Below, one piece after another: positions 1 through 64,000 of a DNA stretch of 64,000 nt; position 1 is the first letter of the stretch, and each line of letters opens with the position of its first letter. The DNA comes from a virus. Below the pieces are notes generated by a model. It had not been told where the DNA came from. It made no database searches and worked only from the letters and a program-made list of their open reading frames with translations. The position numbers were made by a program, and so were the translations under genes. The DNA lies in the IMG/VR virus record IMGVR_UViG_3300020121_000439, positions 1 through 64,000 of that record; one strand, 5' to 3'.

Positions 1-60
1 AAATCCTAACACCGTTTCGTTATGACGCAACGGAATTATTTTTTCGTTAAATATCTGGCC

Positions 61-243
61 TCAATCGGACCGCGAAACAAGAAAGCGAGATACTGGTATT
101 CGGTATCGGCCCGGCCAACCCGCCGCGCACGTCCGCCCACTACCTCCCACAACGCCCCACGCGGGTTTGCTCTTGTCCTTGCGCGGATCGCGGCTGAAAT
201 CCGCGCCATAGCTGCGCACGTAGCGGTAACCTTCGTAGCTCAT
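61..243 (-). CDS. Small protein of unknown function
   Basis: This 60-residue protein starts on an ATG that overlaps the stop of the preceding minus-strand gene in an ATGA arrangement, so it is probably translated by coupling. It is rich in Arg, Tyr and Gly and shows no membrane segment or metal-binding cluster. I recognise no family. It is the last gene of the leftward early operon that lies inside the window; anything beyond position 60 cannot be judged. Confidence 0.6.
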   Translation of the reverse strand: MSYEGYRYVRSYGADFSRDPRKDKSKPAWGVVGGSGRTCAAGWPGRYRIPVSRFLVSRSD

Positions 244-1379
244 TTCGCTCCTTCCGCTTCGGCGCGTATCGCCGCGATTTGCGAAATTAGTTGCTTCCGG
301 GTGTGCAAGTCACGTAACCACGTTTTGTAGTGCTCCGCTCCCCAGGTCGGCTCATGCTCGTAATATTTCTTTCCCCAAGGCTTTTCCGCTAGCCCACAGA
401 ACTCCCACAGCTTATTCATGTAGTCGAATAAATTTTCCACGCCTGCGCGCTCGCGCTGCTTCGTTGTGATCTCGCCCCATTTCTTTATGGCGATTGGCAA
501 GGCTTTCACCTCATAGACAGGCTCCGGCCTTGTGCCTGGAACAGCGTGAAACCTCTCTTCCCAATTTGTCATAACGACATGCAATGCTGTGAGCTTCGCT
601 ACTTCTGTGTATATCTTTGTGGAATTTAAATCCTTCGTTCCCCGCCGTGCCAGAGCCATGACTGCCCGTCGTGCGTCTTTCTGCAACGTCCACGCTTGCC
701 ATTGACGCCGCAAGTAATCGTTCGGGGTGGGACGGTCGCACATCTCTACCGCTGGATTGCCGGGTCGCCACTCGTGGGGCATTTCCTTCTGTAGCTTGGC
801 AATCGCCTTCTGATACTTGTCCAGTTTGGGCCGCGTGGCCGTCTCGACATGCGAGCACGTCTTGCGCCGGTAGAAATCGTGACAATCGCAAACTCCCCAC
901 TTCCGCATGTTCGCCCGATGCCAGGATTCCAAGTCCTTATGGAACACTCCCGCGCCGGTCTTCCACGGTTGGTGGGTGAATAGCCGCACGGATTTAACGT
1001 GTTCCCCGACCGCGTAGACGCGAATCGCCAAGGGTGATCTATACTTAACGGGATCGCCTAGGTTCCACGTCAAGTTTTCCATCTCATAAACACGTTTACT
1101 GCTATTCCATACGGTCTGACCACCATCGCTCTGCCATGGCCGGAATGTGCCGGTAATCATCCCGTCCTTCGCGCTCACCAGCTCCGCCTCAATCACCCGC
1201 AACCCCTGAAGCGATTTCTTCAGCACCTCGCGCCGGAGCATCACTGTCCCCTTCGCGGTAGCGATGCCTACAAATGGACTGGTGCCCCTCGCCTTGCGGG
1301 CCGCGTCTACTCTTGCCCCCAGGTCAATCTCTCTGCTCATAGGAATTACTGTAACGCTTTCAATCATCTGTGGAATCAT
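240..1379 (-). CDS. SWIM-type zinc-finger protein
   Basis: The 379-residue protein carries a CxCx8CxH pattern (C164, C166, C175, H177; sequence CDCHDFYRRKTCSH), the signature of SWIM zinc fingers, which bind DNA or protein in transposases, SWI/SNF-like and recombination factors. The N-terminal 150 residues look like a beta-rich domain and the C-terminal 200 are helical and charged. No transposase DDE motif is visible, so the role is open. Its ATG overlaps the stop of the upstream gene (ATGA), so it belongs to the leftward operon. The SWIM call rests on motif spacing only. Confidence 0.75.
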   Translation of the reverse strand: MIPQMIESVTVIPMSREIDLGARVDAARKARGTSPFVGIATAKGTVMLRREVLKKSLQGLRVIEAELVSAKDGMITGTFRPWQSDGGQTVWNSSKRVYEMENLTWNLGDPVKYRSPLAIRVYAVGEHVKSVRLFTHQPWKTGAGVFHKDLESWHRANMRKWGVCDCHDFYRRKTCSHVETATRPKLDKYQKAIAKLQKEMPHEWRPGNPAVEMCDRPTPNDYLRRQWQAWTLQKDARRAVMALARRGTKDLNSTKIYTEVAKLTALHVVMTNWEERFHAVPGTRPEPVYEVKALPIAIKKWGEITTKQRERAGVENLFDYMNKLWEFCGLAEKPWGKKYYEHEPTWGAEHYKTWLRDLHTRKQLISQIAAIRAEAEGAK

Positions 1380-1651
1380 GACGGCACCACGATTCCCTCG
1401 CCGCCGGGGACGCGGATGGTGATTGCCGTGCCTTCAAACACTGGCATGCATCCCGCCTGGATATGAGGGACCACGCTTCGTATCTCCTCGCACACCCGCC
1501 CGATTTTATTGGCAATCCGCAATCGCTTGTCCTGGTACAGTGTGAGCTTGTGAGGCTCGCATTGCTCCCATTGCAGCACCTTACGATAGGTCGCGCCGTA
1601 TCGTAACAACGCCTCACACTGGCGCACGGTCGCGGAGGTGGAACGCGCCAT
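1376..1651 (-). CDS. Hypothetical protein (91 aa)
   Basis: The reading frame continues upstream into the preceding gene, so I place the start at the ATG giving MARSTSATVRQ, 25 bases after that gene's stop. No good SD precedes it and a GTG nine bases upstream is an alternative. The protein is basic in its N-terminal half and ends in a Gly/Val-rich strand. It overlaps the downstream SWIM gene by ATGA. No family is recognised. Confidence 0.5.
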   Translation of the reverse strand: MARSTSATVRQCEALLRYGATYRKVLQWEQCEPHKLTLYQDKRLRIANKIGRVCEEIRSVVPHIQAGCMPVFEGTAITIRVPGGEGIVVPS

Positions 1652-1676
1652 TGCATGCACAAATATGAGCTTGTCT

Positions 1677-2003
1677 CTAGTCGTGGTCACTGGCCACCTT
1701 CGAGTTAACCATGTGACTGCGCTCGCCCTCACGTTCCACATGATCGGCGTCCAAGATGCAACGGTCGCCGCTTGGGAACACATAATCACAAAGCGGCACC
1801 GTCTTGAGTTTGAATCCGTCAATCGTGTGTTCTACATGGTCCGCGCAGTAGTACGCCTTGAAAGGTTCCCCGTCCAAGTCCGCGAATCCGCCGGAGTTTG
1901 GCCGTGAGAATGGAATGTCAGGATTGCCACCGAAGCATTTACGCTTATGGCAGACAATACACTCCGCTGTGAATGGTGCGCCGGTTACAGGTTGCAGGTT
2001 CAT
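1677..2003 (-). CDS. Putative zinc-binding protein (108 aa)
   Basis: The 108-residue protein has an N-terminal CIVCHKRKC cluster followed by CADHVEH and, near the C-terminus, a Cys/His pair (CILDADHVE), a pattern typical of small HNH-like or zinc-ribbon phage proteins. The catalytic arrangement of an HNH nuclease is not complete, so I call only metal binding. Its ATG overlaps the stop of the upstream gene (ATGA), placing it in the leftward operon. Confidence 0.65.
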   Translation of the reverse strand: MNLQPVTGAPFTAECIVCHKRKCFGGNPDIPFSRPNSGGFADLDGEPFKAYYCADHVEHTIDGFKLKTVPLCDYVFPSGDRCILDADHVEREGERSHMVNSKVASDHD

Positions 2004-2338
2004 AAATCTCCCTTCCGCGTCACGTCAATCACGCTATATGTCCCGCCCAGTGTCTCGCGGATGTACTGCGTGCCATAATGCGGCATGAAGTAATGGCCGG
2101 CTTTGTGCTCTGGCGGGTGTTCCTTCCGGGCGATCCCGCAATCATGCCGCGAGCACACGTCAGGAATATGATCGTTCTCGCGCAACCAGTCCAGCGCGGT
2201 TTGTAGATAGCCGTCACCATAACCATACTGGTACGGCAAATGTGCGAGCTGCTGTCCGTCTTTCCAGATGCGGACGGAATGATACGTGTTCCCCGGTCCG
2301 CGCTGGAACCATCTGCGGCCTTCGATGTGTAGGTTCAT
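2000..2338 (-). CDS. Hypothetical protein (112 aa)
   Basis: The start at MNLHIEGRRW is chosen because its ATG overlaps the stop of the upstream gene in an ATGA junction; an in-frame ATG three codons earlier would lie inside that gene. The protein is rich in aromatic residues and His, with CSRHDCG in the middle that could bind a metal. No family is recognised. It is translationally coupled to both neighbours. Confidence 0.65.
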   Translation of the reverse strand: MNLHIEGRRWFQRGPGNTYHSVRIWKDGQQLAHLPYQYGYGDGYLQTALDWLRENDHIPDVCSRHDCGIARKEHPPEHKAGHYFMPHYGTQYIRETLGGTYSVIDVTRKGDL

Positions 2339-2709
2339 ATCCCCCACCCCGCTTCAGCTCCGCCCATCGTGTTATAAATTCCGCTGGGGAAATGTAAGTG
2401 GGTGACATAGCCGCGAGGGTCGCCGGAGAAACTAGCCGTCACGTTGTACGCGGCTACGATCTGCGTTACTCGCTTGCGAATCGAATCCACGGATTTATTC
2501 TGCTTCTCCGTGAGTTCGATATTGCAATCCTGGGTCGCATAGTTCGATAGGCTGGATGCGTATTTGATGAGCAGGAATGCATCGTTCGCTATCTGTTGTG
2601 TGGTCATTGCGGGTTTGGCAATGCTGCGATGCCGGTTCGCGTTTCTCTCGGCCAATACCGCCAACTCTGCCGTTAATCTAGCTAAATCCATTACTCGTTC
2701 GCGTGTCAT
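2335..2709 (-). CDS. Hypothetical helical protein (124 aa)
   Basis: The start MTRERVMDLARL follows a strong GGAGG about nine bases upstream; longer in-frame extensions lack one. The N-terminal two thirds is predicted to be helical and charged. A short hairpin-forming repeat, CGGGTGTCCCCCG, sits just upstream of the SD, as it does before the next gene upstream. Function is unknown. Confidence 0.65.
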   Translation of the reverse strand: MTRERVMDLARLTAELAVLAERNANRHRSIAKPAMTTQQIANDAFLLIKYASSLSNYATQDCNIELTEKQNKSVDSIRKRVTQIVAAYNVTASFSGDPRGYVTHLHFPSGIYNTMGGAEAGWGI

Positions 2710-2791
2710 ATTCTCTATCCTCCGTTTTCCGGGTGTCCCCCGTTCGTGGCACGATTGCGGCCGTGCGGCCCGGTTCGCGCTGGATTGCGCG

Positions 2792-2965
2792 CTATAGTTC
2801 CTTTCCTGACTCATCAAACTTCAGGCCCAAGTCCTCCAAGGCAAACCGCGCGGTATCTCGAATGTTATTGAGCAATCCTTCCAAGCGCTGTCGGGATTCG
2901 CTGCCGCTCCATTGCGCGTCCTGGTAAATGCTACGCAGATTGTCGATTATTTTTTGACGTGGCAT
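2792..2965 (-). CDS. Small acidic helical protein (57 aa)
   Basis: A 57-codon frame starting MPRQKIIDNL follows a perfect GGAGG seven bases upstream and ends in GKEL. It is helical, with alternating Leu/Ile and charged residues, and looks like a small regulator or adaptor. The leader carries the same 13-base element (CGGGTGTCCCCCG) at almost the same distance from the start as in the 2335-2709 gene. No family is recognised. Confidence 0.65.
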   Translation of the reverse strand: MPRQKIIDNLRSIYQDAQWSGSESRQRLEGLLNNIRDTARFALEDLGLKFDESGKEL

Positions 2966-3028
2966 AAAATCCTCCGTTCGAATCGTGCGGGTGTCCCCCG
3001 TGGTCCCTGTGCGCGGGATTGCGCCGTC

Positions 3029-3256
3029 CTACGCCCTGCCGATTGACTTGCGTAGTTCCAAGTCAGCGGCCAACCTGCCCGCTCTGCGTTCCTTAGCGGT
3101 TGGCCAGTACCAGTCGGAATGCCAGCACGGCACCGCATCCCGGAACGGATCAAGCCGCATAATGGCGACATTCATAGTTGCTTCACTACCGAATGGTACA
3201 GATATACCGCGTTCCATTGGCTCGGTAGCAAAATCATAAGCGTCTAAATTTCTCAT
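3029..3256 (-). CDS. Hypothetical protein (75 aa)
   Basis: The frame begins MRNLDAYDFA behind a GGGGAGG SD about nine bases upstream. It contains a Trp/His/Cys-rich patch (PCWHSDWYW) and ends in a basic helix. Two other frames overlap it but lack SD sites. Function is unknown; it belongs to the leftward early operon. Confidence 0.6.
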   Translation of the reverse strand: MRNLDAYDFATEPMERGISVPFGSEATMNVAIMRLDPFRDAVPCWHSDWYWPTAKERRAGRLAADLELRKSIGRA

Positions 3257-3313
3257 CTGTGATTAGCCTCCCCACAGGACGCGCTGGCCCGCGGCGGTGC
3301 GCCCTAGCGATGG

Positions 3314-3619
3314 CTAAGCCTTCACGCCCGCGAATACCGGCCGGAACTGATGCGAAAACGGAGCATCCTCTAGGTTCTCAGCCCAGAGTGAATGCGTGAT
3401 ATCGCCCGCTTGATTGCAATACACGCTGGCTACTTTGAATCCCGCGTGAGCTAAGCCCCTAGCGAAACTCTCGCACGTCCTGAAATCCGCTTGCAGTATC
3501 CTCTTGGCATTACGCCCGGTAGTGTTGAGGTTGAAGCAATCCACCTCGAACACGTTAGCGATGCCCGCTTGGTATACGAGCACAGCGCGTCTCTCCATAC
3601 CGCCGTGTTTCGTCCTCAT
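3314..3619 (-). CDS. Hypothetical protein (101 aa)
   Basis: I place the start at MRTKHGGMERR; MERRAVLVYQ seven codons later is also possible. It overlaps the 3' end of the upstream gene by about 65 bases in another frame. The sequence (FARGLAHAGFKVASVY) suggests an alpha/beta fold, but no family is recognised. The overlap suggests translational coupling. Confidence 0.55.
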   Translation of the reverse strand: MRTKHGGMERRAVLVYQAGIANVFEVDCFNLNTTGRNAKRILQADFRTCESFARGLAHAGFKVASVYCNQAGDITHSLWAENLEDAPFSHQFRPVFAGVKA

Positions 3620-3785
3620 GCATCTCGCCTTGCAGCTTGAGCAGCTCCCGAGATGCGACTGTGAAATTGGACTCTTCCAGCGCGTCCGAATCCCGTGACC
3701 GTCCAAATCCCGCGCTGTACCATCCTTCCCAGGTTGCTCCAGCGTAATCGCTGGGATGTTTCCACTCTCTGACTTCGTGCGACAT
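3555..3785 (-). CDS. Hypothetical protein (76 aa)
   Basis: The start MSHEVREWKHPSDY follows a GGAGG about eight bases upstream, which decides it over two earlier in-frame ATGs. The first 50 residues are Trp/Tyr/Gly-rich and the rest is charged helix. The low-complexity tail overlaps the next gene. No function is recognised. Confidence 0.6.
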   Translation of the reverse strand: MSHEVREWKHPSDYAGATWEGWYSAGFGRSRDSDALEESNFTVASRELLKLQGEMHEDETRRYGETRCARIPSGHR

Positions 3786-3862
3786 GATGTGACCTCCGTT
3801 TAAAGTCTGTCCGACTGTGCTTAGGCGTTCCATTGGACTGTGACGCGTGGTCACAGCCTTAG

Positions 3863-4018
3863 TTACTCTGCAAGCAACGTGCTCATTTGCCTTTCAAGAT
3901 GCTGGCCAGCGTGATTCAAGATGTTCCAAACGGGCTGTACGTCAAGTACTTTCAAACGAGCTGCTTTGATGGTCTTGAGTGCATCCGATAGCGATTCAAG
4001 CTGTTGTAGTGTGCTCAT
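3863..4018 (-). CDS. Small helical protein, first gene of leftward operon (51 aa)
   Basis: A 51-codon frame starting MSTLQQLESLSDAL is preceded by AGGAGG six bases upstream. It is a single amphipathic, possibly coiled-coil helix. It is the first gene after the leftward promoter at 4067-4095, so it should be made early; small promoter-proximal phage proteins are often takeover or antidefence factors, but nothing in the sequence proves that here. Confidence 0.65.
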   Translation of the reverse strand: MSTLQQLESLSDALKTIKAARLKVLDVQPVWNILNHAGQHLERQMSTLLAE

Positions 4019-4066
4019 AACATCCTCCTATTAGTAGCGTGTCCACTGCACTTACCTTACTCTCTC

Positions 4067-4095
4067 AGCATAAATCACGCGGAACTAGGTGTAAA
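4067..4095 (-). promoter_or_regulatory. Sigma70-like leftward early promoter
   Basis: Reading leftward, TTTACA (4090-4095) is separated by exactly 17 bases from TATGCT (4067-4072). The predicted start near 4060 gives a roughly 40-base leader before the first gene of the minus-strand operon. An 11-base sequence, ATCACGCGGAA, lies in the spacer and recurs at 4144-4154, which suggests repressor control. Confidence 0.65.
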
Positions 4096-4154
4096 GGCGT
4101 ATTTTACGTTTGTTGACGCCGTTCGCTTAATAATCTGCGGAAGATCACGCGGAA
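4074..4154. repeat. Paired 11-bp direct repeat over the early promoter
   Basis: ATCACGCGGAA occurs at 4074-4084, between the -10 and -35 boxes of the leftward promoter, and again at 4144-4154. The position of the first copy is typical of a repressor operator. The binding protein is not identified. Confidence 0.5.
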
Positions 4155-4691
4155 ACTGAAGATTGTGAAGTGGTCGCGGGACCGTGCGGGATGGTTAAGG
4201 CGAGCTGCGCCGGGACCGTTGCGACACAATGTCGGACGCCACCGCACGACCTCACCAGAGCATTAGACTCCCGCGATCACTACGCCGTTCGCGGGTTTTC
4301 GCGGTCGGCCGCGCCTGGCGCACACTGGCGTGCACGGAGGGGAGGTCCGAGACGCCCGGGGGCGGTTTTGAGAGAGGTAACATCCATAATGCGGTAACTT
4401 TACAGTTTTTCGAAAACGGAAGGTCGTAAACACGCGACTCTACGCCAATTCACGGTCGGATTCTAAAGCCGAGGCGAAAACCGCTTCAGAATCTAAGGTT
4501 AGGAAATGGGGAAGTCGTTGAAAATCACGGATCGTTTCCCGCGAGAAGCGTCGGAGGCGAAGGTTCACTTCCGCGAGAACGAACGGACGCGTCTGGGGTC
4601 AAATACGGCCTGGCGCGGGGGCATTTAAACGCAAGGTCGGGTCGAGAACGGGCGTTCTGGGTTCTCGAATCACGAATGGACACTTTTCGGG
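4096..4691. other. Divergent control region without recognisable genes
   Basis: About 600 bases separate the leftward early operon from the rightward genes. Short frames exist but none has an SD site or convincing protein composition. The region contains several GC-rich palindromic stretches and one of the two operator-like repeats. I read it as a regulatory region; an origin or antisense RNA cannot be excluded. Confidence 0.5.
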
Positions 4692-4720
4692 TTGACGCCC
4701 GCGCTCGGGAGTGTTAGAGT
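4692..4720 (+). promoter_or_regulatory. Rightward promoter giving a leaderless transcript
   Basis: TTGACG (4692-4697) is followed after 17 bases by TAGAGT (4715-4720). The expected start, six to seven bases downstream, coincides with the ATG at 4727, which has no SD, so the first rightward gene is probably translated from a leaderless message. Confidence 0.6.
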
Positions 4721-4726
4721 AGCGAG

Positions 4727-5227
4727 ATGAGAAACGCACTCAACACTTCAACGGATTTCACCTCGCACCATATCGAAGGGATCGCTCGGGAGGGTAATGT
4801 GCCGTTCAGCGTCCCGCTCATCACGCCGATTGACGAAGGGTTCTGGCAAGGTGGGTGTATCGACGGTGTGTCGCTCGTTGGGAAATTCAAACACGTCATT
4901 AGTTTGTATCCGTGGGAGCGGTACGAGCCGGGGTGTGAGCTGGACACCGCGCTCACGATTCGGTTGTATGATTCTGGCACGGTGCCGGACCCCGCGCAAC
5001 TCTACTCTGTCGCGACGTTGGTGAACGTCTGCCGCAAGCTCGGCCCGACGCTCGTGCATTGCCAGGCGGGGTTGAATCGTTCGGGGTTGGTGGCGGGTCT
5101 CGCGCTGGTGCTCGGTGGAATGGAACCGGACGCGGCGATTCAAAAGTTGCGGGAGTCACGGTCCCCGGCGGTGTTGTGTAACAAGGCGTTTGAGAAGTGG
5201 TTAAGGGAGCAGGGGGTGTCGAAATGA
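4727..5227 (+). CDS. Dual-specificity/tyrosine phosphatase-like protein
   Basis: The 166-residue protein has the cysteine-phosphatase loop HCQAGLNRSG (H111, C112, R118, S119), that is HCx5RS, and an upstream Asp (D82) that could be the general acid. It would hydrolyse phosphotyrosine or phosphoserine/threonine, or a phosphorylated small molecule or RNA 5' end, since this fold also includes such enzymes. It is the first gene behind the rightward promoter, starts without an SD at the predicted transcription start, and overlaps the next gene by ATGA. A role in countering host kinases is inference. Confidence 0.85.
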   Translation: MRNALNTSTDFTSHHIEGIAREGNVPFSVPLITPIDEGFWQGGCIDGVSLVGKFKHVISLYPWERYEPGCELDTALTIRLYDSGTVPDPAQLYSVATLVNVCRKLGPTLVHCQAGLNRSGLVAGLALVLGGMEPDAAIQKLRESRSPAVLCNKAFEKWLREQGVSK

Positions 5228-5505
5228 GCGAACGACTTTTCCAAAAACTCCCGCCGGTCGATCCCAAGCTTGAGCGGTTGCTCGACCAAGCCCGTGCTCT
5301 CCCGCCCATGACGCCCGAGGAACGCGAGGCGCAGCGGCGGTCGTTCGCGTACGGCAACTGCGCGATCGAAAATCTCGCGGTGACGAGGGAGGTGGTGGAC
5401 AGAGCGGCGGACGAACTCTCCCATCGCGAACTGCCGTCTCATCACCTTGGACACCACATCGGCGCGGTCCATCCCGACATCCTGAAATACGAGAGGCCGA
5501 AATGA
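5224..5505 (+). CDS. Hypothetical protein (93 aa)
   Basis: The start MSERLFQKLPP is fixed by an ATGA overlap with the phosphatase gene. The protein is helical and acidic, with a His-rich segment near the C-terminus (SHRELPSHHLGHH) that could bind a metal. It overlaps the next gene by four bases. No family is recognised; coupling suggests a shared early function with the phosphatase. Confidence 0.65.
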   Translation: MSERLFQKLPPVDPKLERLLDQARALPPMTPEEREAQRRSFAYGNCAIENLAVTREVVDRAADELSHRELPSHHLGHHIGAVHPDILKYERPK

Positions 5506-6014
5506 AGGTGATAATTCTCTGTGGCGGGCGGACGTTTTCGCGCTACTCACTCATCTACGCCGCGCTCGAAGCCGAGCGCCCGAATATCAAGTTCGTGGTG
5601 CAGGGTGGGCAGTCCGGCGCAGACTCGCACGGGAAGAACGCCGCGGTCATACTCAAGCTGCCGCACCTTCAGGTTGACGCGGAGTGGACGAGGTTCGGGC
5701 GGAGCGCAGGAATGCTGCGAAATGAAAAGATGCTCGAAGCTGCGACGAAGCTCGTGGGCGAGGGCGATTATGTTGAGGTGTGGGCGTTCCGAGATGATCT
5801 GTGGGCGCCGGACCCGAACACGGGTGGGAATGGCACGTTGGATATGTGCGCCAGGGCGCTCTCGATTGGTGTTCCCGCGCGGTGGTATTCGCGGTCGTTG
5901 GGATTCAAGCCGTTGATTTGGGCGGACGATCGCGTCGTGGTGAATGGCGGGGAGACGTTCGCGCACGATATCGAAGCTTGTGCAACCGCCGCTGCTAAAC
6001 TAATTGCAGGATGA
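5502..6014 (+). CDS. SLOG-family protein (DUF2493/YspA-like)
   Basis: The 170-residue protein begins with a Rossmann strand and nucleotide-binding turn (VIILCGGRTF), followed by VVQGGQSGAD and a DAEWTRFGRSAGMLRN segment. These are the conserved blocks of the DUF2493/YspA branch of the SLOG superfamily, whose members bind nucleotides or nucleotide-derived ligands. Related proteins are common in phages, with no settled function; nucleotide-sugar or ADP-ribose derivatives are suggested ligands for the wider family. It is coupled by ATGA overlaps to both neighbours. Confidence 0.8.
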   Translation: MKVIILCGGRTFSRYSLIYAALEAERPNIKFVVQGGQSGADSHGKNAAVILKLPHLQVDAEWTRFGRSAGMLRNEKMLEAATKLVGEGDYVEVWAFRDDLWAPDPNTGGNGTLDMCARALSIGVPARWYSRSLGFKPLIWADDRVVVNGGETFAHDIEACATAAAKLIAG

Positions 6015-6535
6015 ACCGCGCTACCGCCACGAAACTCTTCCCTGAACCCGTCAAGAAAGCTCTCTGCCATCCCTCGCGCCCCGAGAAGGCGAAGGGGATG
6101 TGCTCGCCGTGTTATAGGGCGGACTTGAAGGCGAAGGCCGAAGCGGCGGCACTGGAGCGGTCAAAAGCGACCGAGGGCGATAAGAATGAGACGGCGATTC
6201 TACGCGATCTCGAAAAGGATCCGGAAGCGAAGAAACGGTTCTACGAAATTATGTGGGCGTGGTTAGATGCGGCGGCGAACGTGCCGGAGTGTTGGAAAAC
6301 GGAGAATGGTAAAAGAGTCCGGGATTACGCGACCGAAGCGAAGTTGAGCGAGATCGCCCAGCGGAAAGGTGATAAAGCGGCGACGGTGCTCGGGCGCGCT
6401 TACGTCGTGGAGAAGAGAGAAGAGATTAAACCCGAGCCCCTCCCACTCGGACCCGAGATCGACGCGAGCGGGTGGGAGCCGGACGAGATGGGTGCGAACG
6501 AAACCGACGAAGGAGCCGAACGTGAACAAGAATAG
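6011..6535 (+). CDS. Putative terminase small subunit (zinc-knuckle type)
   Basis: The 174-residue protein has an N-terminal knuckle (LCHPSRPEKAKGMCSPCY), then a charged helical region and an acidic tail. Proteins with a Cys-rich N-terminus followed by helices commonly sit upstream of the large terminase and recognise phage DNA for packaging. Here one gene of unknown function and a fibre-like gene separate it from TerL, so the call is tentative; a transcription factor is the main alternative. It overlaps the SLOG gene by ATGA. Confidence 0.5.
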   Translation: MNRATATKLFPEPVKKALCHPSRPEKAKGMCSPCYRADLKAKAEAAALERSKATEGDKNETAILRDLEKDPEAKKRFYEIMWAWLDAAANVPECWKTENGKRVRDYATEAKLSEIAQRKGDKAATVLGRAYVVEKREEIKPEPLPLGPEIDASGWEPDEMGANETDEGAEREQE

Positions 6536-6965
6536 TTTTCCCAGAGGCGGTTCAGCGCAGAGCGGAGGCCCAGCACCAGGCGGCAATGATATGAGTGCGA
6601 CTCTCGCTCCCGCACCACCGCCGTTGCCCGCGAACGCCGGCCCCGGCACGGTACCGATACAGAATTCGACACCCACGATGAACGCCGCGCCTCCCACGTC
6701 GGGACTTGCGGACATGCGTAACGCCGGGCCGGGGCCGCTACCGTCCACGTACGGCTCTTCGCCTCAGGATATTGTGAATGCCGCGTACGGCTCCAAGCTC
6801 CCGAGCGACACGGCGGCGGGCGGTAACGCGTATGGAGATTTGATCGCGGCGAGCGGTGCGCCCGCTGTCGTCCCACAGACGGGCTCGGGAGCGCAGGCTC
6901 CCGCTCTTGCGCCTCCGCTAACGCCGCGGCCGAGCGGGATTGACAGAATACCGAACATGGTTTAG
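6522..6965 (+). CDS. Pro/Gly/Ala-rich low-complexity protein (147 aa)
   Basis: A GTG start (VNKNSFPRGG) lies nine bases behind AAGGAG, inside the end of the previous gene. The sequence is almost entirely Pro, Gly, Ala, Ser and Asn and is probably disordered, like the flexible segments of virion or scaffold proteins. A terminator-like hairpin follows at 6984-7019. No family is recognised. Confidence 0.6.
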   Translation: MNKNSFPRGGSAQSGGPAPGGNDMSATLAPAPPPLPANAGPGTVPIQNSTPTMNAAPPTSGLADMRNAGPGPLPSTYGSSPQDIVNAAYGSKLPSDTAAGGNAYGDLIAASGAPAVVPQTGSGAQAPALAPPLTPRPSGIDRIPNMV

Positions 6966-6983
6966 AATCACGCTTAATGCACG

Positions 6984-7019
6984 AAAGCGGTTCGGGATTG
7001 CAGACTCGGGCCGCTTTTT
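6984..7019 (+). terminator. Rho-independent terminator-like hairpin
   Basis: AAAGCGG (6984-6990) can pair with CCGCTTT (7011-7017) and the stem runs into TTTTT. The loop is long (20 bases), so it may be a weak terminator. It separates the 4727-6965 gene group from the fibre-like gene that follows. Confidence 0.5.
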
Positions 7020-7056
7020 CGCGTTCGGGCTGCCCGCTACACTCTCCTCTCTCCTG

Positions 7057-7063
7057 TAAACTA
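7057..7063 (+). promoter_or_regulatory. TAAACTA late-promoter box
   Basis: A -10-like TAAACTA lies between the terminator at 6984-7019 and the signal-peptide-bearing gene at 7123. No -35 match is visible 16-18 bases upstream. Confidence 0.5.
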
Positions 7064-7122
7064 TTATCTGAGTGCTCCACCGGGCGACGGCCCGTATCTT
7101 CGAATTCGAGGTTCGCAGCAAA

Positions 7123-8106
7123 ATGAAAAAGTCCATGAAAATTCTGGCGACGACACTGTTCGCGGTCGCCCTCATACTAACGTCCACGTCCGCCTTCGCA
7201 CAGGGTGGGTGTATTTTGTTCCCCACTCCGCCCGAGTACCAAGGCAACCCGAATGCGACGAACGTGTATCGCGTCGCGTCGGGAATCAACGCTTCCGGCG
7301 CCCCCGTCACCACGACCCCGATCTCCACCGACTCGACCCTGGCGACGACCGTAACGCAGCCCGTTGCCGTCCCGCAGAACATCGGCACACCGCTCACCAT
7401 CTGCGCGCCCGCTGGCCCGTACACGTTGCAATTTAACACTTCGAACGCTGGTGGAGGTTTCTTCAATTACAACTTTATCGTCCCCGCAGACGCCACGAAA
7501 ACGGTCGCGAGCGTGTTCAAAATCGTGGACGGCACCGATAATACGAAAGTCCTCGCGTTCACCACTTCCGGCGAAACCACGGGAATTACAGGGACAATCG
7601 CTGCGGCGTTCACCACAGCGAAGACCCTCACGCTCCCCGACGCCACGGACACGCTGGTTGGAAAAGCAACCACGGATTCTTTAAGCAATAAATCCTTCCC
7701 GACCGCGGGTGTGGGGTTTACGAACGCCACGTCTGGGACCGTGACGGTAGCGGCCCCCACCGGCGCACTGGGCACGCCGACTGTTACGCTTCCAGCGCTG
7801 ACGGGTTCGCTCGCTACGGGTTATTCTTGTGGTGCGTCGTTGGCTGCGGGTGGAACCTGTCCAAATACGTCGCTGGGCGGCACCGGGCATTTTGTGGTGG
7901 GGACGTTTTTGCTGGCGGGAAATACGTCGGCGGTTGTGGGTATTTCTCCCGCGTTCACATCTTCGACTTCCTGGAACTGTGTGGCGAATGATATTACGAC
8001 TCGCGCGAACCCAGTGCAGGCGATTCCTCAAAGCGGCACGGCATTTACGATCACGAACACCACCGGCGCGACCGATTTGATATCGGTGATTTGCGCCGGG
8101 AACTAA
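7123..8106 (+). CDS. Secreted fibre-like virion protein
   Basis: The start MKKSMKILATTLFAV is chosen because it opens a classical Sec signal peptide (basic n-region, hydrophobic core, cleavage after SAFA, near residue 24). The 327-residue protein is Thr/Ala/Gly-rich and beta-structured, with a TLTLPDATDTL segment of the kind found in tail fibres. Two Cys pairs near the C-terminus could form disulphides. A signal peptide is unusual on a virion protein; the alternative is a protein exported to the host envelope. It lies directly before TerL, between two terminator-like hairpins. Confidence 0.7.
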   Translation: MKKSMKILATTLFAVALILTSTSAFAQGGCILFPTPPEYQGNPNATNVYRVASGINASGAPVTTTPISTDSTLATTVTQPVAVPQNIGTPLTICAPAGPYTLQFNTSNAGGGFFNYNFIVPADATKTVASVFKIVDGTDNTKVLAFTTSGETTGITGTIAAAFTTAKTLTLPDATDTLVGKATTDSLSNKSFPTAGVGFTNATSGTVTVAAPTGALGTPTVTLPALTGSLATGYSCGASLAAGGTCPNTSLGGTGHFVVGTFLLAGNTSAVVGISPAFTSSTSWNCVANDITTRANPVQAIPQSGTAFTITNTTGATDLISVICAGN

Positions 8107-8163
8107 AACGGGTATTTCGCGTTGAAGTCGTCCGCCGATTAATGACACGGGACTTCCGGGGCC

Positions 8164-8188
8164 GGGCCAGAGATGGTTCGGCCCTTTT
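8164..8188 (+). terminator. Terminator-like hairpin before TerL
   Basis: GGGCC (8164-8168) pairs with GGCCC (8180-8184) and runs into TTTT. It separates the fibre-like gene from the terminase gene, which has its own promoter box. Confidence 0.5.
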
Positions 8189-8198
8189 CGCGTTCGGT

Positions 8199-8205
8199 TA
8201 AACTT
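8199..8205 (+). promoter_or_regulatory. TAAACTT late-promoter box before TerL
   Basis: This variant of the TAAACTA box ends eight bases before the terminase ATG. The predicted transcription start falls at or next to the ATG, and no SD is present, so TerL may be made from a leaderless message. Confidence 0.5.
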
Positions 8206-8212
8206 AGAGTAG

Positions 8213-9802
8213 ATGAACCCCGCGCCCCACGCTTTCAAGCCCCGTCTCACTCCCTCACAAAAAGCCTACATCGATTTCCCTAAAGTCGGCCAGGTAGAGA
8301 AGGGCTACACCGTTTTTCAGGAAATGATCGAAGGGGGCTTCGCGAGTGGCAAGTCGCACATAGGACTACAGAAATCCCTCTATCTCCTCGCGAAGTATCC
8401 GAAGAACGAATGGATGTTTGCGAGAATGCGTGGGAGTGATTTGGAGAAGACGTTGATTCCGGAATTTTTTAAGCAGTGTCCGGAGAGTTGGATCGCGCAC
8501 GTGCATAAACGCGGCCAAACGGGAATGGTCGTGCATCTCAAAAATCAGTCAATCGCATATTTCCAGCACATTCGCGACGCGAGTGCGCTCGGCACGAAGA
8601 CCCGGCGCACTGGCCACAACCTCGGCGGATTTCTTGTCGAGCAAGCGGAGGAGATCACGCGTGAGGAATGGGTAGCATTGAACGGACGGTTGCGTAACCC
8701 GAATGCGAAGGTGAGGTTCGCGTTGGGGAATGCTAACCCCGCCGGGCGCGATTGGATTTATGAAGACTTCTTTCCAAACTACATCCCACTTGACCCGTTG
8801 AACGGCGTTTTCTACCGTTCCTATGTAAACGGAAATAAACTCGGCATTCACGTTGACTCGCTCGAAAACCGCAAGAGCAACGGCGGGTTCGTGGACGACG
8901 GATTCTTCGATAACTACATCCAGAACTCTCCGCCCGAGTTCGTCCGGCGATACATCCACGCGAGTTTTGAGAACTTCAGCGGGAAGGTCTATAGCGAATA
9001 CACCCTAACGTCCGTTCATAATATCGAGCCGCTCCCCCGCGCCCTCACCGACTCGTGGGAGTGCGTGGTGCCGATTGACGTGGGTGGGAGCTGTCCGTGG
9101 GGAGTGCTTGACATCCGCGTGGACGATTTCGGGAATTTGGTGGTGATTGGGGAGTTTGCGGAGGCGACGGCGGTGACGGAACACGTCGCGGGGTGGATCA
9201 AGAAGAACGTGCCGTACGATTCGTTTCGAACGACGTTTGTGATTGATCCAGAGAATAAAGTCGCGGCTGAAGACCTGTCGCGAATGGGGATTTATTGTCG
9301 CGTGGCGGAGAAGCACGTTTACGCCGGGACGTTGCGGGTCGCCTCGTACCTCCACCTCAACAAACAACTCCTCGCGCCGAAGTGGTTGAGAGAGTTACAA
9401 CCGGAGTTGGCGGAGAGGATTAAACGGGAAGGTTGTCCCCGGATGTTCTTCGTTTCGACGTGCGGGAAGGTACGGAGCGAGCACGACCGCGTGACGTGGG
9501 ACGAGAGGTACACGAACCAGATTAAGAAAACGGCGACGGATCGCTTCGATCTGGTGGACGCGGCAAGGTACGGGGTCGCCACCCGCCCCGAACCCACGAG
9601 ATTGATCGTCGTGGACGAGACGATGAAGAGGTTGAGGGTAGAGTCGCCCGAGGCGGCACAGGAAGCGGAAATGGAGCGGAAAGTCTGGGCCGCGGCGATG
9701 TCGCGCAAGAGTCCGGTGAGCGGCGCGTTTGAGGACGAGGGGATTTGGAACCAGGGTGAGAGCGGGTTGTATTTGCCGGTGGGGAAGATAGAGTGGGATT
9801 GA
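8213..9802 (+). CDS. terL: Terminase large subunit
   Basis: The 529-residue protein is the DNA-packaging motor. Its N-terminal ATPase domain has a Walker A motif, GGFASGKSH (41-49), and a Walker B, GGFLVEQAEE (139-148). The C-terminal nuclease domain shows acidic residues in VPIDVGGS and VIDPENK and a final FDLVDAARYG segment, as in the RNase H-like nucleases of terminases. It works with the portal at 10182 and cuts and pumps DNA into proheads. The ATG lies just after a TAAACTT box without an SD. Confidence 0.93.
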   Translation: MNPAPHAFKPRLTPSQKAYIDFPKVGQVEKGYTVFQEMIEGGFASGKSHIGLQKSLYLLAKYPKNEWMFARMRGSDLEKTLIPEFFKQCPESWIAHVHKRGQTGMVVHLKNQSIAYFQHIRDASALGTKTRRTGHNLGGFLVEQAEEITREEWVALNGRLRNPNAKVRFALGNANPAGRDWIYEDFFPNYIPLDPLNGVFYRSYVNGNKLGIHVDSLENRKSNGGFVDDGFFDNYIQNSPPEFVRRYIHASFENFSGKVYSEYTLTSVHNIEPLPRALTDSWECVVPIDVGGSCPWGVLDIRVDDFGNLVVIGEFAEATAVTEHVAGWIKKNVPYDSFRTTFVIDPENKVAAEDLSRMGIYCRVAEKHVYAGTLRVASYLHLNKQLLAPKWLRELQPELAERIKREGCPRMFFVSTCGKVRSEHDRVTWDERYTNQIKKTATDRFDLVDAARYGVATRPEPTRLIVVDETMKRLRVESPEAAQEAEMERKVWAAAMSRKSPVSGAFEDEGIWNQGESGLYLPVGKIEWD

Positions 9803-9831
9803 GCGACGGTCGCACCGAGCGTGGTGTCGCG

Positions 9832-9838
9832 TAAACTA
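9832..9838 (+). promoter_or_regulatory. TAAACTA late-promoter box
   Basis: TAAACTA lies 18 bases before the ATG at 9856, in the short gap after TerL. It would drive the coiled-coil protein, portal and following head genes. Confidence 0.5.
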
Positions 9839-9855
9839 GTGGGAGAGACGCTAAA

Positions 9856-10185
9856 ATGTGGATTAAGCGGGCGAAATACGACGAATTGGTGCGGGCCGAG
9901 GCGTTGAACGCCCACCTCCAAAACGAAATCGAATACTGGCGCGGGAAGTTCGAGGACGAGCGCGCACGGGCCGATCGCATTGGGGACCGGGCGTTTGAGA
10001 TGGACGGGCGTGCTCCCGTGAGCGTGACGGGGATTCGCGAGGCGAGGGTGGACGCGAAGGCGATGAAGGAAGAGATGGAGAGACGAATTAAAGAAATGTC
10101 CGGCGCGTGGGAAGAAGACGACGGTAGCGAGTTTATTCACGACGACCAGATCGAACTCGTGGTGGAAGGCGGGGAGAATAAATGA
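9856..10185 (+). CDS. Coiled-coil protein upstream of the portal
   Basis: The 109-residue protein is highly charged and almost wholly helical (heptads around LNAHLQNEIEYW), with an acidic tail, which suggests a coiled coil. It overlaps the portal gene by four bases, so the two are probably translated together; a role in portal or head assembly is inference. No family is recognised. Confidence 0.7.
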   Translation: MWIKRAKYDELVRAEALNAHLQNEIEYWRGKFEDERARADRIGDRAFEMDGRAPVSVTGIREARVDAKAMKEEMERRIKEMSGAWEEDDGSEFIHDDQIELVVEGGENK

Positions 10186-12653
10186 TCGACGGTTCAGTCG
10201 AAGTCGATGACGCGAAAACAGGGTTGGAGTCGGTGGGGATGCTGCCGGTCGAAGCGGGGGAGAAGCCCGAGCCGTATGACGCCACGAATCCCGCTCAACG
10301 TTTGCGAGTGTCGAAGCTAATCGACGAGTTTTTGCGTATCCACGATTCGTTGAGGTTGCAGTTTGAGTGGGCGGCGTTCCGTAATTTATGCATGATCGCC
10401 GGGGCGCACGACGTGATTCGAACGAAAGGGCGCGTTCGACTCCGTAATATTCCTGATACGTTCCCGCGCACCTACACAAACAAGATTCGGGAGAAACGCA
10501 ACGATTTGGTGAGCGCCGTAGCGCAAGGCCGCGTTCCGATCAAGCACCTTCCCGCTACGGACGACGACGCGGCGCACGCCACAGCGGAAATCGGCGAGCG
10601 CGTGCGGGACGTGATTTACACCGAGACCGCGCTGGACGAGAAGGAAGCGGAGATCGCCGGTTGGTTTATTGATACGGGGAATGTGTTTCTCCACCCGTAT
10701 TACGATTACGACGAAAAGTACGGGACGGCGCCGAGTGCGAAACAGAATTGTCCACAATGCGGCGGGATGTACGGAGCGACGGAACAAGCGGAACACGATA
10801 TTGATGAAGCGGCACCGATGTGTCCCGAGTGCGGGCCGGATTTAGAGAACGGCCAGAATGGGAATCCGCCGTCCGCGCTCCAGCCCGCGATCTCGCCCGA
10901 AGAATTAGCGGCGTTAAAGCCCGAGGACGCAGCGAAGGATGATCGTGTTGATATGCTGCCGATCGGCGCGTTGTGCGTGGATGTGTTGTCGTCGTTCGAG
11001 GTCCGGGGTGATTACCGTATTCGTGATTCGCGAAACTGGACGTGGTGGGTCAGGATACAGCGGTATGATGTGTCCGACGCGAAGGAGAAATTTAATTACG
11101 ATGGCGGCGCAGACGAGACCACCGACGGCACGAATCATTCGTTATTCTATCTCGACGTAATCGCTGCGTTGAGCGACCAGTTTAATCCTCAAGGCGGTTT
11201 GGGAAACGTCGCGGCGAGTTCGCGCAAGATGCCGAAGGTCACGGCGTACACGTTGTTCATGCTGCCGAATGAGGATTTTCCCGAGGGTTTGTGCGCGAAA
11301 CGAATCGGCAAACTCCCACAATACGTAATCGACATCGACCCGCTCGACACCGAGTACGGCGTGGGTGTGAAGAAGGGGAAGAAGTTTCTACCGCTCGTTC
11401 ACGGGAAAGCGGTGGCGCAAAGCGGGCGGTTGTTGGGCTCCTCGCCCCTCGACGACGCCGTTCCGCTCCAGAAAGAACGCAACAACGTCCGCCGGGCGAT
11501 TGAGATGGAGATTCGCAGGATGGCGGGGAGCGGGTGGTTAAACCCAAAAGGTTCGGGATTGGAATCAACATCGTTCACGGGCGACGCGGGGTTGGTATTG
11601 GGCTATAACCCGGTGACACTGGGCGGCACAACGCCGCTCAAGCCCGAGCGCATCGTCCCACAGCTCCAATTCCTACAATACCTGCTTGAGCAAGTGAAAC
11701 AAATCGACGATGAGATTGAGCGGGTGACGGGAACGTATTTTCTCGCCGGGGGGGACAGTCCGCCCGGAGTTTCGGCCGCCAGTGCTTTGTCGCTCCTTGA
11801 CCAACGCTCGAAGAAAGCCATCGGGCCGATGATGCGCGGGTGGGCCAAGATGTTTCTCGAACTCGACAAGCAAACGCTCGAAATCGCCCGGAAGCATTGG
11901 ACGGACAAACGCATTCACGTCGCCGCCGGCCAGAACAAAGATTACGAAGTCGCGAGTTTTATGAACTCCGATTTGCAGGGCGCGGTCACGATGGATATTG
12001 ATTACGAGAGTTTGTTCCCGCAGAGCGAGGCGACGGAACGGGCCGAGATCACGCAGTTGATTCAGGGGCAGATTATTAATCCCCAAGACCCGGAGCAAAA
12101 ACTCGAAGTATTGCGGCGGTTTGGGAAGATGGGGATGTTGCCGAGCGAGAGCAAGCATACACGCCGGGCGAGGATTGAGCAAAGCACATTCTTGAAGACC
12201 AGCCAGCCTCCCACGCTCCTTCCGATGGTCCACAATTCGATGATTCATATTCGAGAGCACGTCGAGTTCGCAAATACGGACGAGTTTATGGCGCTCGCAC
12301 CCGAGTTACAACAGTTGTGGATCGCCCATATTCAAACCCATTTTGTGGACGAGGGCGCACGGCGCGGTTTACTCGCGGAGATGCAGCTCAACCCCGACGC
12401 GCCGGGAGCGGGGGATATTACCGAGGGCGGGGCGGTCGCTGCGGCACAGGGTGTAGGGAGCGTGATGGGTGGAGCGCAACCGGGTTCGACGGTGGGCAAT
12501 CAAGTAGGGAGCGGCGGGCCACAGCGCAAACCGGGATTCACGGGTGGTGGGCCGAATCAAGCGAAGGCCGCGGACGCTCGCAGTCAACAAGTTCTGACTC
12601 AAGCTCCGGCACAACCGGCTGATTTGGCCGGCGCGGTCGAACCGGGGCAGTAG
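10182..12653 (+). CDS. Portal protein
   Basis: The 823-residue protein follows TerL and precedes scaffold and coat genes, the standard place for the portal. Its size and architecture (alpha-rich wing and stem, C-terminal Gly/Gln-rich tail) fit the large podovirus portals that form the head-tail connector. An insertion around residues 187-220 holds two CPxCG knuckles (CPQCGG and CPECGP), a zinc-ribbon decoration not general in portals. The long FLQYLLEQVKQIDDEIERVTG helix fits the stem. The ATG overlaps the upstream stop. Confidence 0.85.
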   Translation: MIDGSVEVDDAKTGLESVGMLPVEAGEKPEPYDATNPAQRLRVSKLIDEFLRIHDSLRLQFEWAAFRNLCMIAGAHDVIRTKGRVRLRNIPDTFPRTYTNKIREKRNDLVSAVAQGRVPIKHLPATDDDAAHATAEIGERVRDVIYTETALDEKEAEIAGWFIDTGNVFLHPYYDYDEKYGTAPSAKQNCPQCGGMYGATEQAEHDIDEAAPMCPECGPDLENGQNGNPPSALQPAISPEELAALKPEDAAKDDRVDMLPIGALCVDVLSSFEVRGDYRIRDSRNWTWWVRIQRYDVSDAKEKFNYDGGADETTDGTNHSLFYLDVIAALSDQFNPQGGLGNVAASSRKMPKVTAYTLFMLPNEDFPEGLCAKRIGKLPQYVIDIDPLDTEYGVGVKKGKKFLPLVHGKAVAQSGRLLGSSPLDDAVPLQKERNNVRRAIEMEIRRMAGSGWLNPKGSGLESTSFTGDAGLVLGYNPVTLGGTTPLKPERIVPQLQFLQYLLEQVKQIDDEIERVTGTYFLAGGDSPPGVSAASALSLLDQRSKKAIGPMMRGWAKMFLELDKQTLEIARKHWTDKRIHVAAGQNKDYEVASFMNSDLQGAVTMDIDYESLFPQSEATERAEITQLIQGQIINPQDPEQKLEVLRRFGKMGMLPSESKHTRRARIEQSTFLKTSQPPTLLPMVHNSMIHIREHVEFANTDEFMALAPELQQLWIAHIQTHFVDEGARRGLLAEMQLNPDAPGAGDITEGGAVAAAQGVGSVMGGAQPGSTVGNQVGSGGPQRKPGFTGGGPNQAKAADARSQQVLTQAPAQPADLAGAVEPGQ

Positions 12654-12656
12654 AAT

Positions 12657-12842
12657 ATGAATATGCCCGAACTCACAAAATTACAACGCGAACTGTTCGA
12701 TTTTGCGCACCGCGCCGACCACCTCAATTCCGAACTCCGCGAATTGAAGGAGAGTGAAGATTACATCGAGGTCAATAATCTCCGCGATTACCTCAACGTG
12801 ATCGCGCGGAAGGCGGAGTACGTGTCGAGCGTAGTAAAGTAG
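12657..12842 (+). CDS. Small helical protein (61 aa)
   Basis: The protein is one charged helix (LRELKESEDYIEVNNL) with coiled-coil character. The ATG at 12657 or the in-frame ATG at 12663 could be used; only a weak GGGG SD precedes. It sits between portal and two other small head-region genes. Function is unknown. Confidence 0.6.
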   Translation: MNMPELTKLQRELFDFAHRADHLNSELRELKESEDYIEVNNLRDYLNVIARKAEYVSSVVK

Positions 12843-12857
12843 GAATAGGAGTTGCAC

Positions 12858-13061
12858 ATGCCCGCTTTTTTAGAGTCGAAGTTGAAGAAGGAATATCCCG
12901 GCGATAAAGCCGCACCTTTTAAAGTAATGAACTCCATCGGCGCAATGCGGGGGAATGTTGAGACTCCGCTCGGTCGCGAGATGGAAGCGAAGCACAACGC
13001 GAAGAAACCGAAGTCGTCCGGATTGGCGAAGATGCGCGACACCGATAAGGACGGGGTTTAA
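12858..13061 (+). CDS. Small basic protein with KSSGLAKM tail (67 aa)
   Basis: The ATG giving MPAFLESKLKKEY follows AGGAG eight bases upstream. The protein is basic and Ala/Lys-rich, and its C-terminal part contains KSSGLAKM, repeated at the end of the next protein. Such small basic proteins are often virion-associated, but no family is recognised. Confidence 0.65.
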   Translation: MPAFLESKLKKEYPGDKAAPFKVMNSIGAMRGNVETPLGREMEAKHNAKKPKSSGLAKMRDTDKDGV

Positions 13062-13062
13062 C

Positions 13063-13278
13063 GTGGCGAAACTCGACTCCGCAACCCGCAATGCACTGCC
13101 ATCAAAGTCGTTCGTGTTTCCCGCCGAACGTAAGTACCCAATTCCCGATTCTTCTCATGCTATCGACGCGCTTTCTCGCGCCTCCGCCCAAGGCGGGGAC
13201 GTGAAGGAGAAAGTTGACGCCGCCGTCCACCGTAAGTTTCCGGGTATTGGGAAGTCCTCTGGCCTCGCCAAGATGTAG
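13063..13278 (+). CDS. DUF6582-like small phage protein (71 aa)
   Basis: A GTG start lies about eight bases behind AAGGA. The sequence FVFPAERKYPIPDSSHAIDA followed by VKEKVDAAVHRKFPGI resembles a motif found in many phage head or protease-region proteins (DUF6582-like). The protein ends in KSSGLAKM, shared with the previous gene product. The family role is not established. Confidence 0.65.
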   Translation: MAKLDSATRNALPSKSFVFPAERKYPIPDSSHAIDALSRASAQGGDVKEKVDAAVHRKFPGIGKSSGLAKM

Positions 13279-13327
13279 TTCCCTGCACTTTCCCCTTGAC
13301 AAATCCTTCCTTCCGTGCTCCATACGA

Positions 13328-13334
13328 TACACTA
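13328..13334 (+). promoter_or_regulatory. TACACTA late-promoter box
   Basis: This variant of the recurrent box precedes the head gene at 13392. A TTGACA occurs at 13296-13301, but its spacing to the box (26 bases) is too long for a standard promoter. Confidence 0.45.
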
Positions 13335-13391
13335 TCTATAGCACAGCACCAACATTACGAAAGCGTCAGAAGCGTTAAGGAGTCTCTCAAA

Positions 13392-13823
13392 ATGGCAATA
13401 GTCGTGAAAGATTGGAATGAATATGTGATGGAACTGTCGGTTCCCGGCACTCAAACGGTCGCGAACGATCTCGAAGTAATGGTCGTACCGTTTCCCGGCG
13501 TCATTCGAGGGATTCTGGCGAGGCTCGACACCGCGGGAGTTACCGGGACGCAGATCACCGATATCAAGAAGAACGGAACGTCAATTTTTTCGGGTTCTGG
13601 GAAGCTGAATTTTGGCGACGGTCTCCGCGTGCCGACGTACGGCGTGTATACGGCGAACCCGACCGTGGTGGCGAAGGGCGATACGCTATCGATCCACACC
13701 ACACAGGTGAATTCCGGCACTCCGGGCAAGTCGCTGGCGATCCAGATCAATATCCGCCGGTCGCGTGCGTCGCAACTGGGCACCGATAACGACTCGATCT
13801 CGGCGACGAGCGACGCGGTTTAG
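13392..13823 (+). CDS. Putative head decoration or fibre protein
   Basis: The start MAIVVKDWNEYVMEL follows AAGGAG nine bases upstream. The 143-residue protein is a compact all-beta protein (VPFPGVIRGILARLDTAG, then alternating strands) like phage decoration or receptor-binding domains. It lies between portal and scaffold, where decoration proteins often occur. The call rests on context and predicted fold only. Confidence 0.6.
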   Translation: MAIVVKDWNEYVMELSVPGTQTVANDLEVMVVPFPGVIRGILARLDTAGVTGTQITDIKKNGTSIFSGSGKLNFGDGLRVPTYGVYTANPTVVAKGDTLSIHTTQVNSGTPGKSLAIQINIRRSRASQLGTDNDSISATSDAV

Positions 13824-13904
13824 TAAAGTTCGGGGGACGCGCGGCAACGTGCAGTTCCCCTATCTCAAAACGCTGGTTACTCCAGCGTGGAAAAGAAGTG
13901 AAAA

Positions 13905-14876
13905 GTGGACGATCCAAATCTTGCTACTCAGGAATTGGAAGGCGCAGGACAGCCCGGCGCGGAAGGTGGGGCTGGCGGTGGAGGCGCGGAAGGCGGCGCA
14001 CCCAACGAACCGTTTCTGCAAGTAAACGAACGCACCATTTACAAGACTCCGGACGAGGCGAAAGCCGGCTTCGTCGAAGCCCAGAAAACGATCACTTCGC
14101 TTTCGGGAATGAAAACGCTGGTTGAGAGTTATGTGGGCAAGGGAAACGCCTCGCCCGAAGTAATCAAATCGCTTTTCGAGGAGTTGGTGGCGGCGCGGGC
14201 GGAGAAAGCAGCGGCGGCGGCCAAAACGAAGAATACTTCTTCGGGTGGCGACGATGACCCTCGGTTCGAGGGTAAGTCGGCGGAGGAAATCAAGGCGATT
14301 AAGGCGGCGGACAAGTGGTACAAGGAGCAGGCCGAGAAACACGGGTTTGTTTCGAAGGACCAGGTGGACTCGCTCAAAGCCGAGATTGAAGCATTGAAGG
14401 GCGCGCCCGAGAAACAACTCGAAGCCGCCAACTCCGATGCGATCCGCACTGGACGGGAATGGCTGGATTCGCAACTCGCCGCTTCGAAACTCGCGTTAAC
14501 CGACGGGGAGATGAAGAAGTTGACGGGCAGGATCCAGGCGTACGTGGACGGGGACGAGGAAACGCTCGGGAAATGGTGGAGCGCGGTACGGAGCGGGAAT
14601 GTTGACGCCCAGCGCGCGATTATCAAGGAAGCTGCGGAATACGCGCTTCCGTCCATCAAAGCCGGAGCGAAGTTCGGTCCTCCCACGGCGCCGTCCAAGA
14701 CCAAAGCACAACTCATGCAGCGCACTGCGAGGCCGCTGCCCCAGCAAGGAGCCCCCAAGAACGACGCCGACAACCAACGGCGCTCGATCATGGCTGAGCC
14801 GAAGGGCCTGAGGAGCAAGAAGCTCACGGCCGAGGCGGACAAGTTCCTGGCGGAGGCACTGGCGGCGCAGGAGTAG
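13905..14876 (+). CDS. Capsid scaffolding protein
   Basis: The 323-residue protein immediately precedes the coat gene. It has a Gly/Ala-rich N-terminus, long charged helices (AEKHGFVSKDQVDSL and following) and a basic, Ala/Lys-rich C-terminus, as in scaffolds that bind coat subunits through a C-terminal helix. The GTG start has only a weak purine-rich SD. No protease motif is visible. The family call is from position and composition. Confidence 0.8.
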   Translation: MDDPNLATQELEGAGQPGAEGGAGGGGAEGGAPNEPFLQVNERTIYKTPDEAKAGFVEAQKTITSLSGMKTLVESYVGKGNASPEVIKSLFEELVAARAEKAAAAAKTKNTSSGGDDDPRFEGKSAEEIKAIKAADKWYKEQAEKHGFVSKDQVDSLKAEIEALKGAPEKQLEAANSDAIRTGREWLDSQLAASKLALTDGEMKKLTGRIQAYVDGDEETLGKWWSAVRSGNVDAQRAIIKEAAEYALPSIKAGAKFGPPTAPSKTKAQLMQRTARPLPQQGAPKNDADNQRRSIMAEPKGLRSKKLTAEADKFLAEALAAQE

Positions 14877-14932
14877 AGCACGGTACGTGCTCGGGCGGCG
14901 TGAGTCCCAACCTGAAGGAATGGTGAATTAAC

Positions 14933-16219
14933 ATGGGTTTAGATACCAGCGTAGCCGGCGGACTTTTGAAAAAGGTCTACGAGCCGGATATGCGCGAGCA
15001 ATTGAACAATGAGGTGCCGGCGCTCAAATTCTTCGTCGATGGCGAGATGGACGACGGCAAGTGGGAAGGCGATTCGATCAACATCTCGCTGCACACGGGG
15101 CGTAACGCGTCCGGTGTGAAGGCGATTGCGATTGATTCGGGATTGCTGCCGGTCGCGGGCAACCAGGCAACCACCCTGGCGAACGTGCCAATCCGCAAAT
15201 GGATGGGCCGGATTCAGCTCACCGCCGACATCATCGCGAAGACGCAGAGCGATCGCGGCGCGTTTATGAAAGCGGTCGTGCTGGAGCAAGAGAAGTTGGT
15301 GGATGATTTGAGCCGCCAACGCAACCGCGGGATCAATTATTTCGGCACCGCGACTCTCGCGACGGTGAGTCCGGGCGCGAACTCGATCACGCAAACGCTC
15401 ACCGCCCCCGGCGGCGTCACGGGCACGACCAACATCATGCGCTTCATCCAGGTCGGAATGTTGCTGGCGTTCACGTCCAGCGACGGCACGATCCTGCGCG
15501 GGGTGCAGAAGGTCGTGTCGGTGAACAACGGCGCGGGGACATTAGTCCTCGACTCCGCTCTGAACACCACCACGGGCGATCTCGTGTCGATCGGCACCAA
15601 CTCCGCCGCTCCAGGCGAGTCGTCCTACAACCTCGAACCGTACGGAATGCTCGCGCTCGTCGATGCCACGACTTATCAGTCCAACATCTTCGGGATCGAT
15701 CGTTCCCAAGCGGCGAACGCGTATTTTCAATCGACCGTGCTCACTTCTGTGGGTTCGCTGAATCCCGATTTGCTCAACCGCGTTATTGATAATAACGAGG
15801 AAATCTCCGGGCGCAAAATCGCAAACTGGTACGCTCACAACTCGATCAAACGCGAGTTCTACAAGCTCACTGAGCAGGACAAGCGGTATAACGTGGCGCC
15901 GGGCGACAAAGGCGCGAGTTTCCAGGCGGGACCGTCGAGGGATGGTTCGTGGGGATTCGGCGGGATCGACGGCACCGCGGATCGTGACGCGGCGTACGGC
16001 ACGTTGTTTGGTCTGAGCGAGGGGCATTTTAAGCGTTACACCCTCGGGACGACCGGCTGGGCGGACGACGACAACACCGTCTTCCTGCGCCTGCCGAACC
16101 AGGACGCGTACGAAGCGCGGTATCGCTTGAGGGAGAATTTCTTCAACGATCAGCCGAATAGTTGTTCGAGGTTGGACGGCGTGACTGCGAGTGTGACTAG
16201 CGGCGCGTTCCAGGCTTAG
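14933..16219 (+). CDS. Major capsid protein
   Basis: The 428-residue protein follows the scaffold and starts MGLDTSVAGGLLKKV behind a purine-rich SD. The N-terminal arm, the central beta-rich domain and the size fit an HK97-fold coat protein of the kind found in podoviruses with a separate scaffold. A 21-base direct repeat spans the last codons and recurs after the stop, and a strong terminator follows at 16244-16270, so the gene closes a transcription unit. Confidence 0.88.
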   Translation: MGLDTSVAGGLLKKVYEPDMREQLNNEVPALKFFVDGEMDDGKWEGDSINISLHTGRNASGVKAIAIDSGLLPVAGNQATTLANVPIRKWMGRIQLTADIIAKTQSDRGAFMKAVVLEQEKLVDDLSRQRNRGINYFGTATLATVSPGANSITQTLTAPGGVTGTTNIMRFIQVGMLLAFTSSDGTILRGVQKVVSVNNGAGTLVLDSALNTTTGDLVSIGTNSAAPGESSYNLEPYGMLALVDATTYQSNIFGIDRSQAANAYFQSTVLTSVGSLNPDLLNRVIDNNEEISGRKIANWYAHNSIKREFYKLTEQDKRYNVAPGDKGASFQAGPSRDGSWGFGGIDGTADRDAAYGTLFGLSEGHFKRYTLGTTGWADDDNTVFLRLPNQDAYEARYRLRENFFNDQPNSCSRLDGVTASVTSGAFQA

Positions 16220-16241
16220 TTTGGACGGCGTGACTGCGAGT
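16172..16241 (+). repeat. 21-bp direct repeat across the coat-gene stop
   Basis: Positions 16172-16192, within the last coat codons, are repeated exactly at 16221-16241, just after the stop and before the terminator. The unit begins TTGGACGGCG. It looks like a short tandem duplication with 28 intervening bases. Confidence 0.7.
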
Positions 16242-16243
16242 TT

Positions 16244-16270
16244 GGGGGAGCCTTCGGGCTCCTCCTTTTT
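16244..16270 (+). terminator. Strong rho-independent terminator after coat gene
   Basis: GGAGCC (16247-16252), a TTCG tetraloop and GGCTCC (16257-16262) form a very stable hairpin followed by a run of five T residues. It ends transcription of the head genes. Confidence 0.85.
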
Positions 16271-16272
16271 GC

Positions 16273-16279
16273 TACAATA
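16273..16279 (+). promoter_or_regulatory. TACAATA promoter box before the secreted peptide
   Basis: A variant of the recurrent box lies directly after the terminator and about 70 bases before the ATG at 16350, so the small peptide has its own start of transcription and a leader. Confidence 0.45.
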
Positions 16280-16349
16280 GTCTTAGCATCTCTCCTCCTC
16301 CGTTCGGGTTTAGGCTCGGGCGGAGGGAGACGCGTTTTAGGAGGCTCTC

Positions 16350-16538
16350 ATGCGTAAGTTCGCTATCGCACTCGTTGTTTTCGTCGCTCTCTCCCTCGTC
16401 CCCGTCCACGCCGGGGTCGCGAAGTTCGCGTTCAAGCACGCGGTGAAGCCCGCAGCGCACGCGGGAGTGAAAGCCGCGAAGGCATTGGGGCACGGCGCGA
16501 AGAAGTCCGCGAAGTTCGCCGCGAAGGTGATTTGGTAG
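16350..16538 (+). CDS. Secreted cationic amphipathic peptide (62 aa)
   Basis: A near-perfect SD (TTAGGAGG) precedes MRKFAIALVVFVALSLV, a Sec signal peptide with predicted cleavage after VHA, near residue 21. The mature 41-residue part is made of Ala, Lys, His, Gly and Phe (AKFAFKHAVKPAAHAGVKAA), is strongly basic and would form an amphipathic helix. It resembles cationic antimicrobial peptides and histone H1 tails. It lies between terminator and promoter, so it is expressed separately. Possible roles are envelope disruption at lysis or binding of anionic surface polymers; no family is recognised. Confidence 0.75.
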   Translation: MRKFAIALVVFVALSLVPVHAGVAKFAFKHAVKPAAHAGVKAAKALGHGAKKSAKFAAKVIW

Positions 16539-16568
16539 TTGACAATGGCACCAACATTATGATAGTGT
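16539..16568 (+). promoter_or_regulatory. Sigma70-like promoter of the HNH gene
   Basis: TTGACA (16539-16544) is followed after 18 bases by TAGTGT (16563-16568). The predicted start is next to the GTG at 16576, so the HNH gene would be leaderless. Confidence 0.5.
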
Positions 16569-16575
16569 AATTTGT

Positions 16576-16986
16576 GTGCCATACGCTTCGGCCTCTGCCC
16601 AAAAAGAGTATCAACGCCGTTGGATAGCAAATCGGCGTCGAGAATACTTTAACGGAAAAGTATGCGTAGACTGTGGCTCCTCGGATAATCTTGAGCTTGA
16701 CCATATTGACCCCGCTCAAAAAGTCGATCACAAAATATGGTCTTGGTCGGCGGATAGACGTGAGGCAGAATTAGCCAAATGCGTTGTTCGTTGCTTCTCC
16801 TGTCATCGAAAGAAAACCAACCAAGATTTTAACTGGGGAATACTCGTTCACGGAAATGTTCATCGTGGATATCGTCGTGGATGTAGATGTGACCTTTGTC
16901 GAGCTGCGAACGCTCGCTCTCAAAGAGAATACCGCCAGTTTCAGACAATTCCTTCAGTAACGGCGGATTTAAGACCCGCTCAGTGA
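16576..16986 (+). CDS. HNH homing-endonuclease-like protein
   Basis: The 136-residue protein has two Cys pairs flanking a catalytic-type core: CVDCGSSDNLELDHIDP (with the invariant DH) and CFSCHRKK, the HNH zinc fold that cuts DNA. A second Cys cluster (CRCDLCRAANARSQREY) lies at the C-terminus and may bind DNA. It has lower GC than the head genes, its own promoter and a GTG start without an SD. Its 3' end overlaps a tRNA-Leu 3' remnant, suggesting arrival as a mobile intron or homing unit. Confidence 0.85.
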   Translation: MPYASASAQKEYQRRWIANRRREYFNGKVCVDCGSSDNLELDHIDPAQKVDHKIWSWSADRREAELAKCVVRCFSCHRKKTNQDFNWGILVHGNVHRGYRRGCRCDLCRAANARSQREYRQFQTIPSVTADLRPAQ

Positions 16987-17012
16987 GAGTTCGAATCTCT
17001 CCGACCGCACCA
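16961..17012 (+). pseudogene. 3' half of a tRNA-Leu(UAA)-like gene
   Basis: The stretch has an anticodon-arm-like segment with loop TTTAAGA (anticodon TAA), a perfect T arm (GAGAG TTCGAAT CTCTC, 16985-17001) and an acceptor 3' strand ending in CGACCGCACCA, including an encoded CCA. No matching 5' strand (GCGGTCG) or D arm is found upstream, and the class II variable arm is missing, so it cannot be a working tRNA. It overlaps the end of the HNH gene. It may be an attachment-site core or a relic of an intron-split tRNA. Confidence 0.7.
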
Positions 17013-17018
17013 CTCTGT

Positions 17019-17025
17019 TACACTA
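17019..17025 (+). promoter_or_regulatory. TACACTA promoter box
   Basis: The box follows the tRNA remnant and lies 65 bases before the ATG at 17091. It carries an extended TGn just upstream (TGTTACACT), the best extended -10 match of the set. Confidence 0.5.
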
Positions 17026-17090
17026 TTATTAAGCCGCGAGGATTCTCCCGGAATCTCCCGCCGCCCCGTACCACCAAGGAGTTCTGCCAA

Positions 17091-17537
17091 ATGAGTAAAT
17101 TGGTAACGCTGCGCCTCACCGAAGACCCCGAAAAACTTACCGCCCTGCGCCTCACGAAAGGATTGAGGCAGTGGGGAGGGACGAAGGCGAAACCTTCGGG
17201 TCCCGAGCAATATATTGTGCGGATGGACGGCACCGCTTACGTGTTCGAAGCGGGCAAGGCGCTCGATCTCCCGGAGCGCATCGCGAAGTCGCTGGTGAGG
17301 AGTTCGGGCGTGTTCGCACACGGCACCGAGAAACAAACGCAATGGGGCGACACTTATATCTCTGCAATGGACTCGGATTTCGTGCCCGTGCTGGATATCC
17401 TGGACGAGTGGGAAGTGGGCACGCCGCGGCGCTCCACGATTTGTCCGTTGTGCATTACCGACCAGAAAACGGTCGAGGGGTTGCGCAAACACGTCGCGAC
17501 GTGCGGGAAAGAGCCCGCGAAGGAAGTCGCGTTGTAA
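17091..17537 (+). CDS. Protein with C-terminal zinc finger (148 aa)
   Basis: The ATG giving MSKLVTLRLTEDP follows AAGGAG about nine bases upstream. The first 110 residues look alpha/beta; the end holds CPLCITDQKTVEGLRKHVA with a closing Cys, a C2HC zinc finger. It lies between coat and endolysin genes, where head-completion proteins often occur, but nothing proves that role. Its stop overlaps the endolysin start (TAATG). Confidence 0.7.
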   Translation: MSKLVTLRLTEDPEKLTALRLTKGLRQWGGTKAKPSGPEQYIVRMDGTAYVFEAGKALDLPERIAKSLVRSSGVFAHGTEKQTQWGDTYISAMDSDFVPVLDILDEWEVGTPRRSTICPLCITDQKTVEGLRKHVATCGKEPAKEVAL

Positions 17538-18040
17538 TGGCTGATTTCAAAACAGCGTTTTTACGGACGATGGCGTTTGAGGACGATCCCACACATCCCG
17601 GGCGGGTCACGCCCGAGCCCCACGGAGGGCGCGCCAGGTTGGGCGTTAATTCGTTGGCCCACCCCGAACTGCCCGACGACTTTTGGACCAGTCCCTACGA
17701 GCACGCGCTGGAATTCGCCGAGAAATTGTTCGAACGCGATTACTGGGCGCCGCTGAAGCTCGATTCCGTCGCGTCGCAGGACGTGGCGAATAAGCTCTAC
17801 GACATCGCGGTGAACCAAGGGGCGGGTACGGCGGCGCGGATGCTCCAGAGCGCGCTCGGAGTGAAAGTGGACGGCAAAATCGGGCCGTTTACGCTCGGCG
17901 CGGCGAATTCGATCGAGAGCGGGGTGCTAGCCGAGAAGCTCAAGGCTTTAGCCGAAGCGCGTCATCGCAAACTCGCGGAAGCGAAACCCGAAGTTTACGG
18001 GCCGTGGCTCCGCGCCTGGCTCGAACGGGACGCGAAATAA
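17537..18040 (+). CDS. Endolysin, GH108-like with PG_binding_3 domain
   Basis: The 167-residue protein starts at the ATG overlapping the previous stop. Residues 10-40 (FEDDPTHPGRVTPEPHGG) correspond to the catalytic block of GH108 muramidases, with E15 as candidate catalytic acid. Residues 82-125 (VANKLYDIAVNQGAGTA, ALGVKVDGKIG) match the PG_binding_3 domain that always accompanies this family. It would cleave the peptidoglycan glycan strand at lysis. There is no signal peptide, so release needs a holin (candidates at 34290 and 35654). Confidence 0.85.
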   Translation: MADFKTAFLRTMAFEDDPTHPGRVTPEPHGGRARLGVNSLAHPELPDDFWTSPYEHALEFAEKLFERDYWAPLKLDSVASQDVANKLYDIAVNQGAGTAARMLQSALGVKVDGKIGPFTLGAANSIESGVLAEKLKALAEARHRKLAEAKPEVYGPWLRAWLERDAK

Positions 18041-18678
18041 TGCGCCCTCCCGACCACATCGTTAACTTACTAACCGCGATGGATTCGCTCCTACGCGTCC
18101 GCTGGGGCTCGTTCGTGCAGAAATGGGTTGTGGACCGTGTTGCGGTGACGCCCGTGACCGAGCTTAAATGGCTGCTGCGCCGGCGTGAACGTTATGAGCG
18201 GTGGATCCGGACGCGTGGGGAAGAGGGGAAGAAGTATGTTTCCGACCTCGCGTCGTTGAACGAGGAAATTGCGTCGATGCAGGACGTTCCAGCACGCCGG
18301 GTGATTATCACCACGTCTGTGCTCGACATGAAAGTCTATGAGGCGTTGTGTTTGGGCGACATCCGAAAGTACGGCGGTTATTCGCGCTACGCCGACGAGA
18401 TGGAGCGAGAGATGGATCGAGAGAGAGAGCGTTCACGTGCGTCCTACCTCTCCCGGGTCGAATCCGTCACCCACGAAGCGTACGGGCGCGGCGGGATACA
18501 CGATTTCATGGTATCGAAGAAGCGGGTGGGGGTGTTGGGAGAGTTGCAGCGCGGAGAGAAGACGCTGGAGCAGATTTTAGGGCTGCGGCCCGGACAGTCC
18601 GTAGTGGGCGATTCGGCGCCGGTCGAGCCCACCCGCACACGAGTCCTTGTTGATACCCACGGACGCGCCCTCCTATAA
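18040..18678 (+). CDS. Hypothetical protein (212 aa)
   Basis: The ATG overlaps the endolysin stop in a TAATG junction. The N-terminus (MDSLLRVRWGSFVQKW) and a long Arg/Glu-rich helix (DEMEREMDRERERSRASY) suggest a DNA- or virion-associated helical protein. No family is recognised. A new promoter box follows at its 3' end. Confidence 0.65.
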   Translation: MRPPDHIVNLLTAMDSLLRVRWGSFVQKWVVDRVAVTPVTELKWLLRRRERYERWIRTRGEEGKKYVSDLASLNEEIASMQDVPARRVIITTSVLDMKVYEALCLGDIRKYGGYSRYADEMEREMDRERERSRASYLSRVESVTHEAYGRGGIHDFMVSKKRVGVLGELQRGEKTLEQILGLRPGQSVVGDSAPVEPTRTRVLVDTHGRALL

Positions 18679-18682
18679 ACTA
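18676..18682 (+). promoter_or_regulatory. TAAACTA late-promoter box
   Basis: TAAACTAG overlaps the end of the 18040 gene and lies 22 bases before the ATG at 18704. A TTGATA lies about 20 bases upstream, the nearest to a -35 in the set. Confidence 0.5.
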
Positions 18683-18703
18683 GATTTACAGGAGCGTTTC
18701 GCG

Positions 18704-19420
18704 ATGTCCGTTTCATACGCCCAAATCCTCTCCGATGTGCAAGCCCGCATGGGAGGTCGCGCCAATGCCTCCACGCCGTCACAGTACAACTCCGCAATTA
18801 ACGAGGGCGTGGCGGAAGTGTGGAAGGCGCTGGTGGCGACGGCGGACGATTTCTTTCTCCAGAGCACCACGACCACCGCTTCACAACTTAACACGTTCGT
18901 CGCGTTGAACACGACCACGCGCGAATACGCGCTGCCGGGAGATTGTTTACGGCCGCGTTTTATCGAAGTTCTCACTGCGGGCTACGAACGCGTTCAGTTT
19001 CTCTATCGCAAGATTAACCACCCCGAGTTTATCGAACAGCGGAACGACGCGACTGCGAACGGCCCGGGGAGCACCTCGGCGTTCTCAAATTCGTTCCTCC
19101 CCGCTTATTTTTACACGATCGGCGGGAAGGGAACGTTTATTCTCGCGAAATACCCTGAGGTCGCGTTTACGCTCAAAATCTGGTACGTGCGTGCCCTACC
19201 ACTGTTGCAATCCGGCGGTTCGCTGGACGAAATGGTCGCGCCGTTCACCAACGACATCACGACGTTCGCCGTGAAGCGATTGCAGTCAATAAACGACCCA
19301 ACCGCGTTTGCAATGTGGGCGGAGGCGTGGCGTTCTGGAATTGTGGGAACAATCCAGGCAATCGGTCCTCGCTCTGAAACTAATCCCGTCACCGCGATCG
19401 ACGCCTCGTACATGGATTAA
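18704..19420 (+). CDS. Head-tail adaptor protein
   Basis: The start MSVSYAQILSDVQARM follows AGGAG eight bases upstream. The 238-residue protein resembles tail-tube/adaptor A-type proteins of podoviruses: an N-terminal helical region (YNSAINEGVAEVWKAL) that docks on the portal, then a beta-rich region (YALPGDCLRPRFIEVL). Its position before the large beta-rich tail protein at 19996 supports this. An HNH gene is inserted between the two. Confidence 0.7.
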   Translation: MSVSYAQILSDVQARMGGRANASTPSQYNSAINEGVAEVWKALVATADDFFLQSTTTTASQLNTFVALNTTTREYALPGDCLRPRFIEVLTAGYERVQFLYRKINHPEFIEQRNDATANGPGSTSAFSNSFLPAYFYTIGGKGTFILAKYPEVAFTLKIWYVRALPLLQSGGSLDEMVAPFTNDITTFAVKRLQSINDPTAFAMWAEAWRSGIVGTIQAIGPRSETNPVTAIDASYMD

Positions 19421-19426
19421 TGCGAA

Positions 19427-19993
19427 ATGATTACACAAGAATTCTGTCGGCGTGGCCATTTAAGAACTCAAGAAAATACGTACGCCTATGTTTGGCAAGG
19501 TCAAAAGAAACGCGCTTGTAAGATTTGCCGTTACGAATATGCCCAAAAACAAAACGTTTCTGATCCGAAACAGCTAAAGGCTCGTCGAGAATATCAAAAA
19601 ACATGGCGCGAAAAGAATCGTGCTTCGGACAGAGCGTCTAAGGATAAGTATAAAACGAAGAACGCAGCTCAAGTGCGAAGACAAGCTATCCTTTATGCCC
19701 GTGAACGCAATGCTCGCTTACGCCAACACATTTTAAATCTCTACGGTAGAAAATGTGCCCGTTGTAACTTTAGTGATGAGCGGGCTTTACAGCTTGACCA
19801 CAAAAAGGGGTTCGCTAAAAAATACGAATTCAACGGCAAAAAATACCCTTATCGGGGGGTCATTCTTTATTCGCGAATTCTTCTAGGAGAACTGCCGCAA
19901 GATGACTTTCAACTCCTCTGCGCTAATTGCAACTGGATTAAGCGACATGAGAATGGTGAATTTCATAAACGTTTACCCGATGGAGCGTTTTAA
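19427..19993 (+). CDS. HNH endonuclease between tail genes
   Basis: The 188-residue protein has an N-terminal CKICRYEYAQ knuckle and a C-terminal HNH domain: CARCNFSDERALQLDHKKG, then LLCANCNWIKRHENGE, with the catalytic His in LDH and the final Asn/His pair. It is Lys-rich, with lower GC than its neighbours, and fits tightly in a 575-base gap between adaptor and tail genes, typical of a free-standing homing endonuclease. It would cut intron- or insertion-free alleles of the neighbouring sequence. Confidence 0.88.
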   Translation: MITQEFCRRGHLRTQENTYAYVWQGQKKRACKICRYEYAQKQNVSDPKQLKARREYQKTWREKNRASDRASKDKYKTKNAAQVRRQAILYARERNARLRQHILNLYGRKCARCNFSDERALQLDHKKGFAKKYEFNGKKYPYRGVILYSRILLGELPQDDFQLLCANCNWIKRHENGEFHKRLPDGAF

Positions 19994-19995
19994 AA

Positions 19996-22173
19996 ATGGG
20001 TAAATTAAACTCTACCAAAGATTCAGAAAGTTACATCTTCAATCTTTGCGGCTCAGAAGAAACCCTCGCTGGGCAGGATGCTCAGTCACCAAATACGGCT
20101 CGACGTGTGCTTTCTTTTGTGCCTTCAATCTCTGGTGAGCTTGCGCGAGAGTCTGGTCAAGCGAAATATTTAGCAACTCAAATCGGCGCACCTTCAAAAG
20201 TCGGTGCTTTAGCGCAATACGATTGGAATGACACGTCCGGTGTCCGGCACTCGGATCGTTTCGCGGCAACATCAACACAACTCTACCGGGAAGTTGGTGG
20301 AGCATGGATACTCCAGTCAATTATGAACCCCGCGATGGGATTGGTTACGACCACTCCGTTCACGGATTATCCGCAGTTCATTGTGTTGAACAACCTTTTG
20401 CATTTTTGCGACGGCGTGACCAACTGGATCTACGACGGCCCCAACGCGACCTTTGTAGTCGAGGGCTTCCCGATTCCCACGAACAAACCCGGGATTGATA
20501 CGGGCACGGCGGGCACGCTCACCACGACGGTCGGACGTTATTATTGGTACACGCTAGCGGACGAGACCGCTGGTCGCGTTCACGAATCCTCGACTTCACC
20601 GATCTCCGACACCACGGGCATCATCGTCAACAAAGAAGTCAAGGTGAGTGTGACGGCGGGAACCGCGTCGAGCACTCTCGGCGACACCCACGTTACGACG
20701 ACGAGTATTTTCACCGCGGCGATGGTCGGGCAGTATCTTTACATTAACGGGACGTTCATCGGTGTGTTCGCGTCGATCACGAACGCGACGAACGCGGTCT
20801 TGGCGGCGGGCGCGTTGGCGACCACGGTGGGTGGTGGGTACTTGGTCGTGCCGCCTCGAACCACGCACATTCATTTTTACGGTTCGGAGACCGAGGGCTC
20901 GAAACTCGGGAAGTTTCTCGGGCACATCGCCGTTACCGCGAACCCGCCCGTTTACATCGACCAGGCGACGTTTATCACGGATCCCACGTCCACAATTCAG
21001 AACGTCGATCGCCCAATCCGCAACGACCCACCGTTCGGCTCCCGTATTGTCGAGGTTCACAAATCGCGAATCTTCCGCCGGCAGGAGACGAAGCCAGCGT
21101 TCGTGGGGTTCTCCGCGAACGAAGAGGTGTCGAGCGGGAACGGGAACGGGTCGCCCCAGGAATCGAATCCTGGTCAGGCGGGCGCCGCCACACTAAGCGA
21201 CATCGTGGACGTGTTCGCGTATCCGCAGGAGGCGAATCGTATTCGGGCACTAAAATCCCACGCCGACGCGTTGTGGATGGGAACGGAGTCCGGGATTATT
21301 CCGCTTTACGGTAATTCCATTGATGATTTCGGAATAATGCAGGTCGTCACGATTGACGGCGGGGTGATTTCGCGCTGGGGCATGGCGTCAACGTCACACG
21401 GGTTGGTGATTTTTGGGTACGATAAATTGCTGAAGAACTACCCGCCGATTTCGCCGATTTACGGAAATATCACACCACAAGATTTTAACGTGACGGACCA
21501 GCTCGTCGAGATCGGCCGGCCGATGCGGACGAAGTTCCTCACGATTCTCGCGTCGGATATTGATAACGTGCGGATTTTGCCGTACAAATACAACTCGCGG
21601 GATTGGTTGGTCGTGTGTTACCAGGACACCTCTAACGTCTACCACACCTACGTCTACGACTGGCCGACGAAGAGTTGGTGGGAATCGCAGCGGGGGTTTG
21701 TGAGTGTGGCGGTGTTTGAGCCCACGGCGGGGAACAAAATTCTCGTGGGCGGCGGAACGGACGGCTTCGTCTACGTGATGGACGATGTAAGCGGGACGTA
21801 CGTGAACGCGACGTTACCAGCGGCGACGTTCCGCACGGCGCTCATCAACTTCAACCGCCCCGACATCATGCACGTACCGGATTATATCGAGTACGAGACC
21901 TCGACCGCCGCGCTCGCGAACGACGTTACGATAAATTTCTACCTCGACCCACAGAACGCGGATTCGCCCGGGACGCCGTTTGGGCCGATGAACGCGGCGT
22001 TGGTGCCGGATTCCGCCTCCCGCTACCGCGCGTACTTCGCCGCGACGGACGGCGTGGTGGGGGTAACGTGCAAGAGATTGATGGTAGAGATTCTGGTGGC
22101 GGCGAGTACGAACGCCGGTTCGCTCCGGGGAATAATGCTGAAATCCGATCCCGCGAGCGAAACGATAAAATAA
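19996..22173 (+). CDS. Large beta-rich tail protein
   Basis: The 725-residue protein starts two bases after the HNH stop with a weak upstream SD. It is Thr/Val/Asp-rich and almost wholly beta, with repeated strand motifs and YDGPNATFVV, as in nozzle or tail tubular B proteins of podoviruses that close the tail tube. Position after an adaptor supports this; no enzymatic motif is seen. Its stop lies ten bases from the convergent PAPS-reductase-like gene. Confidence 0.72.
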   Translation: MGKLNSTKDSESYIFNLCGSEETLAGQDAQSPNTARRVLSFVPSISGELARESGQAKYLATQIGAPSKVGALAQYDWNDTSGVRHSDRFAATSTQLYREVGGAWILQSIMNPAMGLVTTTPFTDYPQFIVLNNLLHFCDGVTNWIYDGPNATFVVEGFPIPTNKPGIDTGTAGTLTTTVGRYYWYTLADETAGRVHESSTSPISDTTGIIVNKEVKVSVTAGTASSTLGDTHVTTTSIFTAAMVGQYLYINGTFIGVFASITNATNAVLAAGALATTVGGGYLVVPPRTTHIHFYGSETEGSKLGKFLGHIAVTANPPVYIDQATFITDPTSTIQNVDRPIRNDPPFGSRIVEVHKSRIFRRQETKPAFVGFSANEEVSSGNGNGSPQESNPGQAGAATLSDIVDVFAYPQEANRIRALKSHADALWMGTESGIIPLYGNSIDDFGIMQVVTIDGGVISRWGMASTSHGLVIFGYDKLLKNYPPISPIYGNITPQDFNVTDQLVEIGRPMRTKFLTILASDIDNVRILPYKYNSRDWLVVCYQDTSNVYHTYVYDWPTKSWWESQRGFVSVAVFEPTAGNKILVGGGTDGFVYVMDDVSGTYVNATLPAATFRTALINFNRPDIMHVPDYIEYETSTAALANDVTINFYLDPQNADSPGTPFGPMNAALVPDSASRYRAYFAATDGVVGVTCKRLMVEILVAASTNAGSLRGIMLKSDPASETIK

Positions 22174-22182
22174 GGGTTTCCG

Positions 22183-23001
22183 TTAAACTCCACACATTCC
22201 TTCACACTCGTTTCCAAATTTATTCACGTGATCTTCTTGGGGATCAAATTGAACTTGATCGATTGGTAATAAAGATTCGTGCAGAAATGGGATGCCTTCT
22301 GTTACTTCGTCGCTTTTAGTTAAGCGTTGATATTCTTGCTCCCACGCAGCCACTTTGGCGAACTCTTCTGGTTCTTCGGTTTTGAACTGAAGCCACATCG
22401 CATCGCTGTGATACGGACAGCGTTTGCAAGCGGATTTTGGTGGTTCGGGGAAGCCCTTCGCTCGCATCCACGCGTAACAATCATCCCGACTCATCCCTTT
22501 ATCAATCAGTGGCCAACTATTGACAATCCAAGGCACAACGGAATCTTTCATACGGTGTGCTTCATCTTTGGATATGCCCATCCAACAATTTACAAGAACC
22601 GGAGATTTCGCGGGAATTCGTTTCAGGCCCAGCAGCTTTCGAATTTCTCTCCGAACCACGACGATCTTAAAATCCATCGTGCATTTCCGTGGCATCATAC
22701 CTTTTCCACCGTCGGGTTTGAGAAGAAACACGGGGATTAGATTCTTGGTGTAGAGTCGTCCGGTCTTTTGACTCCGCCGCTGTTGAAGAGTGATCTGCAT
22801 GAGATCACCAGCGGTTGCTTCAATTACAGGGTAGGGTAGTTGTGTTTTGAGCCATGCCAACCATCTATACACCTTTTCGGGCTCGTCTTGGGTGTCGCCA
22901 AATATCGCCGCGTCGGGCATTGGCGTGATTTCACCGCACGCAGCCATGAGCGCGAGGGTGCTGGATTGAACTCCGGCTCCAAGACTGATTATATTTTTCA
23001 T
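22183..23001 (-). CDS. PAPS-reductase-family (PP-loop ATPase) protein
   Basis: The start MKNIISLGAGVQSSTL is preferred to an upstream TTG because a 15-base palindrome lies between them. The N-terminal SLGAGVQSS is the PP-loop (SxGxxSS) that activates ATP. FGDTQDEPEKVYRW and MPRKCTMDFK are the other family blocks, and a C-terminal SACKRCPYHS may bind a metal or cluster. Such enzymes occur in many phages and may act in sulphur or base modification rather than sulphate assimilation. It is antisense to the late genes. Confidence 0.85.
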   Translation of the reverse strand: MKNIISLGAGVQSSTLALMAACGEITPMPDAAIFGDTQDEPEKVYRWLAWLKTQLPYPVIEATAGDLMQITLQQRRSQKTGRLYTKNLIPVFLLKPDGGKGMMPRKCTMDFKIVVVRREIRKLLGLKRIPAKSPVLVNCWMGISKDEAHRMKDSVVPWIVNSWPLIDKGMSRDDCYAWMRAKGFPEPPKSACKRCPYHSDAMWLQFKTEEPEEFAKVAAWEQEYQRLTKSDEVTEGIPFLHESLLPIDQVQFDPQEDHVNKFGNECEGMCGV

Positions 23002-23043
23002 TTGGGTCGGAAGAGTACGGCTTGAGCCTTTCCAAGAAAATCG

Positions 23044-23058
23044 ACTGTTCTGAACAGT
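23044..23058. promoter_or_regulatory. 15-bp perfect palindrome upstream of the PAPS-like gene
   Basis: ACTGTTCTGAACAGT is a perfect inverted repeat with a single central base, 43 bases upstream of the chosen start. It resembles a dimeric repressor operator. It is not a match to the E. coli LexA box because the spacing is shorter. Confidence 0.5.
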
Positions 23059-23081
23059 TGCCAATGTTCTTTCTTCGCGGC

Positions 23082-23189
23082 TCAGAAAGGCACGTCAATT
23101 AGGTTGACGGTTTGCCACTCGAAATCTTCAATTTTCAACGATCCGCATTTGTCAGCGGCCATTCCACACAGAGGACAGTATGTTTCCAT
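23082..23189 (-). CDS. Possible zinc microprotein (35 aa)
   Basis: A 35-codon frame starts METYCPLCGMAADKC, a CxxC knuckle like many small proteins of this phage. No SD precedes it, so the call is weak. If real it would be transcribed with the PAPS-like gene downstream. Confidence 0.35.
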   Translation of the reverse strand: METYCPLCGMAADKCGSLKIEDFEWQTVNLIDVPF

Positions 23190-23212
23190 ATTTTGAGAGA
23201 GTACCATGCGCG

Positions 23213-23219
23213 TAAACTA
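23213..23219 (+). promoter_or_regulatory. TAAACTA late-promoter box
   Basis: TAAACTA lies 21 bases before the ATG of the small plus-strand gene at 23241, immediately behind the antisense PAPS-like cassette. Confidence 0.5.
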
Positions 23220-23240
23220 AAGTCAAGGAGTCCGTCCGCA

Positions 23241-23411
23241 ATGGCCGTCGTCACCACCATACGTTTTTCGGATTTCGTGATCCTCTCGCAGCGACCGCTC
23301 GAATGGGCCGAGATCGAGGGCGTGCTCTACGCGACGGACGGGGTTAAGACGTGGGAGTTGAGGCAGGTCGCGGAGAACACGAATTTCAGTGGGTCGAAGG
23401 GGACGGCGTAG
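23241..23411 (+). CDS. Small virion-region protein (56 aa)
   Basis: The ATG giving MAVVTTIRFSDFVIL follows AAGGAG about nine bases upstream and a TAAACTA box. The 56-residue protein is beta-rich (EIEGVLYATDGVKTWELRQV). It belongs to the late series but is isolated between antisense genes. No family is recognised. Confidence 0.6.
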   Translation: MAVVTTIRFSDFVILSQRPLEWAEIEGVLYATDGVKTWELRQVAENTNFSGSKGTA

Positions 23412-23655
23412 GAATGTTCAAGTTTTCCAAATCCCAGATTTCAATGACAACCGCATCGTAAGCGCCAATTCTAGCTGGATACCCTAACGCCACTAACTCA
23501 GCACAAACCTTTATCGCTTTAGTTTTTAACCTTTCGTGACGTTCCTCTGCTTTACGCGTACGTTCTTGCTCTGCGGCTTTTGCTGTCGGGTCGCACGGGC
23601 GTCCGAGATGAAAGTCCGACGCGCCGCAATCTGTGCAATACTCGTGATTTCCCAT
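23386..23655 (-). CDS. Zinc-finger protein on the opposite strand (89 aa)
   Basis: The protein starts MGNHEYCTDCGASDFHLGRP with a CxxCG and a second Cys-containing knuckle (PCDP), followed by a charged helix. It converges with the 23241 gene, overlapping its end by 26 bases. It may be a small regulator or accessory protein. The function is not recognised. Confidence 0.55.
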   Translation of the reverse strand: MGNHEYCTDCGASDFHLGRPCDPTAKAAEQERTRKAEERHERLKTKAIKVCAELVALGYPARIGAYDAVVIEIWDLENLNIPTPSPSTH

Positions 23656-23675
23656 GCCCCCACTCTACCACAATA

Positions 23676-23682
23676 TAAACTA
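23676..23682 (+). promoter_or_regulatory. TAAACTA box with no gene directly behind it
   Basis: TAAACTAG occurs between the zinc-finger gene and the antisense methyltransferase. The next plus-strand gene begins 570 bases later behind its own copy. The box seems to have been separated from its gene by insertion of the methyltransferase cassette. A 22-codon frame follows but has no SD. Confidence 0.4.
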
Positions 23683-23732
23683 GATGTACAGCGCGAAAAC
23701 GGACATTTTAGCGGACATTGTGTCCGGGATAC

Positions 23733-24218
23733 TCACACGTTCGGACGCATAAACACGAGCCAGTGCGTTTTCGCGGTCTTCCCGCACCGCTGCCCGAATA
23801 ACGGCTTCTCCGGCGTGAGCGCGAGAATTTGCGAAACCGGAATCTCGTGTTCGTTCCATTTGAATACGAGCGTTCCATTGGGCTGGAGAACGCGAAAGCA
23901 CTCAACAAATCCCTTCCGCAACATCTCCCGCCACTCGCCCGTCAACTTGCCATATTTCTTCGCTTGCCAACCATTCGGACCGTTTCGCGTCAGATGCGGC
24001 GGGTCGAAAACGACGAGATAGAATGTGGCGTCGGCGAACGGGATTTGCGTGAAATCGGCGAGGATATCGGGCTTTATTTCGAGGTAACGCCGACCGCCCG
24101 CGCTGGAGTTGTCGGGCAGCGAGTGGGATTCAGCGCGATTGTCCATAAATATCGCGCGGTCGTCCGTTCTATCAAACCAAAACATCCGTGACCCGCAACA
24201 CGCGTCCAGAACGTCCAT
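23733..24218 (-). CDS. SAM-dependent methyltransferase-like protein
   Basis: The start MDVLDACCGSRMFWFD opens directly with motif I of class I methyltransferases (DACCGS). FYLVVFDPPHLTRNG supplies a DPPH motif at the place of DPPY in N6-adenine enzymes, and CFRVLQPNGTLVFKW is the typical later strand. At 161 residues it is short and lacks a target-recognition domain, so either DNA or a small molecule may be the substrate. It is antisense to the late genes and inserted between two promoter boxes. Confidence 0.75.
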   Translation of the reverse strand: MDVLDACCGSRMFWFDRTDDRAIFMDNRAESHSLPDNSSAGGRRYLEIKPDILADFTQIPFADATFYLVVFDPPHLTRNGPNGWQAKKYGKLTGEWREMLRKGFVECFRVLQPNGTLVFKWNEHEIPVSQILALTPEKPLFGQRCGKTAKTHWLVFMRPNV

Positions 24219-24228
24219 TTCGACAGGA

Positions 24229-24235
24229 TAAACTA
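24229..24235 (+). promoter_or_regulatory. TAAACTA box, within the palindrome TAAACTAGTTTA
   Basis: The box lies 18 bases before the ATG at 24253. Its context is a perfect 12-base palindrome, so the element reads the same on both strands and could also fire toward the methyltransferase gene. Confidence 0.45.
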
Positions 24236-24252
24236 GTTTATGAGGAGTGTCA

Positions 24253-24753
24253 ATGGCCCAGAACACGATACCAACGATTACCGCGATTCCGGGCCTCGCC
24301 CAATGGCAAGCGGGTTTGCGGCAAACTCTCTTCTCCCCCACCTCCCCGCCCATCCCCGCAAACTTCGCCGTCGCGTCGAAACAGGGAGGTAACTATCTGA
24401 CGTGGAGCGCGGTAAAAGGGGCGGACGGGTATCAGGTCCAAGTGAGCGCGAACGGCGACTTCGCCACGATTTTAACCGCATACTTGCTCCCAGGCAACAA
24501 CGCGAACGCGTATTTTGATACTGTGCCTACGGCGGCCGGCGCCGCGCCGACGATCCGGTATTATCGTGTCGCAGCGACCGCGGGGACGGTGAAGAACCCT
24601 CAGAGCGTGTTGGGGAAACCCACGAGCGTGTTAAGTTCGACCGCAATCGCGCCGAACGACACCGTAACGGCATCGGTCACGGGACGCGATTTATCGAACC
24701 GCGATTCACTCAACGCGAAAAGCGGGAACGGGAATTATATAGATTTGGAGTAG
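24253..24753 (+). CDS. Fibronectin type III-like virion protein
   Basis: The start MAQNTIPTITAIPG follows GAGGAG seven bases upstream. Residues 35-125 (PANFAVASKQGGNYLTWSAV, YQVQVSANGDF, YYRVAATAG) match the strand pattern of an FN3 domain, common on phage surface proteins that touch cells or polysaccharide. The 166-residue protein ends in an acidic tail. It starts the second late block. Confidence 0.72.
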   Translation: MAQNTIPTITAIPGLAQWQAGLRQTLFSPTSPPIPANFAVASKQGGNYLTWSAVKGADGYQVQVSANGDFATILTAYLLPGNNANAYFDTVPTAAGAAPTIRYYRVAATAGTVKNPQSVLGKPTSVLSSTAIAPNDTVTASVTGRDLSNRDSLNAKSGNGNYIDLE

Positions 24754-24766
24754 GAGATTCGAACGA

Positions 24767-25267
24767 ATGAAATCAATATTTCTAACGCCGTTGGAGAACT
24801 CGGAGCAGGTCAGAACACTCGAACGATACCGTAGGGCGTACACGAAAGGCGACCTCGAAATCCCCCACGATTACAACTCGTGCGGCGGTCACGTCGAGAC
24901 TTCACTCGCGGTGAAAAACGGTGAAATCATCGCGTCGCTCACCGCGATCGATGCGGTCGTGCTCGACCCGTTGATTAAGAACCCCAACGCGTCGGCGTCG
25001 GACGTGTTCTCGGCGCTGGTGAAGCTCGAAACGTATCTGAGTCACGCGGCGCAGAAGCGTTCCGGGGCGGTCGATATCTACATTGCGATTCCCGAGAGCG
25101 AGGAAGATTATTTGCGGCTGCTCAAGCACTATGGGTACGACGTTACGGTGCAACGGTGCGTTGTACTAAGACGGGCAATGCGGCCGGATACCGTACCGCT
25201 TCTGGGCGCGGAACGCGATGCCGCCGAACGCGTGGCTTTACAATCTTCTCTCAACTCCCCAGAGTAA
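24767..25267 (+). CDS. Possible GNAT-like protein in the virion block
   Basis: The 166-residue protein has a pattern (GEIIASLTAIDAVVLDP, long helix, LLKHYGYDVTVQRCVVLRR) that resembles a small GNAT acyltransferase fold, though the coenzyme A loop (QxxGxG/A) is not clear. It is coupled within a series of internal virion genes. The function is uncertain; a structural protein is an alternative. Confidence 0.55.
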   Translation: MKSIFLTPLENSEQVRTLERYRRAYTKGDLEIPHDYNSCGGHVETSLAVKNGEIIASLTAIDAVVLDPLIKNPNASASDVFSALVKLETYLSHAAQKRSGAVDIYIAIPESEEDYLRLLKHYGYDVTVQRCVVLRRAMRPDTVPLLGAERDAAERVALQSSLNSPE

Positions 25268-25271
25268 ACTA
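25265..25271 (+). promoter_or_regulatory. TAAACTA late-promoter box
   Basis: TAAACTA overlaps the stop codon of the previous gene and lies 15 bases before the ATG at 25287; it would drive the internal virion proteins. Confidence 0.5.
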
Positions 25272-25286
25272 TAACCAGGCGGTGGT

Positions 25287-25961
25287 ATGAGGATTACGCG
25301 AAAAATCGAAGTCGATATGGCGACGGGTTGGGTGTTGGACCACGATTGGGTTATTTACGCGGGGCCAGTCGAGCAGAATAAGAAAGGCCGAGAAACGGCT
25401 GCGGCCGCAACCGATCAAGCAATGGCGAACTCCTCCGCCAACGCCGCGAAACAGAATACGCAGTATAACGCGGAGCAACCGGATATTACGGGTTTGGAAG
25501 CGTCAGGGCCGGGGGGTTTAGGCCAGTCGTCCGCCGCATACCTCGCGAACTCACTCGCCGATATCAACCGAAATTACGGGAACGCCCGACAAAATGTCGC
25601 TCGCGTAAACGCACAGCGCGGGTTCGCGGGCACGCCCGACGCGGCGTTTGCGTCCGGAGTGAACTCCGCCAACGTCGCCCAAGCCGGGAGCGAGAACAAA
25701 GCCTACAACGATGCGTTGATGTTGCAGCGAGAGAACACGCTCGCTGCGATGAACGCGAGAAGTGGGTTGCAGAATCTCTACGACCCGAACCGTCCACTTT
25801 CGACCGCACTGTCCGGCGCGGAAGCGCAATCTCAAATGGGCTCGACTCTTGGCGATATCGGCAAAGGTGTGGCGACGGGCGTGTCGTTGGCGGGGTCGAT
25901 TGCGGGATTGCCCGGAGCCTTCAAAGGCTTCGGCGGTTCGCCCGGAAGCGGAGGGGTATAA
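25287..25961 (+). CDS. Internal virion / DNA-ejection protein, Ala/Asn-rich
   Basis: The 224-residue protein is rich in Ala, Asn, Gly and Ser with long helices (NRNYGNARQNVARVNAQRGF) and a Gly-rich amphipathic tail (GVATGVSLAGSIAGLPGA) that could enter membranes. This composition is typical of podovirus ejection proteins released into the cell with the DNA. It overlaps the next gene by one base. Confidence 0.65.
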   Translation: MRITRKIEVDMATGWVLDHDWVIYAGPVEQNKKGRETAAAATDQAMANSSANAAKQNTQYNAEQPDITGLEASGPGGLGQSSAAYLANSLADINRNYGNARQNVARVNAQRGFAGTPDAAFASGVNSANVAQAGSENKAYNDALMLQRENTLAAMNARSGLQNLYDPNRPLSTALSGAEAQSQMGSTLGDIGKGVATGVSLAGSIAGLPGAFKGFGGSPGSGGV

Positions 25962-27496
25962 TGGCCGATCCGGTAGACATGACGAAACAGGGATTTAAAA
26001 TCCCCTTCGTGCCGCCCACAAACGCGATCCCTCCCGAGGTCGCCGCGGCGATACGCGGGGGGTTGGGGGGAGATGCGAATGCCGTTCCTCCGCCCCTGCC
26101 CACTGGCGATGCGGCCGTTAACGCGGCCGAACCCCCGCCCCAAAACGTCCTTAACGCCCTCACGTCCGGCGACAATCCCGTGCCCCCGGCGCCAAATTTC
26201 GTCCCAGGGCAGCCCCAGAACGCTCCGGTACCTGAGAACCCCCTTAACACGCTGGCGACGCCTCTACCGCCCACTAAACCCCAACTCGCCCCACATAAAA
26301 CGACGGTGGGGGAGAGAATAAGGAAAATTTTACCGTATGTGGGGGCGATCGGCGGGGCGCTGGAAGCAGCGGGCGGTCCGGTGGGTCACGCCCCAGTCGG
26401 CGCGGAGATGTTGCAGCAGAGTATCGCCGCGCAGAGAGCGGCAGCGATGGCCCGGGCGAAACTCGAAAACGTCGAAATTCCCGAGGCACAGGCGAGGTCG
26501 AATTACTATAATTCGTTCAACCCGACGAAAGTGGGAGTCGCGAAGATTGGTGCGGAAGCGAAAGAGAGTGTCGCGGAAACCGGCGCGGAAACAAAGACTG
26601 CGTTGGGACGCTACAAAGCCGTCCCCGGCGTAGGGTTGTTTGACACGCAAACCCGCCAAGTTATTCCCGGAACCGAGCAAGGCGTGATTCTAACCCCCGA
26701 CATGGTGAAGAATTACGACCTCCCACCCGAGTTCGTGGGGCGTCCAGTGAAAATCACGGACCTCGCCGCGAAGGAGCGTTCCCAAGCGATGAATATCGTG
26801 CCGGTGCAGGGAGCGCAGGGACCGGCGTTAGCGAACAAGCGCCAGGGGACGGCGAAGACATTAGGACTCGGGAATCCCGGGGCTGCGGCGCGTCAAGCGG
26901 GCGTGAGCGACGCGGTGCTGAACGGTAACGTCGTTCCCATGACTGATGCTCAACGGCTCGCGGCGGGTGCGCCGAAAGCTGGAACCGTCGAGTCCGTGGG
27001 CAAGGCGCAGAACAAAATCTACGATCCCGCCGTCGAAGCCGACACACGCTTGAAACAAATGTATGAACAAGCGACGGACGTGAGTGGTGCGAGCGACATG
27101 GCGTTGTTGTTCAATCACATCGCGATGACCGGCGGAAACGTGAAGGGACTGCGAATGGGCCAGTTCCTTACGGACGAACATCGCAAGGCACGGAGTATTC
27201 CGGAAGATTTGGGTGCGTTGTGGAACCACGTTGCGGCGGGCCAAGTGCTCTCGCCCCAGCAACGGGTGAATTTTGTGCGTTTAGCGGAAAACGTGCGCCA
27301 AACGCGATGGGACGCGGCACAGCGCCAAGCGTCGCAAATGGGCATCGACCAACCTCCGCCCGCCGACCCCGATCTTCCCGCAGTTCGTGCCGTGACGGAC
27401 GTGAATCGACCGGCGAGACCGGCTGCGCAGAAAGTCGCAGGGCCGGGGGCGACAAAGAAGCCCGCTGCGAAAAAAGACACTTTAGGAATTCTCTAA
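25961..27496 (+). CDS. Internal virion protein (511 aa)
   Basis: The 511-residue protein has a Pro/Asn/Ala-rich disordered N-terminus, a helical middle (AKLENVEIPEAQARSNYYNS) and a basic Lys/Ala/Pro tail. It follows the first ejection-type protein without a gap and precedes another, so the three probably form the internal core or ejectosome. No enzymatic motif is seen. Confidence 0.65.
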   Translation: MADPVDMTKQGFKIPFVPPTNAIPPEVAAAIRGGLGGDANAVPPPLPTGDAAVNAAEPPPQNVLNALTSGDNPVPPAPNFVPGQPQNAPVPENPLNTLATPLPPTKPQLAPHKTTVGERIRKILPYVGAIGGALEAAGGPVGHAPVGAEMLQQSIAAQRAAAMARAKLENVEIPEAQARSNYYNSFNPTKVGVAKIGAEAKESVAETGAETKTALGRYKAVPGVGLFDTQTRQVIPGTEQGVILTPDMVKNYDLPPEFVGRPVKITDLAAKERSQAMNIVPVQGAQGPALANKRQGTAKTLGLGNPGAAARQAGVSDAVLNGNVVPMTDAQRLAAGAPKAGTVESVGKAQNKIYDPAVEADTRLKQMYEQATDVSGASDMALLFNHIAMTGGNVKGLRMGQFLTDEHRKARSIPEDLGALWNHVAAGQVLSPQQRVNFVRLAENVRQTRWDAAQRQASQMGIDQPPPADPDLPAVRAVTDVNRPARPAAQKVAGPGATKKPAAKKDTLGIL

Positions 27497-27500
27497 CCCC

Positions 27501-29939
27501 GTGGCCGATCCCACCGCAAATCCGAGCGCGCCCGGCGCGGGGAGTCCCACGTCTCCACTCTCGGTGGACGAGTTCGCCTCGCGCGTCAAAGCGAAATACC
27601 CCGAATACCAATCTCTCGACAACGCGACGCTTGCGCAGAAAGTCGTCGCGAAGTACCCTGAGTATAAAGGGAAGGTGGCGTTGCCGGATTCCGCGAATCC
27701 GAACAATACGGGCATCGTCGGACCGGACCAAACCGTCCCAAAACCTCCGCCACTCACCTTCTCGGAACAAATGGACCGAGCGCGAAGAACTCCAATCACG
27801 CCGAATACGTCGATAACCGCGGGTGGACCCGCGAAGCCCGCGCCATTAGATCCCTACGCCGTGAAACCTAACACCATCGGGAGTTTTCTCAGTCACGCAG
27901 GGATTCCCACTTCGGAACCCGCGATTACCGAAATGCTCCAGGGGGCGTTCATGCCCCAAAGCAATCCGAGCCACGACGCGGTTTCCCGGTTCGTCGAACA
28001 CATCCCGATTATTGGGGGCGATCAACGCGCACGGTACGATCTATACCAACGCGGCGATAAAGAAGGCGGGTTGACGGGTCTTGTGCATAAGGCCGCGTCG
28101 ATAGTGCCGTTCGCAGGGCCGGCGCTCACGGCATCGCAGGACGCGATGGACCAAGGAGATTACGCGGGGTCGGCAGGGTCGGGAGTGAATGCGTTTCTTT
28201 CGCTTTTGGGGCTGAAGGGCGCGATCAAGCCGAGGGTTGAGCCAGCGTTGGTTCCGGGGAAGACGCCGGAGACGCCGCAACTCACGCCCGCGCCGGCGCG
28301 TTCCGCCGCGAACATTCCCGCTAACCGCATTACTACACCCGCACAGGAATCCGCGTTCAACGTGTTGCATCCGGAGAATGCGGTCGCGAAAGAAAGCGTG
28401 TTGCCGGAAGTGCGGAATGCCGCCGCGCAACAAGGCGTGACGAAGGTTCCGAAGGGACGCGCCGGGGTCGAGCTGCCGCAGAAAGTAATCCAGGGCTCGA
28501 TCGACAACCACGAAGCCCAAGTGAACGCGATCAAAGCACCATATCGCGGGGCGGTCGTGGACAATACCGCCGTCGCCGACGCGGCGTTGAGCAAGATCAC
28601 GCCGGAGATGCGGGCGGCTGCGGCAGCGGGGGATTCGGGTGTCCAACGGTCGATTTCCCAAATTGAAGCCGTCGCGACCCGCGCGCGCGGTGCGAACACC
28701 ATCGACTTGACCGACCAACTACGACATTCGTGGAATGACGAGCTTTCATCGGAGTTAAGTAAGTCCGCGGCGTCCCAGGACGTGAGTTCCGCCGCGACGC
28801 AGGCGAAACGCGCCGCGGCGTCGGCTCTCCGTTCGAATATGTACGACCGCTTGGCGGATTTGTCGGGACGCGACGACGTTCGCGCTTTGGCCCAACGCGA
28901 GGGCGCATTAATCGAAGCAAAAGCGGGATTGACGAAAACCGCGAACCAGGCGTTGATGTCGCGGCGGAACGATCTCGGCGATTATCCTCGGGCGAACGCG
29001 CTTAAAAAAGCGGCGTTGAAAGTGCAGTTGACGCGCCCGGCCACAATGGTCAAAGCCATCCCAGATATTATTCAAGCGGTGGTGAATCCGGAAGCGAAAA
29101 CTCCTATTGGCCAGTACCAAGACCGCGTGATGCGGTCGTTGTCAAATCTCGGCCCCGCGACACCGGACGCGCCGCTCTACGCGCCGCCGCAACCCGCGGG
29201 GCTGCTCGGCCCCGGCGCTACGCCCCTTGGGCCGAGTTCGATAGAACACGGAACATTAGCACCTCCGCCGGTCGCTTCGACTACTCGCGCACAGCGTCTC
29301 GGGGTAACGCCACCCTCGGGCGCGGGGTTTGAGCACGTTCCTTATAATTCGCAAGCGAACGCCTCAGCGCTGCCGAACGCCGTGCGCGTTCCGCAACAAA
29401 TCGGCGCGGGGCCGAACATTCGTGGTTTGCTGCCGTCTCAGGTCGAGAGCGCGATCGGGTTACCGGAGAAGTCGCAGAGTACGCTCACGAACGGCCGCAC
29501 GATTGAATCACCCGCCGCGAATGAAGGTGTGATTCCGTCGCTCGTACGAGATTATTTGAACCGTCAAAACGTGAGTGGGCATAATTCGATTAACGGCGGG
29601 TCGTTGGAGGAGTTGGGTCGCGGGCAGACGCTTAAAGTCTCGCCCAAATCCGGTGCGGTCGGCGTCCACGGTGGCTCAATCGACGTGGGGAACGGCGAGG
29701 CAGTGTTACGGCAGCGTCCGGACGGTTCGCTGGAAGTGGCGAACAACAACTCTGGGTTGGCGGATTCCGAGATCCTTAAACGTTTCTCGGGGAACGCGGC
29801 GCAGACGTTCGGGAAACCGGGCCGGGCGCCGGGGACGATCGAATTAATCCACCGCTCGGGCGAACATGGGGATGTGCCTGCGTCGCGCGTTGGCGATTAT
29901 CTAAGTTCCGGGGAGTATCGTTTAGCGCCGAGACGCTAA
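27501..29939 (+). CDS. Large internal virion protein (812 aa)
   Basis: A GTG start (VADPTANPSAPG) follows the previous stop by four bases. The N-terminal 60 residues contain LDNATLAQKVVAKYPEYKGK, a sequence often seen at the N-terminus of phage internal proteins. Long Ala-rich helical stretches follow, and the C-terminal 250 residues are Gly/Pro-rich. It is the largest of the three ejection-type genes. Its end overlaps the antisense cytosine methyltransferase by 18 bases. Confidence 0.68.
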   Translation: MADPTANPSAPGAGSPTSPLSVDEFASRVKAKYPEYQSLDNATLAQKVVAKYPEYKGKVALPDSANPNNTGIVGPDQTVPKPPPLTFSEQMDRARRTPITPNTSITAGGPAKPAPLDPYAVKPNTIGSFLSHAGIPTSEPAITEMLQGAFMPQSNPSHDAVSRFVEHIPIIGGDQRARYDLYQRGDKEGGLTGLVHKAASIVPFAGPALTASQDAMDQGDYAGSAGSGVNAFLSLLGLKGAIKPRVEPALVPGKTPETPQLTPAPARSAANIPANRITTPAQESAFNVLHPENAVAKESVLPEVRNAAAQQGVTKVPKGRAGVELPQKVIQGSIDNHEAQVNAIKAPYRGAVVDNTAVADAALSKITPEMRAAAAAGDSGVQRSISQIEAVATRARGANTIDLTDQLRHSWNDELSSELSKSAASQDVSSAATQAKRAAASALRSNMYDRLADLSGRDDVRALAQREGALIEAKAGLTKTANQALMSRRNDLGDYPRANALKKAALKVQLTRPATMVKAIPDIIQAVVNPEAKTPIGQYQDRVMRSLSNLGPATPDAPLYAPPQPAGLLGPGATPLGPSSIEHGTLAPPPVASTTRAQRLGVTPPSGAGFEHVPYNSQANASALPNAVRVPQQIGAGPNIRGLLPSQVESAIGLPEKSQSTLTNGRTIESPAANEGVIPSLVRDYLNRQNVSGHNSINGGSLEELGRGQTLKVSPKSGAVGVHGGSIDVGNGEAVLRQRPDGSLEVANNNSGLADSEILKRFSGNAAQTFGKPGRAPGTIELIHRSGEHGDVPASRVGDYLSSGEYRLAPRR

Positions 29940-30564
29940 CCACTGTTCGAGGATGTATTTGCTGTAGGCGGGAGGAATCGCTTGAGATAACTCGCCGCGA
30001 TTCGTCCAATCGATGCCCATTGCAGCGCGTTTTTCGGCAATCGTTGGATTAGCATGAAACCCCCGCGCTACTCTTTGTTTCGCAACCCATGAGGGCGTTC
30101 CATGGCCGCATACCGTGATTATGTCTAACGGATGATTACAAGGGGGCATCGTTAATTTTCGCGCGTCGAAGAATTCGAACGCCCGGTGTCGTACGACTTT
30201 TAAGCCAAAGTGACTTCCGCATAGAACTACATCATGCCGGAGCGGAGCTTCTGTAACGTTCTCTATCACCCACGGAATTCCGCTTTGCAATCAATATCTC
30301 ACGCGTTCCCGCGACAAGATCAGCATAGACCTTGCCATTCATACGATGCGATAGACCGGCGGTAGAATATTTCTGGCACGGCGGCGATGCCCAGATGAAA
30401 TCGTACCCTTCAAGCGGAAACATCATTGCGTCAGCTTGGACAAAAGTGAACGGATAGCGGGGTTGTGGCACCGTGTCCACACCCGTAATCTCGGCCTCGG
30501 GGCACGCTTGGTACATCCCCATCGCCGCACCTCCCGCGCCGCAGAACAAATCGAGTATTCTCAT
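29922..30564 (-). pseudogene. C5-cytosine DNA methyltransferase with an internal frameshift
   Basis: The two frames together give a small m5C methyltransferase: motif I DLFCGAGGAAMG, motif IV ASPPCQKYS with the catalytic Cys, motif VI VIENV and a motif VIII-like RHRAFEF. The first half (to the region of 30280) and the second lie in frames differing by one base; removing one A from the AAA in GCAAAGCGG restores an unbroken protein of about 213 residues without a recognisable target-recognition domain. It may be a pseudogene, a sequencing error or a slippage site. It is antisense to the late genes. Confidence 0.85.
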
Positions 30565-30579
30565 GGTTTCCGAACATTG

Positions 30580-30586
30580 TAAACTA
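30580..30586 (+). promoter_or_regulatory. TAAACTA box giving a near-leaderless transcript
   Basis: TAAACTAG lies eight bases before the ATG at 30595, so the message would begin within a few bases of the start codon, which lacks an SD. It sits immediately behind the antisense methyltransferase. Confidence 0.5.
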
Positions 30587-30594
30587 GCTTTAGC

Positions 30595-31149
30595 ATGAAT
30601 GTCAATCATCCGTTGGACTTCCAGAGCACGGGCACGTTCTCGCCTCCGAAGACACCGTTTTCAGGGACGCACTTCAGCGATAATCAAATATCGGACGGTG
30701 TACTCCACGGAGCACGACGTGGATCGTCTCCCCAAGCGTCGGACGCTCACCGGCTGCACCTTGGCGGCGGTGCCCCCGCCGGCAGTCATGTTTATCGCCG
30801 GGGCTCGGTGGGCCACCCCGCTATTTCCGCGCGGAAACACGCATATGGAGTGAGTGGCGACAAGGCTATTGCAAACATCGATTCGGACCCGGTGGCGCGG
30901 AAGGTTTTTGGGGATGCGCTTACGGCGGCGTATAAAGACGCGATTTCGTCCGGGGCCGACCCGCAGACGGCGAAATTCACCGCTCAGAATGCGGCGGAGC
31001 ACGCTCTTTTAGCGAGCGGTTATGACGGGTATGAAAGTCCCAAGTCGTCCGTGGGCGGGGTGTTCCTCTTCGGCGACACAAAACTTGATCCTATAAATGG
31101 AGCGGGAAATGCGAAAAGTTCTTCTTCCAATTCTTCTACTGTGGTTTAG
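30595..31149 (+). CDS. Hypothetical virion-region protein (184 aa)
   Basis: The 184-residue protein has a disordered N-terminus and a C-terminal helical domain (AKFTAQNAAEHALLASGYDG, then VFLFGDTKLD). The ending resembles segments seen in ADP-ribosyltransferase-like phage proteins, but no catalytic triad can be assigned, so I leave it unnamed. It overlaps the tail-spike start by about 40 bases and has no SD. Confidence 0.6.
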   Translation: MNVNHPLDFQSTGTFSPPKTPFSGTHFSDNQISDGVLHGARRGSSPQASDAHRLHLGGGAPAGSHVYRRGSVGHPAISARKHAYGVSGDKAIANIDSDPVARKVFGDALTAAYKDAISSGADPQTAKFTAQNAAEHALLASGYDGYESPKSSVGGVFLFGDTKLDPINGAGNAKSSSSNSSTVV

Positions 31150-33487
31150 CGCGGTTGCGTTCGGGCAGACTGTAAACGTGACTGCGGACGCGAAATCCAT
31201 CCTCGCCGGAGCGCAGTCGAGCAGGATTAAGTTGTGCCTCAGTCTCGTGGACGTTACGGGTCAAGTTGTTGGAGACGCACACGTCGTAGGGGTAGGCGTG
31301 ATCGTACCACAAGAAGCGTGTGTGACACCGGATGCGAACGGACATTTTTCGACGACGGCGTACGCGAATGATTCCGTGACGAGTGGCGGCGCGACGAACA
31401 CGACATTATACAGAGCAGAATGGTTATACAACGGGAGTCCCGTGGCGGGAGCGGTGTATCAATTTCTACTGGCAGACGGAAGTGAGGATCTTAATACAAA
31501 ATCCCCCGCAAACGTCGTTCCGCTTGTGACCGTCGTTCCCACCGACGCCACGTACATGCGCATCGACGCTGGGAACTCACCGGCTACCGGCACGTGGAAA
31601 TTCTCGAACGGCGTTTGTTATTCGTATGAGAACGGTAAAGCGGTTGTTAAGGTTTCGGCGGCGTGCGGTTACACGACGTGGGCCTTAGCACTGGCCGCGT
31701 GTCCGTCAACTGGGTGTATTCTGGACGGCACCGCAGCCGACACGCCCCTTGCGATGGGCGCGTTCGACACGGGCTCGAACACGAAGCCTGTGACGGTGCG
31801 GTTGGGAAGGACTTTGGCGTCGGGGTGTTTCACCGCGACCCAGATCACCGTCCGCCAGGGACTTGACTTAGGAGGAGTCGATATCCTCGATTCCTGCCTT
31901 ACCTCGGCCGGCACGAACGCCCAGCCCATACTTGTCATTCCTCAAACCAACAACAACGCGATCACCACTAAAATTCACGATTTAACAATCAACGGCCTTC
32001 CCGGGAACACATCTCAAGACGGAATATTCTTCGACGCGTCAACGCTGACAAACGCCGGAACCGAGTTGACTCAATACGATAACTTGATATTCTCGGGCTT
32101 CAACGGTTCGTCGATCCACCTCAAAGCGACGTTGGACGGGGTGTCCGGCTCGATCGGCGCGATTCAGGGAATCACACTCACCAATATCACGGCCACGCGC
32201 CCGACCGGCGCTACTGGCGCGACCCAGAACGCTCTACGAATCGAGGGCGGGGTCGGTCAGATTAGCCTCCACAACTGCTGGCTTAACGGCGCGACGAACG
32301 ATACTGGGACGAACGTGTTCGTCGGAACCACCGGCACCCAAGCGCCGTATTCAATTCACTTCTACGACACAACGTGCCAGAACGGAAATTGTTATCTATT
32401 CGACGGCGGCACCAGCATCACGACCGAGAACGACCACTTCGAAAACATCAAAGGCGCGTATAGTCTCGCTAATACGTCGCAGCTTTTGGTGGGAGTTAAC
32501 CTTAAAACTCCCCACATCAACGCGAACGTCGGCGTGAACGCAGGGAACGGTTACGTCATCAACATCCCCAACACCGTAACGAACGCGGACGTGACGCTGG
32601 ACACGCCGTTCGTCTACTCCACCCCAGACAATTTAGTGAAGAACTCGGCGGGGAATTCTGCGTCTGTGCACGTCCGCAACGTCCAGACATTCAACAGCTC
32701 GACGCCGACGAATGTTTACGTGAGTAGCGGTGTGACGGGAACTCTCGCTCCGACAGCGACGGTTGATCTGAAGTGCTGGGACACTGTTCAAGCCACCGCG
32801 TCCGGTACGTCAATGACGACATTTAGAAGCTGCAAGATGCCGGGGGAGTCAATAACGATCTACGCTACGGGCGGCTCTATTCAATTCGCGACGGGCGGGA
32901 ATCTGTCGCTTGGCACCCAGACTTCGCCGATGGTCGTGCCGTCGGGCGATTCCGCGACATTTATGAGGGTGGACGCCGGGACACCGGCGTTCGTGCTCAC
33001 GGCACTTTCGACCAAAACGCTTACGAACCCGGTAATTAATGGGACGCTAACAGGAACGGGCATCGCGACGGGAACGTTAAAGAAAGGCTCGGGATCTGGG
33101 TATACCTCAGCGTCCACCACCTACGTTGTCGTGGACGCGACGAATCTCTGCTACACCGTGACGATTCCGACGGGCTGGAAGTTAGGGATTCAGGTGGCGG
33201 GGACGGCGGGAACTTCTACTGCGGCGGTCGCATTCAGCGTCGCATTGACCGACAACGGCGCGTGCTCGACCGCTAATGCCGGTTTGCTCCAGGAAATCTC
33301 CACCATCGGCCCCAGCGCGGGAACGGCCATCCCCTTTGCGTTCTCTTACATGATAACCGGAGATGGCGCGTCCCATAACATCGCGCTGCAATACAAGACT
33401 TCAAACGGCGCGGATTCCGTGCTGATTGGGAATTCGAGCGCGTCGTTAACGCCGACAATGGCGTTTACACTGTTCCCCGCGAACTAA
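31109..33487 (+). CDS. Tail fibre/spike with signal peptide and beta-helix
   Basis: The start MRKVLLPILLLWFSAVAFG follows GGAGCGGG and opens a Sec signal peptide cleaved after about residue 20. The middle (residues 190-500) shows regular short repeats of strands and Asn/Thr turns (IHDLTINGLPGNTSQDGIFF, LHNCWLNGATN) like pectate-lyase-type right-handed beta-helices of spikes. The C-terminal part has fibre motifs (TLTNPVINGTLTGTG). It should bind or degrade host surface polysaccharide. The signal peptide is unexpected and shared with the 7123 gene. Confidence 0.8.
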   Translation: MRKVLLPILLLWFSAVAFGQTVNVTADAKSILAGAQSSRIKLCLSLVDVTGQVVGDAHVVGVGVIVPQEACVTPDANGHFSTTAYANDSVTSGGATNTTLYRAEWLYNGSPVAGAVYQFLLADGSEDLNTKSPANVVPLVTVVPTDATYMRIDAGNSPATGTWKFSNGVCYSYENGKAVVKVSAACGYTTWALALAACPSTGCILDGTAADTPLAMGAFDTGSNTKPVTVRLGRTLASGCFTATQITVRQGLDLGGVDILDSCLTSAGTNAQPILVIPQTNNNAITTKIHDLTINGLPGNTSQDGIFFDASTLTNAGTELTQYDNLIFSGFNGSSIHLKATLDGVSGSIGAIQGITLTNITATRPTGATGATQNALRIEGGVGQISLHNCWLNGATNDTGTNVFVGTTGTQAPYSIHFYDTTCQNGNCYLFDGGTSITTENDHFENIKGAYSLANTSQLLVGVNLKTPHINANVGVNAGNGYVINIPNTVTNADVTLDTPFVYSTPDNLVKNSAGNSASVHVRNVQTFNSSTPTNVYVSSGVTGTLAPTATVDLKCWDTVQATASGTSMTTFRSCKMPGESITIYATGGSIQFATGGNLSLGTQTSPMVVPSGDSATFMRVDAGTPAFVLTALSTKTLTNPVINGTLTGTGIATGTLKKGSGSGYTSASTTYVVVDATNLCYTVTIPTGWKLGIQVAGTAGTSTAAVAFSVALTDNGACSTANAGLLQEISTIGPSAGTAIPFAFSYMITGDGASHNIALQYKTSNGADSVLIGNSSASLTPTMAFTLFPAN

Positions 33488-34116
33488 AACGATCCCACTA
33501 AGACCCAGTGGACGGTCGAGCCCGCACACAAATCCGCGAAGACGTTTTGCGTCAACGAGACGATTGGGATGGGAGCGGGAAACACGGTTTGTGGAATCAC
33601 ATAACTCGTCGTGTCCCCGGCGTTGAAGAAGAAATTCTTGCCGCCGACGATGTGGCCGATCACGCCGGCGGGCGAAGTCGAGTCCCACGTCGTTAGAACA
33701 CCGTTGTTGTTGCACCAGGAATCAATACTTCCCGTGCCGTGGATTTCGAGGAGATTTATCGGGACGGGGAGCGTAAAGGTCGTTTGGTGCAACGCCGTTC
33801 CGTTAAACCCTTCCTCGCTGATAATCTGAAACGTTCCGTGGCCGTCCGCGCCAATCGCTTCTGAAAACTGGTCGGTGCGATAAAACGACACGCCGTCGCT
33901 GAACGTGCATTGCTGTCCGCCACCGACGAGAATATCTCCGGTGCAAGTAAGTGGTTGAGGCGGGACGAAGTTGGGGTTGGGAGTGGGAGTAGGAATAGGC
34001 GTTGGCGTGGGTGTAGGAGTTGGGTCCAATCCTCCGTCTCCCGGCATAACGATCTGAGCGCCACAACTGCACGCCGCGATGCAGAGAATTACTACGAGCG
34101 TAATTTTGTACATGTT
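33484..34116 (-). CDS. Lipoprotein with Pro-Thr spacer, antisense to late genes
   Basis: The start MYKITLVVILCIAACSCGAQ gives a lipoprotein signal with a lipobox around IAAC, so the mature protein would be anchored to a membrane. A PTPTPTPTPIPTPTPNPNF spacer, as in cell-surface proteins, leads to a 140-residue beta-rich domain with several Cys. The 210-residue gene lies alone on the minus strand behind the tail-spike gene, converging with it by four bases. A surface protein made from the prophage or infected cell, for example for superinfection exclusion, is a reasonable inference. Confidence 0.75.
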   Translation of the reverse strand, partial: NMYKITLVVILCIAACSCGAQIVMPGDGGLDPTPTPTPTPIPTPTPNPNFVPPQPLTCTGDILVGGGQQCTFSDGVSFYRTDQFSEAIGADGHGTFQIISEEGFNGTALHQTTFTLPVPINLLEIHGTGSIDSWCNNNGVLTTWDSTSPAGVIGHIVGGKNFFFNAGDTTSYVIPQTVFPAPIPIVSLTQNVFADLCAGSTVHWVLVGSF

Positions 34117-34247
34117 CCGAAGTTCCTTTTCGTGAGTTTTAACAACGGCGTGAATTCTCATGGCGGGAGTATGCCACATTCTCCGGTCCGCGAGCAATCA
34201 CGAAAATCAGGTTATCACGCTCTCACAACCCCGTCAACTCCCTGCGA

Positions 34248-34254
34248 TATACTA
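34248..34254 (+). promoter_or_regulatory. TATACTA late-promoter box
   Basis: The variant TATACTA lies 36 bases before the ATG of the holin-like gene at 34290, just behind the antisense lipoprotein gene. Confidence 0.5.
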
Positions 34255-34289
34255 TCTTCAGGCGGTATTTCGCGCGTCCACTTCACAAA

Positions 34290-34517
34290 ATGACCCCCAT
34301 CGACAACCACGACCTCCAAGTCGCCCACGATCTCGGCACCGTCGAGGGTAAACTTGCGGCGATCCTCGAAAACACCAAAATCCTGCCTGAGTTAATGCGT
34401 AAGGTCGAGGCCCACGATACGCAGCTCAGCATGATTCGCTGGGTGGGAACGACCGCAATCGGGGGCGTTATCGCCTTCTTCGTCGCCTGGTTCAAATCCC
34501 GGCTCCTGGGGCACTAG
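34290..34517 (+). CDS. XhlA-like/holin-accessory membrane protein
   Basis: The 75-residue protein has a helical N-terminal region (LAAILENTKILPELMRKVEA) and a single C-terminal membrane segment (TTAIGGVIAFFVAWF) followed by a short basic tail. This layout matches XhlA/hemolysin-like proteins that help holins. It starts a small lysis group with the 35654 gene, although the endolysin is far upstream at 17537. Confidence 0.65.
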   Translation: MTPIDNHDLQVAHDLGTVEGKLAAILENTKILPELMRKVEAHDTQLSMIRWVGTTAIGGVIAFFVAWFKSRLLGH

Positions 34518-34528
34518 CGCGGACGGGG

Positions 34529-34535
34529 TAAAATA
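34529..34535 (+). promoter_or_regulatory. TAAAATA late-promoter box
   Basis: The variant TAAAATA lies 20 bases before the ATG at 34556. Confidence 0.45.
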
Positions 34536-34555
34536 GTAAGTAGGAGCCCTACACG

Positions 34556-34888
34556 ATGAATTTCGTCCAAGTCCCCAAACCGATATCAAAAAAGAACGTG
34601 GGTTCCACCGCCGTCGCGGTAAAAACCACTCAGTGCGATGTGCACGGGCTCGTGGTGGTGAACCAAACCGCCGCAGAGGCATTCCTTCAGGTCTATGATC
34701 TCGCTCTGGGCTCCGTGGTGGTTGGCACGGCCGTAGATTATTTCATTCCAATCCCAGCGTCCGGCGGCGTCGTGATCCCGCTCACCAAAGTCGGTTTCCA
34801 GCATTTTAACGCCGTCTCTATCGCGTGCTGCACCGCGCCAGATAACAACGTCGCCGCGCTGTGCGACGTTACAATGTTCATAAAATGA
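34556..34888 (+). CDS. Beta-rich virion protein (110 aa)
   Basis: The start MNFVQVPKPISKKNV follows AGGAG about ten bases upstream. The protein is beta-rich (VHGLVVVNQTAAEAFLQVYD, GGVVIPLTKVGFQHF) like a small decoration or fibre-head protein. It overlaps the next gene by ATGA. No family is recognised. Confidence 0.6.
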   Translation: MNFVQVPKPISKKNVGSTAVAVKTTQCDVHGLVVVNQTAAEAFLQVYDLALGSVVVGTAVDYFIPIPASGGVVIPLTKVGFQHFNAVSIACCTAPDNNVAALCDVTMFIK

Positions 34889-35418
34889 GCGCCTCTGGAC
34901 CCAAGATTTGCGCCACCGCGACCGACGAAGGGTCGCATAGCGGTATTGCGTGGACGAACCCCAATAATATTACGGCGAACGACGGCGTTTTCGCGACGTG
35001 CGCGATGGGCGGGGGCGACACCACGAATCCCCTCCTCGCGTCGAACTTCGGTTTCGCGATTCCCGGCGGCGCCACGATTCTCGGGATCCAAGTGGACGTG
35101 AAGCGTTTCGCGTCGGGCGGCACGGTGAAGGACAACGGTTTGTTCCTGCAATCGGCCGCGGTGGACGTGAGTGCCGACAAATCCACCGCCTCGAACTGGG
35201 CCGGCGCGTCACAGCTCGATAGTTATGGTGGGGCGGCGGACACCTGGGGTTGGGTCGGAATCAGCGCGGCGTTAATCAACTCCGCGACGTTCGGTTTCGA
35301 GATTTCGGGCCAACAAGCGACCGGCACGCCCACCGCTCAAATCGACTACGTACAAGTCACCGTAACGTACTCGGGCGGGGTCGCCAAATCGCTAATGACG
35401 ATGGGCGCAGGAACTTAA
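34885..35418 (+). CDS. Beta-rich virion protein (177 aa)
   Basis: The start MSASGPKICATATDEG is fixed by the ATGA overlap. The sequence alternates strands and turns (ILGIQVDVKRFASGGTVKDN) and ends with a typical AQIDYVQVTVTYSGG segment, as in phage fibre or lectin-like domains. It is co-translated with the 34556 gene, so they may form one surface structure. Confidence 0.6.
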   Translation: MSASGPKICATATDEGSHSGIAWTNPNNITANDGVFATCAMGGGDTTNPLLASNFGFAIPGGATILGIQVDVKRFASGGTVKDNGLFLQSAAVDVSADKSTASNWAGASQLDSYGGAADTWGWVGISAALINSATFGFEISGQQATGTPTAQIDYVQVTVTYSGGVAKSLMTMGAGT

Positions 35419-35441
35419 CAAATGAAAGGAGAAGCACGAAA

Positions 35442-35630
35442 ATGGAATACTTTGTTTACTCGGACGGCAGCGGCGGTTGGATCATCGACCAGGGACGCGG
35501 TTCGCCGCAGCAGAACTTCGCCGCAGTAAATTTCAGTGCGGCGGGAACGGCGGAGAGTGGTTCGGCGGCGTTTCACTTCCTCTCCGCGACCTTAACCGAC
35601 AACCACAACGGCACCGCGACGTTGACGTAA
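35442..35630 (+). CDS. Small Gly/Ser-rich virion protein (62 aa)
   Basis: The start MEYFVYSDGSGGWII follows AAAGGAG about nine bases upstream. The protein is Gly/Ser/Ala-rich and beta, as in small capsid or tail decoration proteins. No family is recognised. Confidence 0.6.
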   Translation: MEYFVYSDGSGGWIIDQGRGSPQQNFAAVNFSAAGTAESGSAAFHFLSATLTDNHNGTATLT

Positions 35631-35634
35631 AATA
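35628..35634 (+). promoter_or_regulatory. TAAAATA late-promoter box before the holin
   Basis: TAAAATAG overlaps the stop of the previous gene and lies 20 bases before the GTG at 35654. Confidence 0.45.
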
Positions 35635-35653
35635 GTGGTAAGGAGTTTCAAAC

Positions 35654-35848
35654 GTGTTTTTCCGCGACCATTTCGACCACTTTCTGCTCGCCGCACTCGC
35701 CGTGCTTTCGGGCGTAGCGGGCGTGTGGTGCCTGGCACACGGGTTGAAAGATGCATCGCAATGGTTGTTTGGACAAGCGGGCGGGTTGATTGGAGCGTTG
35801 ATGTTGCGGATGAACCCCCGGCCGCCCGGCCCTTTAGCGCCGGCGTAG
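35654..35848 (+). CDS. Holin candidate with two membrane segments (64 aa)
   Basis: A GTG start follows AAGGAG about eight bases upstream. Two hydrophobic segments (LLAALAVLSGVAGVWCLAH and FGQAGGLIGALML) flank a short polar loop, and the tail is Pro-rich. Size and topology fit a class II holin, which would release the endolysin at 17537 through the inner membrane. No sequence family is recognised. Confidence 0.68.
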   Translation: MFFRDHFDHFLLAALAVLSGVAGVWCLAHGLKDASQWLFGQAGGLIGALMLRMNPRPPGPLAPA

Positions 35849-35942
35849 TTGACACGCCTATAATCAAACCATGCTTGAAGTCTCGAAGAAAATACGCATC
35901 TCACGTAACTTGGTCGATATTACCGGTCAGGAGGAAAATAAC

Positions 35943-36293
35943 ATGTTCGGATTTGTTTCAGTATCACATTGGGTAGCTAGTGTCGGAAAAAAGATCAAAG
36001 CTTTCGCCTCTGCCGCCGGCCCGGTCCTGGCAAAAATCGACCACACCATTGAAGCCAACCTTCCAGTAATCGAGGGGTTGACGAAGCTCGTTTCCCCACA
36101 AGCCGCTGCAATCGAAGATGCAGCATACAATCTCTTCGGACAGGTGGTGGACGCCGCACAGAAGGGTGGCGCTGCGGCCGCACAGAACGGTTTGTCGCTC
36201 TCCCTAGACAAAGATTTCGTCGCCGCGATCCAAGCGTTGATTCCGGCGATAGAGGAGTTCGCCCGGAACCATGGAGTGCAAAAGCCGACATAA
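35943..36293 (+). CDS. Helical protein closing the late block (116 aa)
   Basis: The start MFGFVSVSHWVASVGKK follows AGGAGG about ten bases upstream. The 116-residue protein is Ala-rich and helical, with amphipathic helices (AAIEDAAYNLFGQVVDAAQK). It may be part of the lysis group or a virion protein. The bidirectional terminator at 36313 follows at once. Confidence 0.62.
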   Translation: MFGFVSVSHWVASVGKKIKAFASAAGPVLAKIDHTIEANLPVIEGLTKLVSPQAAAIEDAAYNLFGQVVDAAQKGGAAAAQNGLSLSLDKDFVAAIQALIPAIEEFARNHGVQKPT

Positions 36294-36312
36294 AATTTGA
36301 CAGACCGCATTG

Positions 36313-36342
36313 AAAGGGCCGGGCTCGAAACCGGCCCTTTTT
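36313..36342. terminator. Strong bidirectional terminator between convergent operons
   Basis: AAAGGGCCGG (36313-36322) pairs perfectly with CCGGCCCTTT (36331-36340) around an eight-base loop, giving A-tract/T-tract flanks on both strands. It ends the late plus-strand block and the leftward replication operon, whose last stop codon lies directly beside it. Confidence 0.9.
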
Positions 36343-36607
36343 ACTGGGCAGCGTCTTTAATCGCGACGAGTTGTTCTTGAACGATCTTCCGCACTTGAGC
36401 TTCGTCTACCTTGGTGAAAAACTCTTCGGCCTTGTCCCACCCATTATCGTCGTCTTCCCATGAAAGCGCGGCGGAGCACACGCCGAGTTCTGGAGGTTGA
36501 AAGAAGAACCTCACCTCCGGCCCCATTGTTTCTTCGTGCCGGTCGATTTTCACAAGAAGCTGGCCAAGATCGGTCGTTTCGAAAAGTTTGCAAAATTTAT
36601 TGGACAT
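36341..36607 (-). CDS. Hypothetical acidic protein (88 aa)
   Basis: The start MSNKFCKLFETTDLGQ is preceded by a weak GAGG and overlaps the end of the dNMP kinase gene by 11 bases. The protein is acidic (LSWEDDDNGWDKAEEFF) and helical at the C-terminus. It is the last gene of the leftward replication operon, ending at the terminator. No family is recognised. Confidence 0.6.
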   Translation of the reverse strand: MSNKFCKLFETTDLGQLLVKIDRHEETMGPEVRFFFQPPELGVCSAALSWEDDDNGWDKAEEFFTKVDEAQVRKIVQEQLVAIKDAAQ

Positions 36608-37268
36608 GGAACCTCGTGAGTATTTGTTCGAACACCCTTTCGCTCTCACGCTGCAACGTCTCCAAATCCCCCTTCGCCGCACGGATCACGTTGTCGCGGA
36701 AATCGTGCTTGCGCCACTCGCGCTCAGAAACGTGCGACGCCACGGCGGGATCTTCGACTTGCCCGATCTGCCCGATCTGCTCGACCTTCACGGCGGCGTG
36801 ACAAATCGCCAACTCGTTTTCGAAGCGCACGTCCGTGATAACCGCGATCTGGGGCGAGTCCTCGGCGATGCGTTCCAACAATCGATTGACCCAATAATCC
36901 GGTTCTTGGGCGCGGCGCCACTCGGTCCCGCCGAGTTGCAGCATCTTCCGGAGATCGTTTTTATTCGCGTTGACCCACGCGATTTTCTCTGCGTCCGTCC
37001 GCGCCTCGTTCCACCTCGGTTGGGGCCGATTGCTCACGAGAAAACCGGAACGGTACGAATAGAAATCCGCCGCGGCGAGAAGATCGTAGGTTTCGATTTT
37101 CAACGCGTCGGCGAGCGCGTATTGCCTCACGTCCATTCCCCAGCGCAGGTCGTCGGGAGCGAGCGGCACCGGAAGCGTCTTACGTCCGTACTTCGCGATG
37201 ATGTGGTCGGCGACGGTATTTTTTCCCGCACCCGCACTTCCGGAAATTCCTATGATAAACGTTGACAT
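36597..37268 (-). CDS. Deoxynucleoside monophosphate kinase
   Basis: The 223-residue protein begins MSTFIIGISGSAGAGKNT, a P-loop at residues 7-18 in the style of the T4 gp1 dNMP kinase family. VITDVRFENELAICHAA supplies the later conserved DVRFENE block of that family. It would phosphorylate dNMPs to feed phage DNA synthesis. It overlaps the neighbouring HNH frame by 19 bases and the downstream gene by 11. Confidence 0.9.
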   Translation of the reverse strand: MSTFIIGISGSAGAGKNTVADHIIAKYGRKTLPVPLAPDDLRWGMDVRQYALADALKIETYDLLAAADFYSYRSGFLVSNRPQPRWNEARTDAEKIAWVNANKNDLRKMLQLGGTEWRRAQEPDYWVNRLLERIAEDSPQIAVITDVRFENELAICHAAVKVEQIGQIGQVEDPAVASHVSEREWRKHDFRDNVIRAAKGDLETLQRESERVFEQILTRFHVQ

Positions 37269-37474
37269 TTCAATTCTCCTCGAAGATATCGCACAGCTTT
37301 GTTAAGCAGACGTAGGTCGTCAGAAAAACTTCCGAGTCCAAGATTGCAAGAAACGCACAACAAACCTCGTACTTTTTGGGTTTTGTGGCAGTGGTCTACA
37401 GCGTGTCGCCGCTTAAAAGCACTGTACTGTTTCCGACCACATATTGCACAGCCGCCCTTTTGTCGGCGTAGCAT
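37250..37474 (-). pseudogene. C-terminal half of a split endonuclease VII-like HNH gene
   Basis: The 74-residue frame starts MLRRQKGGCAICGRKQYS, then has AVDHCHKTQKVRGLLC and CNLGLGSFSDD, the zinc-Cys, catalytic His/Asp and final Asn arrangement of recombination endonuclease VII-type HNH nucleases. The region that should precede it lies in another frame in the overlapping 37413-37823 gene. Either the gene has suffered a frameshift or two chains form one enzyme. Confidence 0.72.
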
Positions 37475-37823
37475 TGCGGAACGGAGTTTTCCCTTTTGTT
37501 AAAAGAGATATTCGGTAATTGGGGTCGTTCTTATATCGTTCGCGTAAGTGAGCATTTCGGGCCATACGTCCTTTAGGAGTCTTTTCTTTACGACCAAACA
37601 GTCGCCGATTCTCGTTTCTTCGGCGACACATCTCTTCGCGAGACATTTTTGGGCGAGGATGCGGAACATAGTGTCGACGCTGCCAATCCTTCTGTGCCAA
37701 ATAACATTTTCGGCATATTAACTTACCCTTGTCTCGGGGCGTCCGTCCACAAGATGTGCATCGGCCAACCTTTTTCCAGTACGCATATCTGCGCTTATAA
37801 AAATTAGGGCCGCGTCGAACCAC
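37413..37823 (-). pseudogene. N-terminal half of a split HNH gene
   Basis: The 136-residue frame starts at a GTG directly after the stop of the upstream gene. It has CTSCGRTPRDKGKLICRKCY, a zinc knuckle, and a basic helical linker ending NDPNYRISLLTKGKTPFRN, which normally leads straight into the HNH domain. That domain follows in the overlapping frame at 37474. The last 20 codons of this frame are out-of-frame reading of the HNH domain. GC is lower than in the neighbours, consistent with a mobile gene. Confidence 0.7.
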
Positions 37824-38288
37824 CTACTTTCGCTTCTCCTTCCTCTCCCGCTCCTCGCGTTTCTCGAACTCCCGTAAATTCGCCACGATCTCGTCCGGGC
37901 GCATTCGGGCGATTTGCGGCGCGACGGGTTCGAGACCCACGAATTCCATCACTAAGCGGAACTCGGCGTGGTGAAACCACTCCTTCGCGTCGAACCTCGC
38001 GTCGTAGCGGTCGCCCAACGCGGTCGGGTTCTTCGCGGCGACATCGTTCTCCGGTTCGTCCACCACCTCCAAATCCTCCATCTCGATCTCCCCCGCGTCT
38101 TTCGCCGCCCGGCCCACCACCGCCAACCACAGCTTCTTGTGGTTCCACAGCGTGTCGTGGGGGTGGACTTCATGGGCGCCCCGGGTCGTGCCCAACCTCC
38201 CCCGTTCGATGTCGTGCTCGAACGAGTTTATGTCGCTCTGGCCCGCCACTAGCTCGATATGGGATGTTACACGATGAGAAGGAGTCAT
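37824..38288 (-). CDS. Hypothetical protein (154 aa)
   Basis: The frame starts MTPSHRVTSHIELVAG with no strong SD in the gap after the HD-hydrolase gene; AAGGAG lies nearby upstream. The protein has an acidic middle (EIEMEDLEVVDEPENDV) and a very basic end (EKREERERKEKRK). It may be DNA-associated. No family is recognised. Confidence 0.6.
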   Translation of the reverse strand: MTPSHRVTSHIELVAGQSDINSFEHDIERGRLGTTRGAHEVHPHDTLWNHKKLWLAVVGRAAKDAGEIEMEDLEVVDEPENDVAAKNPTALGDRYDARFDAKEWFHHAEFRLVMEFVGLEPVAPQIARMRPDEIVANLREFEKREERERKEKRK

Positions 38289-38305
38289 TAGCGGATAGTG
38301 GGATT

Positions 38306-39163
38306 CTAGCGCGTTTTCGCGTTGGAGTCAATAGCGTTCGACGTTGTGAGTTGCCACCCGCCTACCAACACCCGCTTCCGATCCCGTTGTTCGATGTGAA
38401 ACTTCACCGGGCGAATCTGGCCCGCCGCATAGAGTTTCTCAATCATCCGCGCCGCGGTGGACTTCGACACGCCGTTCTCGCGCATGTATTCGGCTTGGGT
38501 GAAGGAGCCAAGCGGGCGTTCGTGGAGCGGAGTCGTGGAGACTAGTGAAGCCGCAACCGACGCAGGGGACGGCCCGACCGTGATCGCCCCCACTAACTCC
38601 ACCGACCGATCCCCCGCCAACTCGCTGTACCTCGCCAGGAAGCGCCGTTCGGCTTCGTCGGGGGGCCAGAGGCGTTTGTGATCTTCCGAAAGCACGAAGA
38701 TTTCCTCGCCATCTTCAACCGGGCGTTTCCACAACAGAAAACTCTCCGTAACGTACATCGCGCGGTCGGTCGCTTTCACCGCGTCGCAGTTCCAAAGCGC
38801 GGGGATGTGCAACGCTTCGTAAACGACCGCCAATGCCGCCTGATCCAACTTGCGATATGGTGCGAGCGGCGCGGAGTGTTTCAGCGGTGTAGTTAAGTCG
38901 CGAAATCCCAGTGCCTCTGAACTATCGTGCAGAAGGAACGCCAGGGGCTCGGCGCAGTAATACGAGCCGACGACCGAGTGCTGGGCGACGGTGAGGCGGG
39001 ATTGCGACGAATAACGGTACTCCCCCGCGAGCCCGTACGCGATGTTTCGCACGTCCACGTCCTTCACGCTCGGGCGCAGAGGGTTAAAGTGTCCGTACCT
39101 CATCCTCATACACCCGCGTTTCATCCCGACAACGCCACGTTCGTCTTTGGTTCCGGTTGGCAT
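38306..39163 (-). CDS. HD-domain phosphohydrolase with C-terminal winged helix
   Basis: The 285-residue protein carries HD-superfamily metal ligands: H62 (TVAQHSVV), H79-D80 (LLHDSSEA) and D133 (KATDRAMY), as in YfbR/YedJ-type 5'-nucleotidases that hydrolyse dNMPs. Residues 225-275 (FTQAEYMRENGVSKSTAARM) look like a winged helix-turn-helix. The combination suggests an enzyme whose activity or gene control is linked to DNA binding. Context with a dNMP kinase suits nucleotide metabolism. The exact substrate is inference. Confidence 0.8.
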   Translation of the reverse strand: MPTGTKDERGVVGMKRGCMRMRYGHFNPLRPSVKDVDVRNIAYGLAGEYRYSSQSRLTVAQHSVVGSYYCAEPLAFLLHDSSEALGFRDLTTPLKHSAPLAPYRKLDQAALAVVYEALHIPALWNCDAVKATDRAMYVTESFLLWKRPVEDGEEIFVLSEDHKRLWPPDEAERRFLARYSELAGDRSVELVGAITVGPSPASVAASLVSTTPLHERPLGSFTQAEYMRENGVSKSTAARMIEKLYAAGQIRPVKFHIEQRDRKRVLVGGWQLTTSNAIDSNAKTR

Positions 39164-39166
39164 CGC

Positions 39167-39364
39167 TCAATCTCCTTTTACGAATCGCCGCAATACTACG
39201 GTGTCCCAAAACCCGTCTTTGAACTCCGTTAAAACGGGAAACACCCCGAACCCCACGACATAATACGTGCGGTACCATTCTTTGTCGAGCACCCACACCG
39301 CGCCGGGCGGGAGTTCGGTGGGGTCGAGCACGAAGGGGCCGGAGAAGGGGTTGAGAGTGGTCAT
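39167..39364 (-). CDS. Hypothetical protein (65 aa)
   Basis: The start MTTLNPFSGPFVLDP overlaps the HNH gene stop in an ATGA junction. The small protein is Trp/Tyr/Phe-rich and beta (AVWVLDKEWYRTYYVVGFGV). No family is recognised. Confidence 0.6.
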   Translation of the reverse strand: MTTLNPFSGPFVLDPTELPPGAVWVLDKEWYRTYYVVGFGVFPVLTEFKDGFWDTVVLRRFVKGD

Positions 39365-39864
39365 TGAACGTACGCCCAGTTAAGACCACGATGAATCGCC
39401 TTAATTGTGTCATATGTCACATTAAACGTATCCGCGATATCTCGACGGGTTTTCCCGGTTCGAAGCATTCGTTTAATTCTACGCACCTGGCTTTCGCGGA
39501 GTATTGCGCTTGGGTTCCTCTCGCCCCATGTAGACCGGCCCTTCGCTTTCATATCAGCGGAGTTCTGCGCTTTGGTGCCGACAAACAGATGTTTCGGATT
39601 CACACACGAAGGATTATCGCAGTCGTGACAAACCACAAGATCAGGAGACACAGTGACGTTGTGATGAAGCTCGTAGCTAAAGCGATGTGTGTACTTCCGA
39701 ACTTTCCGCCCGCTTGGAAGTTCCGCGAGGTGCGGCCAGTTTATCAAACCATAGCCTTTGCTCGTTTGTTCTCCCATCCACAACCAACACGGCCCTAAAT
39801 GTGTACGATGCGCAGGAATGGGGCCGTTAGTGTTGACGCGTTGCCAAAAGCCTTCAAGGGTCAT
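39361..39864 (-). CDS. HNH homing endonuclease with C-terminal HTH
   Basis: The 167-residue protein has an HNH domain of the HNH_3/HNH-AP2 type: CWLWMGEQTSKGYGL, then THRFSYELHHNV, VVCHDCDNPSCVNPKHLFVG. The C-terminal 45 residues (RESQVRRIKRMLRTGKTRRD) form a NUMOD/HTH-like DNA-recognition region. It is a typical free-standing homing endonuclease between phage genes and overlaps the next gene by four bases. Confidence 0.88.
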   Translation of the reverse strand: MTLEGFWQRVNTNGPIPAHRTHLGPCWLWMGEQTSKGYGLINWPHLAELPSGRKVRKYTHRFSYELHHNVTVSPDLVVCHDCDNPSCVNPKHLFVGTKAQNSADMKAKGRSTWGERNPSAILRESQVRRIKRMLRTGKTRRDIADTFNVTYDTIKAIHRGLNWAYVQ

Positions 39865-39869
39865 TGGGT

Positions 39870-40901
39870 TTAATACCTCTTCTCGTAAAACCCACGATCA
39901 TAAAACGGATTCCACTCCACTTTGAAACGGGTGACGTGGCCATCCGTCGGGTCTTGCTTCAGATCAATCCGCACGAACCCAACATGTGCGCCCAGCTTAT
40001 TCTTACGCATGAACATCGTCTGGTCCTCAACGGTGCCACACGACACAAAATGGACTTCACGTGGGTAACAATAATCGAATTTATGGTAGTGCCCACCAAT
40101 TACCACCGCCGGCTTTTCACCACCCTGAAACGACTCCACGATTTTCTGGGGAGCGTAACTAAACGCATACGACGACCCACCACCGGGGTGCATGACTTTA
40201 CAAACCGCCGAACCTTTGCCGCATCGCAGCTCCACGTCCGCCTCAACATGACCGATAAAGCGCAGATCGTTCCTCCCGGCTTTCTCCGCTTTCATCTGCA
40301 TGTACTGGCCGATGTTGATGCACTCCCGTTGAACATACCAACCTTCATGATCGTCACCAGTAATGAAGTACGTCGTCATTCCCTTCTTCACCGGCGTGGT
40401 GTCGATCCAATAATCAATCTGCGCGTCCATGCCGTGAACAAGGAGTTCGTTCTTGTTGAACCGCGCTTCGCCGTCGAGAATGTTTCCGGCATTGAGCACC
40501 GATGTGATACCGTCGTGCTCGAAACGATCATAAGCGGCGTCCTCTACGTCCTGGCGATGGTGGCGGTTCCCCTTGTGGTTGTCCGTTATCACGCCGAACG
40601 TCGTCCAGCCGTTCTTCGCCGTAGAGAGCGTAATGCGACCGCCCGCATCCACGATGCTCGTGAGAAATACTTTCCCGGTCGGCAGAGTGCGGAAGTTTAC
40701 GCCGGAATTGCGTAACGCAGTGAGCGCGGTGCGAACACGGGACGGCGGCAGATTCAACGCGTCCGCCAACTCCCCATCGCTCATCGGTTGCTTGGTAAGG
40801 AGTTTCTTGAGTTGACGGGCGAGTTTCTGGGGGTCGATTTCCTCGACCCGTAATGCGTCGGCCTGTTCCGCCGCGGCTTTAGCTGGGGATTTCGTGGACA
40901 T
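39870..40901 (-). CDS. Calcineurin-like phosphoesterase with N-terminal winged helix
   Basis: The start MSTKSPAKAAAEQAD follows GGAG about nine bases upstream. After a helical N-terminus there is a wHTH (MSDGELADALNLPPSRVRTA, residues 40-60) and a metallophosphoesterase domain: DNH (D107, H109), GNILD in place of GDxxD (G139-D143), GDDHE in place of GNHE (182-186) and GGHYH near residue 293. It would hydrolyse phosphoesters in nucleotides or nucleic acids. The Asn/Asp pair seems swapped between the two motifs. Confidence 0.8.
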   Translation of the reverse strand: MSTKSPAKAAAEQADALRVEEIDPQKLARQLKKLLTKQPMSDGELADALNLPPSRVRTALTALRNSGVNFRTLPTGKVFLTSIVDAGGRITLSTAKNGWTTFGVITDNHKGNRHHRQDVEDAAYDRFEHDGITSVLNAGNILDGEARFNKNELLVHGMDAQIDYWIDTTPVKKGMTTYFITGDDHEGWYVQRECINIGQYMQMKAEKAGRNDLRFIGHVEADVELRCGKGSAVCKVMHPGGGSSYAFSYAPQKIVESFQGGEKPAVVIGGHYHKFDYCYPREVHFVSCGTVEDQTMFMRKNKLGAHVGFVRIDLKQDPTDGHVTRFKVEWNPFYDRGFYEKRY

Positions 40902-41124
40902 TGGTGGAGGTCTCCGAAAGAATAGGATTCGTTCTCTGGCGCGAGCGACGCAGTAACGCCGCACACAACCAACGAGGAACGTTAAAACTCGTAAGACTGT
41001 TCGTTAAGCACACCTTCCAACCCCGTTCGCGGGGCCATTCGCCCACGGTCTGCGTGTCAAGCGAGACTTTAAGTTGGATGTGAAGTGAAGGCCGGAGATG
41101 CGTAAAGCGACCATGAATCTTCAT
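40879..41124 (-). CDS. Hypothetical basic protein (81 aa)
   Basis: The start MKIHGRFTHLRPSLHI follows AGGAG and overlaps the JAB-gene stop (ATGA). The protein is basic with a Trp/Cys segment (GWKVCLTNSLTSF). Its last 23 bases overlap the phosphoesterase start. Such tight packing supports a real gene. No family is recognised. Confidence 0.6.
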   Translation of the reverse strand: MKIHGRFTHLRPSLHIQLKVSLDTQTVGEWPRERGWKVCLTNSLTSFNVPRWLCAALLRRSRQRTNPILSETSTNVHEIPS

Positions 41125-41651
41125 TCTCCTGGCTCCGTGGAGATAGGATTTTGTACAGAATCTTGGGCGTTGGGGGCGGTAGCGTCGGTAATTGCGGACG
41201 TTACGTGTTTTTTGCGGGGAGCGCGCACCCGGGGATGCACGACCGCTATAGGAGGATGCGACTCGTAGAATCTAAACTCCGTCCGAAACTTCCCGTTCGC
41301 CCGGGGCTCGACGACCAAAATCCCCATCACGATTTCGCCACACTCGAACGCCGACTTCCAATCGGCCGAGGATGGGGCGGCATCGCATTCACCCGCTTTG
41401 CCCGGGTGCGAGTGTGCGACCCCAAGAAACCCGTCCGTGTCCTTCCCCGTCGTGATCGCGTCGTCGTGGTAGTATTCGATTTTGTTGAGCGTAGACTTCG
41501 CTTCCGCAATCGGCACGAACCGCGTTACCGTCACCGTATCCCCCACCACCCGCCCCCGTATCGCCTCGGCGTGCTCGCGCGGAAACGCCGCGATCGCCGC
41601 CTTTTTAAAAGCGGTCTCGACGCGGGGCGGGATTATCACACGGACGATCAC
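41121..41651 (-). CDS. Stand-alone JAB/MPN+ (JAMM) metalloprotease
   Basis: The 176-residue protein has the full JAMM zinc signature: a conserved Glu near residue 26-29 (PREHAEAI), H80xH82 in GVAHSHPG, and S94xxD97 in APSSAD. JAMM proteases remove ubiquitin-like proteins or cleave peptides. Lambda-type phages carry a JAB domain in tail protein K, but there it is joined to NlpC and lies in the tail operon. Here it is alone in the replication operon, so a role against host conjugation systems (CBASS Cap2/Cap3-like or Bil-like) is possible but unproven. Confidence 0.85.
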   Translation of the reverse strand: MIVRVIIPPRVETAFKKAAIAAFPREHAEAIRGRVVGDTVTVTRFVPIAEAKSTLNKIEYYHDDAITTGKDTDGFLGVAHSHPGKAGECDAAPSSADWKSAFECGEIVMGILVVEPRANGKFRTEFRFYESHPPIAVVHPRVRAPRKKHVTSAITDATAPNAQDSVQNPISTEPGE

Positions 41652-41962
41652 AGACGCTCCCGGTTAAATTCGTCGAAACCAAGTGTTTTAATCTCGCGCT
41701 TTGGCGAGTTACCCAAGATCGCCTTCCCAAAACCCTTCGCGCTCCACGGCGTCCCGGAATACGACCACCACGAACCCTCTTCCTCAATCCCACAATCCAA
41801 ACAAACGCGAACGGGAAACGTGAGAGTTCCGCCCGGAAATACCCCCGACCAATGGGCGACTTTCAAATGCGGGCACTTGGTTTGAATCACTGTGATCCTT
41901 CGCTGTTCGCGAATTTCGAATTTTTCCCGTGCGGAGAGGATGCGTTGTTTTGCGGTGGACAT
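41648..41962 (-). CDS. Small protein with Cys/His pairs (104 aa)
   Basis: The ATG overlaps the JAB-gene region in an ATGA junction. CPHLKVAHWSG and CLDCGIEEEGSWW suggest a zinc-binding pair within a small beta domain. It is co-translated with the JAB gene, so functional pairing is possible, though no family is recognised. Confidence 0.62.
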   Translation of the reverse strand: MSTAKQRILSAREKFEIREQRRITVIQTKCPHLKVAHWSGVFPGGTLTFPVRVCLDCGIEEEGSWWSYSGTPWSAKGFGKAILGNSPKREIKTLGFDEFNRERL

Positions 41963-42202
41963 CTAAACGACCTCCGGCGGACGCCCCAGGAACAACTCTA
42001 CAATATCCCGTGTCTCACGGCCTTTTAGCTCAATGCTCTTGAGCATCGTTTTGAACCACTGGCGAATGCAACTATCACAAAGATCGAGAATAATATCGCG
42101 AGTGTCGGGCGAACCCGCGCCGTCCGTACACTTCTCGACCGGAATCGTGTGTCGCGTCGCGGGGACTTTCGAACATTTATCGCAGCAAAGAACGGTGGCC
42201 AT
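41963..42202 (-). CDS. Small zinc-knuckle protein (79 aa)
   Basis: The start MATVLCCDKCSKVPATRH follows GGAGGAG seven bases upstream. It has CCDKC and LCDSC pairs, so four Cys can bind one zinc ion. A downstream helix is charged. The ATG overlaps the stop of the previous gene (TAATG). Family unknown. Confidence 0.65.
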   Translation of the reverse strand: MATVLCCDKCSKVPATRHTIPVEKCTDGAGSPDTRDIILDLCDSCIRQWFKTMLKSIELKGRETRDIVELFLGRPPEVV

Positions 42203-42501
42203 TATTTCGCTCCTCCCGGCCCCATCATCACATCCGGGCACTCGTAGCGTTGGTGTTTCCAGTCTTTTAGTTTGCACCGCTTCGCCGCGTACTGTAACAT
42301 CATTCCGTCGTTATAATTAATCCGTAACGTCGCCGGGAGCGGCGTGTCGATGCGAGTGCGAGAGAACGTCATGATCGCCTTGGCGCAGTACGTGAAACTC
42401 CCCACCGTCTCGGGCTTCCGGCAGTGTAATGTGGCGATCGCGGTCGGGTCGAAGGTGAGGTGGGACGCGGCCACAAACGCGAACGCTAGAATTGGAAGCA
42501 T
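42202..42501 (-). CDS. Exported small Cys-containing protein (99 aa)
   Basis: The N-terminus MLPILAFAFVAASHLTFDP is a signal-peptide-like stretch and four Cys in the mature part (LHCRKP, TYCAKA, KRCKLKD, YECPDV) could form two disulphides. The gene is coupled to the next by TAATG. An envelope-targeted phage protein in the replication operon is unusual; the role is unknown. Confidence 0.6.
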   Translation of the reverse strand: MLPILAFAFVAASHLTFDPTAIATLHCRKPETVGSFTYCAKAIMTFSRTRIDTPLPATLRINYNDGMMLQYAAKRCKLKDWKHQRYECPDVMMGPGGAK

Positions 42502-42565
42502 AACGGGAATTATACGGGAACTCCGAACGCGAAGTCAAGGGGTAAATACGACAGAGTGTCGGACG

Positions 42566-45500
42566 CTAGATTATAGGCGACATATCACGCCAGTTGGAGA
42601 TTTTCACAAGAGACGCCTTGTGCTCGGTCGGTATTATCATTCCCGGCATCTCGACCGTCTCCCGCGACATCAACCCATTCGCCCACCACGCCGCTTGCTT
42701 CGGTTCCACATCATTCCTTACTTCCCACAGAATCGAGTCGTGAACCTGCAACACGGGACGCATGGGTCGGCCTTTCACCATCTCGCGCCAACCGTCCACT
42801 AAAGCGAGTTTCGTCAAATGCGCTATGGGATTCGACCCCGCCATCGCCGCAGCAGTTTTCATCTTCTCCTCATCCTCGCCGAGCATAGTGAGATAGTATC
42901 CGTGTGGACTCACGTACGCTCCCTGACGCTCAATCATCTCCCCAATCTTCCGCTGGAACGCGCGCGCTCCCGGATACGCCCCAAACAACCGCTTCAACAC
43001 CTCCAACGCCTTGATCCTGTTCTCATACGTCTTGTCCCCGAACGCGCGCTGCGCCAGATTACTCCCCGTGAACGTCACGATTTTCCCGTTAAACTTCCAC
43101 TCGGGCCAGATTTCCCTCGCACCAATATCAATTTCTTTCTTCACCTTCCCCGTGATCTCGCGGGGGAGCTTGAGCTGAATGCCCTCTAAATAGAACGACC
43201 CGTGCGTGGCCGACTTCGCCGCTTGCCGAGTCTTCCCTCCTCCCGTTAATTTTACAAACTCCATCTCCGCCGTAAGCCCCATCATCTCCGAAGTTTGCGT
43301 ATGACCATCTACGTCCAGCGGAATGCTATGTCCGGACTGGTGCAGGAAACATCTGTTTTCCGCGTTGCTAAAATCTGATTCGAGAAGGTAGTGCCCTGGC
43401 GACGCGATAATCCCCCGGCGCACGAGCTTGCCTACGGATATACCCTTAAACTTCGCGCACGTCAACGTGGGGTGCTTCTCGATCCTCTCCCCGCACTCGC
43501 AGTTGTGGCGGTCCATGCGACGGGCCGAGACGTTCTGCAAGTTCGGTGAAACACAGTTATGAGCGCATATTTCCCCAGCGATAAAGTTGTGCGTCTCATC
43601 TATTTCCAGATCATAGACATCGACCTCACCACGCAACCGTTCAACGCTAGTAATGATGTGGTTGTAAGGAACAAACCCAGCGCGTTCTTGAATTTTGCGG
43701 AAACGGTAATAGCACATCGGCAGCTTCTTCATTGCCCGAATGTAACCGAGGCGTTTGAAATTTCGTCTATGACGAGCGATAAATTTAGCGTCTACTCTCT
43801 CCGAACCACAAAACTCTTCCGCGATTTTCTTCCAGGACACACGCTTGCGCTTTAGAAGTTTCTGGAAACACTCGTAGTCGAAATGGTGCTTTCGGCACAC
43901 CTTCACAGGCGAACCCTTCGCAGCACGCAGCTCCTTTTCCAACCACTCTTTCGAACGGTTTAGTTGTAGCTTGCAGTTGTTGCGACGAAGAACCTCCAGA
44001 AAACTCTTTCTCTCTCTCTTCCACCTGCGTTTCATGTGAAAGCTACGAATATCATGAAGCTTCACTGCAAAGCCTGGCGCATGATCTTTCATGTGCTGTG
44101 AGTGCGTTTTACCTTCGAGATTATCAGGAACATTGTTCAAACGATTGTGGTCTTTGTGGTGAACCGCTTGGGGCCGTTTGTTAAAGAGCTTCCGGTAAAC
44201 GAAGCGGTGCTCCCGATTGATTTCTCTGTGACCTGTGGCCCACAATCTCGCGTATCCAAGAGAGGTACCGCGAGCCAACGACAGCGTGCGGTCTCCGGGC
44301 TGAAGCAACCCGGCTTCTTTGTACGACCCATCCACCAACCGAATCCGATGATCCGGCGTTACGTCCACGAAGCCAGTCTTTCTCTTGCTTCCTCCAGCTT
44401 TCCAGTGAACACGAACGACTTCACGTTTACCGTTGCAAAAAGTCTTAAGAACGCGGCGTAATTGCAACCTCTTTCTTTCGTCGAAGGTGTAAGCCCAATC
44501 CCCAACCCGCACGTCCTCAATAGGAATTCCCTTGGGAAATTTCACGACATCCCGAAGAACCTCAATCGGCGTTCCTTTAGCGATGCACTGAAGCCGCCCA
44601 GTGGAAGTAAACATCCCTAACCTGGGATGAATCTTCCCGTACGCGTCCATATACCCCTTCCAGTTCCCGCTTTTGTCCTTCGTCACCGGAGCGTACCAGC
44701 GCGCGACGCCTGCGCCGAGTTCTTTGTGGTCGAGGCTTAAGTGGAGTTCTTCGTCCTCGTACTCCTCACACGCCTCGCGAATTGTCGTTTCCTGCCAGTC
44801 GTCGAGCACGATACCTTTCTTCTTAAAGTGCTCAATCGCAGCTTTGTTAGACTTCGGGTTGAACGGCAGAATGCCTTCGATGTGTGCTTTCTGGCGTTCG
44901 AATTCGCCCTGAAGCCCGCTCTCTCCGTCTTCTCCATAAAGATATTTCTTGTCCGCCTGCACCCCATACCGGGCCATCTCGCCCAGCACGTACGCGAGTT
45001 CGCGATGGAGAGGGTAGAGTTTCTCCACTCCCCGGATAATACTGGATTTCAGAATGTGCGGGAAACCCCACACGGGACCGAGCGAGTCCACGGCGTTATA
45101 GGCGTACTCCGAGTGAATACGGCACGGTCGCGAACCGTCACACCCGTTCTCCATACCAATACACGCCTTATAGTTCCGGAGCGAGGTGTAGAGTGAGAGG
45201 AAAGTCCACAGATTCATGTAGCCCTTTCCCTTGCTCGGACCTTCGTCGTCTTCGCCAGACTTTACCCCTTTACAGAGGTGCGCGGAAACCAAAGCGTGCC
45301 GAATAATCGTGTCTTCGATATTCTCCAACTTCAACGTCAACCCAACCTGGCGAAAGGCAAAGAAGTCGGCGGAAGTGAACGCGTGGCCGAGAAAACGCAT
45401 CTCGGGGTGACGCCGGAGCAATTCTTTAAAGTACGGTAATCCGTCGTGAAACGGAACGCTTATGTGCAACGCGCCGTCGCTCACACCGAGAATTGTGGGG

Positions 45501-45688
45501 ACTTCTACGTACCTCTCCGGCTCGTTGTATTCGAGATCACACCCGAGAATGGGAGCGGTGGTTTTGAGGAGCGATTGAGCGAACTTCTGGTAAGGCACGC
45601 TCTCCGGCCCGAAGAGATTGAGGATGCGGGAAGCGTCTTTCTCTATTTTCGGCCATTCCCGAGTAGGAATATACTTCACCGCGACCAC
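42566..45688 (-). CDS. polA: Family A DNA polymerase carrying an intein
   Basis: The 1040-residue precursor holds a 344-residue intein (residues 368-711); the spliced protein is 696 residues. The N-terminal 3'-5' exonuclease has D51/E53 (DLEY), a middle motif near residue 103 and YxxxD near 197. In the polymerase domain, motif A is ESDFSNAENR (D772), motif B RQAAKSATHG with R821/K825 and motif C QVHDSI (H983-D984). Motif C ends in Ser instead of the usual Glu. The intein sits in the GRL/PNLQN segment before motif A. It replicates the phage genome. Confidence 0.95.
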   Translation of the reverse strand: MVAVKYIPTREWPKIEKDASRILNLFGPESVPYQKFAQSLLKTTAPILGCDLEYNEPERYVEVPTILGVSDGALHISVPFHDGLPYFKELLRRHPEMRFLGHAFTSADFFAFRQVGLTLKLENIEDTIIRHALVSAHLCKGVKSGEDDEGPSKGKGYMNLWTFLSLYTSLRNYKACIGMENGCDGSRPCRIHSEYAYNAVDSLGPVWGFPHILKSSIIRGVEKLYPLHRELAYVLGEMARYGVQADKKYLYGEDGESGLQGEFERQKAHIEGILPFNPKSNKAAIEHFKKKGIVLDDWQETTIREACEEYEDEELHLSLDHKELGAGVARWYAPVTKDKSGNWKGYMDAYGKIHPRLGMFTSTGRLQCIAKGTPIEVLRDVVKFPKGIPIEDVRVGDWAYTFDERKRLQLRRVLKTFCNGKREVVRVHWKAGGSKRKTGFVDVTPDHRIRLVDGSYKEAGLLQPGDRTLSLARGTSLGYARLWATGHREINREHRFVYRKLFNKRPQAVHHKDHNRLNNVPDNLEGKTHSQHMKDHAPGFAVKLHDIRSFHMKRRWKRERKSFLEVLRRNNCKLQLNRSKEWLEKELRAAKGSPVKVCRKHHFDYECFQKLLKRKRVSWKKIAEEFCGSERVDAKFIARHRRNFKRLGYIRAMKKLPMCYYRFRKIQERAGFVPYNHIITSVERLRGEVDVYDLEIDETHNFIAGEICAHNCVSPNLQNVSARRMDRHNCECGERIEKHPTLTCAKFKGISVGKLVRRGIIASPGHYLLESDFSNAENRCFLHQSGHSIPLDVDGHTQTSEMMGLTAEMEFVKLTGGGKTRQAAKSATHGSFYLEGIQLKLPREITGKVKKEIDIGAREIWPEWKFNGKIVTFTGSNLAQRAFGDKTYENRIKALEVLKRLFGAYPGARAFQRKIGEMIERQGAYVSPHGYYLTMLGEDEEKMKTAAAMAGSNPIAHLTKLALVDGWREMVKGRPMRPVLQVHDSILWEVRNDVEPKQAAWWANGLMSRETVEMPGMIIPTEHKASLVKISNWRDMSPII
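43556..44587 (-). mobile_element. Intein with HNH homing domain in the polymerase
   Basis: The element starts CIAKGTPIEV (Cys1, block A), has block B VDVTPDHRI, an HNH domain AVHHKDHNRLNNVPDNLEG and ends VYDLEIDETHNFIAG with C-terminal His-Asn (HN) followed by Cys in the extein. It is inserted between GRLQ and CVSPNLQN of the polymerase, next to motif A, a classic invasion site at the most conserved sequence. All splicing residues are present, so it should self-splice. Confidence 0.92.
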
Positions 45689-45746
45689 ATCCGTTTAATC
45701 GCCCGGAGTTGAACGAGCACGAACGCGGTGGGGAGGGTGGAGTAGG

Positions 45747-46052
45747 TCATAAACGCTCCAACGCTGCCGTTGCTTCCCGAATGCAATTCCGGCGATGCTG
45801 CTCGAACGCGGCGTCAATTCCCGGCACGACGCACCCGCCGTTCATTTGTGAGAGCGACCGTCCTACGATTTTAAACCCATTCTCGTAACCGTTTACGTGG
45901 TAAACAATCACCTTCCCACCGTCCTCCAACTCCAAATCGTGCGGCTCGGTGTGTAACCACACGGTAGCGCGTTGTGACCACGTTTTCGCGGCCCAACTGC
46001 GCTCGGGCACAGTCGAGATTCCAAACAATTCGTTTTCCAATCGTATTCTCAT
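45747..46052 (-). CDS. Hypothetical protein (101 aa)
   Basis: The start MRIRLENELFGISTV overlaps the sigma-factor stop in an ATGA junction. The protein is alpha/beta and contains a Cys near the C-terminus (RNCIREATAALE). It lies between the sigma factor and the polymerase. Family unknown. Confidence 0.6.
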   Translation of the reverse strand: MRIRLENELFGISTVPERSWAAKTWSQRATVWLHTEPHDLELEDGGKVIVYHVNGYENGFKIVGRSLSQMNGGCVVPGIDAAFEQHRRNCIREATAALERL

Positions 46053-46567
46053 TTCACTAACCTCCTCAACTCCCTCACCGCCCTGAACGCCGTCGCGCGG
46101 ACGGTGTTGCGATTACCACTCGGTCCGGCAATCTCGCGATACGTCTCGCCGCAGACATAATGCCGATGAATAACCCGGCGGTCACGGGAATTCAATCGTT
46201 CGACGGCGGCGTTCATCGTGAGCAATTCCGGAACCAACTCGACCCGGCGGTCTCGCACGACAAGTTGCCGAGGGAGCGGTTTTCGCTCACCTTCCTCGTT
46301 CTCCACGACCACTTCGAGCGGTTCGAACCTTACGCCGGCCCGGGCGTCCTTTCGCAACACTAGCAACGCACAATTCACCGCGACACGATAGATCCAGGTC
46401 CACGGCGCGGCGTCGCCGCGAAACTCCCCCAATCCCCGCCACACCCTCAACCACGTCTCCTGCGCGGCGTCGTCGATGTCGTTGGGACGGTAGCGGAGGA
46501 TCAAGGCGATCACCGCACGGACGCGGGGGGCGTAGCGGGAGTGGAGGGTGGGGAAGTCGGGGGTCAC
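46049..46567 (-). CDS. Sigma-70-family (ECF-like) sigma factor
   Basis: I choose the GTG at 46567, which overlaps the previous stop (GTGA). Region 2 is DDAAQETWLRVWRGLGEFRG with the AAPWTWIYRVAVNCALLVL helix, and region 4 is LNSRDRRVIHRHYVCGE followed by YREIAG and a helix-turn-helix. This is the two-domain layout of ECF sigma factors. It could redirect host polymerase to phage promoters; the recurrent TAAACTA boxes are candidate targets, though ECF promoters usually have an AAC-containing -35. The link is inference. Confidence 0.85.
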   Translation of the reverse strand: MTPDFPTLHSRYAPRVRAVIALILRYRPNDIDDAAQETWLRVWRGLGEFRGDAAPWTWIYRVAVNCALLVLRKDARAGVRFEPLEVVVENEEGERKPLPRQLVVRDRRVELVPELLTMNAAVERLNSRDRRVIHRHYVCGETYREIAGPSGNRNTVRATAFRAVRELRRLVK

Positions 46568-47574
46568 GGGATAGTGGACTCCGGCGTAATGGGCGCATTC
46601 GACCCGCAAACACACGACCCCTGCTGGCACACCAAACACAGGCCGGGACGTGGCTTCTTCGGGCGTGGGGGCGGGGTTAGAACGCCGGTCACAACGTCAA
46701 TCAAATCCAGCAAATTAGGGCTGGGCACGATCGCGCCGAGATTGTTCAACGTGGTGATGATACGGTCGGCTAATTCCGCTCGTGCAACCTCCGCCTTCGA
46801 TTTCTTCTTCGGTCGTTCGCTCTTCGGCATCGCGCTTCTCCTCGCCTTCTCCGCTTTGATACTAAGCGTGTTTACGCGTGTTGTCAACCAGTTTTCGTTG
46901 ACAAATTCATAATGCCCTCTACTTTTGGTCACGTTTTTAAAATATCCAAAGTACGTGTCCACCGCGTTGCCGCCCATTAGTAAAAGGACGCGTTCGCCCT
47001 GGTCCGCGAATTCCTTCACTTTACGCAAATCCTCGACGATGAGCAAATATGGAGTGGTCTCCCTCAAGACCGCACTTGGATGTATGGAAAATACCACGAC
47101 CGTCGGCTTGAACTCGTCGATGCGATCGTACCGGCGACATGCGTGCGCGGCGATGTTCTTCGCGTTGCCCGTGGGCCAGTTCGCGCCGCCCTTCGACTTC
47201 GGCGGAATGCACCGCAGGGCGTTGTCGATCATTATTCGATCTCGTTGGATTCCCGCCGCTTCGAGCATTTGGTTGAAGAGAAACCCGGTGCGGCCGACGA
47301 CGGGAACGCCCCGCGCCAGCAATCTCGGCTCAATCTCGGGATAACGCTCCCGGCGTCGTTTCATCTCCGCCTGGGACTCCCGCACCTCACCCAACACGTA
47401 CCGTTTCTTGTTCCCCGGCGGGGGCCACACGGAGAAGTTCACTTCTTCAAGGTAGGGCGATTCGAGGACGATCATTATATTCGTGCGTGCGGGATCCCCG
47501 CAGCCCACGACGAAGCCTTTCCCAAGACCGTACAACGAACACGCCGAACACAAAGGTGGGTGCCAATTCGACAT
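46564..47574 (-). CDS. Uracil-DNA glycosylase superfamily protein (family 4/5-like)
   Basis: The start MSNWHPPLCSACSLYGLG is preferred to an upstream ATG inside the previous gene. CSAC and later Cys residues (VVGCGDP, ALRCIPP) are placed like the 4Fe-4S ligands of family 4/5 UDGs; GRTGFLFNQMLEAAGIQRDR and FSIHPS match later family blocks. Base excision or removal of uracil from phage DNA is likely. A C-terminal extension with a second CxxC pair (LCLVCQQGSCVCG) is unusual. It is coupled to the sigma gene by GTGA. Confidence 0.78.
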   Translation of the reverse strand: MSNWHPPLCSACSLYGLGKGFVVGCGDPARTNIMIVLESPYLEEVNFSVWPPPGNKKRYVLGEVRESQAEMKRRRERYPEIEPRLLARGVPVVGRTGFLFNQMLEAAGIQRDRIMIDNALRCIPPKSKGGANWPTGNAKNIAAHACRRYDRIDEFKPTVVVFSIHPSAVLRETTPYLLIVEDLRKVKEFADQGERVLLLMGGNAVDTYFGYFKNVTKSRGHYEFVNENWLTTRVNTLSIKAEKARRSAMPKSERPKKKSKAEVARAELADRIITTLNNLGAIVPSPNLLDLIDVVTGVLTPPPRPKKPRPGLCLVCQQGSCVCGSNAPITPESTIP

Positions 47575-47578
47575 CTCG

Positions 47579-48010
47579 CTAATCCGGCATCCTGAACCCG
47601 CCCACAACCGGATGGTTCCCGGCTTCGTGCGCGGCAGCAGCGTCTATCGCCTTATCCCCAATAAACTCGACCAAATTCGCGAGATCACCGAGTTTTATCA
47701 ATTCCTCGATCTCGTCGTGATACTTCTCTGCTAGATATACTGCATCTCTCATCGTGAACCTCTCCTTCGTTTCGCCGCGTTCTGTGCTCGAACGAACGCG
47801 TCTCGGAACCGCGCTCAAATCCGGCTGCGCCCACCTTCCGGAACCGGGGGATTTAGTGAGGTGATAATGCGCCGTCCCGTCCGCTTCCAAATTCGGACAC
47901 TCGTACGCACGGAGCGGAAAGGGCGTCCACGCGGTCGAAGCGAATTTTAAAGCGGCATCCTCGCTCACGAACCTCGCTTTTGAGTAGCACATCTTATCGA
48001 GCGGCGTCAC
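47579..48010 (-). CDS. Hypothetical protein (143 aa)
   Basis: The ATG overlaps the previous stop (ATGA). The N-terminal half has WTPFPLRAYECPNLEADGT followed by HYHLTKSP, which resembles small zinc/HNH-like folds, and the C-terminal half is helical and acidic. Function unknown. Confidence 0.58.
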   Translation of the reverse strand: MTPLDKMCYSKARFVSEDAALKFASTAWTPFPLRAYECPNLEADGTAHYHLTKSPGSGRWAQPDLSAVPRRVRSSTERGETKERFTMRDAVYLAEKYHDEIEELIKLGDLANLVEFIGDKAIDAAAAHEAGNHPVVGGFRMPD

Positions 48011-48264
48011 GGCGTTACCTTCCGCACCCGTTTCTTCCGCCGCGTGTTCGCCTCAATCTTCCTGAGCGTGCGGGGAATCGCAAGAGTTTCGGAACAGTTG
48101 TAGCGATTCTGTAGCGTCTCTAATCTCTGATCCACGCTCTCCAGCACGTTGCGAATGGATTCGAGCAGTTGCGCCGAGATCGCGCCATGTTTGAACGAAT
48201 CGCCATCGAGAAAATTAAAACTCGGCCTCACGTACTTCCCGCCGCGTTGAATGTTTGAACTCAT
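48007..48264 (-). CDS. Hypothetical protein (85 aa)
   Basis: The start MSSNIQRGGKYVRPSF follows GGGAG seven bases upstream. The protein has a helical region (LLESIRNVLESVDQRLETLQ) and a basic end. Coupled downstream. No family is recognised. Confidence 0.6.
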   Translation of the reverse strand: MSSNIQRGGKYVRPSFNFLDGDSFKHGAISAQLLESIRNVLESVDQRLETLQNRYNCSETLAIPRTLRKIEANTRRKKRVRKVTP

Positions 48265-48301
48265 CGTTAAAATCTCCCGTCCGACAAAGTGTCGTTTCGC
48301 G

Positions 48302-48613
48302 CTACCGCACGATTCTCCGCACCAGCTCCAAATCCAACAACGCCTCGCGCAGACGATTCCCCTGCTCCGAGAAGTTCGCGGATAGACTCGCGTTCGTCCG
48401 GCGCAATTCAATCACTTCGTTACGGAGCGAAGACAACTCTCCTCGAATCTTGTTCACCACCACATCCGCAAACGGATACCCCGTTCGTCCAATCGAGTCC
48501 CACAGCGTCCAGCCGTCGTTGGGGTGGTCGAGATGGAAATGGTTGATTAGATACTGCGCGTCGTCGAAACCTTTTCCGCAGACGTTACAACGGTAATCTT
48601 TCGCTTTGGACAT
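48302..48613 (-). CDS. C2H2 zinc-finger protein with coiled coil (103 aa)
   Basis: The start MSKAKDYRCNVCGKGF follows GGAGAAC six bases upstream. YRCNVCGKGFDDAQYLINHF with HLDH makes a classical CxxC...HxxxH zinc finger. The C-terminal half (LRNEVIELRRTNASLSANFS) is a coiled coil, so it may dimerise on DNA. A phage regulator is a fair inference. Confidence 0.7.
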   Translation of the reverse strand: MSKAKDYRCNVCGKGFDDAQYLINHFHLDHPNDGWTLWDSIGRTGYPFADVVVNKIRGELSSLRNEVIELRRTNASLSANFSEQGNRLREALLDLELVRRIVR

Positions 48614-48718
48614 TTTGTTCTCCGGCGTGCTCGACCGCGTGTTTACGCGGAACGACCCCACCACTTTACGCGATGGGGTCGTGGGTTGTCAATCGTTAAA
48701 TTGCGTCGTGGTGACCGT

Positions 48719-49408
48719 TTACTCGGCCCACATTTTGCGAACGTCCTTGAAAAAGCCCTGCGTTTTCGGGTTCGTCGCGGACTCGGGTTCAAGAACGCGC
48801 TTGATCTTGAGTTCGCCATCGAACCGGGGATCAGCGTTGGTTTCGGGCCGGCGCACAATCACGGTTTCGGTGTCCACCAGAACGGCGTTGAGCACGGCGA
48901 CATACTCGTCCGAGTTGGTGGGCGTCGAGAGACCGAGCGCACTCGGCGTGCGTCCCTGTTTCTCGGCGATCGTGATGAGGTTCTGCACCTCTCCCGTTCC
49001 TTTGCTGTTCGAGATATTCCGGGCGTAGGATTGCGCAGGACTCTGCTTGGGCCGACCGGAATCGTTCAATCCGGGTGACTCCCGCGACAGGTTCTCTGCG
49101 TGAAAGCCGTTCGCGCTCCAGTTCGACGTGTCGAAGAACTCGACCGGCGGGAACAACGAAAGCGTGAAATCACGCCCCCCAGCGCCGGTGTCGATGGATT
49201 CGAATTGGACCTGCAACGCGGTGGTCCCGGAGTCGAAAGTCTTCGTGCCGACTCCCACCACCTTCGCGCGGTGTGCGTCCGCCGCCTTCGGATCGAGCTG
49301 GCCGGCGGGCGTGCCGAAGCCGGATGTGGTGGGAGCGGTCCCGGTGTTATCGTGTGTAGTCTCCATGTGTGTCGTGATCTCCTCGTCTGTGATTGTCGTA
49401 GTGTCCAT
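48719..49408 (-). CDS. Possible single-strand DNA-binding-like phage protein (229 aa)
   Basis: The protein starts behind AGGAGAG and has a Thr/Asp-rich N-terminus, a central beta region (TTALQVQFESIDTGAGGRDF) and a regular strand pattern after it. Its position among replication and recombination genes suits a single-strand DNA-binding or recombination mediator protein, but no motif proves it. Family not recognised. Confidence 0.5.
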   Translation of the reverse strand: MDTTTITDEEITTHMETTHDNTGTAPTTSGFGTPAGQLDPKAADAHRAKVVGVGTKTFDSGTTALQVQFESIDTGAGGRDFTLSLFPPVEFFDTSNWSANGFHAENLSRESPGLNDSGRPKQSPAQSYARNISNSKGTGEVQNLITIAEKQGRTPSALGLSTPTNSDEYVAVLNAVLVDTETVIVRRPETNADPRFDGELKIKRVLEPESATNPKTQGFFKDVRKMWAE

Positions 49409-49499
49409 GTGATTGTTGTGAATCTCTCCTTCGTTTCGATTTTACGCGTTGGGCGTGGGCGGTGTCAACTATCCGATGTAACCGCCGTCCGGGCCGTAG

Positions 49500-49667
49500 T
49501 CATCGGTAATATTGTCTGCGGTCGTAGGCGGAGTTGTTATCGGCGCGACCGTCCCTACTCACGTTCGGCGCGACCTTTGTCGTGCGCTTGGTTGTGGTTG
49601 TGCGACGCTTCTTTACGGTCGTCGCTTTTTTCTTGGTGCGTTTCGTGACTTTCTTTTTTGCGGCCAT
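49500..49667 (-). CDS. Lys/Arg/Thr-rich histone-H1-like protein (55 aa)
   Basis: A perfect GGAGGAG precedes MAAKKKVTKRTKKKATTVKK by about seven bases. The first 32 residues are nearly all Lys, Arg, Thr and Ala, like bacterial H1-tail proteins, and the rest is polar. It would bind nucleic acid strongly. It is distinct from the secreted cationic peptide at 16350, which has a signal sequence. No family is assigned beyond composition. Confidence 0.7.
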   Translation of the reverse strand: MAAKKKVTKRTKKKATTVKKRRTTTTKRTTKVAPNVSRDGRADNNSAYDRRQYYR

Positions 49668-49776
49668 TTGTGGTGGCTCCTCCTTTTGAAATTCGTTAGT
49701 GCTCGGGTGTGAAAGGGGCCGCTGGAACGCCTCGTGCTTATCTGACGACGGCGCTTTAGGGTCGGCCCCGGCTCCC

Positions 49777-50031
49777 CTAAACTTCTTTGTCCGGTTCCGC
49801 TTCGTCTGAGTACAGCGTGTCGTCGTCCTCGTCCGGCGGCGGTCCCAGCACCTTTTCCATCCGCTGCCACGCGGCCTTCAACGCTTTGTGAGCATCGCGG
49901 AAATCCCGCGCCTTCACCTCGGGGAATGACGAGCCCGTAATAAAATACTCAAACCCGCCTTCCCATTGGAGCTTGGCCCACACCTCGTGTTTCTGCTCGG
50001 GGGTCATTTTGGTGGATTTCGTTTTTGCCAT
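49777..50031 (-). CDS. Hypothetical acidic protein (84 aa)
   Basis: The start MAKTKSTKMTPEQKH follows AGGAG about eight bases upstream. A helical middle (DFRDAHKALKAAWQRMEKV) leads to a very acidic tail (DEDDDTLYSDEAEPDKEV). It lies directly downstream of the structured RNA on the same strand, so it would be transcribed after it. Function unknown. Confidence 0.62.
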   Translation of the reverse strand: MAKTKSTKMTPEQKHEVWAKLQWEGGFEYFITGSSFPEVKARDFRDAHKALKAAWQRMEKVLGPPPDEDDDTLYSDEAEPDKEV

Positions 50032-50053
50032 CGCGTTTTCTCCTCAATTCGAA

Positions 50054-50478
50054 TCGGCCAGCCATGTGTACGGTTGCCGCCGTAATCGCCGTCTGCCCAG
50101 CAAGGCATCGACGACCGCTGGCCGAACTTTCGCCAAAGGTGCTCTGCCCACTGAGCTACGGCAGGCAGTCCTGCCGAGGGGGATTCGAACCCCCGACCTC
50201 CTTGGACGCTTTTTACGAAAGTGGCCCGGCCCCGAAGGACTGGCCCAAAGAGGCGTCGGGCCCATAAGACCCCCGCCACCACCTCTCGTAACTTTAGCGG
50301 TCGAATGTGCTCGACCACTAAACCTCCGGGAACGGGCTGAACAGCACTGTGCTGCCCATTTAACCCGCTGTTCTCGTCAGCAGTACCGATTCCCGGCATC
50401 TGGGTCAACGGAGAGGGAATGGAGAACCCCTCCGCCTTATGCTTATCCGCCGCTCCGTAACCCCAGGGGTCGCTCCAT
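50054..50478 (-). ncRNA. Structured RNA with a circularly permuted tRNA-like core
   Basis: No convincing gene fills this 425-base gap inside a tightly packed operon. Several long perfect stems occur in order: ATGGAG/CTCCAT (50473-50478 with 50419-50424, continued by ACCCC/GGGGT), CCGGGAA/TTCCCGG (50326-50332 with 50390-50396), a hairpin TTTAGx GGTCGA/TCGACC xCTAAA (50293-50322) and TCGGCCAGC/GCTGGCCGA (50117-50125 with 50054-50062). In the middle lies a tRNA in altered order: T arm (GGGGG TTC GAAT CCCCC), then an acceptor-like hairpin (CGGCAGG ACTG CCTGCCG), then a D arm (GCTC/GAGC). The anticodon-stem strands AAGG and CCTT and a further CGAAAGT/ACTTTCG pair enclose it. Large ornate phage RNAs such as GOLLD and ROOL often sit near tRNAs; permuted group I introns are another possibility. 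I cannot assign a class. Confidence 0.65.
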
Positions 50479-50656
50479 ACAACATGGGGCTCGAACCGAA
50501 ACGGCGTTTTTACCCAGTACAACTCGAAATGAAAAGCCCCGCGTAGTGTCAGAGCTGGTTGACTCCGACCATTTTACACACCCTCTCTCAGCGTGTTCTC
50601 TCCTCGGTTACGGGGACAAGGTGCACGGCGGCACCACGGAATCACTCAAGAATCCG

Positions 50657-51049
50657 TTAAATTCGTCCTTCAAACCTCGGTTCGTCCCAGGCATCCACAA
50701 AATAAATCTCGTCTCCGTTCTTCGCGACGAGAAACGGATCGGCCTTGGGATCGCTAAGGTGCTGAATATAGAACTGCACCTCCGGCAGGACCTCCTTGAT
50801 GCGGATGGCCTTGTCCAGCACAAACTCCGGCACCGGGCGTTTGTATTCCGATAGCAGCGTATGTTGCCACGACGCCACTGTGAACCACCCCGACACCCAA
50901 TCTTTCAGACGCTCCACCGCAACTTCCTTGGTGCGTCGGCCGATCTCTTCCATCTGGTAGTCGATCACCATATTGGCGTCGAGAACGTCCATCTCAAGTT
51001 TTAGCAGTGTTTCGGTGAGCTTCCCTGAAAACACGCCAAAACTGCTCAC
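50657..51049 (-). CDS. Hypothetical protein (130 aa)
   Basis: The frame begins with a GTG at 51049; MDVLDANMVIDYQM at 50992 is an alternative, and neither has a strong SD. The protein has a helical region (EIGRRTKEVAVERLKDWVSG) and an acidic C-terminus with WDEPRF. Function unknown. The structured RNA lies downstream. Confidence 0.52.
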   Translation of the reverse strand: MSSFGVFSGKLTETLLKLEMDVLDANMVIDYQMEEIGRRTKEVAVERLKDWVSGWFTVASWQHTLLSEYKRPVPEFVLDKAIRIKEVLPEVQFYIQHLSDPKADPFLVAKNGDEIYFVDAWDEPRFEGRI

Positions 51050-51063
51050 CCCAGAAACATCGG

Positions 51064-51195
51064 TTACGAGAGCTTTGTAGCCGCAGCGCGACTGGCGAGA
51101 CGCCCACGTTCGCTGGACAAAGCGTAGGTGTTGACATCCTGAACGGATGTTTGGACTCCGGCACGGTGCCGGGGAATGTCTTTTAGAGCTATCAT
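51064..51195 (-). CDS. Microprotein (43 aa)
   Basis: A 43-codon frame starting MIALKDIPRHRAGVQT follows a perfect AGGAGG eight bases upstream. It overlaps the next upstream gene's stop in an ATGA junction. The short chain is Ala/Arg/Ser-rich with no domain. The strong SD is the main evidence. Confidence 0.6.
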   Translation of the reverse strand: MIALKDIPRHRAGVQTSVQDVNTYALSSERGRLASRAAATKLS

Positions 51196-51392
51196 CGTGT
51201 TTCCTCCTGTAAATTTGTTCGTTCTAACCTCTCCTGCGCCTCCTGCAACCCCCGCAACGCCGGCACGAGCACTTCGTACGCCGCAATGCCCGCCAACTCC
51301 GCCCCGCATTCCACAACCGCCGCTACGACGCGAACGAGCATTACAGCGACAATCGCCAAGACGCGCAGGACGAGGGAAATCGGCTTAACCAT
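51192..51392 (-). CDS. Single-pass membrane microprotein (66 aa)
   Basis: The 66-residue protein opens with a hydrophobic segment (ISLVLRVLAIVAVMLVRVVA) that is a single membrane span, then Cys and a charged helix (RGLQEAQERLERTNLQEETR). It overlaps the microprotein at 51064 by ATGA. It could anchor or regulate a membrane process. No family is recognised. Confidence 0.62.
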   Translation of the reverse strand: MVKPISLVLRVLAIVAVMLVRVVAAVVECGAELAGIAAYEVLVPALRGLQEAQERLERTNLQEETR

Positions 51393-51606
51393 TTCTTTTC
51401 ACCTTCATCCCCTTCGTGACCTGGCGTATCTGTTCTCGTTGAGCTTCGGCGGCAGTCGTAAAAACTCCGGTAACGTCCCTGCTTAATGCAAACGTCCCCA
51501 AATACCCCCACATCGTGTCGATGTTTCCCCACACGCATTCATCCGTTCCCTCGTTCGGATCGCGTGTCCAGAACACGAAATACGCACGTTTTAGCGGGAT
51601 TTTCAT
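51385..51606 (-). CDS. Hypothetical protein (73 aa)
   Basis: The start MKIPLKRAYFVFWTRDP is preceded by GAGGG. The protein is small and aromatic-rich (VWGNIDTMWGYLGTFAL). It overlaps neighbours at both ends. Function unknown. Confidence 0.58.
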   Translation of the reverse strand: MKIPLKRAYFVFWTRDPNEGTDECVWGNIDTMWGYLGTFALSRDVTGVFTTAAEAQREQIRQVTKGMKVKRNG

Positions 51607-52649
51607 TTTGGCGCCCTCTTCCCACTGACACGACACCAAAGTTTCTGGAGCGTCATGTCCTCAAGATCCTTGATTTCAGCCGCATCTTCTAATGCCGGTT
51701 TAATTTTGCAACACACCGTGCGCCGGAGTGGAACGATCTGCTTCTTATTATCAATCTCCCGCTCGACCTGGAATGTCTCTTTGTAATCCCGCGTGCGAAA
51801 TTTCCACTTCGCCTTGTCGATGTAAAGCACCATTTCGAATCCCACCATAACCATTTTGAGCATGGCTGGCGGGAGGTCGGGGGCGTAAATCTGCTCGGAT
51901 GGCGTGACGGGCGATTCATCGCTCCGCGCCAGGGCGGTCATAATAAAGTTCTGGGGGTCGCGGAGGGTTTTGCGAATTAAAACGTCCCGCAACGTGGTGC
52001 CCGCCGCGCGGTACGTCCGCCTCGCGTCCTTCACCACTTGCCCATTAATAATCTCATTCCCCTCGATCAACATCTGAACGCCCTCGGTTCCGTCGTCCAG
52101 AACGAGCGTTCGGCGTTTATCAGGGTCCGGCCTCCCCGCCCACTCCGGCCATTTCTTCTCCGCGTTTTCGAGCAACCAGACGAGTTCGGCTTCGTCATGT
52201 GCAATGGCGTAGGTGTAGCCGCGTTTGCGGACGGGCGTAAGTTGCTCCTCATTCCTAGTACCGATGATCCGTACCCACTCCGGGTCGTCGAACGTCGCCG
52301 CGGTCGTCGTTTTGCGGCCGTCGTACTCGGAGAACAACACGGCGTGGAGGAACGAGGAATCCAAGTCCGCCGTATTCCCGTCCTTAATCCCTTTCGGGGC
52401 CGCTCCCAACGCGTTTTTCGCCAACGCCGCGACCGTGGTGACGGGTTTCGTGGGAGTGGTGGCCGGTCGCGCCAGCGGCAAATTCGACGCTATCTTCTGC
52501 GGCGGCGTCGCACCTATCGCGATCTTATTCGGCGGCGTCTGCGCTGTGACGGGCGTTTCGATTCGCGCCACAACCCCGTCCCCCTTCTCCATCTCCGCGA
52601 TCAACGCGTTGGACGCCGCCACAACTTCGGGCTTCATTGGCTCGGTCAT
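51603..52649 (-). CDS. AAA_24/Sak4-like RecA-fold ATPase with altered P-loop
   Basis: The start MTEPMKPEVVAASNAL follows GAGAG seven bases upstream. The 348-residue protein has a Pro/Ala-rich N-terminus, then AVLFSEYDGRKTTTAATF in the place of the Walker A motif, RRTLVLDDGTEG as Walker B and later beta/alpha blocks (MVMVGFEMVLYIDKAKW) of the phage AAA_24 (Sak4-like) single-strand annealing/recombinase-associated ATPases. The first Gly of the P-loop (GxxGxGKT) is replaced, so ATP use may be altered. It lies between recombination-type genes. Confidence 0.75.
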   Translation of the reverse strand: MTEPMKPEVVAASNALIAEMEKGDGVVARIETPVTAQTPPNKIAIGATPPQKIASNLPLARPATTPTKPVTTVAALAKNALGAAPKGIKDGNTADLDSSFLHAVLFSEYDGRKTTTAATFDDPEWVRIIGTRNEEQLTPVRKRGYTYAIAHDEAELVWLLENAEKKWPEWAGRPDPDKRRTLVLDDGTEGVQMLIEGNEIINGQVVKDARRTYRAAGTTLRDVLIRKTLRDPQNFIMTALARSDESPVTPSEQIYAPDLPPAMLKMVMVGFEMVLYIDKAKWKFRTRDYKETFQVEREIDNKKQIVPLRRTVCCKIKPALEDAAEIKDLEDMTLQKLWCRVSGKRAPK

Positions 52650-53299
52650 TTCGTTTCGCTCTCTTTCCACAAGTTTTCGCGGCACCACTCCAGCCCTTCT
52701 GCGGCGCCCACGGGCATTTTCGGCATACCGCTCCGTCCCAATATCCCCAGCAACAACCAGCACAACTCCTCGGCCCGGAGCAACCCGGTCTTACCACGCA
52801 CTTCCGCGAGTTCGGTGTTAACGATAAACCCGACCCGCGCCTTGCCGTCCGTTTCGCACTCGAACAACGTGATTGCGTGGCCGATCTTGCTGAGTTTTGA
52901 CATGTCGCGGAGAACGGTGCAGAACGATTCGACCCGTTCGTCCTGCGACCGCTCAATCTCGCTCACGTACACGAGGTCGAGGGGATTCAAAGGGCCGGTT
53001 GCGTTCGGCGGGACAGCGAACCGAATAAGCTCTCCACCCAACTCCTTCGCTTGTTCCCGTGATAAATACAACGTCCCGGAATCCCCATCATCCACCCTCA
53101 CTCCAATCGGATGCGACTCTGGCCCGTCCTCCATCAACCAGATGTGGTCGGTGGCGCAGCCGGAGAGGTGGAGAGGGGCTGTGGTTAAGGGCTCGGGTGT
53201 ACTCGGTGTGCTCGGCGGTGTGCTCCCGGGCTCGACGCCCACCATGCTCGGCCATCTCCCCGCGTACGGCAGTTTCGAATTCTCTTTTTCGCTGTGCAT
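52646..53299 (-). CDS. Hypothetical protein (217 aa)
   Basis: The start MHSEKENSKLPYAGRW follows AGGAG about nine bases upstream and overlaps the ATPase start (ATGA). A beta-rich middle (HPIGVRVDDGDSGTLYL) and a helical end (LCWLLLGILGRSGMPKMPV) are present, with Cys residues through the chain. It could be the partner of the AAA_24 protein. No family is recognised. Confidence 0.6.
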   Translation of the reverse strand: MHSEKENSKLPYAGRWPSMVGVEPGSTPPSTPSTPEPLTTAPLHLSGCATDHIWLMEDGPESHPIGVRVDDGDSGTLYLSREQAKELGGELIRFAVPPNATGPLNPLDLVYVSEIERSQDERVESFCTVLRDMSKLSKIGHAITLFECETDGKARVGFIVNTELAEVRGKTGLLRAEELCWLLLGILGRSGMPKMPVGAAEGLEWCRENLWKESETK

Positions 53300-53359
53300 G
53301 TCCGTATTCTCCCACTCCTCCGCGAAGGAGTCAATAGTAAAATGGCGGTCGCGGACAAA

Positions 53360-53527
53360 TTATTTCAACGCCGCGTTTGCTTTCGCCGTCCACGCCACCG
53401 ACGAAATATGCGCGGTGTTGGTGGACGACACGTAGTAACGATCTACGTGCGTGAACGCGAACAAACTCGCGAAAGCCCCGATAACCACGACTCCAATTAC
53501 TCCGGTAACTACGTGAATCCATTTCAT
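53360..53527 (-). CDS. Small signal-anchor protein (55 aa)
   Basis: AGGAG about six bases upstream precedes MKWIHVVTGVIGVVVIG, a membrane segment (GVIGVVVIGAFASLFAF) with a short polar C-terminus. It is small enough to be a regulator of a membrane process. The frame lies in a gap between larger genes and its stop is TAA at 53360. No family is recognised. Confidence 0.6.
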   Translation of the reverse strand: MKWIHVVTGVIGVVVIGAFASLFAFTHVDRYYVSSTNTAHISSVAWTAKANAALK

Positions 53528-53536
53528 GTTTTTCTC

Positions 53537-54223
53537 CTAGAATAATGTTGCCGTCGCCGCACCGAGCTTGAGCGCGGTGAGTCCCCACCCCAACGCGAGC
53601 GACTTCCGCGACGGATTCAGAGATTTATGGAGCGATTTATTGAGGTCCGCCGACATCGCGTTGAGGTTTGCGGTCACGCCGCTCACATGCTGCAACGTGA
53701 CGTTAATCTCCTTCGTCGCCGCGTCGATGTTCGCCAGCGTCGCGGGGATATCACTATTTGACAGGACGCGGTTCGCTGACGTTATTGTGGCGTTCGTCGC
53801 GTCGAGGAGCGCCGGGACACGTATGAGCGAGTTGTGAACGTCCTCCGTCGTCGCCCGGATGTTGCCGGCGAGGGAATCCATCACGACGTTGACGTGATTC
53901 ACGGTTCCGAGAATGTCGGTGTCGAGCTGCGCCGCCGCGACCCTCTGCTGCCTGGACGTAATCGCCGCCTCTCCCACCGCGCGATCGGCGTGGAGGGCGG
54001 TCGCTTTCACGATATCGAGAATCCCGCCTTTCGCGTTCAAGGCGGCGTTCGTCGCTAAAACCGTGCGATCGGCGTCCGTAACCGTCTGATTCACAGACGT
54101 GAGCGTAAGCGTGAGCGCGTCCGAACTCGCCTTAACGTGCTGAAGCACCCTTACCGCCTCCACGCCCACCACAGTCATCACGCACAACAACGCGAACTTT
54201 GCCGCTTTAATTACGTTGTCCAT
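53537..54223 (-). CDS. Membrane-anchored coiled-coil protein (228 aa)
   Basis: The start MDNVIKAAKFALLCVMTV overlaps the previous stop (TGATG). The N-terminal span (KFALLCVMTVVGVEAV) is a membrane anchor; then come 170 residues of Ser/Thr/Asn-rich heptad helix (LTLTLTSVNQTVTDADRTV), and a C-terminal hydrophobic end (LGWGLTALKLGAATATLF). It resembles bacterial methyl-accepting or phage lysis-related coiled-coil proteins only in general design. Function unknown; a spanin-like or inner-membrane barrier protein is possible. Confidence 0.62.
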   Translation of the reverse strand: MDNVIKAAKFALLCVMTVVGVEAVRVLQHVKASSDALTLTLTSVNQTVTDADRTVLATNAALNAKGGILDIVKATALHADRAVGEAAITSRQQRVAAAQLDTDILGTVNHVNVVMDSLAGNIRATTEDVHNSLIRVPALLDATNATITSANRVLSNSDIPATLANIDAATKEINVTLQHVSGVTANLNAMSADLNKSLHKSLNPSRKSLALGWGLTALKLGAATATLF

Positions 54224-54459
54224 CACTTCACCTCCTCATAATGCTTGAACTTCGGATACGCGTGGTTCTCACCACACCCCGGTGCGGAACAAAACACCGC
54301 GAAACACGTCACACAAACGTAAAACGGCTTGCCTCGTAAATCCGCGCCGCAATTACACACGGTTGGACGATGGGATTCGGGAACAGGCTCGTCTCCAGCG
54401 AACGGCTCTAAACCATCATAATTCGGCATCGCAGCGATAACAGCATTCCTCACGTCCAT
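54223..54459 (-). CDS. Zinc-binding protein with three Cys pairs (78 aa)
   Basis: The start MDVRNAVIAAMPNYDG follows AAGGAG at a long spacing of about 13 bases. CNCG, CVTC and CSAPGC provide six Cys, enough for two zinc ions. The SD lies in the short repeat at 54459-54505. Family unknown. Confidence 0.62.
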   Translation of the reverse strand: MDVRNAVIAAMPNYDGLEPFAGDEPVPESHRPTVCNCGADLRGKPFYVCVTCFAVFCSAPGCGENHAYPKFKHYEEVK

Positions 54460-54505
54460 GCTAATACCCGCTCTCCTTCATAATTTCATCGAACGCCGCG
54501 TCATT
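54459..54505 (-). repeat. Remnant copy of the nuclease C-terminal tail
   Basis: In one frame this stretch encodes AAFDEIMKESGY and a stop, closely matching AAFDKIMQENGY at the end of the nuclease at 54659. The matching nucleotides (AAATTATG, AGGAGA, GG) show it is a duplicated segment, and in both places it supplies the SD of the following gene. Confidence 0.6.
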
Positions 54506-54656
54506 CCATTTCCTCCAACCGAAGCGGCTTAACAAGTTTTCCGTCCGAATCCAGCACGTAATGCGGACGATAATAATTCGGCAGGACTCCGGTGTCAAGT
54601 GATATTGCCTTTACGTTCGGGCCAAATAACGTCGCGCAGAAAACGCAATCGCACAT
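54501..54656 (-). CDS. Microprotein with CxCxxC (51 aa)
   Basis: The frame MCDCVFCATLFGPNVK lies between two copies of a nuclease-derived tail. AGGAG lies 14 bases upstream, inside the end of the nuclease gene. The CDCVFC cluster may bind zinc. It could be a newly inserted coding unit. Function unknown. Confidence 0.55.
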   Translation of the reverse strand: MCDCVFCATLFGPNVKAISLDTGVLPNYYRPHYVLDSDGKLVKPLRLEEME

Positions 54657-54658
54657 TT

Positions 54659-55636
54659 TCAGTATCCATTCTCCTGCATAATTTTGTCAAAAGCGGCCAT
54701 GCCGGCATGTAACACCGTTCCCGTGTCCATCGCTTCGTTCGCGTCCTCACGCGTGGCCCCGATCGACTCCTGGCGCCACAGCTCCGGACATTGCTGGGCG
54801 GACTTAAAACTCGACGCCGAGAGTACCACGTACTCATCCGCGCGGTCAAGCAATATTCTCCCGGTCTCGACCAGGTATTTCACGACACTCTCCGAGCCCG
54901 GCGACAAGCCTCGCAAAGGAACTCCGCCTTGAGGGAAATCCAGCGTATCGTGACAAACGCTCCACGCCGAGCACGGCCGCTTCGTAAAACCGAACGTCAA
55001 CGTGCATTGAAATCCCGGTGTCTGCCACGGCACCACGCCAATTTCCTGCCGGGCGCGTATCGCCGCCGCTTCCGTTCGAAATGCGTTCCACTGTGCATTG
55101 AGACGTTGGGGAGAGAGGTTTAGCCAGGCACCATTCGCGTCTGGCCACATTTGCGGGGGTTTGGACTTCGTGATCGCCCGGGCTAGAACTCGCGGAAAAC
55201 CCACGTTAAACGCCTTCTCAACCACCACATTCTCCACCGCTTCCGTGCGCCGGAAAATAAACGTCCCGCGTTGTAACGCAAGCGCATACGTCGCGACCTG
55301 GGGACCGGCTTGGAGATCGCCCAACCATTTATCCACGGTCCATGTCTTCGACGAACTCGTTGTCTTGCGCTCGAACACGAACGGGTCTTCGTTTTCGCTC
55401 CCTGGTTCCCACGCGAGCTTGTCAATCGCCCCGACACAATACGTCCGTTCATCAAGCGCGATGAACCACCCGACTTCGAGCCCGAGCGTGCGGTAGCGTT
55501 GGTCGGCGACGGCGCAATTTTCGACCCATGCGTCCACCAGCTCTGAACCCGCCTCCACCGCTTTCGGGTTCGTGACCCCCGACGCTAAAATCGCCGCGAA
55601 TATCCGTCCGGAATCGATCTCGGGCACCCCGCTCAT
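54659..55636 (-). CDS. PD-(D/E)XK 4Fe-4S nuclease with permuted motif order
   Basis: The 325-residue protein has the nuclease core: E54 (GLEVGWF), D72 (GAIDKL) and E89-R-K91 (FERKT) as metal and catalytic residues. Three Cys (C211, C222, C228) match the C-terminal 4Fe-4S ligands of Cas4/AddB nucleases. The block LSASSFKSAQQCPELWRQ with TGTVLHAGMAAFD, normally at the N-terminus and supplying the fourth Cys (C283), is here at the C-terminus. Thus the chain appears circularly permuted. It should act on DNA ends during recombination. It overlaps the next gene by ATGA. Confidence 0.8.
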   Translation of the reverse strand: MSGVPEIDSGRIFAAILASGVTNPKAVEAGSELVDAWVENCAVADQRYRTLGLEVGWFIALDERTYCVGAIDKLAWEPGSENEDPFVFERKTTSSSKTWTVDKWLGDLQAGPQVATYALALQRGTFIFRRTEAVENVVVEKAFNVGFPRVLARAITKSKPPQMWPDANGAWLNLSPQRLNAQWNAFRTEAAAIRARQEIGVVPWQTPGFQCTLTFGFTKRPCSAWSVCHDTLDFPQGGVPLRGLSPGSESVVKYLVETGRILLDRADEYVVLSASSFKSAQQCPELWRQESIGATREDANEAMDTGTVLHAGMAAFDKIMQENGY

Positions 55637-55827
55637 GATACGACGATCCCCTTCTCCACCGTCGCACAGAGCTGGAAAATCTGCACCTTCGACGCAGCGC
55701 GGTTTGAGATCTGATCTCTTGCTGCTTCTGTCGCTTGCTCAAACGTGTCATGTTGCTTCGCACTCCACTGATAACTGGTCTTTGGCTCCGCGTCGTACGT
55801 AATGTAAAGAAAAAATCGGCCTCTCAT
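55633..55827 (-). CDS. Small protein (64 aa)
   Basis: The start MRGRFFLYITYDAEPK follows GGTGGGAG about six bases upstream. The protein has a helical middle (FEQATEAARDQISNRAASK) and a single Cys. It is coupled by ATGA to genes on both sides. Function unknown. Confidence 0.6.
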   Translation of the reverse strand: MRGRFFLYITYDAEPKTSYQWSAKQHDTFEQATEAARDQISNRAASKVQIFQLCATVEKGIVVS

Positions 55828-56195
55828 ACTCCCACCTTCCCCACCACCCTCATCTCTCGGGCCACCAATACCCTCGCGCCATTCGTTCCACCGCTCCCAT
55901 CCGTTCCCTCCGTTTCCACACCCCTTATCTCCACCTTCATCACCGTCGTGCTCGCTGCCCACGTCATTCTCTTTCGCATCGTCTCCGCGTAAACATGAAA
56001 GCCCGAGAGATAATTCTCGTGAACGCCATTTGTGACAATCGTCGTCCGATGCGCCTTTAACCATTTCCCTCGCACCGCGCATGATCCCATGAATGGGAAT
56101 ATCAGTTCGCCATGATTAAGCTCAAATGCCTTCCACCCCACGCGAACCGTTCCGTCCGGCTTCTTGAACCTCTTCGTAATCACGCTTAGACACAT
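55824..56195 (-). CDS. Hypothetical protein (123 aa)
   Basis: The start MCLSVITKRFKKPDGT follows GGAGGTG. An N-terminal beta sheet (TVRVGWKAFELNHGELIFPF) is followed by a Gly/Thr-rich linker and a basic end. It overlaps the next gene by ATGA. No family is recognised. Confidence 0.58.
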   Translation of the reverse strand: MCLSVITKRFKKPDGTVRVGWKAFELNHGELIFPFMGSCAVRGKWLKAHRTTIVTNGVHENYLSGFHVYAETMRKRMTWAASTTVMKVEIRGVETEGTDGSGGTNGARVLVAREMRVVGKVGV

Positions 56196-56225
56196 TCGCT
56201 ACACCTCCGCTTGAACTCGACCGTG

Positions 56226-56510
56226 CTATCCCGGCAACACTCCCGTCTTCACCGCGTAATCCAAAAACATCATTCCCGCGAACGCTTTCTTCTCGTACTC
56301 GCGCTTGATCTCGTCCACCTTCTCCCCCTGCCCGACCGCCCGTAAATAACTCTCTAGCGCGATGCACTCGGGCGCGAGAACCGTGGTGTTCTGCACCGCG
56401 TGCCATTGGTCCCAGTACGCGGCGAAGCGGTGGAGCTGGAGGAGGGTGAGTTCAGAGGGAGCGGGGGAAACGGGAACAATCGTTTTCGTGCGTTTCGGCG
56501 TTCGTGACAT
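56226..56510 (-). CDS. Hypothetical helical protein (94 aa)
   Basis: The start MSRTPKRTKTIVPVSP follows AAGGA about ten bases upstream. The protein is a basic N-terminus followed by helices (LALESYLRAVGQ-like region). It could be DNA-associated. No function is recognised. Confidence 0.6.
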   Translation of the reverse strand: MSRTPKRTKTIVPVSPAPSELTLLQLHRFAAYWDQWHAVQNTTVLAPECIALESYLRAVGQGEKVDEIKREYEKKAFAGMMFLDYAVKTGVLPG

Positions 56511-56593
56511 CGGCGTGGTTCCTTTCGTTTTCGCGATGGGGGAATTCTAACGCGGCGGCGCGGGGGTGTCAAGGGCAATTCGCGTTTGCGCGG

Positions 56594-56992
56594 CTATTTT
56601 GGTTTGCCCCGCAACACAAACTGGCAAATGGGCGATGGCCCTGGCATCGGTTGTCCCGTATCTGCGCTTACCCATTTCACGCGGCCCAAAGAACTCAATT
56701 CCGCACCGGCCTCTAGCATCAAATTCACGTAAGACTGAACCGGCAACACCAACACTGAAGTCTTACCGAGTTCGGCTTCGGCTATTGCCTTTCGCACAAA
56801 CGCAGTCGGGCCGCAACCGTCCACGCCATCGTGCTTGCGAAACGGCGGGTTAACAAAGTTACTCTGACCCCATGGAACTAGCAAGCTGTTATACCCCTCT
56901 GGCCGTGGACACGGACACGGGTCAAAATCGAAGTGGAACTCCGCGTCCAATTTCGCATAGAGATCGCGTGGAAACAACCAAAAACGGCTCAT
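56594..56992 (-). CDS. DNA N6-adenine methyltransferase-like protein, short form
   Basis: The 132-residue protein has DFDPCPCPRPEGYN followed by SNFVNPPFRKHDGVDG, with the NPPF catalytic motif of phage N6-adenine methyltransferases (PF05869-like). It lacks the usual extra domains and the SAM-binding FxGxG is not clear, so it may be a shortened or specialised form. The start is at a predicted leaderless transcript, directly behind a strong promoter at 56999-57027. Confidence 0.75.
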   Translation of the reverse strand: MSRFWLFPRDLYAKLDAEFHFDFDPCPCPRPEGYNSLLVPWGQSNFVNPPFRKHDGVDGCGPTAFVRKAIAEAELGKTSVLVLPVQSYVNLMLEAGAELSSLGRVKWVSADTGQPMPGPSPICQFVLRGKPK

Positions 56993-56998
56993 GGGAGA

Positions 56999-57027
56999 AT
57001 TTTATTTGAAGTGCGGTGCGGAGTCAA
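56999..57027 (-). promoter_or_regulatory. Strong leftward promoter of the replication operon
   Basis: Reading leftward, TTGACT (57022-57027) is followed after 17 bases by TAAAAT (56999-57004). The predicted start coincides with the ATG of the methyltransferase-like gene, which lacks an SD, so the first message of the long operon should be leaderless. Confidence 0.7.
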
Positions 57028-57371
57028 CAAAAATCCGTTCGTGATCGACCGTGCCCACGACAAAGTGTCGCACGGGGGAATCACGGGGTCCGAGCTGCGA
57101 GACGACGTTCACATTCCTCTCTCGCTTCCACCTCGTACTCACCCAACGAAATCGCCTCTCTTGCATTCGCCGCTCTCGCTTCATAAATCCTCGCTTGTTT
57201 GCGTTTCCTGGCGCGGAACGATTCCAACGCTTCTCGCAACGTCGGACCGCGCGGGGAGAGTCAAGGGGGAACGCGGGCTGTAGTAAACTATCTAATGAAG
57301 CAGCTACTTTCTATGGGGCTGGGGTGCCTGACACACCCCACCCCGCCTCTTGTCAGGAGATGCAATAAAAA
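57028..57371. other. Divergent control region before the helicase gene
   Basis: About 340 bases between the leftward promoter and the helicase ATG hold a TAAACTA box and an SD, but no convincing gene. Short frames present lack SD sites and composition. Confidence 0.45.
57284..57290 (+). promoter_or_regulatory. TAAACTA box before the helicase gene
   Basis: TAAACTA lies 82 bases before the ATG at 57372. It is the most distant of the set from its gene and the only one before an early replication gene. Confidence 0.5.
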
Positions 57372-58817
57372 ATGTCCACAACGACCGCCGTTCCGGTAAG
57401 CGCAAATTTTAAAATCCCGCCCGCTTCTATCCTTCACAAAGTAAAGCACTTATTCGCGCTAACCCACTACTACCGTGACTACGCCCTCTCCGATCTCGGC
57501 AACGCGCGTATGTTCGCCGACATCTTCCGCGAAGCCCTTCGATACAACATGGACACCGAAAAATGGCTGGGCTGGTGCGGCCACACTTGGCGAGAACTTC
57601 ACGCGAACGAAGTCATAGACTACGCCGCATTGATGCTTGATCTACAACGCCACCAAATCGACCAGGAAACCGCGAGCACCAAAGAAGGTCTTTCCTTCAT
57701 CGCATTGATGCGGACCTTCAACTCAAAATCCCAATCTCACGAACGCATTCGTGCAATGTTGAAACTCGCCGCGGCACAACCTCACTTCCGCACCACCAAC
57801 GCGCACTGGAACCAAAACGACTATCTCCTCGCCACACCAAACGGCGTGATTGATTTGCGGACGGGCGAGTTTGGACCCGGAAAATTAAAAGACTTCGTTT
57901 CAAAATCCATCCCGGTTGAGTGGGACGAGAACGCAACCGCGCCGAGATTTGAGAAATTTCTCTCCGAAGTTCTACCGGACGCCAACGACGCAGCCTTCAT
58001 CCGACGCGCACTCGGCTACTCAATCACCGGCGATACTTCAGAACAAATAATGTTCTTCGCATTGGGCGAGGGCTCAAACGGAAAATCCAAGCTCCTTGAA
58101 ATCGTCGCGAAGATCCTCGGCGGGTACGCGCATGTCCTCAATCTCGCCGCGTTGGATGACCGCAACTCCTCCTCCATCCCAAACGACCTCGCGCAACTTG
58201 GCGGTAAACGCTTTGTAATCGGCTCGGAAACCAAATCCTCCTCACGCTTCAATGAAGCGAAGGTGAAAATGCTCACGGGTGAAGCTGAGATTTCTGTGCG
58301 CTTTCTTCACAAAGAATTCTTCAACCTTCGCAACCAATCCCACTTCTGGGCCGGCGTCAACCACCTTCCCGCCGTCCAAGACGCGACCGATGGTTACTGG
58401 CGCCGCATTCGCATCATCGAATTCAACACGAAATTCTCAGAAGAGAAAATGGACAAGCACCTGCCGGAAAAACTCTGGGCGGAACGCGCAGGGATTTTAA
58501 AATGGCTCGTTGCGGGGTGTTTAGAGTGGCAGCGCGTGGGCCTGGCCGCGCCCGAGCACATCCGCGCCCGCACCGCGCAGTACCGGGACGATAACGATCG
58601 CGTGGGGCAATTTCTCCAGCTCCGGACCCGGATTTCCCCCGAGCTTGAAATCGGCGTGACGTGTTTGTTTAAGGAATTTGAGAAATTCTGGAAATCGCGC
58701 TACCACGAGGAATGCCTAAACTGGCGCGTGTTCAATGCGGCGTTGCGGAAACGCGGGTTCGAAACGCGAAAGAACAACGTAACCCTGTGGTGCGGGATCG
58801 GTTTGGAGCCGGAATGA
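57372..58817 (+). CDS. D5/SF3-type replicative helicase
   Basis: The 481-residue protein starts behind AGGAG about eleven bases upstream. It has a D5_N-type N-terminal region and an SF3 helicase core: Walker A GEGSNGKSK (232-240), Walker B-like GKRFVIGSET (278-287) and motif C WAGVNHLPAV with Asn330. No TOPRIM or Prim-Pol active site is seen, so it unwinds but may not prime. With PolA it would replicate the genome. It is on the plus strand, opposite to the main replication operon, and the gap behind it looks like an origin. Confidence 0.85.
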   Translation: MSTTTAVPVSANFKIPPASILHKVKHLFALTHYYRDYALSDLGNARMFADIFREALRYNMDTEKWLGWCGHTWRELHANEVIDYAALMLDLQRHQIDQETASTKEGLSFIALMRTFNSKSQSHERIRAMLKLAAAQPHFRTTNAHWNQNDYLLATPNGVIDLRTGEFGPGKLKDFVSKSIPVEWDENATAPRFEKFLSEVLPDANDAAFIRRALGYSITGDTSEQIMFFALGEGSNGKSKLLEIVAKILGGYAHVLNLAALDDRNSSSIPNDLAQLGGKRFVIGSETKSSSRFNEAKVKMLTGEAEISVRFLHKEFFNLRNQSHFWAGVNHLPAVQDATDGYWRRIRIIEFNTKFSEEKMDKHLPEKLWAERAGILKWLVAGCLEWQRVGLAAPEHIRARTAQYRDDNDRVGQFLQLRTRISPELEIGVTCLFKEFEKFWKSRYHEECLNWRVFNAALRKRGFETRKNNVTLWCGIGLEPE

Positions 58818-58888
58818 TCTTCGCGGGAGCACGGGAGATGGGAGGAGGGGTCGGAGTCGAGCCTAATACTTTTGCTGGAGGTAATGTC

Positions 58889-59037
58889 TATCTCTCTCTT
58901 CTTCTCCCGTAAAAAAATAAAGAGAGATAAGAAGAAAGGAATCAGTAGTTTACGGGGAATTTTGGATTTTGTTAACGGGAGAAGGTGCCGAAAATCGCAC
59001 TTAACTCCATGAAAACAAACATCGACCCTTCTCCCGT
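58889..59037. repeat. Repeat-rich AT-biased gap; candidate replication origin
   Basis: The gap holds TATCTCTCT/AGAGAGATA inverted repeats (58889-58897 with 58921-58929), ACGGGAGAAGG at 58975-58985 with its exact complement CCTTCTCCCGT at 59027-59037, and another CTTCTCCCGT at 58901-58910. The region is AT-rich compared with its surroundings and lies next to the helicase gene, as phage origins often do. Confidence 0.5.
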
Positions 59038-59049
59038 GAGACCAATTTT

Positions 59050-59412
59050 ATGACCGGTCAATGCTTCTATCCGCACTGCGATTCGCCCGCCGAACACGAT
59101 CATCACGTTACCTATAACCCGCCGGTAACAAAGCCTTTATGCCGGCTTCATCACGAAGAAATCACGATACTAAATTGCAATCACGCTCAACGTCGGCGTC
59201 ACGGGAGGAGATTTCAGAAACTCTCGAATAAGTACCGGTGGTGGATCTGGTTTCAGTGGTTAGAGGGAAATTTGACTCCCAGGCGAACCAAATCCGCCTT
59301 GGAATGGATAGCGAAGTGGAAGTGCCGGAAAAGCGAAACAGAAGAAGACGGGCCGGATTACGACGCGATCATCGCGCGCTCGCCGGCCCAGAGGGCTGAA
59401 ATAGTGGTTTAA
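59050..59412 (+). CDS. HNH-like zinc-binding protein (120 aa)
   Basis: The 120-residue protein opens MTGQCFYPHCDSPAEHDHHV with two Cys and several His followed by LCRLHHEEI, a layout seen in HNH-like nucleases and zinc ribbons. The rest is Lys/Arg-rich and helical. The SD is weak. Convergent with the small gene at 59409. It may be a homing-type endonuclease or a DNA-binding protein. Confidence 0.6.
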   Translation: MTGQCFYPHCDSPAEHDHHVTYNPPVTKPLCRLHHEEITILNCNHAQRRRHGRRFQKLSNKYRWWIWFQWLEGNLTPRRTKSALEWIAKWKCRKSETEEDGPDYDAIIARSPAQRAEIVV

Positions 59413-59564
59413 GCCGCCCTCCCACGCTCCAGCACGACCGCCTCGCGCAGGGCGTCCCGGTAGTTTTCCAAACACCGGAGCGTTTCGAGGTGCAGCAACC
59501 GTTCGGCGGCTTCGGCGTCGCGCAACGCCGTCTCGGCCCGGCGCAACTTCTCAATCGGATTCAT
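59409..59564 (-). CDS. Small helical protein (51 aa)
   Basis: The frame starting MNPIEKLRRAETALRD follows GGAGG about eight bases upstream. It is a single charged, coiled-coil-like helix. It ends inside the stop of the convergent HNH-like gene. Function unknown. Confidence 0.6.
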   Translation of the reverse strand: MNPIEKLRRAETALRDAEAAERLLHLETLRCLENYRDALREAVVLERGRAA

Positions 59565-59574
59565 ACAGACCTCC

Positions 59575-60327
59575 TTACGCGGCTTTCTTCGTTCCCCCGT
59601 CCTCCCTGCGTCCCTGCATCACGAGCAATTCGCCCCACCCCAGGGACTTCAGCGTGCGCTTGAGCACTTGTGAAAGGAACGTCACTTGCGGACGCTTCTC
59701 CTCAGCGTAACGCTCCACCGCAGAAACGAGTTGAGTGGACGCCCGCGCGGTCGGGTCCACACGCTTCCGTGCGGCCGCTTTCTCCTTCGCTTGGACAACC
59801 AGGACGCGTCCCAACCACACCCGGGCGCGCTCGGTGTCGTGTTCCGCCCGCCCTGTGTCCCGCGGCGGGGCGCCCACCTTCTTAACCGCCCCCGTATACC
59901 GCCCAAACGGCTTCTCCGCGACCGATCCCGCGATATCCACGCCCGAGGTCACAGCGAGCGCCAGAACGCTCTCAGGCAGCTGTTTCCGCGCCATCTCATA
60001 GCGTTTAATGAAGCGTTCCCCGGTCCGACCGCTCATCCCGGGGATACGGTTGAGGAACGCCCCCCAGACGCCCAGGGGCTTGAGGGTCGCCCGAGCTTCG
60101 GCCAGGACGCGACCGATCTTCAACCCGGCCTTCCCGAACGCGACCATATCTACGCGCAACTCGTAGTACCACGAGTCCACTTTCTTCCGCAACGCCGGAT
60201 CCAACGCGCCCACATCCAACACGACTTTCGCGCCTTCGCGTGGGGGCAGGATCGTGATGGGGACGGAAAGAGCGGGGGGTTTAGCAGTAACGGGATCGTT
60301 CTTCGAAACAATCTTTAAAGCTGTCAT
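59575..60327 (-). CDS. DUF3102-like protein
   Basis: The start MTALKIVSKNDPVTAKP follows GGAGG about ten bases upstream. The central part (GRVLAEARATLKPLGVWGAF, GRTGERFIKRYEMARK) matches the pattern of DUF3102, a family common in plasmids and phages that may act in partition or DNA replication control. The C-terminus is basic and Lys-rich. The role here is inferred from the family. Confidence 0.65.
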   Translation of the reverse strand: MTALKIVSKNDPVTAKPPALSVPITILPPREGAKVVLDVGALDPALRKKVDSWYYELRVDMVAFGKAGLKIGRVLAEARATLKPLGVWGAFLNRIPGMSGRTGERFIKRYEMARKQLPESVLALAVTSGVDIAGSVAEKPFGRYTGAVKKVGAPPRDTGRAEHDTERARVWLGRVLVVQAKEKAAARKRVDPTARASTQLVSAVERYAEEKRPQVTFLSQVLKRTLKSLGWGELLVMQGRREDGGTKKAA

Positions 60328-60441
60328 AAATTTCGATTCCTCCACGATAGTTACTAGCAAATGAAGGGCCATTTATTTTCTCTCTGAACCGGCGCGGGGA
60401 GTGGGAACGCGGAGTGAGAGGAATGGAATCGCCGTGCTCAA

Positions 60442-60600
60442 TCACGGAATCGGGGGCGTCAATGCTTTCTGCCATCCCATTTCAATCCGGGCTTCATCCA
60501 AACGCCTCACAATATCCTTCGTGCGAGGATCGAACATCGCAACGAGCTGGTTGCTCAATATCTCCGCCAGCGCCTCTAAAATCAGGGCTTCGTTTTTCAT
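60442..60600 (-). CDS. Small helical protein (52 aa)
   Basis: The frame starting MKNEALILEALAEILS follows GGAGG about eight bases upstream. It forms one helical domain. Its ATG overlaps the next gene's stop (ATGA). Function unknown. Confidence 0.6.
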   Translation of the reverse strand: MKNEALILEALAEILSNQLVAMFDPRTKDIVRRLDEARIEMGWQKALTPPIP

Positions 60601-60887
60601 CGTTTTCCTCCGTCCGTCATTTTGTCGCGCCGCGCCGGTCGCCGATTATTCAGGAGCGTCCGGTGCATCCACATCCGCGCTCTCCGCGCCAGATCGTGCT
60701 CCAACGCGGTCAACTCATACTTGTGCCGCTTCCACTCCGGGCAGACGTGGACTGGGAGCACCGTAAGCCCGGACGTTCCGAGATGATGAATCCTCGCTCC
60801 TCCCGCCGCCGCAAGCACATAACACCCGCACGGCATCTCCGCCCGGAGCACGGCTCCCACAATCGTCCGCGTCGCTTTAACTCGCAT
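60597..60887 (-). CDS. Hypothetical protein (96 aa)
   Basis: The 96-residue protein has an Arg-rich N-terminus, a Cys-containing segment (MPCGCYVLAAAGGARIHHLG) and a helical C-terminus. It is ATGA-coupled to the 60442 gene. No family is recognised. Confidence 0.58.
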   Translation of the reverse strand: MRVKATRTIVGAVLRAEMPCGCYVLAAAGGARIHHLGTSGLTVLPVHVCPEWKRHKYELTALEHDLARRARMWMHRTLLNNRRPARRDKMTDGGKR

Positions 60888-61068
60888 CCTTCGCCCCCTT
60901 CCTCCCCCGTATCACGGCGTCCGTCCCCCGGCGCCACACCAACGTCCCCGCCACGCCACACTTACAATGAAACGCCTTATCGTAAAGCGACTTCACACAC
61001 GGCGCGACGGTGGCCACGGTCCGAGCGCAGGACGGGCATTTAATCGCGGTTACGTGATCGGCGCTCAT
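60877..61068 (-). CDS. Zinc-ribbon microprotein (63 aa)
   Basis: The start MSADHVTAIKCPSCARTV has CPSC, and HCKC follows, giving a four-Cys zinc ribbon, typical of small phage regulators or host-takeover factors. It is packed tightly with its neighbours. Function unknown. Confidence 0.65.
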   Translation of the reverse strand: MSADHVTAIKCPSCARTVATVAPCVKSLYDKAFHCKCGVAGTLVWRRGTDAVIRGRKGAKDAS

Positions 61069-61427
61069 TCCTTCGGCTCCTGCGCCACGCCGGGTGCTTT
61101 AGGTTGATAGTTGAAATAGAACCACGGGTAATACGAATCGCTATGGTCTGTGCCGAATGTGAGCCATTCGTGGCCATCCTTAACGTCAATGAGCTTGTAA
61201 TCGCCGTCATCGACAACCACGCGCACTTTGGCGATTGAACGCTTGAAGAAAATAGCGTCCGACACCTTGCGCTCAATAGCTCCAAGGCAGCTACGATAGC
61301 CATCTTCCTCGTCTTCGAGAACTTCCCAGATCATGCTGCCAATCTTGAATTGCTGCTCAGTCGCTCCATAGAAGGCGAACTCTTTGCCGTTCAAGGCATC
61401 GAAATCAGTGATATTTTCAGTTTTCAT
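61065..61427 (-). CDS. Hypothetical protein ending in VAQE (120 aa)
   Basis: The start MKTENITDFDALNGKE follows AGGAG seven bases upstream. The 120-residue chain is beta-rich and contains several Tyr and Asp. It ends APGVAQEPKE; the same VAQE ending occurs in the two upstream gene products. No family is recognised. Confidence 0.62.
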   Translation of the reverse strand: MKTENITDFDALNGKEFAFYGATEQQFKIGSMIWEVLEDEEDGYRSCLGAIERKVSDAIFFKRSIAKVRVVVDDGDYKLIDVKDGHEWLTFGTDHSDSYYPWFYFNYQPKAPGVAQEPKE

Positions 61428-61591
61428 TCTGTGCTCTCCTGCGCCACGCTGCATCTTTTGCAATTTGTTATTCCGTGCGCCTTGCATTGCGGAACGAACT
61501 TTGAGCACGTTACGAGATGCACGCCGAAGGAACACTTGCATTCTGTGCAATAGCCTTCTTTGGGATTGACGTATTCAGTTTTCTCAAACAT
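61424..61591 (-). CDS. Cys-rich zinc microprotein ending in VAQES (55 aa)
   Basis: The frame MFEKTEYVNPKEGYCTEC has seven Cys in CTECKC, VTCSKFVPQC and NCKRC, enough for two zinc sites. It overlaps its neighbours in ATGA manner. The end SVAQESTE is shared with neighbours. Function unknown. Confidence 0.6.
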   Translation of the reverse strand: MFEKTEYVNPKEGYCTECKCSFGVHLVTCSKFVPQCKAHGITNCKRCSVAQESTE

Positions 61592-63137
61592 CCTGGCTCT
61601 CCTGCGCCACGGGGGCGGACAGCGCGGCCCGCTCGTTAATGGTTTTGAATGCTAGCGTTCTTATCTTGTCGATGCGGCCTGATGGGCCAATTTGGTAATC
61701 GACGGCTAATTTCTCGATGGCCCGCAACGCCGCTTCCAGTTGCGCGGTTCGCTCGTAAGCCCTCGTCAATGCTTTCTCTTGCATGCTCGACAACCCTTCC
61801 CATTTGTCGGCCCATGCTTTCGCTTCATTGCGCTCTCTGCGTAGCGCGTCCATCTCCCCCACGGCTTCCTCTGCGCGTAGTTTTTCTTTGGCGTGTGAGT
61901 CTTTCCAGTCTTTTAACGGCTGTTGGTTGCGCTCATCGCGTAGGGCCTTTATGTAGGCATCGGCTTCAAAATGCTCATTGATGCAGGCGCGATGGAACGA
62001 TGCGGTACAGTCGGCACAGCGGTAGCTTTCATGCTGCAAAACTTCTTTCCCGCAACCGCCAACATGGGGAGCACTCATGCCATAGAGAAAACCGCAGACA
62101 TACCCCGGTGCCTTTATCTCGTCAGACTGTGGCGAAAATGGAAACTTACGATTTCCCTCTTCTACAACTTGTAGCAGCACGGATAATAGTTTTGGCGGGA
62201 TTTCTTCTGTGCCGTGCGATTCCATGTAGCCAACTATGAGCTTGCTCATCGTATCGCGGCTGACATGAATCGATTTGTCCAACTCCCCTCCGCGCCCCTC
62301 CAGGCTGCGGGATAGGCCGAGTCTGTTTATTTCATGCAGCAATTCGCTCACGTCATCATTGCTGAAGCTGACCACGTTCGCTTCACAGCGGTCGCATATA
62401 TTTTTAATCGTTGGTGGATACTCATATTCATCTCGTAAGGCCGAAATCTTCTCCATCGTGGCCGCTATGCCATGAATCCTCGATGAAAGCATATGAGCAT
62501 CTCCAGTTTCAGATAGCTTCCAAACTTCATCTGCAACCGTGCGCAACGCTTGCGCGATCCGCTCCAGCCCTGCGTTAGAGGTCGATTCCCTGTTCGTAGC
62601 AATCGCGCTCAAATTGATCGACGCAGCGTTTTGAGCAGAACCACTTGCCATAGATTTTCCAAGCGTTAGCGATGTTGAGCATTCGTTGGCAGATGTGACA
62701 CATGTTTCCTCCGGTTCGTCAAAGTGTTCGTGCAAATCTGTACGCGGGCAACGAGGGCATGGAAATTTGGGCCGCTCCAGCCCTGCCGGGGACGCGCCGG
62801 GGGCCGCAAGTTCTCTAATCTTTGCTAGCATTGGCTCAAATCCAGGCATCGGCTCATGCGGCAATCCGAGCACATCTGCAATCTTGTCATGGAAGCTCTT
62901 GCACATCTGCTCCCAGCAACGTTCCTCGGCAGCGGGGCCAATCAAACTTCGCCAGCCGTCCTGCGGGGCCGGGGCTTGGGGAGATGCCGCAGCCGCGCCG
63001 GATTCTTTGTCGAATGGCGGGAATCCTGACCACTTGTCGAGCACAAGCCGCAATCCTGCTTCGGTAGGCTTGCCGTGAGCAGATTCAACTTCGTCCACCA
63101 ACCATTGACCAAATGCTATTTCCTGTTCGTCCGTCAT
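61584..63137 (-). CDS. Large helical protein with Cys knuckles (517 aa)
   Basis: The protein has an acidic N-terminal domain, a Cys-rich central part (CPRCPRTDLHE, CDRCEANV, CADCTASFHRACIN) and a long C-terminal coiled coil (RAEEAVGEMDALRRERNEAK). The composition is less GC-biased than in the virion genes. The ending SAPVAQESQDV matches the tails of its downstream neighbours. It resembles mosaic accessory proteins of phages with no fixed function. It overlaps the next gene by ATGA. Confidence 0.6.
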   Translation of the reverse strand: MTDEQEIAFGQWLVDEVESAHGKPTEAGLRLVLDKWSGFPPFDKESGAAAASPQAPAPQDGWRSLIGPAAEERCWEQMCKSFHDKIADVLGLPHEPMPGFEPMLAKIRELAAPGASPAGLERPKFPCPRCPRTDLHEHFDEPEETCVTSANECSTSLTLGKSMASGSAQNAASINLSAIATNRESTSNAGLERIAQALRTVADEVWKLSETGDAHMLSSRIHGIAATMEKISALRDEYEYPPTIKNICDRCEANVVSFSNDDVSELLHEINRLGLSRSLEGRGGELDKSIHVSRDTMSKLIVGYMESHGTEEIPPKLLSVLLQVVEEGNRKFPFSPQSDEIKAPGYVCGFLYGMSAPHVGGCGKEVLQHESYRCADCTASFHRACINEHFEADAYIKALRDERNQQPLKDWKDSHAKEKLRAEEAVGEMDALRRERNEAKAWADKWEGLSSMQEKALTRAYERTAQLEAALRAIEKLAVDYQIGPSGRIDKIRTLAFKTINERAALSAPVAQESQDV

Positions 63138-64000
63138 TGTCCCGCCTCTTTCTGTGCGCTGAAGAATTGCGCGAAGTCCACCGGCTGCTTAATCGTGAAG
63201 TGGAATTTACACTTGCCACACGCTAGATTGCCCAAACTGATAATCTGCAACGCTAAATCTCCATCGCCGCACTTCGGGCAGCGTAGTGTGAGGCTCGGGG
63301 CCACAGCAGTCAGTTTACGGAGAAGTGTTTCGCACCAGTGCTGACAGGGTTCCGCCATGTTCATCCCGCATACCGTACAACTAAATTGCGCTGTCTTGGC
63401 TGGCCATGAGACCCACTCATGCACCTTTCCAGTAGAGTCTCGCCCCATATGATCGTGCTCATGGTCGAACGATTTCTCGCAGCGAATATCGCCCAGAGTA
63501 GAAATGCACGTCCGTGGCCCCGCGCTTTCCTCTGTGCCGCTCACCGCTGCTTGGGTGGGCTGGGAGTATAATTCGGTTTCTCCGCGAGAGGGGTTGATGC
63601 GAATATCGGCGTCCACAAATGCGTCTAGGTTGGTGAATCTCATCACGCATTGTGTGGCCAATTCGGTTGAGCCACAAGGCGCACAGCCTAAAACTCTTAG
63701 CCGCCAATACCGCGCAGCATCCCGCTGTAAATTTTCCATATTTAAACTCCTTTCAACTTTGGACGCGGATGGCTCTGTGCCGCTCACGGGACGGGCCGCG
63801 CCCTTGACCTTATCGAGAAGATATTTTCTGTGTGCTTCCAGAGTTTTCTTCTCAGCAATCCTCTCGCGGAGTTGACGGATTAGCTTCCATGTTAGCGACC
63901 CTGCCTCACATTGCCTCTCCATTGAAGCTAAATCAGGCTCAGTAAAATCCAACTCCGGCGGCTGCTCCCCCGTGGATGCTTCGCCCGCCGCTACTTCCAT
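63134..64000 (-). CDS. Zinc-binding accessory protein, cut by the window edge
   Basis: The visible 288 residues begin at the window end, so the true start may lie further upstream. It carries paired Cys clusters (CTVCGMNMAEPCQHWC, CPKCGDGDL, CGKC) and a helical N-terminus. Functions of such proteins are unknown. It is coupled by ATGA to the 61584 gene. Confidence 0.58.
   Translation of the reverse strand: MEVAAGEASTGEQPPELDFTEPDLASMERQCEAGSLTWKLIRQLRERIAEKKTLEAHRKYLLDKVKGAARPVSGTEPSASKVERSLNMENLQRDAARYWRLRVLGCAPCGSTELATQCVMRFTNLDAFVDADIRINPSRGETELYSQPTQAAVSGTEESAGPRTCISTLGDIRCEKSFDHEHDHMGRDSTGKVHEWVSWPAKTAQFSCTVCGMNMAEPCQHWCETLLRKLTAVAPSLTLRCPKCGDGDLALQIISLGNLACGKCKFHFTIKQPVDFAQFFSAQKEAGQ

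What the first reader, a model, noticed from the sequence alone, without database searches (positions are those of the whole stretch)
50054..50478. Structured RNA with a circularly permuted tRNA inside a replication operon
On the minus strand the order is T arm, acceptor stem, D arm: T arm GGGGG-TTCGAAT-CCCCC (50178-50194), then CGGCAGG-ACTG-CCTGCCG (a seven-pair acceptor stem closed by four bases), then D arm GCTC...GAGC (50141-50156). The anticodon-stem halves AAGG and CCTT, extended by CGAAAGT/ACTTTCG, hold the outer ends together, so the rest of the RNA replaces the anticodon loop. Four more perfect long-range stems surround it. A permuted tRNA gene, a permuted group I intron or a new ornate phage RNA of the GOLLD/ROOL type would each explain it. 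One base is extra between T arm and acceptor and no anticodon can be assigned, so it may be a mimic rather than a tRNA.
Basis: partly seen in the sequence, partly recalled or inferred. Interest (0 to 1): 0.9.

Follow-up and report, generated by a model that had tools for sequence, protein, structure and literature searches.

The report
Phage RNA mimicking a tRNA, Y-RNA-like
A phage carries, between two genes, a structured RNA whose core is a tRNA imitation with its parts in rotated order; it is the same kind of imitation found in bacterial and phage Y RNAs, but here the usual Ro protein gene and the usual Ro-binding sequence are missing.

Summary
The permuted order (T arm, closed acceptor hairpin, D arm) is real, exact and far beyond chance. 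It is not a processed permuted tRNA gene, a permuted group I intron, GOLLD or ROOL. It is the tRNA-mimic module of a YrlA-type Y RNA, the RNA partner of Ro60/Rsr proteins. Rfam's best hit is YrlA (31.6 bits, below its cut-off of 69). BLAST hits lie in unannotated gaps beside Ro-like genes in Streptomyces, Mycobacterium and Microbacterium phages. In 66 of 80 viral Ro loci the same module sits upstream of Ro, with strong covariation in the acceptor hairpin. A covariance model built from these, without the window, finds the window element at 64.9 bits (E 2e-13). The element is still unusual: no Ro-like protein is detectable in its 68.3-kb record, the Ro-binding motifs of its relatives are absent, there is no anticodon arm, and two further well-folded domains flank it (minus strand only). 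I call it a new variant of a known kind. That it binds a Ro protein is unproven. Two side findings may interest more: about half of the viral modules carry a complete anticodon arm split at 28/29, and the module also accompanies several other Ro-like families.

The parts
50178..50194 (-). T arm, 5 bp stem, loop TTCGAAT
   Evidence: sequence; R1 alignment; Rfam YrlA alignment
50159..50176 (-). closed acceptor hairpin CGGCAGG-ACTG-CCTGCCG, 7 bp
   Evidence: sequence; the equivalent hairpin covaries in 72 viral elements, nearly all Ro-linked
50141..50156 (-). D arm GCTC-AGTGGGCA-GAGC
   Evidence: sequence; R1
50136..50203 (-). tRNA-mimic module closed by AAGG/CCTT (equivalent of the outer anticodon stem)
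   Evidence: sequence; R1 hit 50138-50201, 64.9 bits
50126..50222 (-). module plus second closing stem ACTTTCG/CGAAAGT
   Evidence: sequence; MFE -41.4 kcal/mol, z -2.6 (the D arm is replaced by other pairs in that MFE)
50054..50125 (-). 3' domain: 9-bp stem TCGGCCAGC/GCTGGCCGA enclosing two hairpins
   Evidence: fold z -4.3, 0 of 200 shuffles as good; 9-bp stem
50240..50380 (-). 5' domain: several hairpins, including a 12-bp one
   Evidence: fold z -4.1
50032..50656 (-). intergenic gap that holds the structured RNA; RNA ends unknown
   Evidence: flanking ORFs 49777-50031 and 50657-51049, both minus; no protein family for ORFs across the gap and no phage homologue of the longest minus-strand one; minus-strand folding signal

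Best explanation
The minus strand of the gap encodes a structured noncoding RNA whose core is the tRNA-mimic module of a YrlA-type Y RNA. Shown: the module's order and its relationship to modules beside viral Ro genes. Inferred: the module folds as a linear molecule into the tRNA elbow (T and D loops docked, acceptor arm closed by a tetraloop), is not spliced or aminoacylated, is recognised by proteins that bind tRNA, and serves as the effector-binding arm of an RNP, as YrlA does when it links Rsr to PNPase. In this phage the protein-binding side is changed: the partner would be a host Ro protein, one encoded outside the 68.3-kb record, or a protein too diverged to detect.
For: Rfam YrlA is the best-scoring match, full length, 31.6 bits. 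blastn hits in phages lie in mostly unannotated gaps beside annotated Ro-like or RNA-binding protein genes. Viral Ro loci: 66 of 80 have the module within 1.6 kb upstream of Ro, median 141 nt. Acceptor hairpin pairs covary, with both sides changed in up to 36 of 72 sequences. A model built without the window scores the window element 64.9 bits, next best in the window 8.0. Function of the YrlA tRNA-like domain: PMC8394870, PMC7790460.
Against: No TROVE, DUF2828-type, phrog_850, vWA or other Ro-like protein in the record. The Ro-side motifs common in relatives (TGCGNAG, [AU]UACUUC, GACUUUGAUCU) are absent near the module (only a loose match GTCCTTC, expected by chance about once in seven such stretches). 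The Rfam score is below the gathering cut-off, although Ro-linked phage modules also fail it. The MFE does not form the D arm. Model R1 also scores ordinary tandem tRNAs at up to 65 bits, so its score alone does not separate these; the absence of tRNAs and the perfect hairpin do. No usable relative of this phage was found, so there is no covariation within its own lineage.
Confidence: 0.86

Rival explanations
1. A free-standing tRNA decoy or protein-binding RNA that works without any Ro protein, for example by occupying anticodon nucleases, PNPase or tRNA-modifying enzymes, with the flanking domains giving stability or regulation. (This shares the module identification with the best explanation and differs in mechanism.)
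For: No Ro-like gene and no Ro motif found; two extra folded domains. Hughes et al. propose that the YrlA tRNA-like domain could competitively inhibit an anticodon nuclease (PMC7790460).
Against: The record may be incomplete and hosts can carry Rsr. Several records that at first looked Ro-free turned out to carry other Ro-like families. The window module has no anticodon loop to act as bait.
Confidence: 0.35
2. A true permuted tRNA gene whose two halves are joined after transcription.
For: Exact order of tRNA parts.
Against: No anticodon loop at the expected place (AAGCGTC upstream of CAAGG) while related viral modules do have one; one base extra between T arm and acceptor; the acceptor loop is ACTG, not CCA; no group I intron match.
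Confidence: 0.03
3. A permuted group I intron-exon, GOLLD or ROOL RNA.
For: Large structured phage RNA with a tRNA-like part.
Against: No match for any of these families at gathering threshold in the window, nor up to E 10 in the region; the module is explained by Ro-linked relatives.
Confidence: 0.02
4. Remnant of two tandem tRNA genes (3' half of one, 5' half of the next).
For: Tandem tRNAs give the same order of arms and can score as high with R1.
Against: No tRNA in the window by ARAGORN or in the record by RF00005; the two acceptor halves pair perfectly over 7 bp with a 4-nt loop; no D arm upstream or T arm downstream.
Confidence: 0.04

Closest known systems
YrlA (Rfam RF02553), bacterial Y RNA with a tRNA-like domain
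   Same: Permuted T arm, acceptor hairpin, D arm; full-length alignment at 31.6 bits
   Different: Below the Rfam cut-off; no Ro-binding motif found; no rsr gene in the record; flanked by two extra folded domains
Y-RNA-like modules beside Ro-like genes in Streptomyces phages Alone3, BRock, GiJojo and pSt2308, Microbacterium phage FuzzBuster, Mycobacterium phages Kingsolomon and Lolly9 (not annotated as RNA)
   Same: 78-84% identity over about 60 nt; same order; several share the extra base between T arm and acceptor
   Different: They adjoin a Ro-like gene; the Streptomyces ones have TGCGNAG/UACUUC motifs; FuzzBuster's has an anticodon arm
Circularly permuted tmRNA (recalled, not tested beyond Rfam and ARAGORN)
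   Same: Order T arm, acceptor, then 5' part
   Different: True four-pair D stem here; only the T arm matches RF00023, 17.3 bits; ARAGORN finds no tmRNA; no tag frame was sought

Membership tests
YrlA-type bacterial Y RNA | tRNA-like domain: T arm, closed acceptor hairpin, D arm in this order | tested here: met
YrlA-type bacterial Y RNA | score above Rfam gathering cut-off (69 bits) | tested here: not met
   31.6 bits; Ro-linked phage modules also fall below it
YrlA-type bacterial Y RNA | Ro-binding stem formed by the RNA ends, with conserved motif | tested here: not met
   A closing stem is present, but the motifs of viral relatives are absent
YrlA-type bacterial Y RNA | gene near rsr/Ro | tested here: not met
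   No Ro-like protein in the 68.3-kb record; the record may be incomplete
YrlA-type bacterial Y RNA | binding to Rsr and PNPase; substrate of DusA and TruB | not testable with these tools
   known for YrlA (PMC8394870)
permuted tRNA gene | complete tRNA with anticodon after joining | tested here: not met
   no anticodon arm
permuted tRNA gene | joined or circular product in vivo | not testable with these tools
   needs RNA-seq
group I intron (permuted) | group I core | tested here: inconclusive
   no Rfam match, but a permuted core split in two could be missed by a linear model
GOLLD / ROOL | match to the covariance model | tested here: not met

The most novel reading that the evidence does not exclude
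The phage makes a large multi-domain RNA that carries a Y-RNA-type tRNA mimic but works without a Ro protein, as a stand-alone tRNA decoy or as the scaffold of a new kind of RNP.
Probability: 0.3. Interest if true: 0.68.

Novelty: new variant of a known kind. Interest (0 to 1): 0.5.

Why it matters
It shows that the tRNA-mimic module of Y RNAs also occurs where no Ro protein can be found, set in a larger RNA. That makes a question testable: is the mimic useful by itself, for example against host enzymes that attack or handle tRNA? The survey also shows that modules of this kind, not annotated as RNA, accompany most viral Ro genes and several other Ro-like families, and that many of them imitate the whole tRNA, anticodon included.

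Tried and rejected
Rfam scans for tRNA, tmRNA, group I intron, GOLLD, ROOL: none above threshold. The tmRNA hit is only the T arm. Relatives of this phage by the 386-aa protein, primase, DNA polymerase and terminase in viral contigs and by the primase in bacterial genomes: one distant primase on a 4.7-kb contig, nothing usable. A specific DNA pattern of the element in genomes and viral contigs: no match. A divergent Ro in the window: profile searches negative (best probability 4%). Structure prediction of the 517-aa window protein was uninformative (pLDDT 41). Perfect long stems as evidence: not above chance. R1 as a sole criterion: rejected because tandem tRNAs score as high. The key Y RNA papers (PMC4201824, PMC6281776, PMC6047535) are not held in the library.

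Full report
What is there. On the minus strand, between two minus-strand ORFs (49777-50031 and 50657-51049), the sequence reads ACTTTCG-TAAAAAGCGTCC-AAGG-AGGTC-[GGGGG TTCGAAT CCCCC]-T-[CGGCAGG ACTG CCTGCCG]-TA-[GCTC AGTGGGCA GAGC]-A-CCTT-TGG-CGAAAGT. This is a tRNA cut open at the anticodon arm and joined through its acceptor end. ARAGORN finds no tRNA in the window and RF00005 none in the record.

Is it more than chance. A scanner for this order finds 2 hits in 727 kb of shuffled DNA. The whole gap folds better than shuffles (z -4.96), on the minus strand. Three pieces carry this: the module (z -2.6 to -3.2), a 3' domain 50054-50125 (z -4.3) and a 5' domain 50240-50380 (z -4.1). In the predicted MFE the D arm is replaced by other pairs; single-sequence folding often does this with tRNAs (own knowledge), but it remains a weakness.

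What it is. With relaxed thresholds the best Rfam hit is YrlA, the Y-RNA-like family (31.6 bits, E 1.2e-4; gathering 69). blastn against phages hits mostly unannotated places, the best at 78-84% identity. All seven of the loci opened have a gene annotated as Ro-like or RNA-binding protein near the hit. From an alignment of viral Ro proteins, 80 viral Ro loci were fetched. In 66 of them at least one such module lies upstream of Ro within 1.6 kb, median 141 nt; of the 92 modules, 82 have both 5' motif pieces (TGCGNAG-like, then UACUUC-like) and 57 also the 3' piece. The alignment of 72 modules shows massive covariation in the acceptor hairpin (up to 36 sequences with both sides changed per pair). 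A covariance model from these, without the window, scores the window element 64.9 bits, E 2.3e-13, while the next window hit has 8.0 bits. The same model gives up to 65 bits to ordinary tandem tRNAs. The identification therefore rests on the model together with the absence of tRNAs and the closed 7-bp hairpin.

What is different here. The record (68,306 bases) has no TROVE, DUF2828-type, vWA or phrog_850 match and no profile similarity to the Ro-like groups collected here. The Ro-side motifs of relatives do not occur around the module. Mycobacterium phages Kingsolomon and Lolly9 also lack those motifs although a Ro-like (DUF2828/DUF7788) gene is adjacent, so absence of the motif does not prove absence of a Ro partner. 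No anticodon arm is present. ORFs across the gap have no Pfam family, and the longest minus-strand one has no homologue in phages.

How it probably works. Published work: YrlA's basal stem binds the Rsr ring, its tRNA-like domain binds PNPase, and the RNA is modified by DusA and TruB (review PMC8394870); the tRNA-like domain has been proposed as a competitive inhibitor of an anticodon nuclease (PMC7790460). From memory, not read here: Chen et al. 2014 (RNA 20:1715) reported such Y RNAs in bacteria and phages. By inference the window module is the effector-binding, tRNA-like arm of an RNA whose protein-binding side has changed. That it binds a Ro protein at all is not shown.

Side findings. Among 113 unique modules, nearly all from Ro-linked loci, 58 pass a test for a complete anticodon arm (7-nt loop with U33 and a purine at 37) split between positions 28 and 29; frames shifted upstream by two or more give 0 or 1, while shifts of -1, +1 and -2 overlap the true frame because the variable loop may be 4 to 6 nt. 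The commonest anticodons are GCU and GUU. A few of the 58 may be ordinary tRNAs. The library held here showed no report of this, but the key Y RNA papers were not readable. The module also accompanies DUF2828/DUF7788 proteins, a vWA group related to TROVE by profile comparison (L132, L105; 97%) and a family of about 660 aa (L103, L119, L019) without Pfam hit that resembles the MXAN_6230/SCO0854 RING family and has a low-confidence model of helical repeats followed by strands.

Noticed in passing
L143-L222 and L122-L141 (viral Ro loci), e.g. L144 around 3886, L168 around 3884: About half of the permuted modules (58 of 113) carry a complete anticodon arm split at positions 28/29, mostly GCU or GUU, so they imitate a whole tRNA.
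   Followed up: partly
L123, L046, L071, L028; records of L013, L094, L134: The same permuted module occurs with DUF2828/DUF7788 Ro-like proteins; several share CAGCAA ... UCUAGUU-like flanks instead of the TROVE-type motif.
   Followed up: partly
L119:1738-4112, L103:5994-9235, L019:1-1788: A protein family of about 660 aa without Pfam hit (partial MXAN_6230/SCO0854 match) lies next to permuted modules; in L119 two modules flank it.
   Followed up: partly
L132:12672-14204 and L105:2069-3640: Divergent vWA proteins beside paired permuted modules; profile comparison links them to TROVE Ro proteins (97%).
   Followed up: partly
window 42566-45688, minus: DNA polymerase ORF appears interrupted by an intein-like insert with an HNH-like segment (seen in the translation).
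   Followed up: no
window 46049-46639, minus: Phage gene for a sigma-70 family factor (regions 2 and 4).
   Followed up: no
window 50054-50125 and 50240-50380, minus: Two strongly folded domains beside the tRNA mimic with no known family; the 3' domain's 9-bp stem competes with a possible GGCC/GGCC extension of the module stem.
   Followed up: partly
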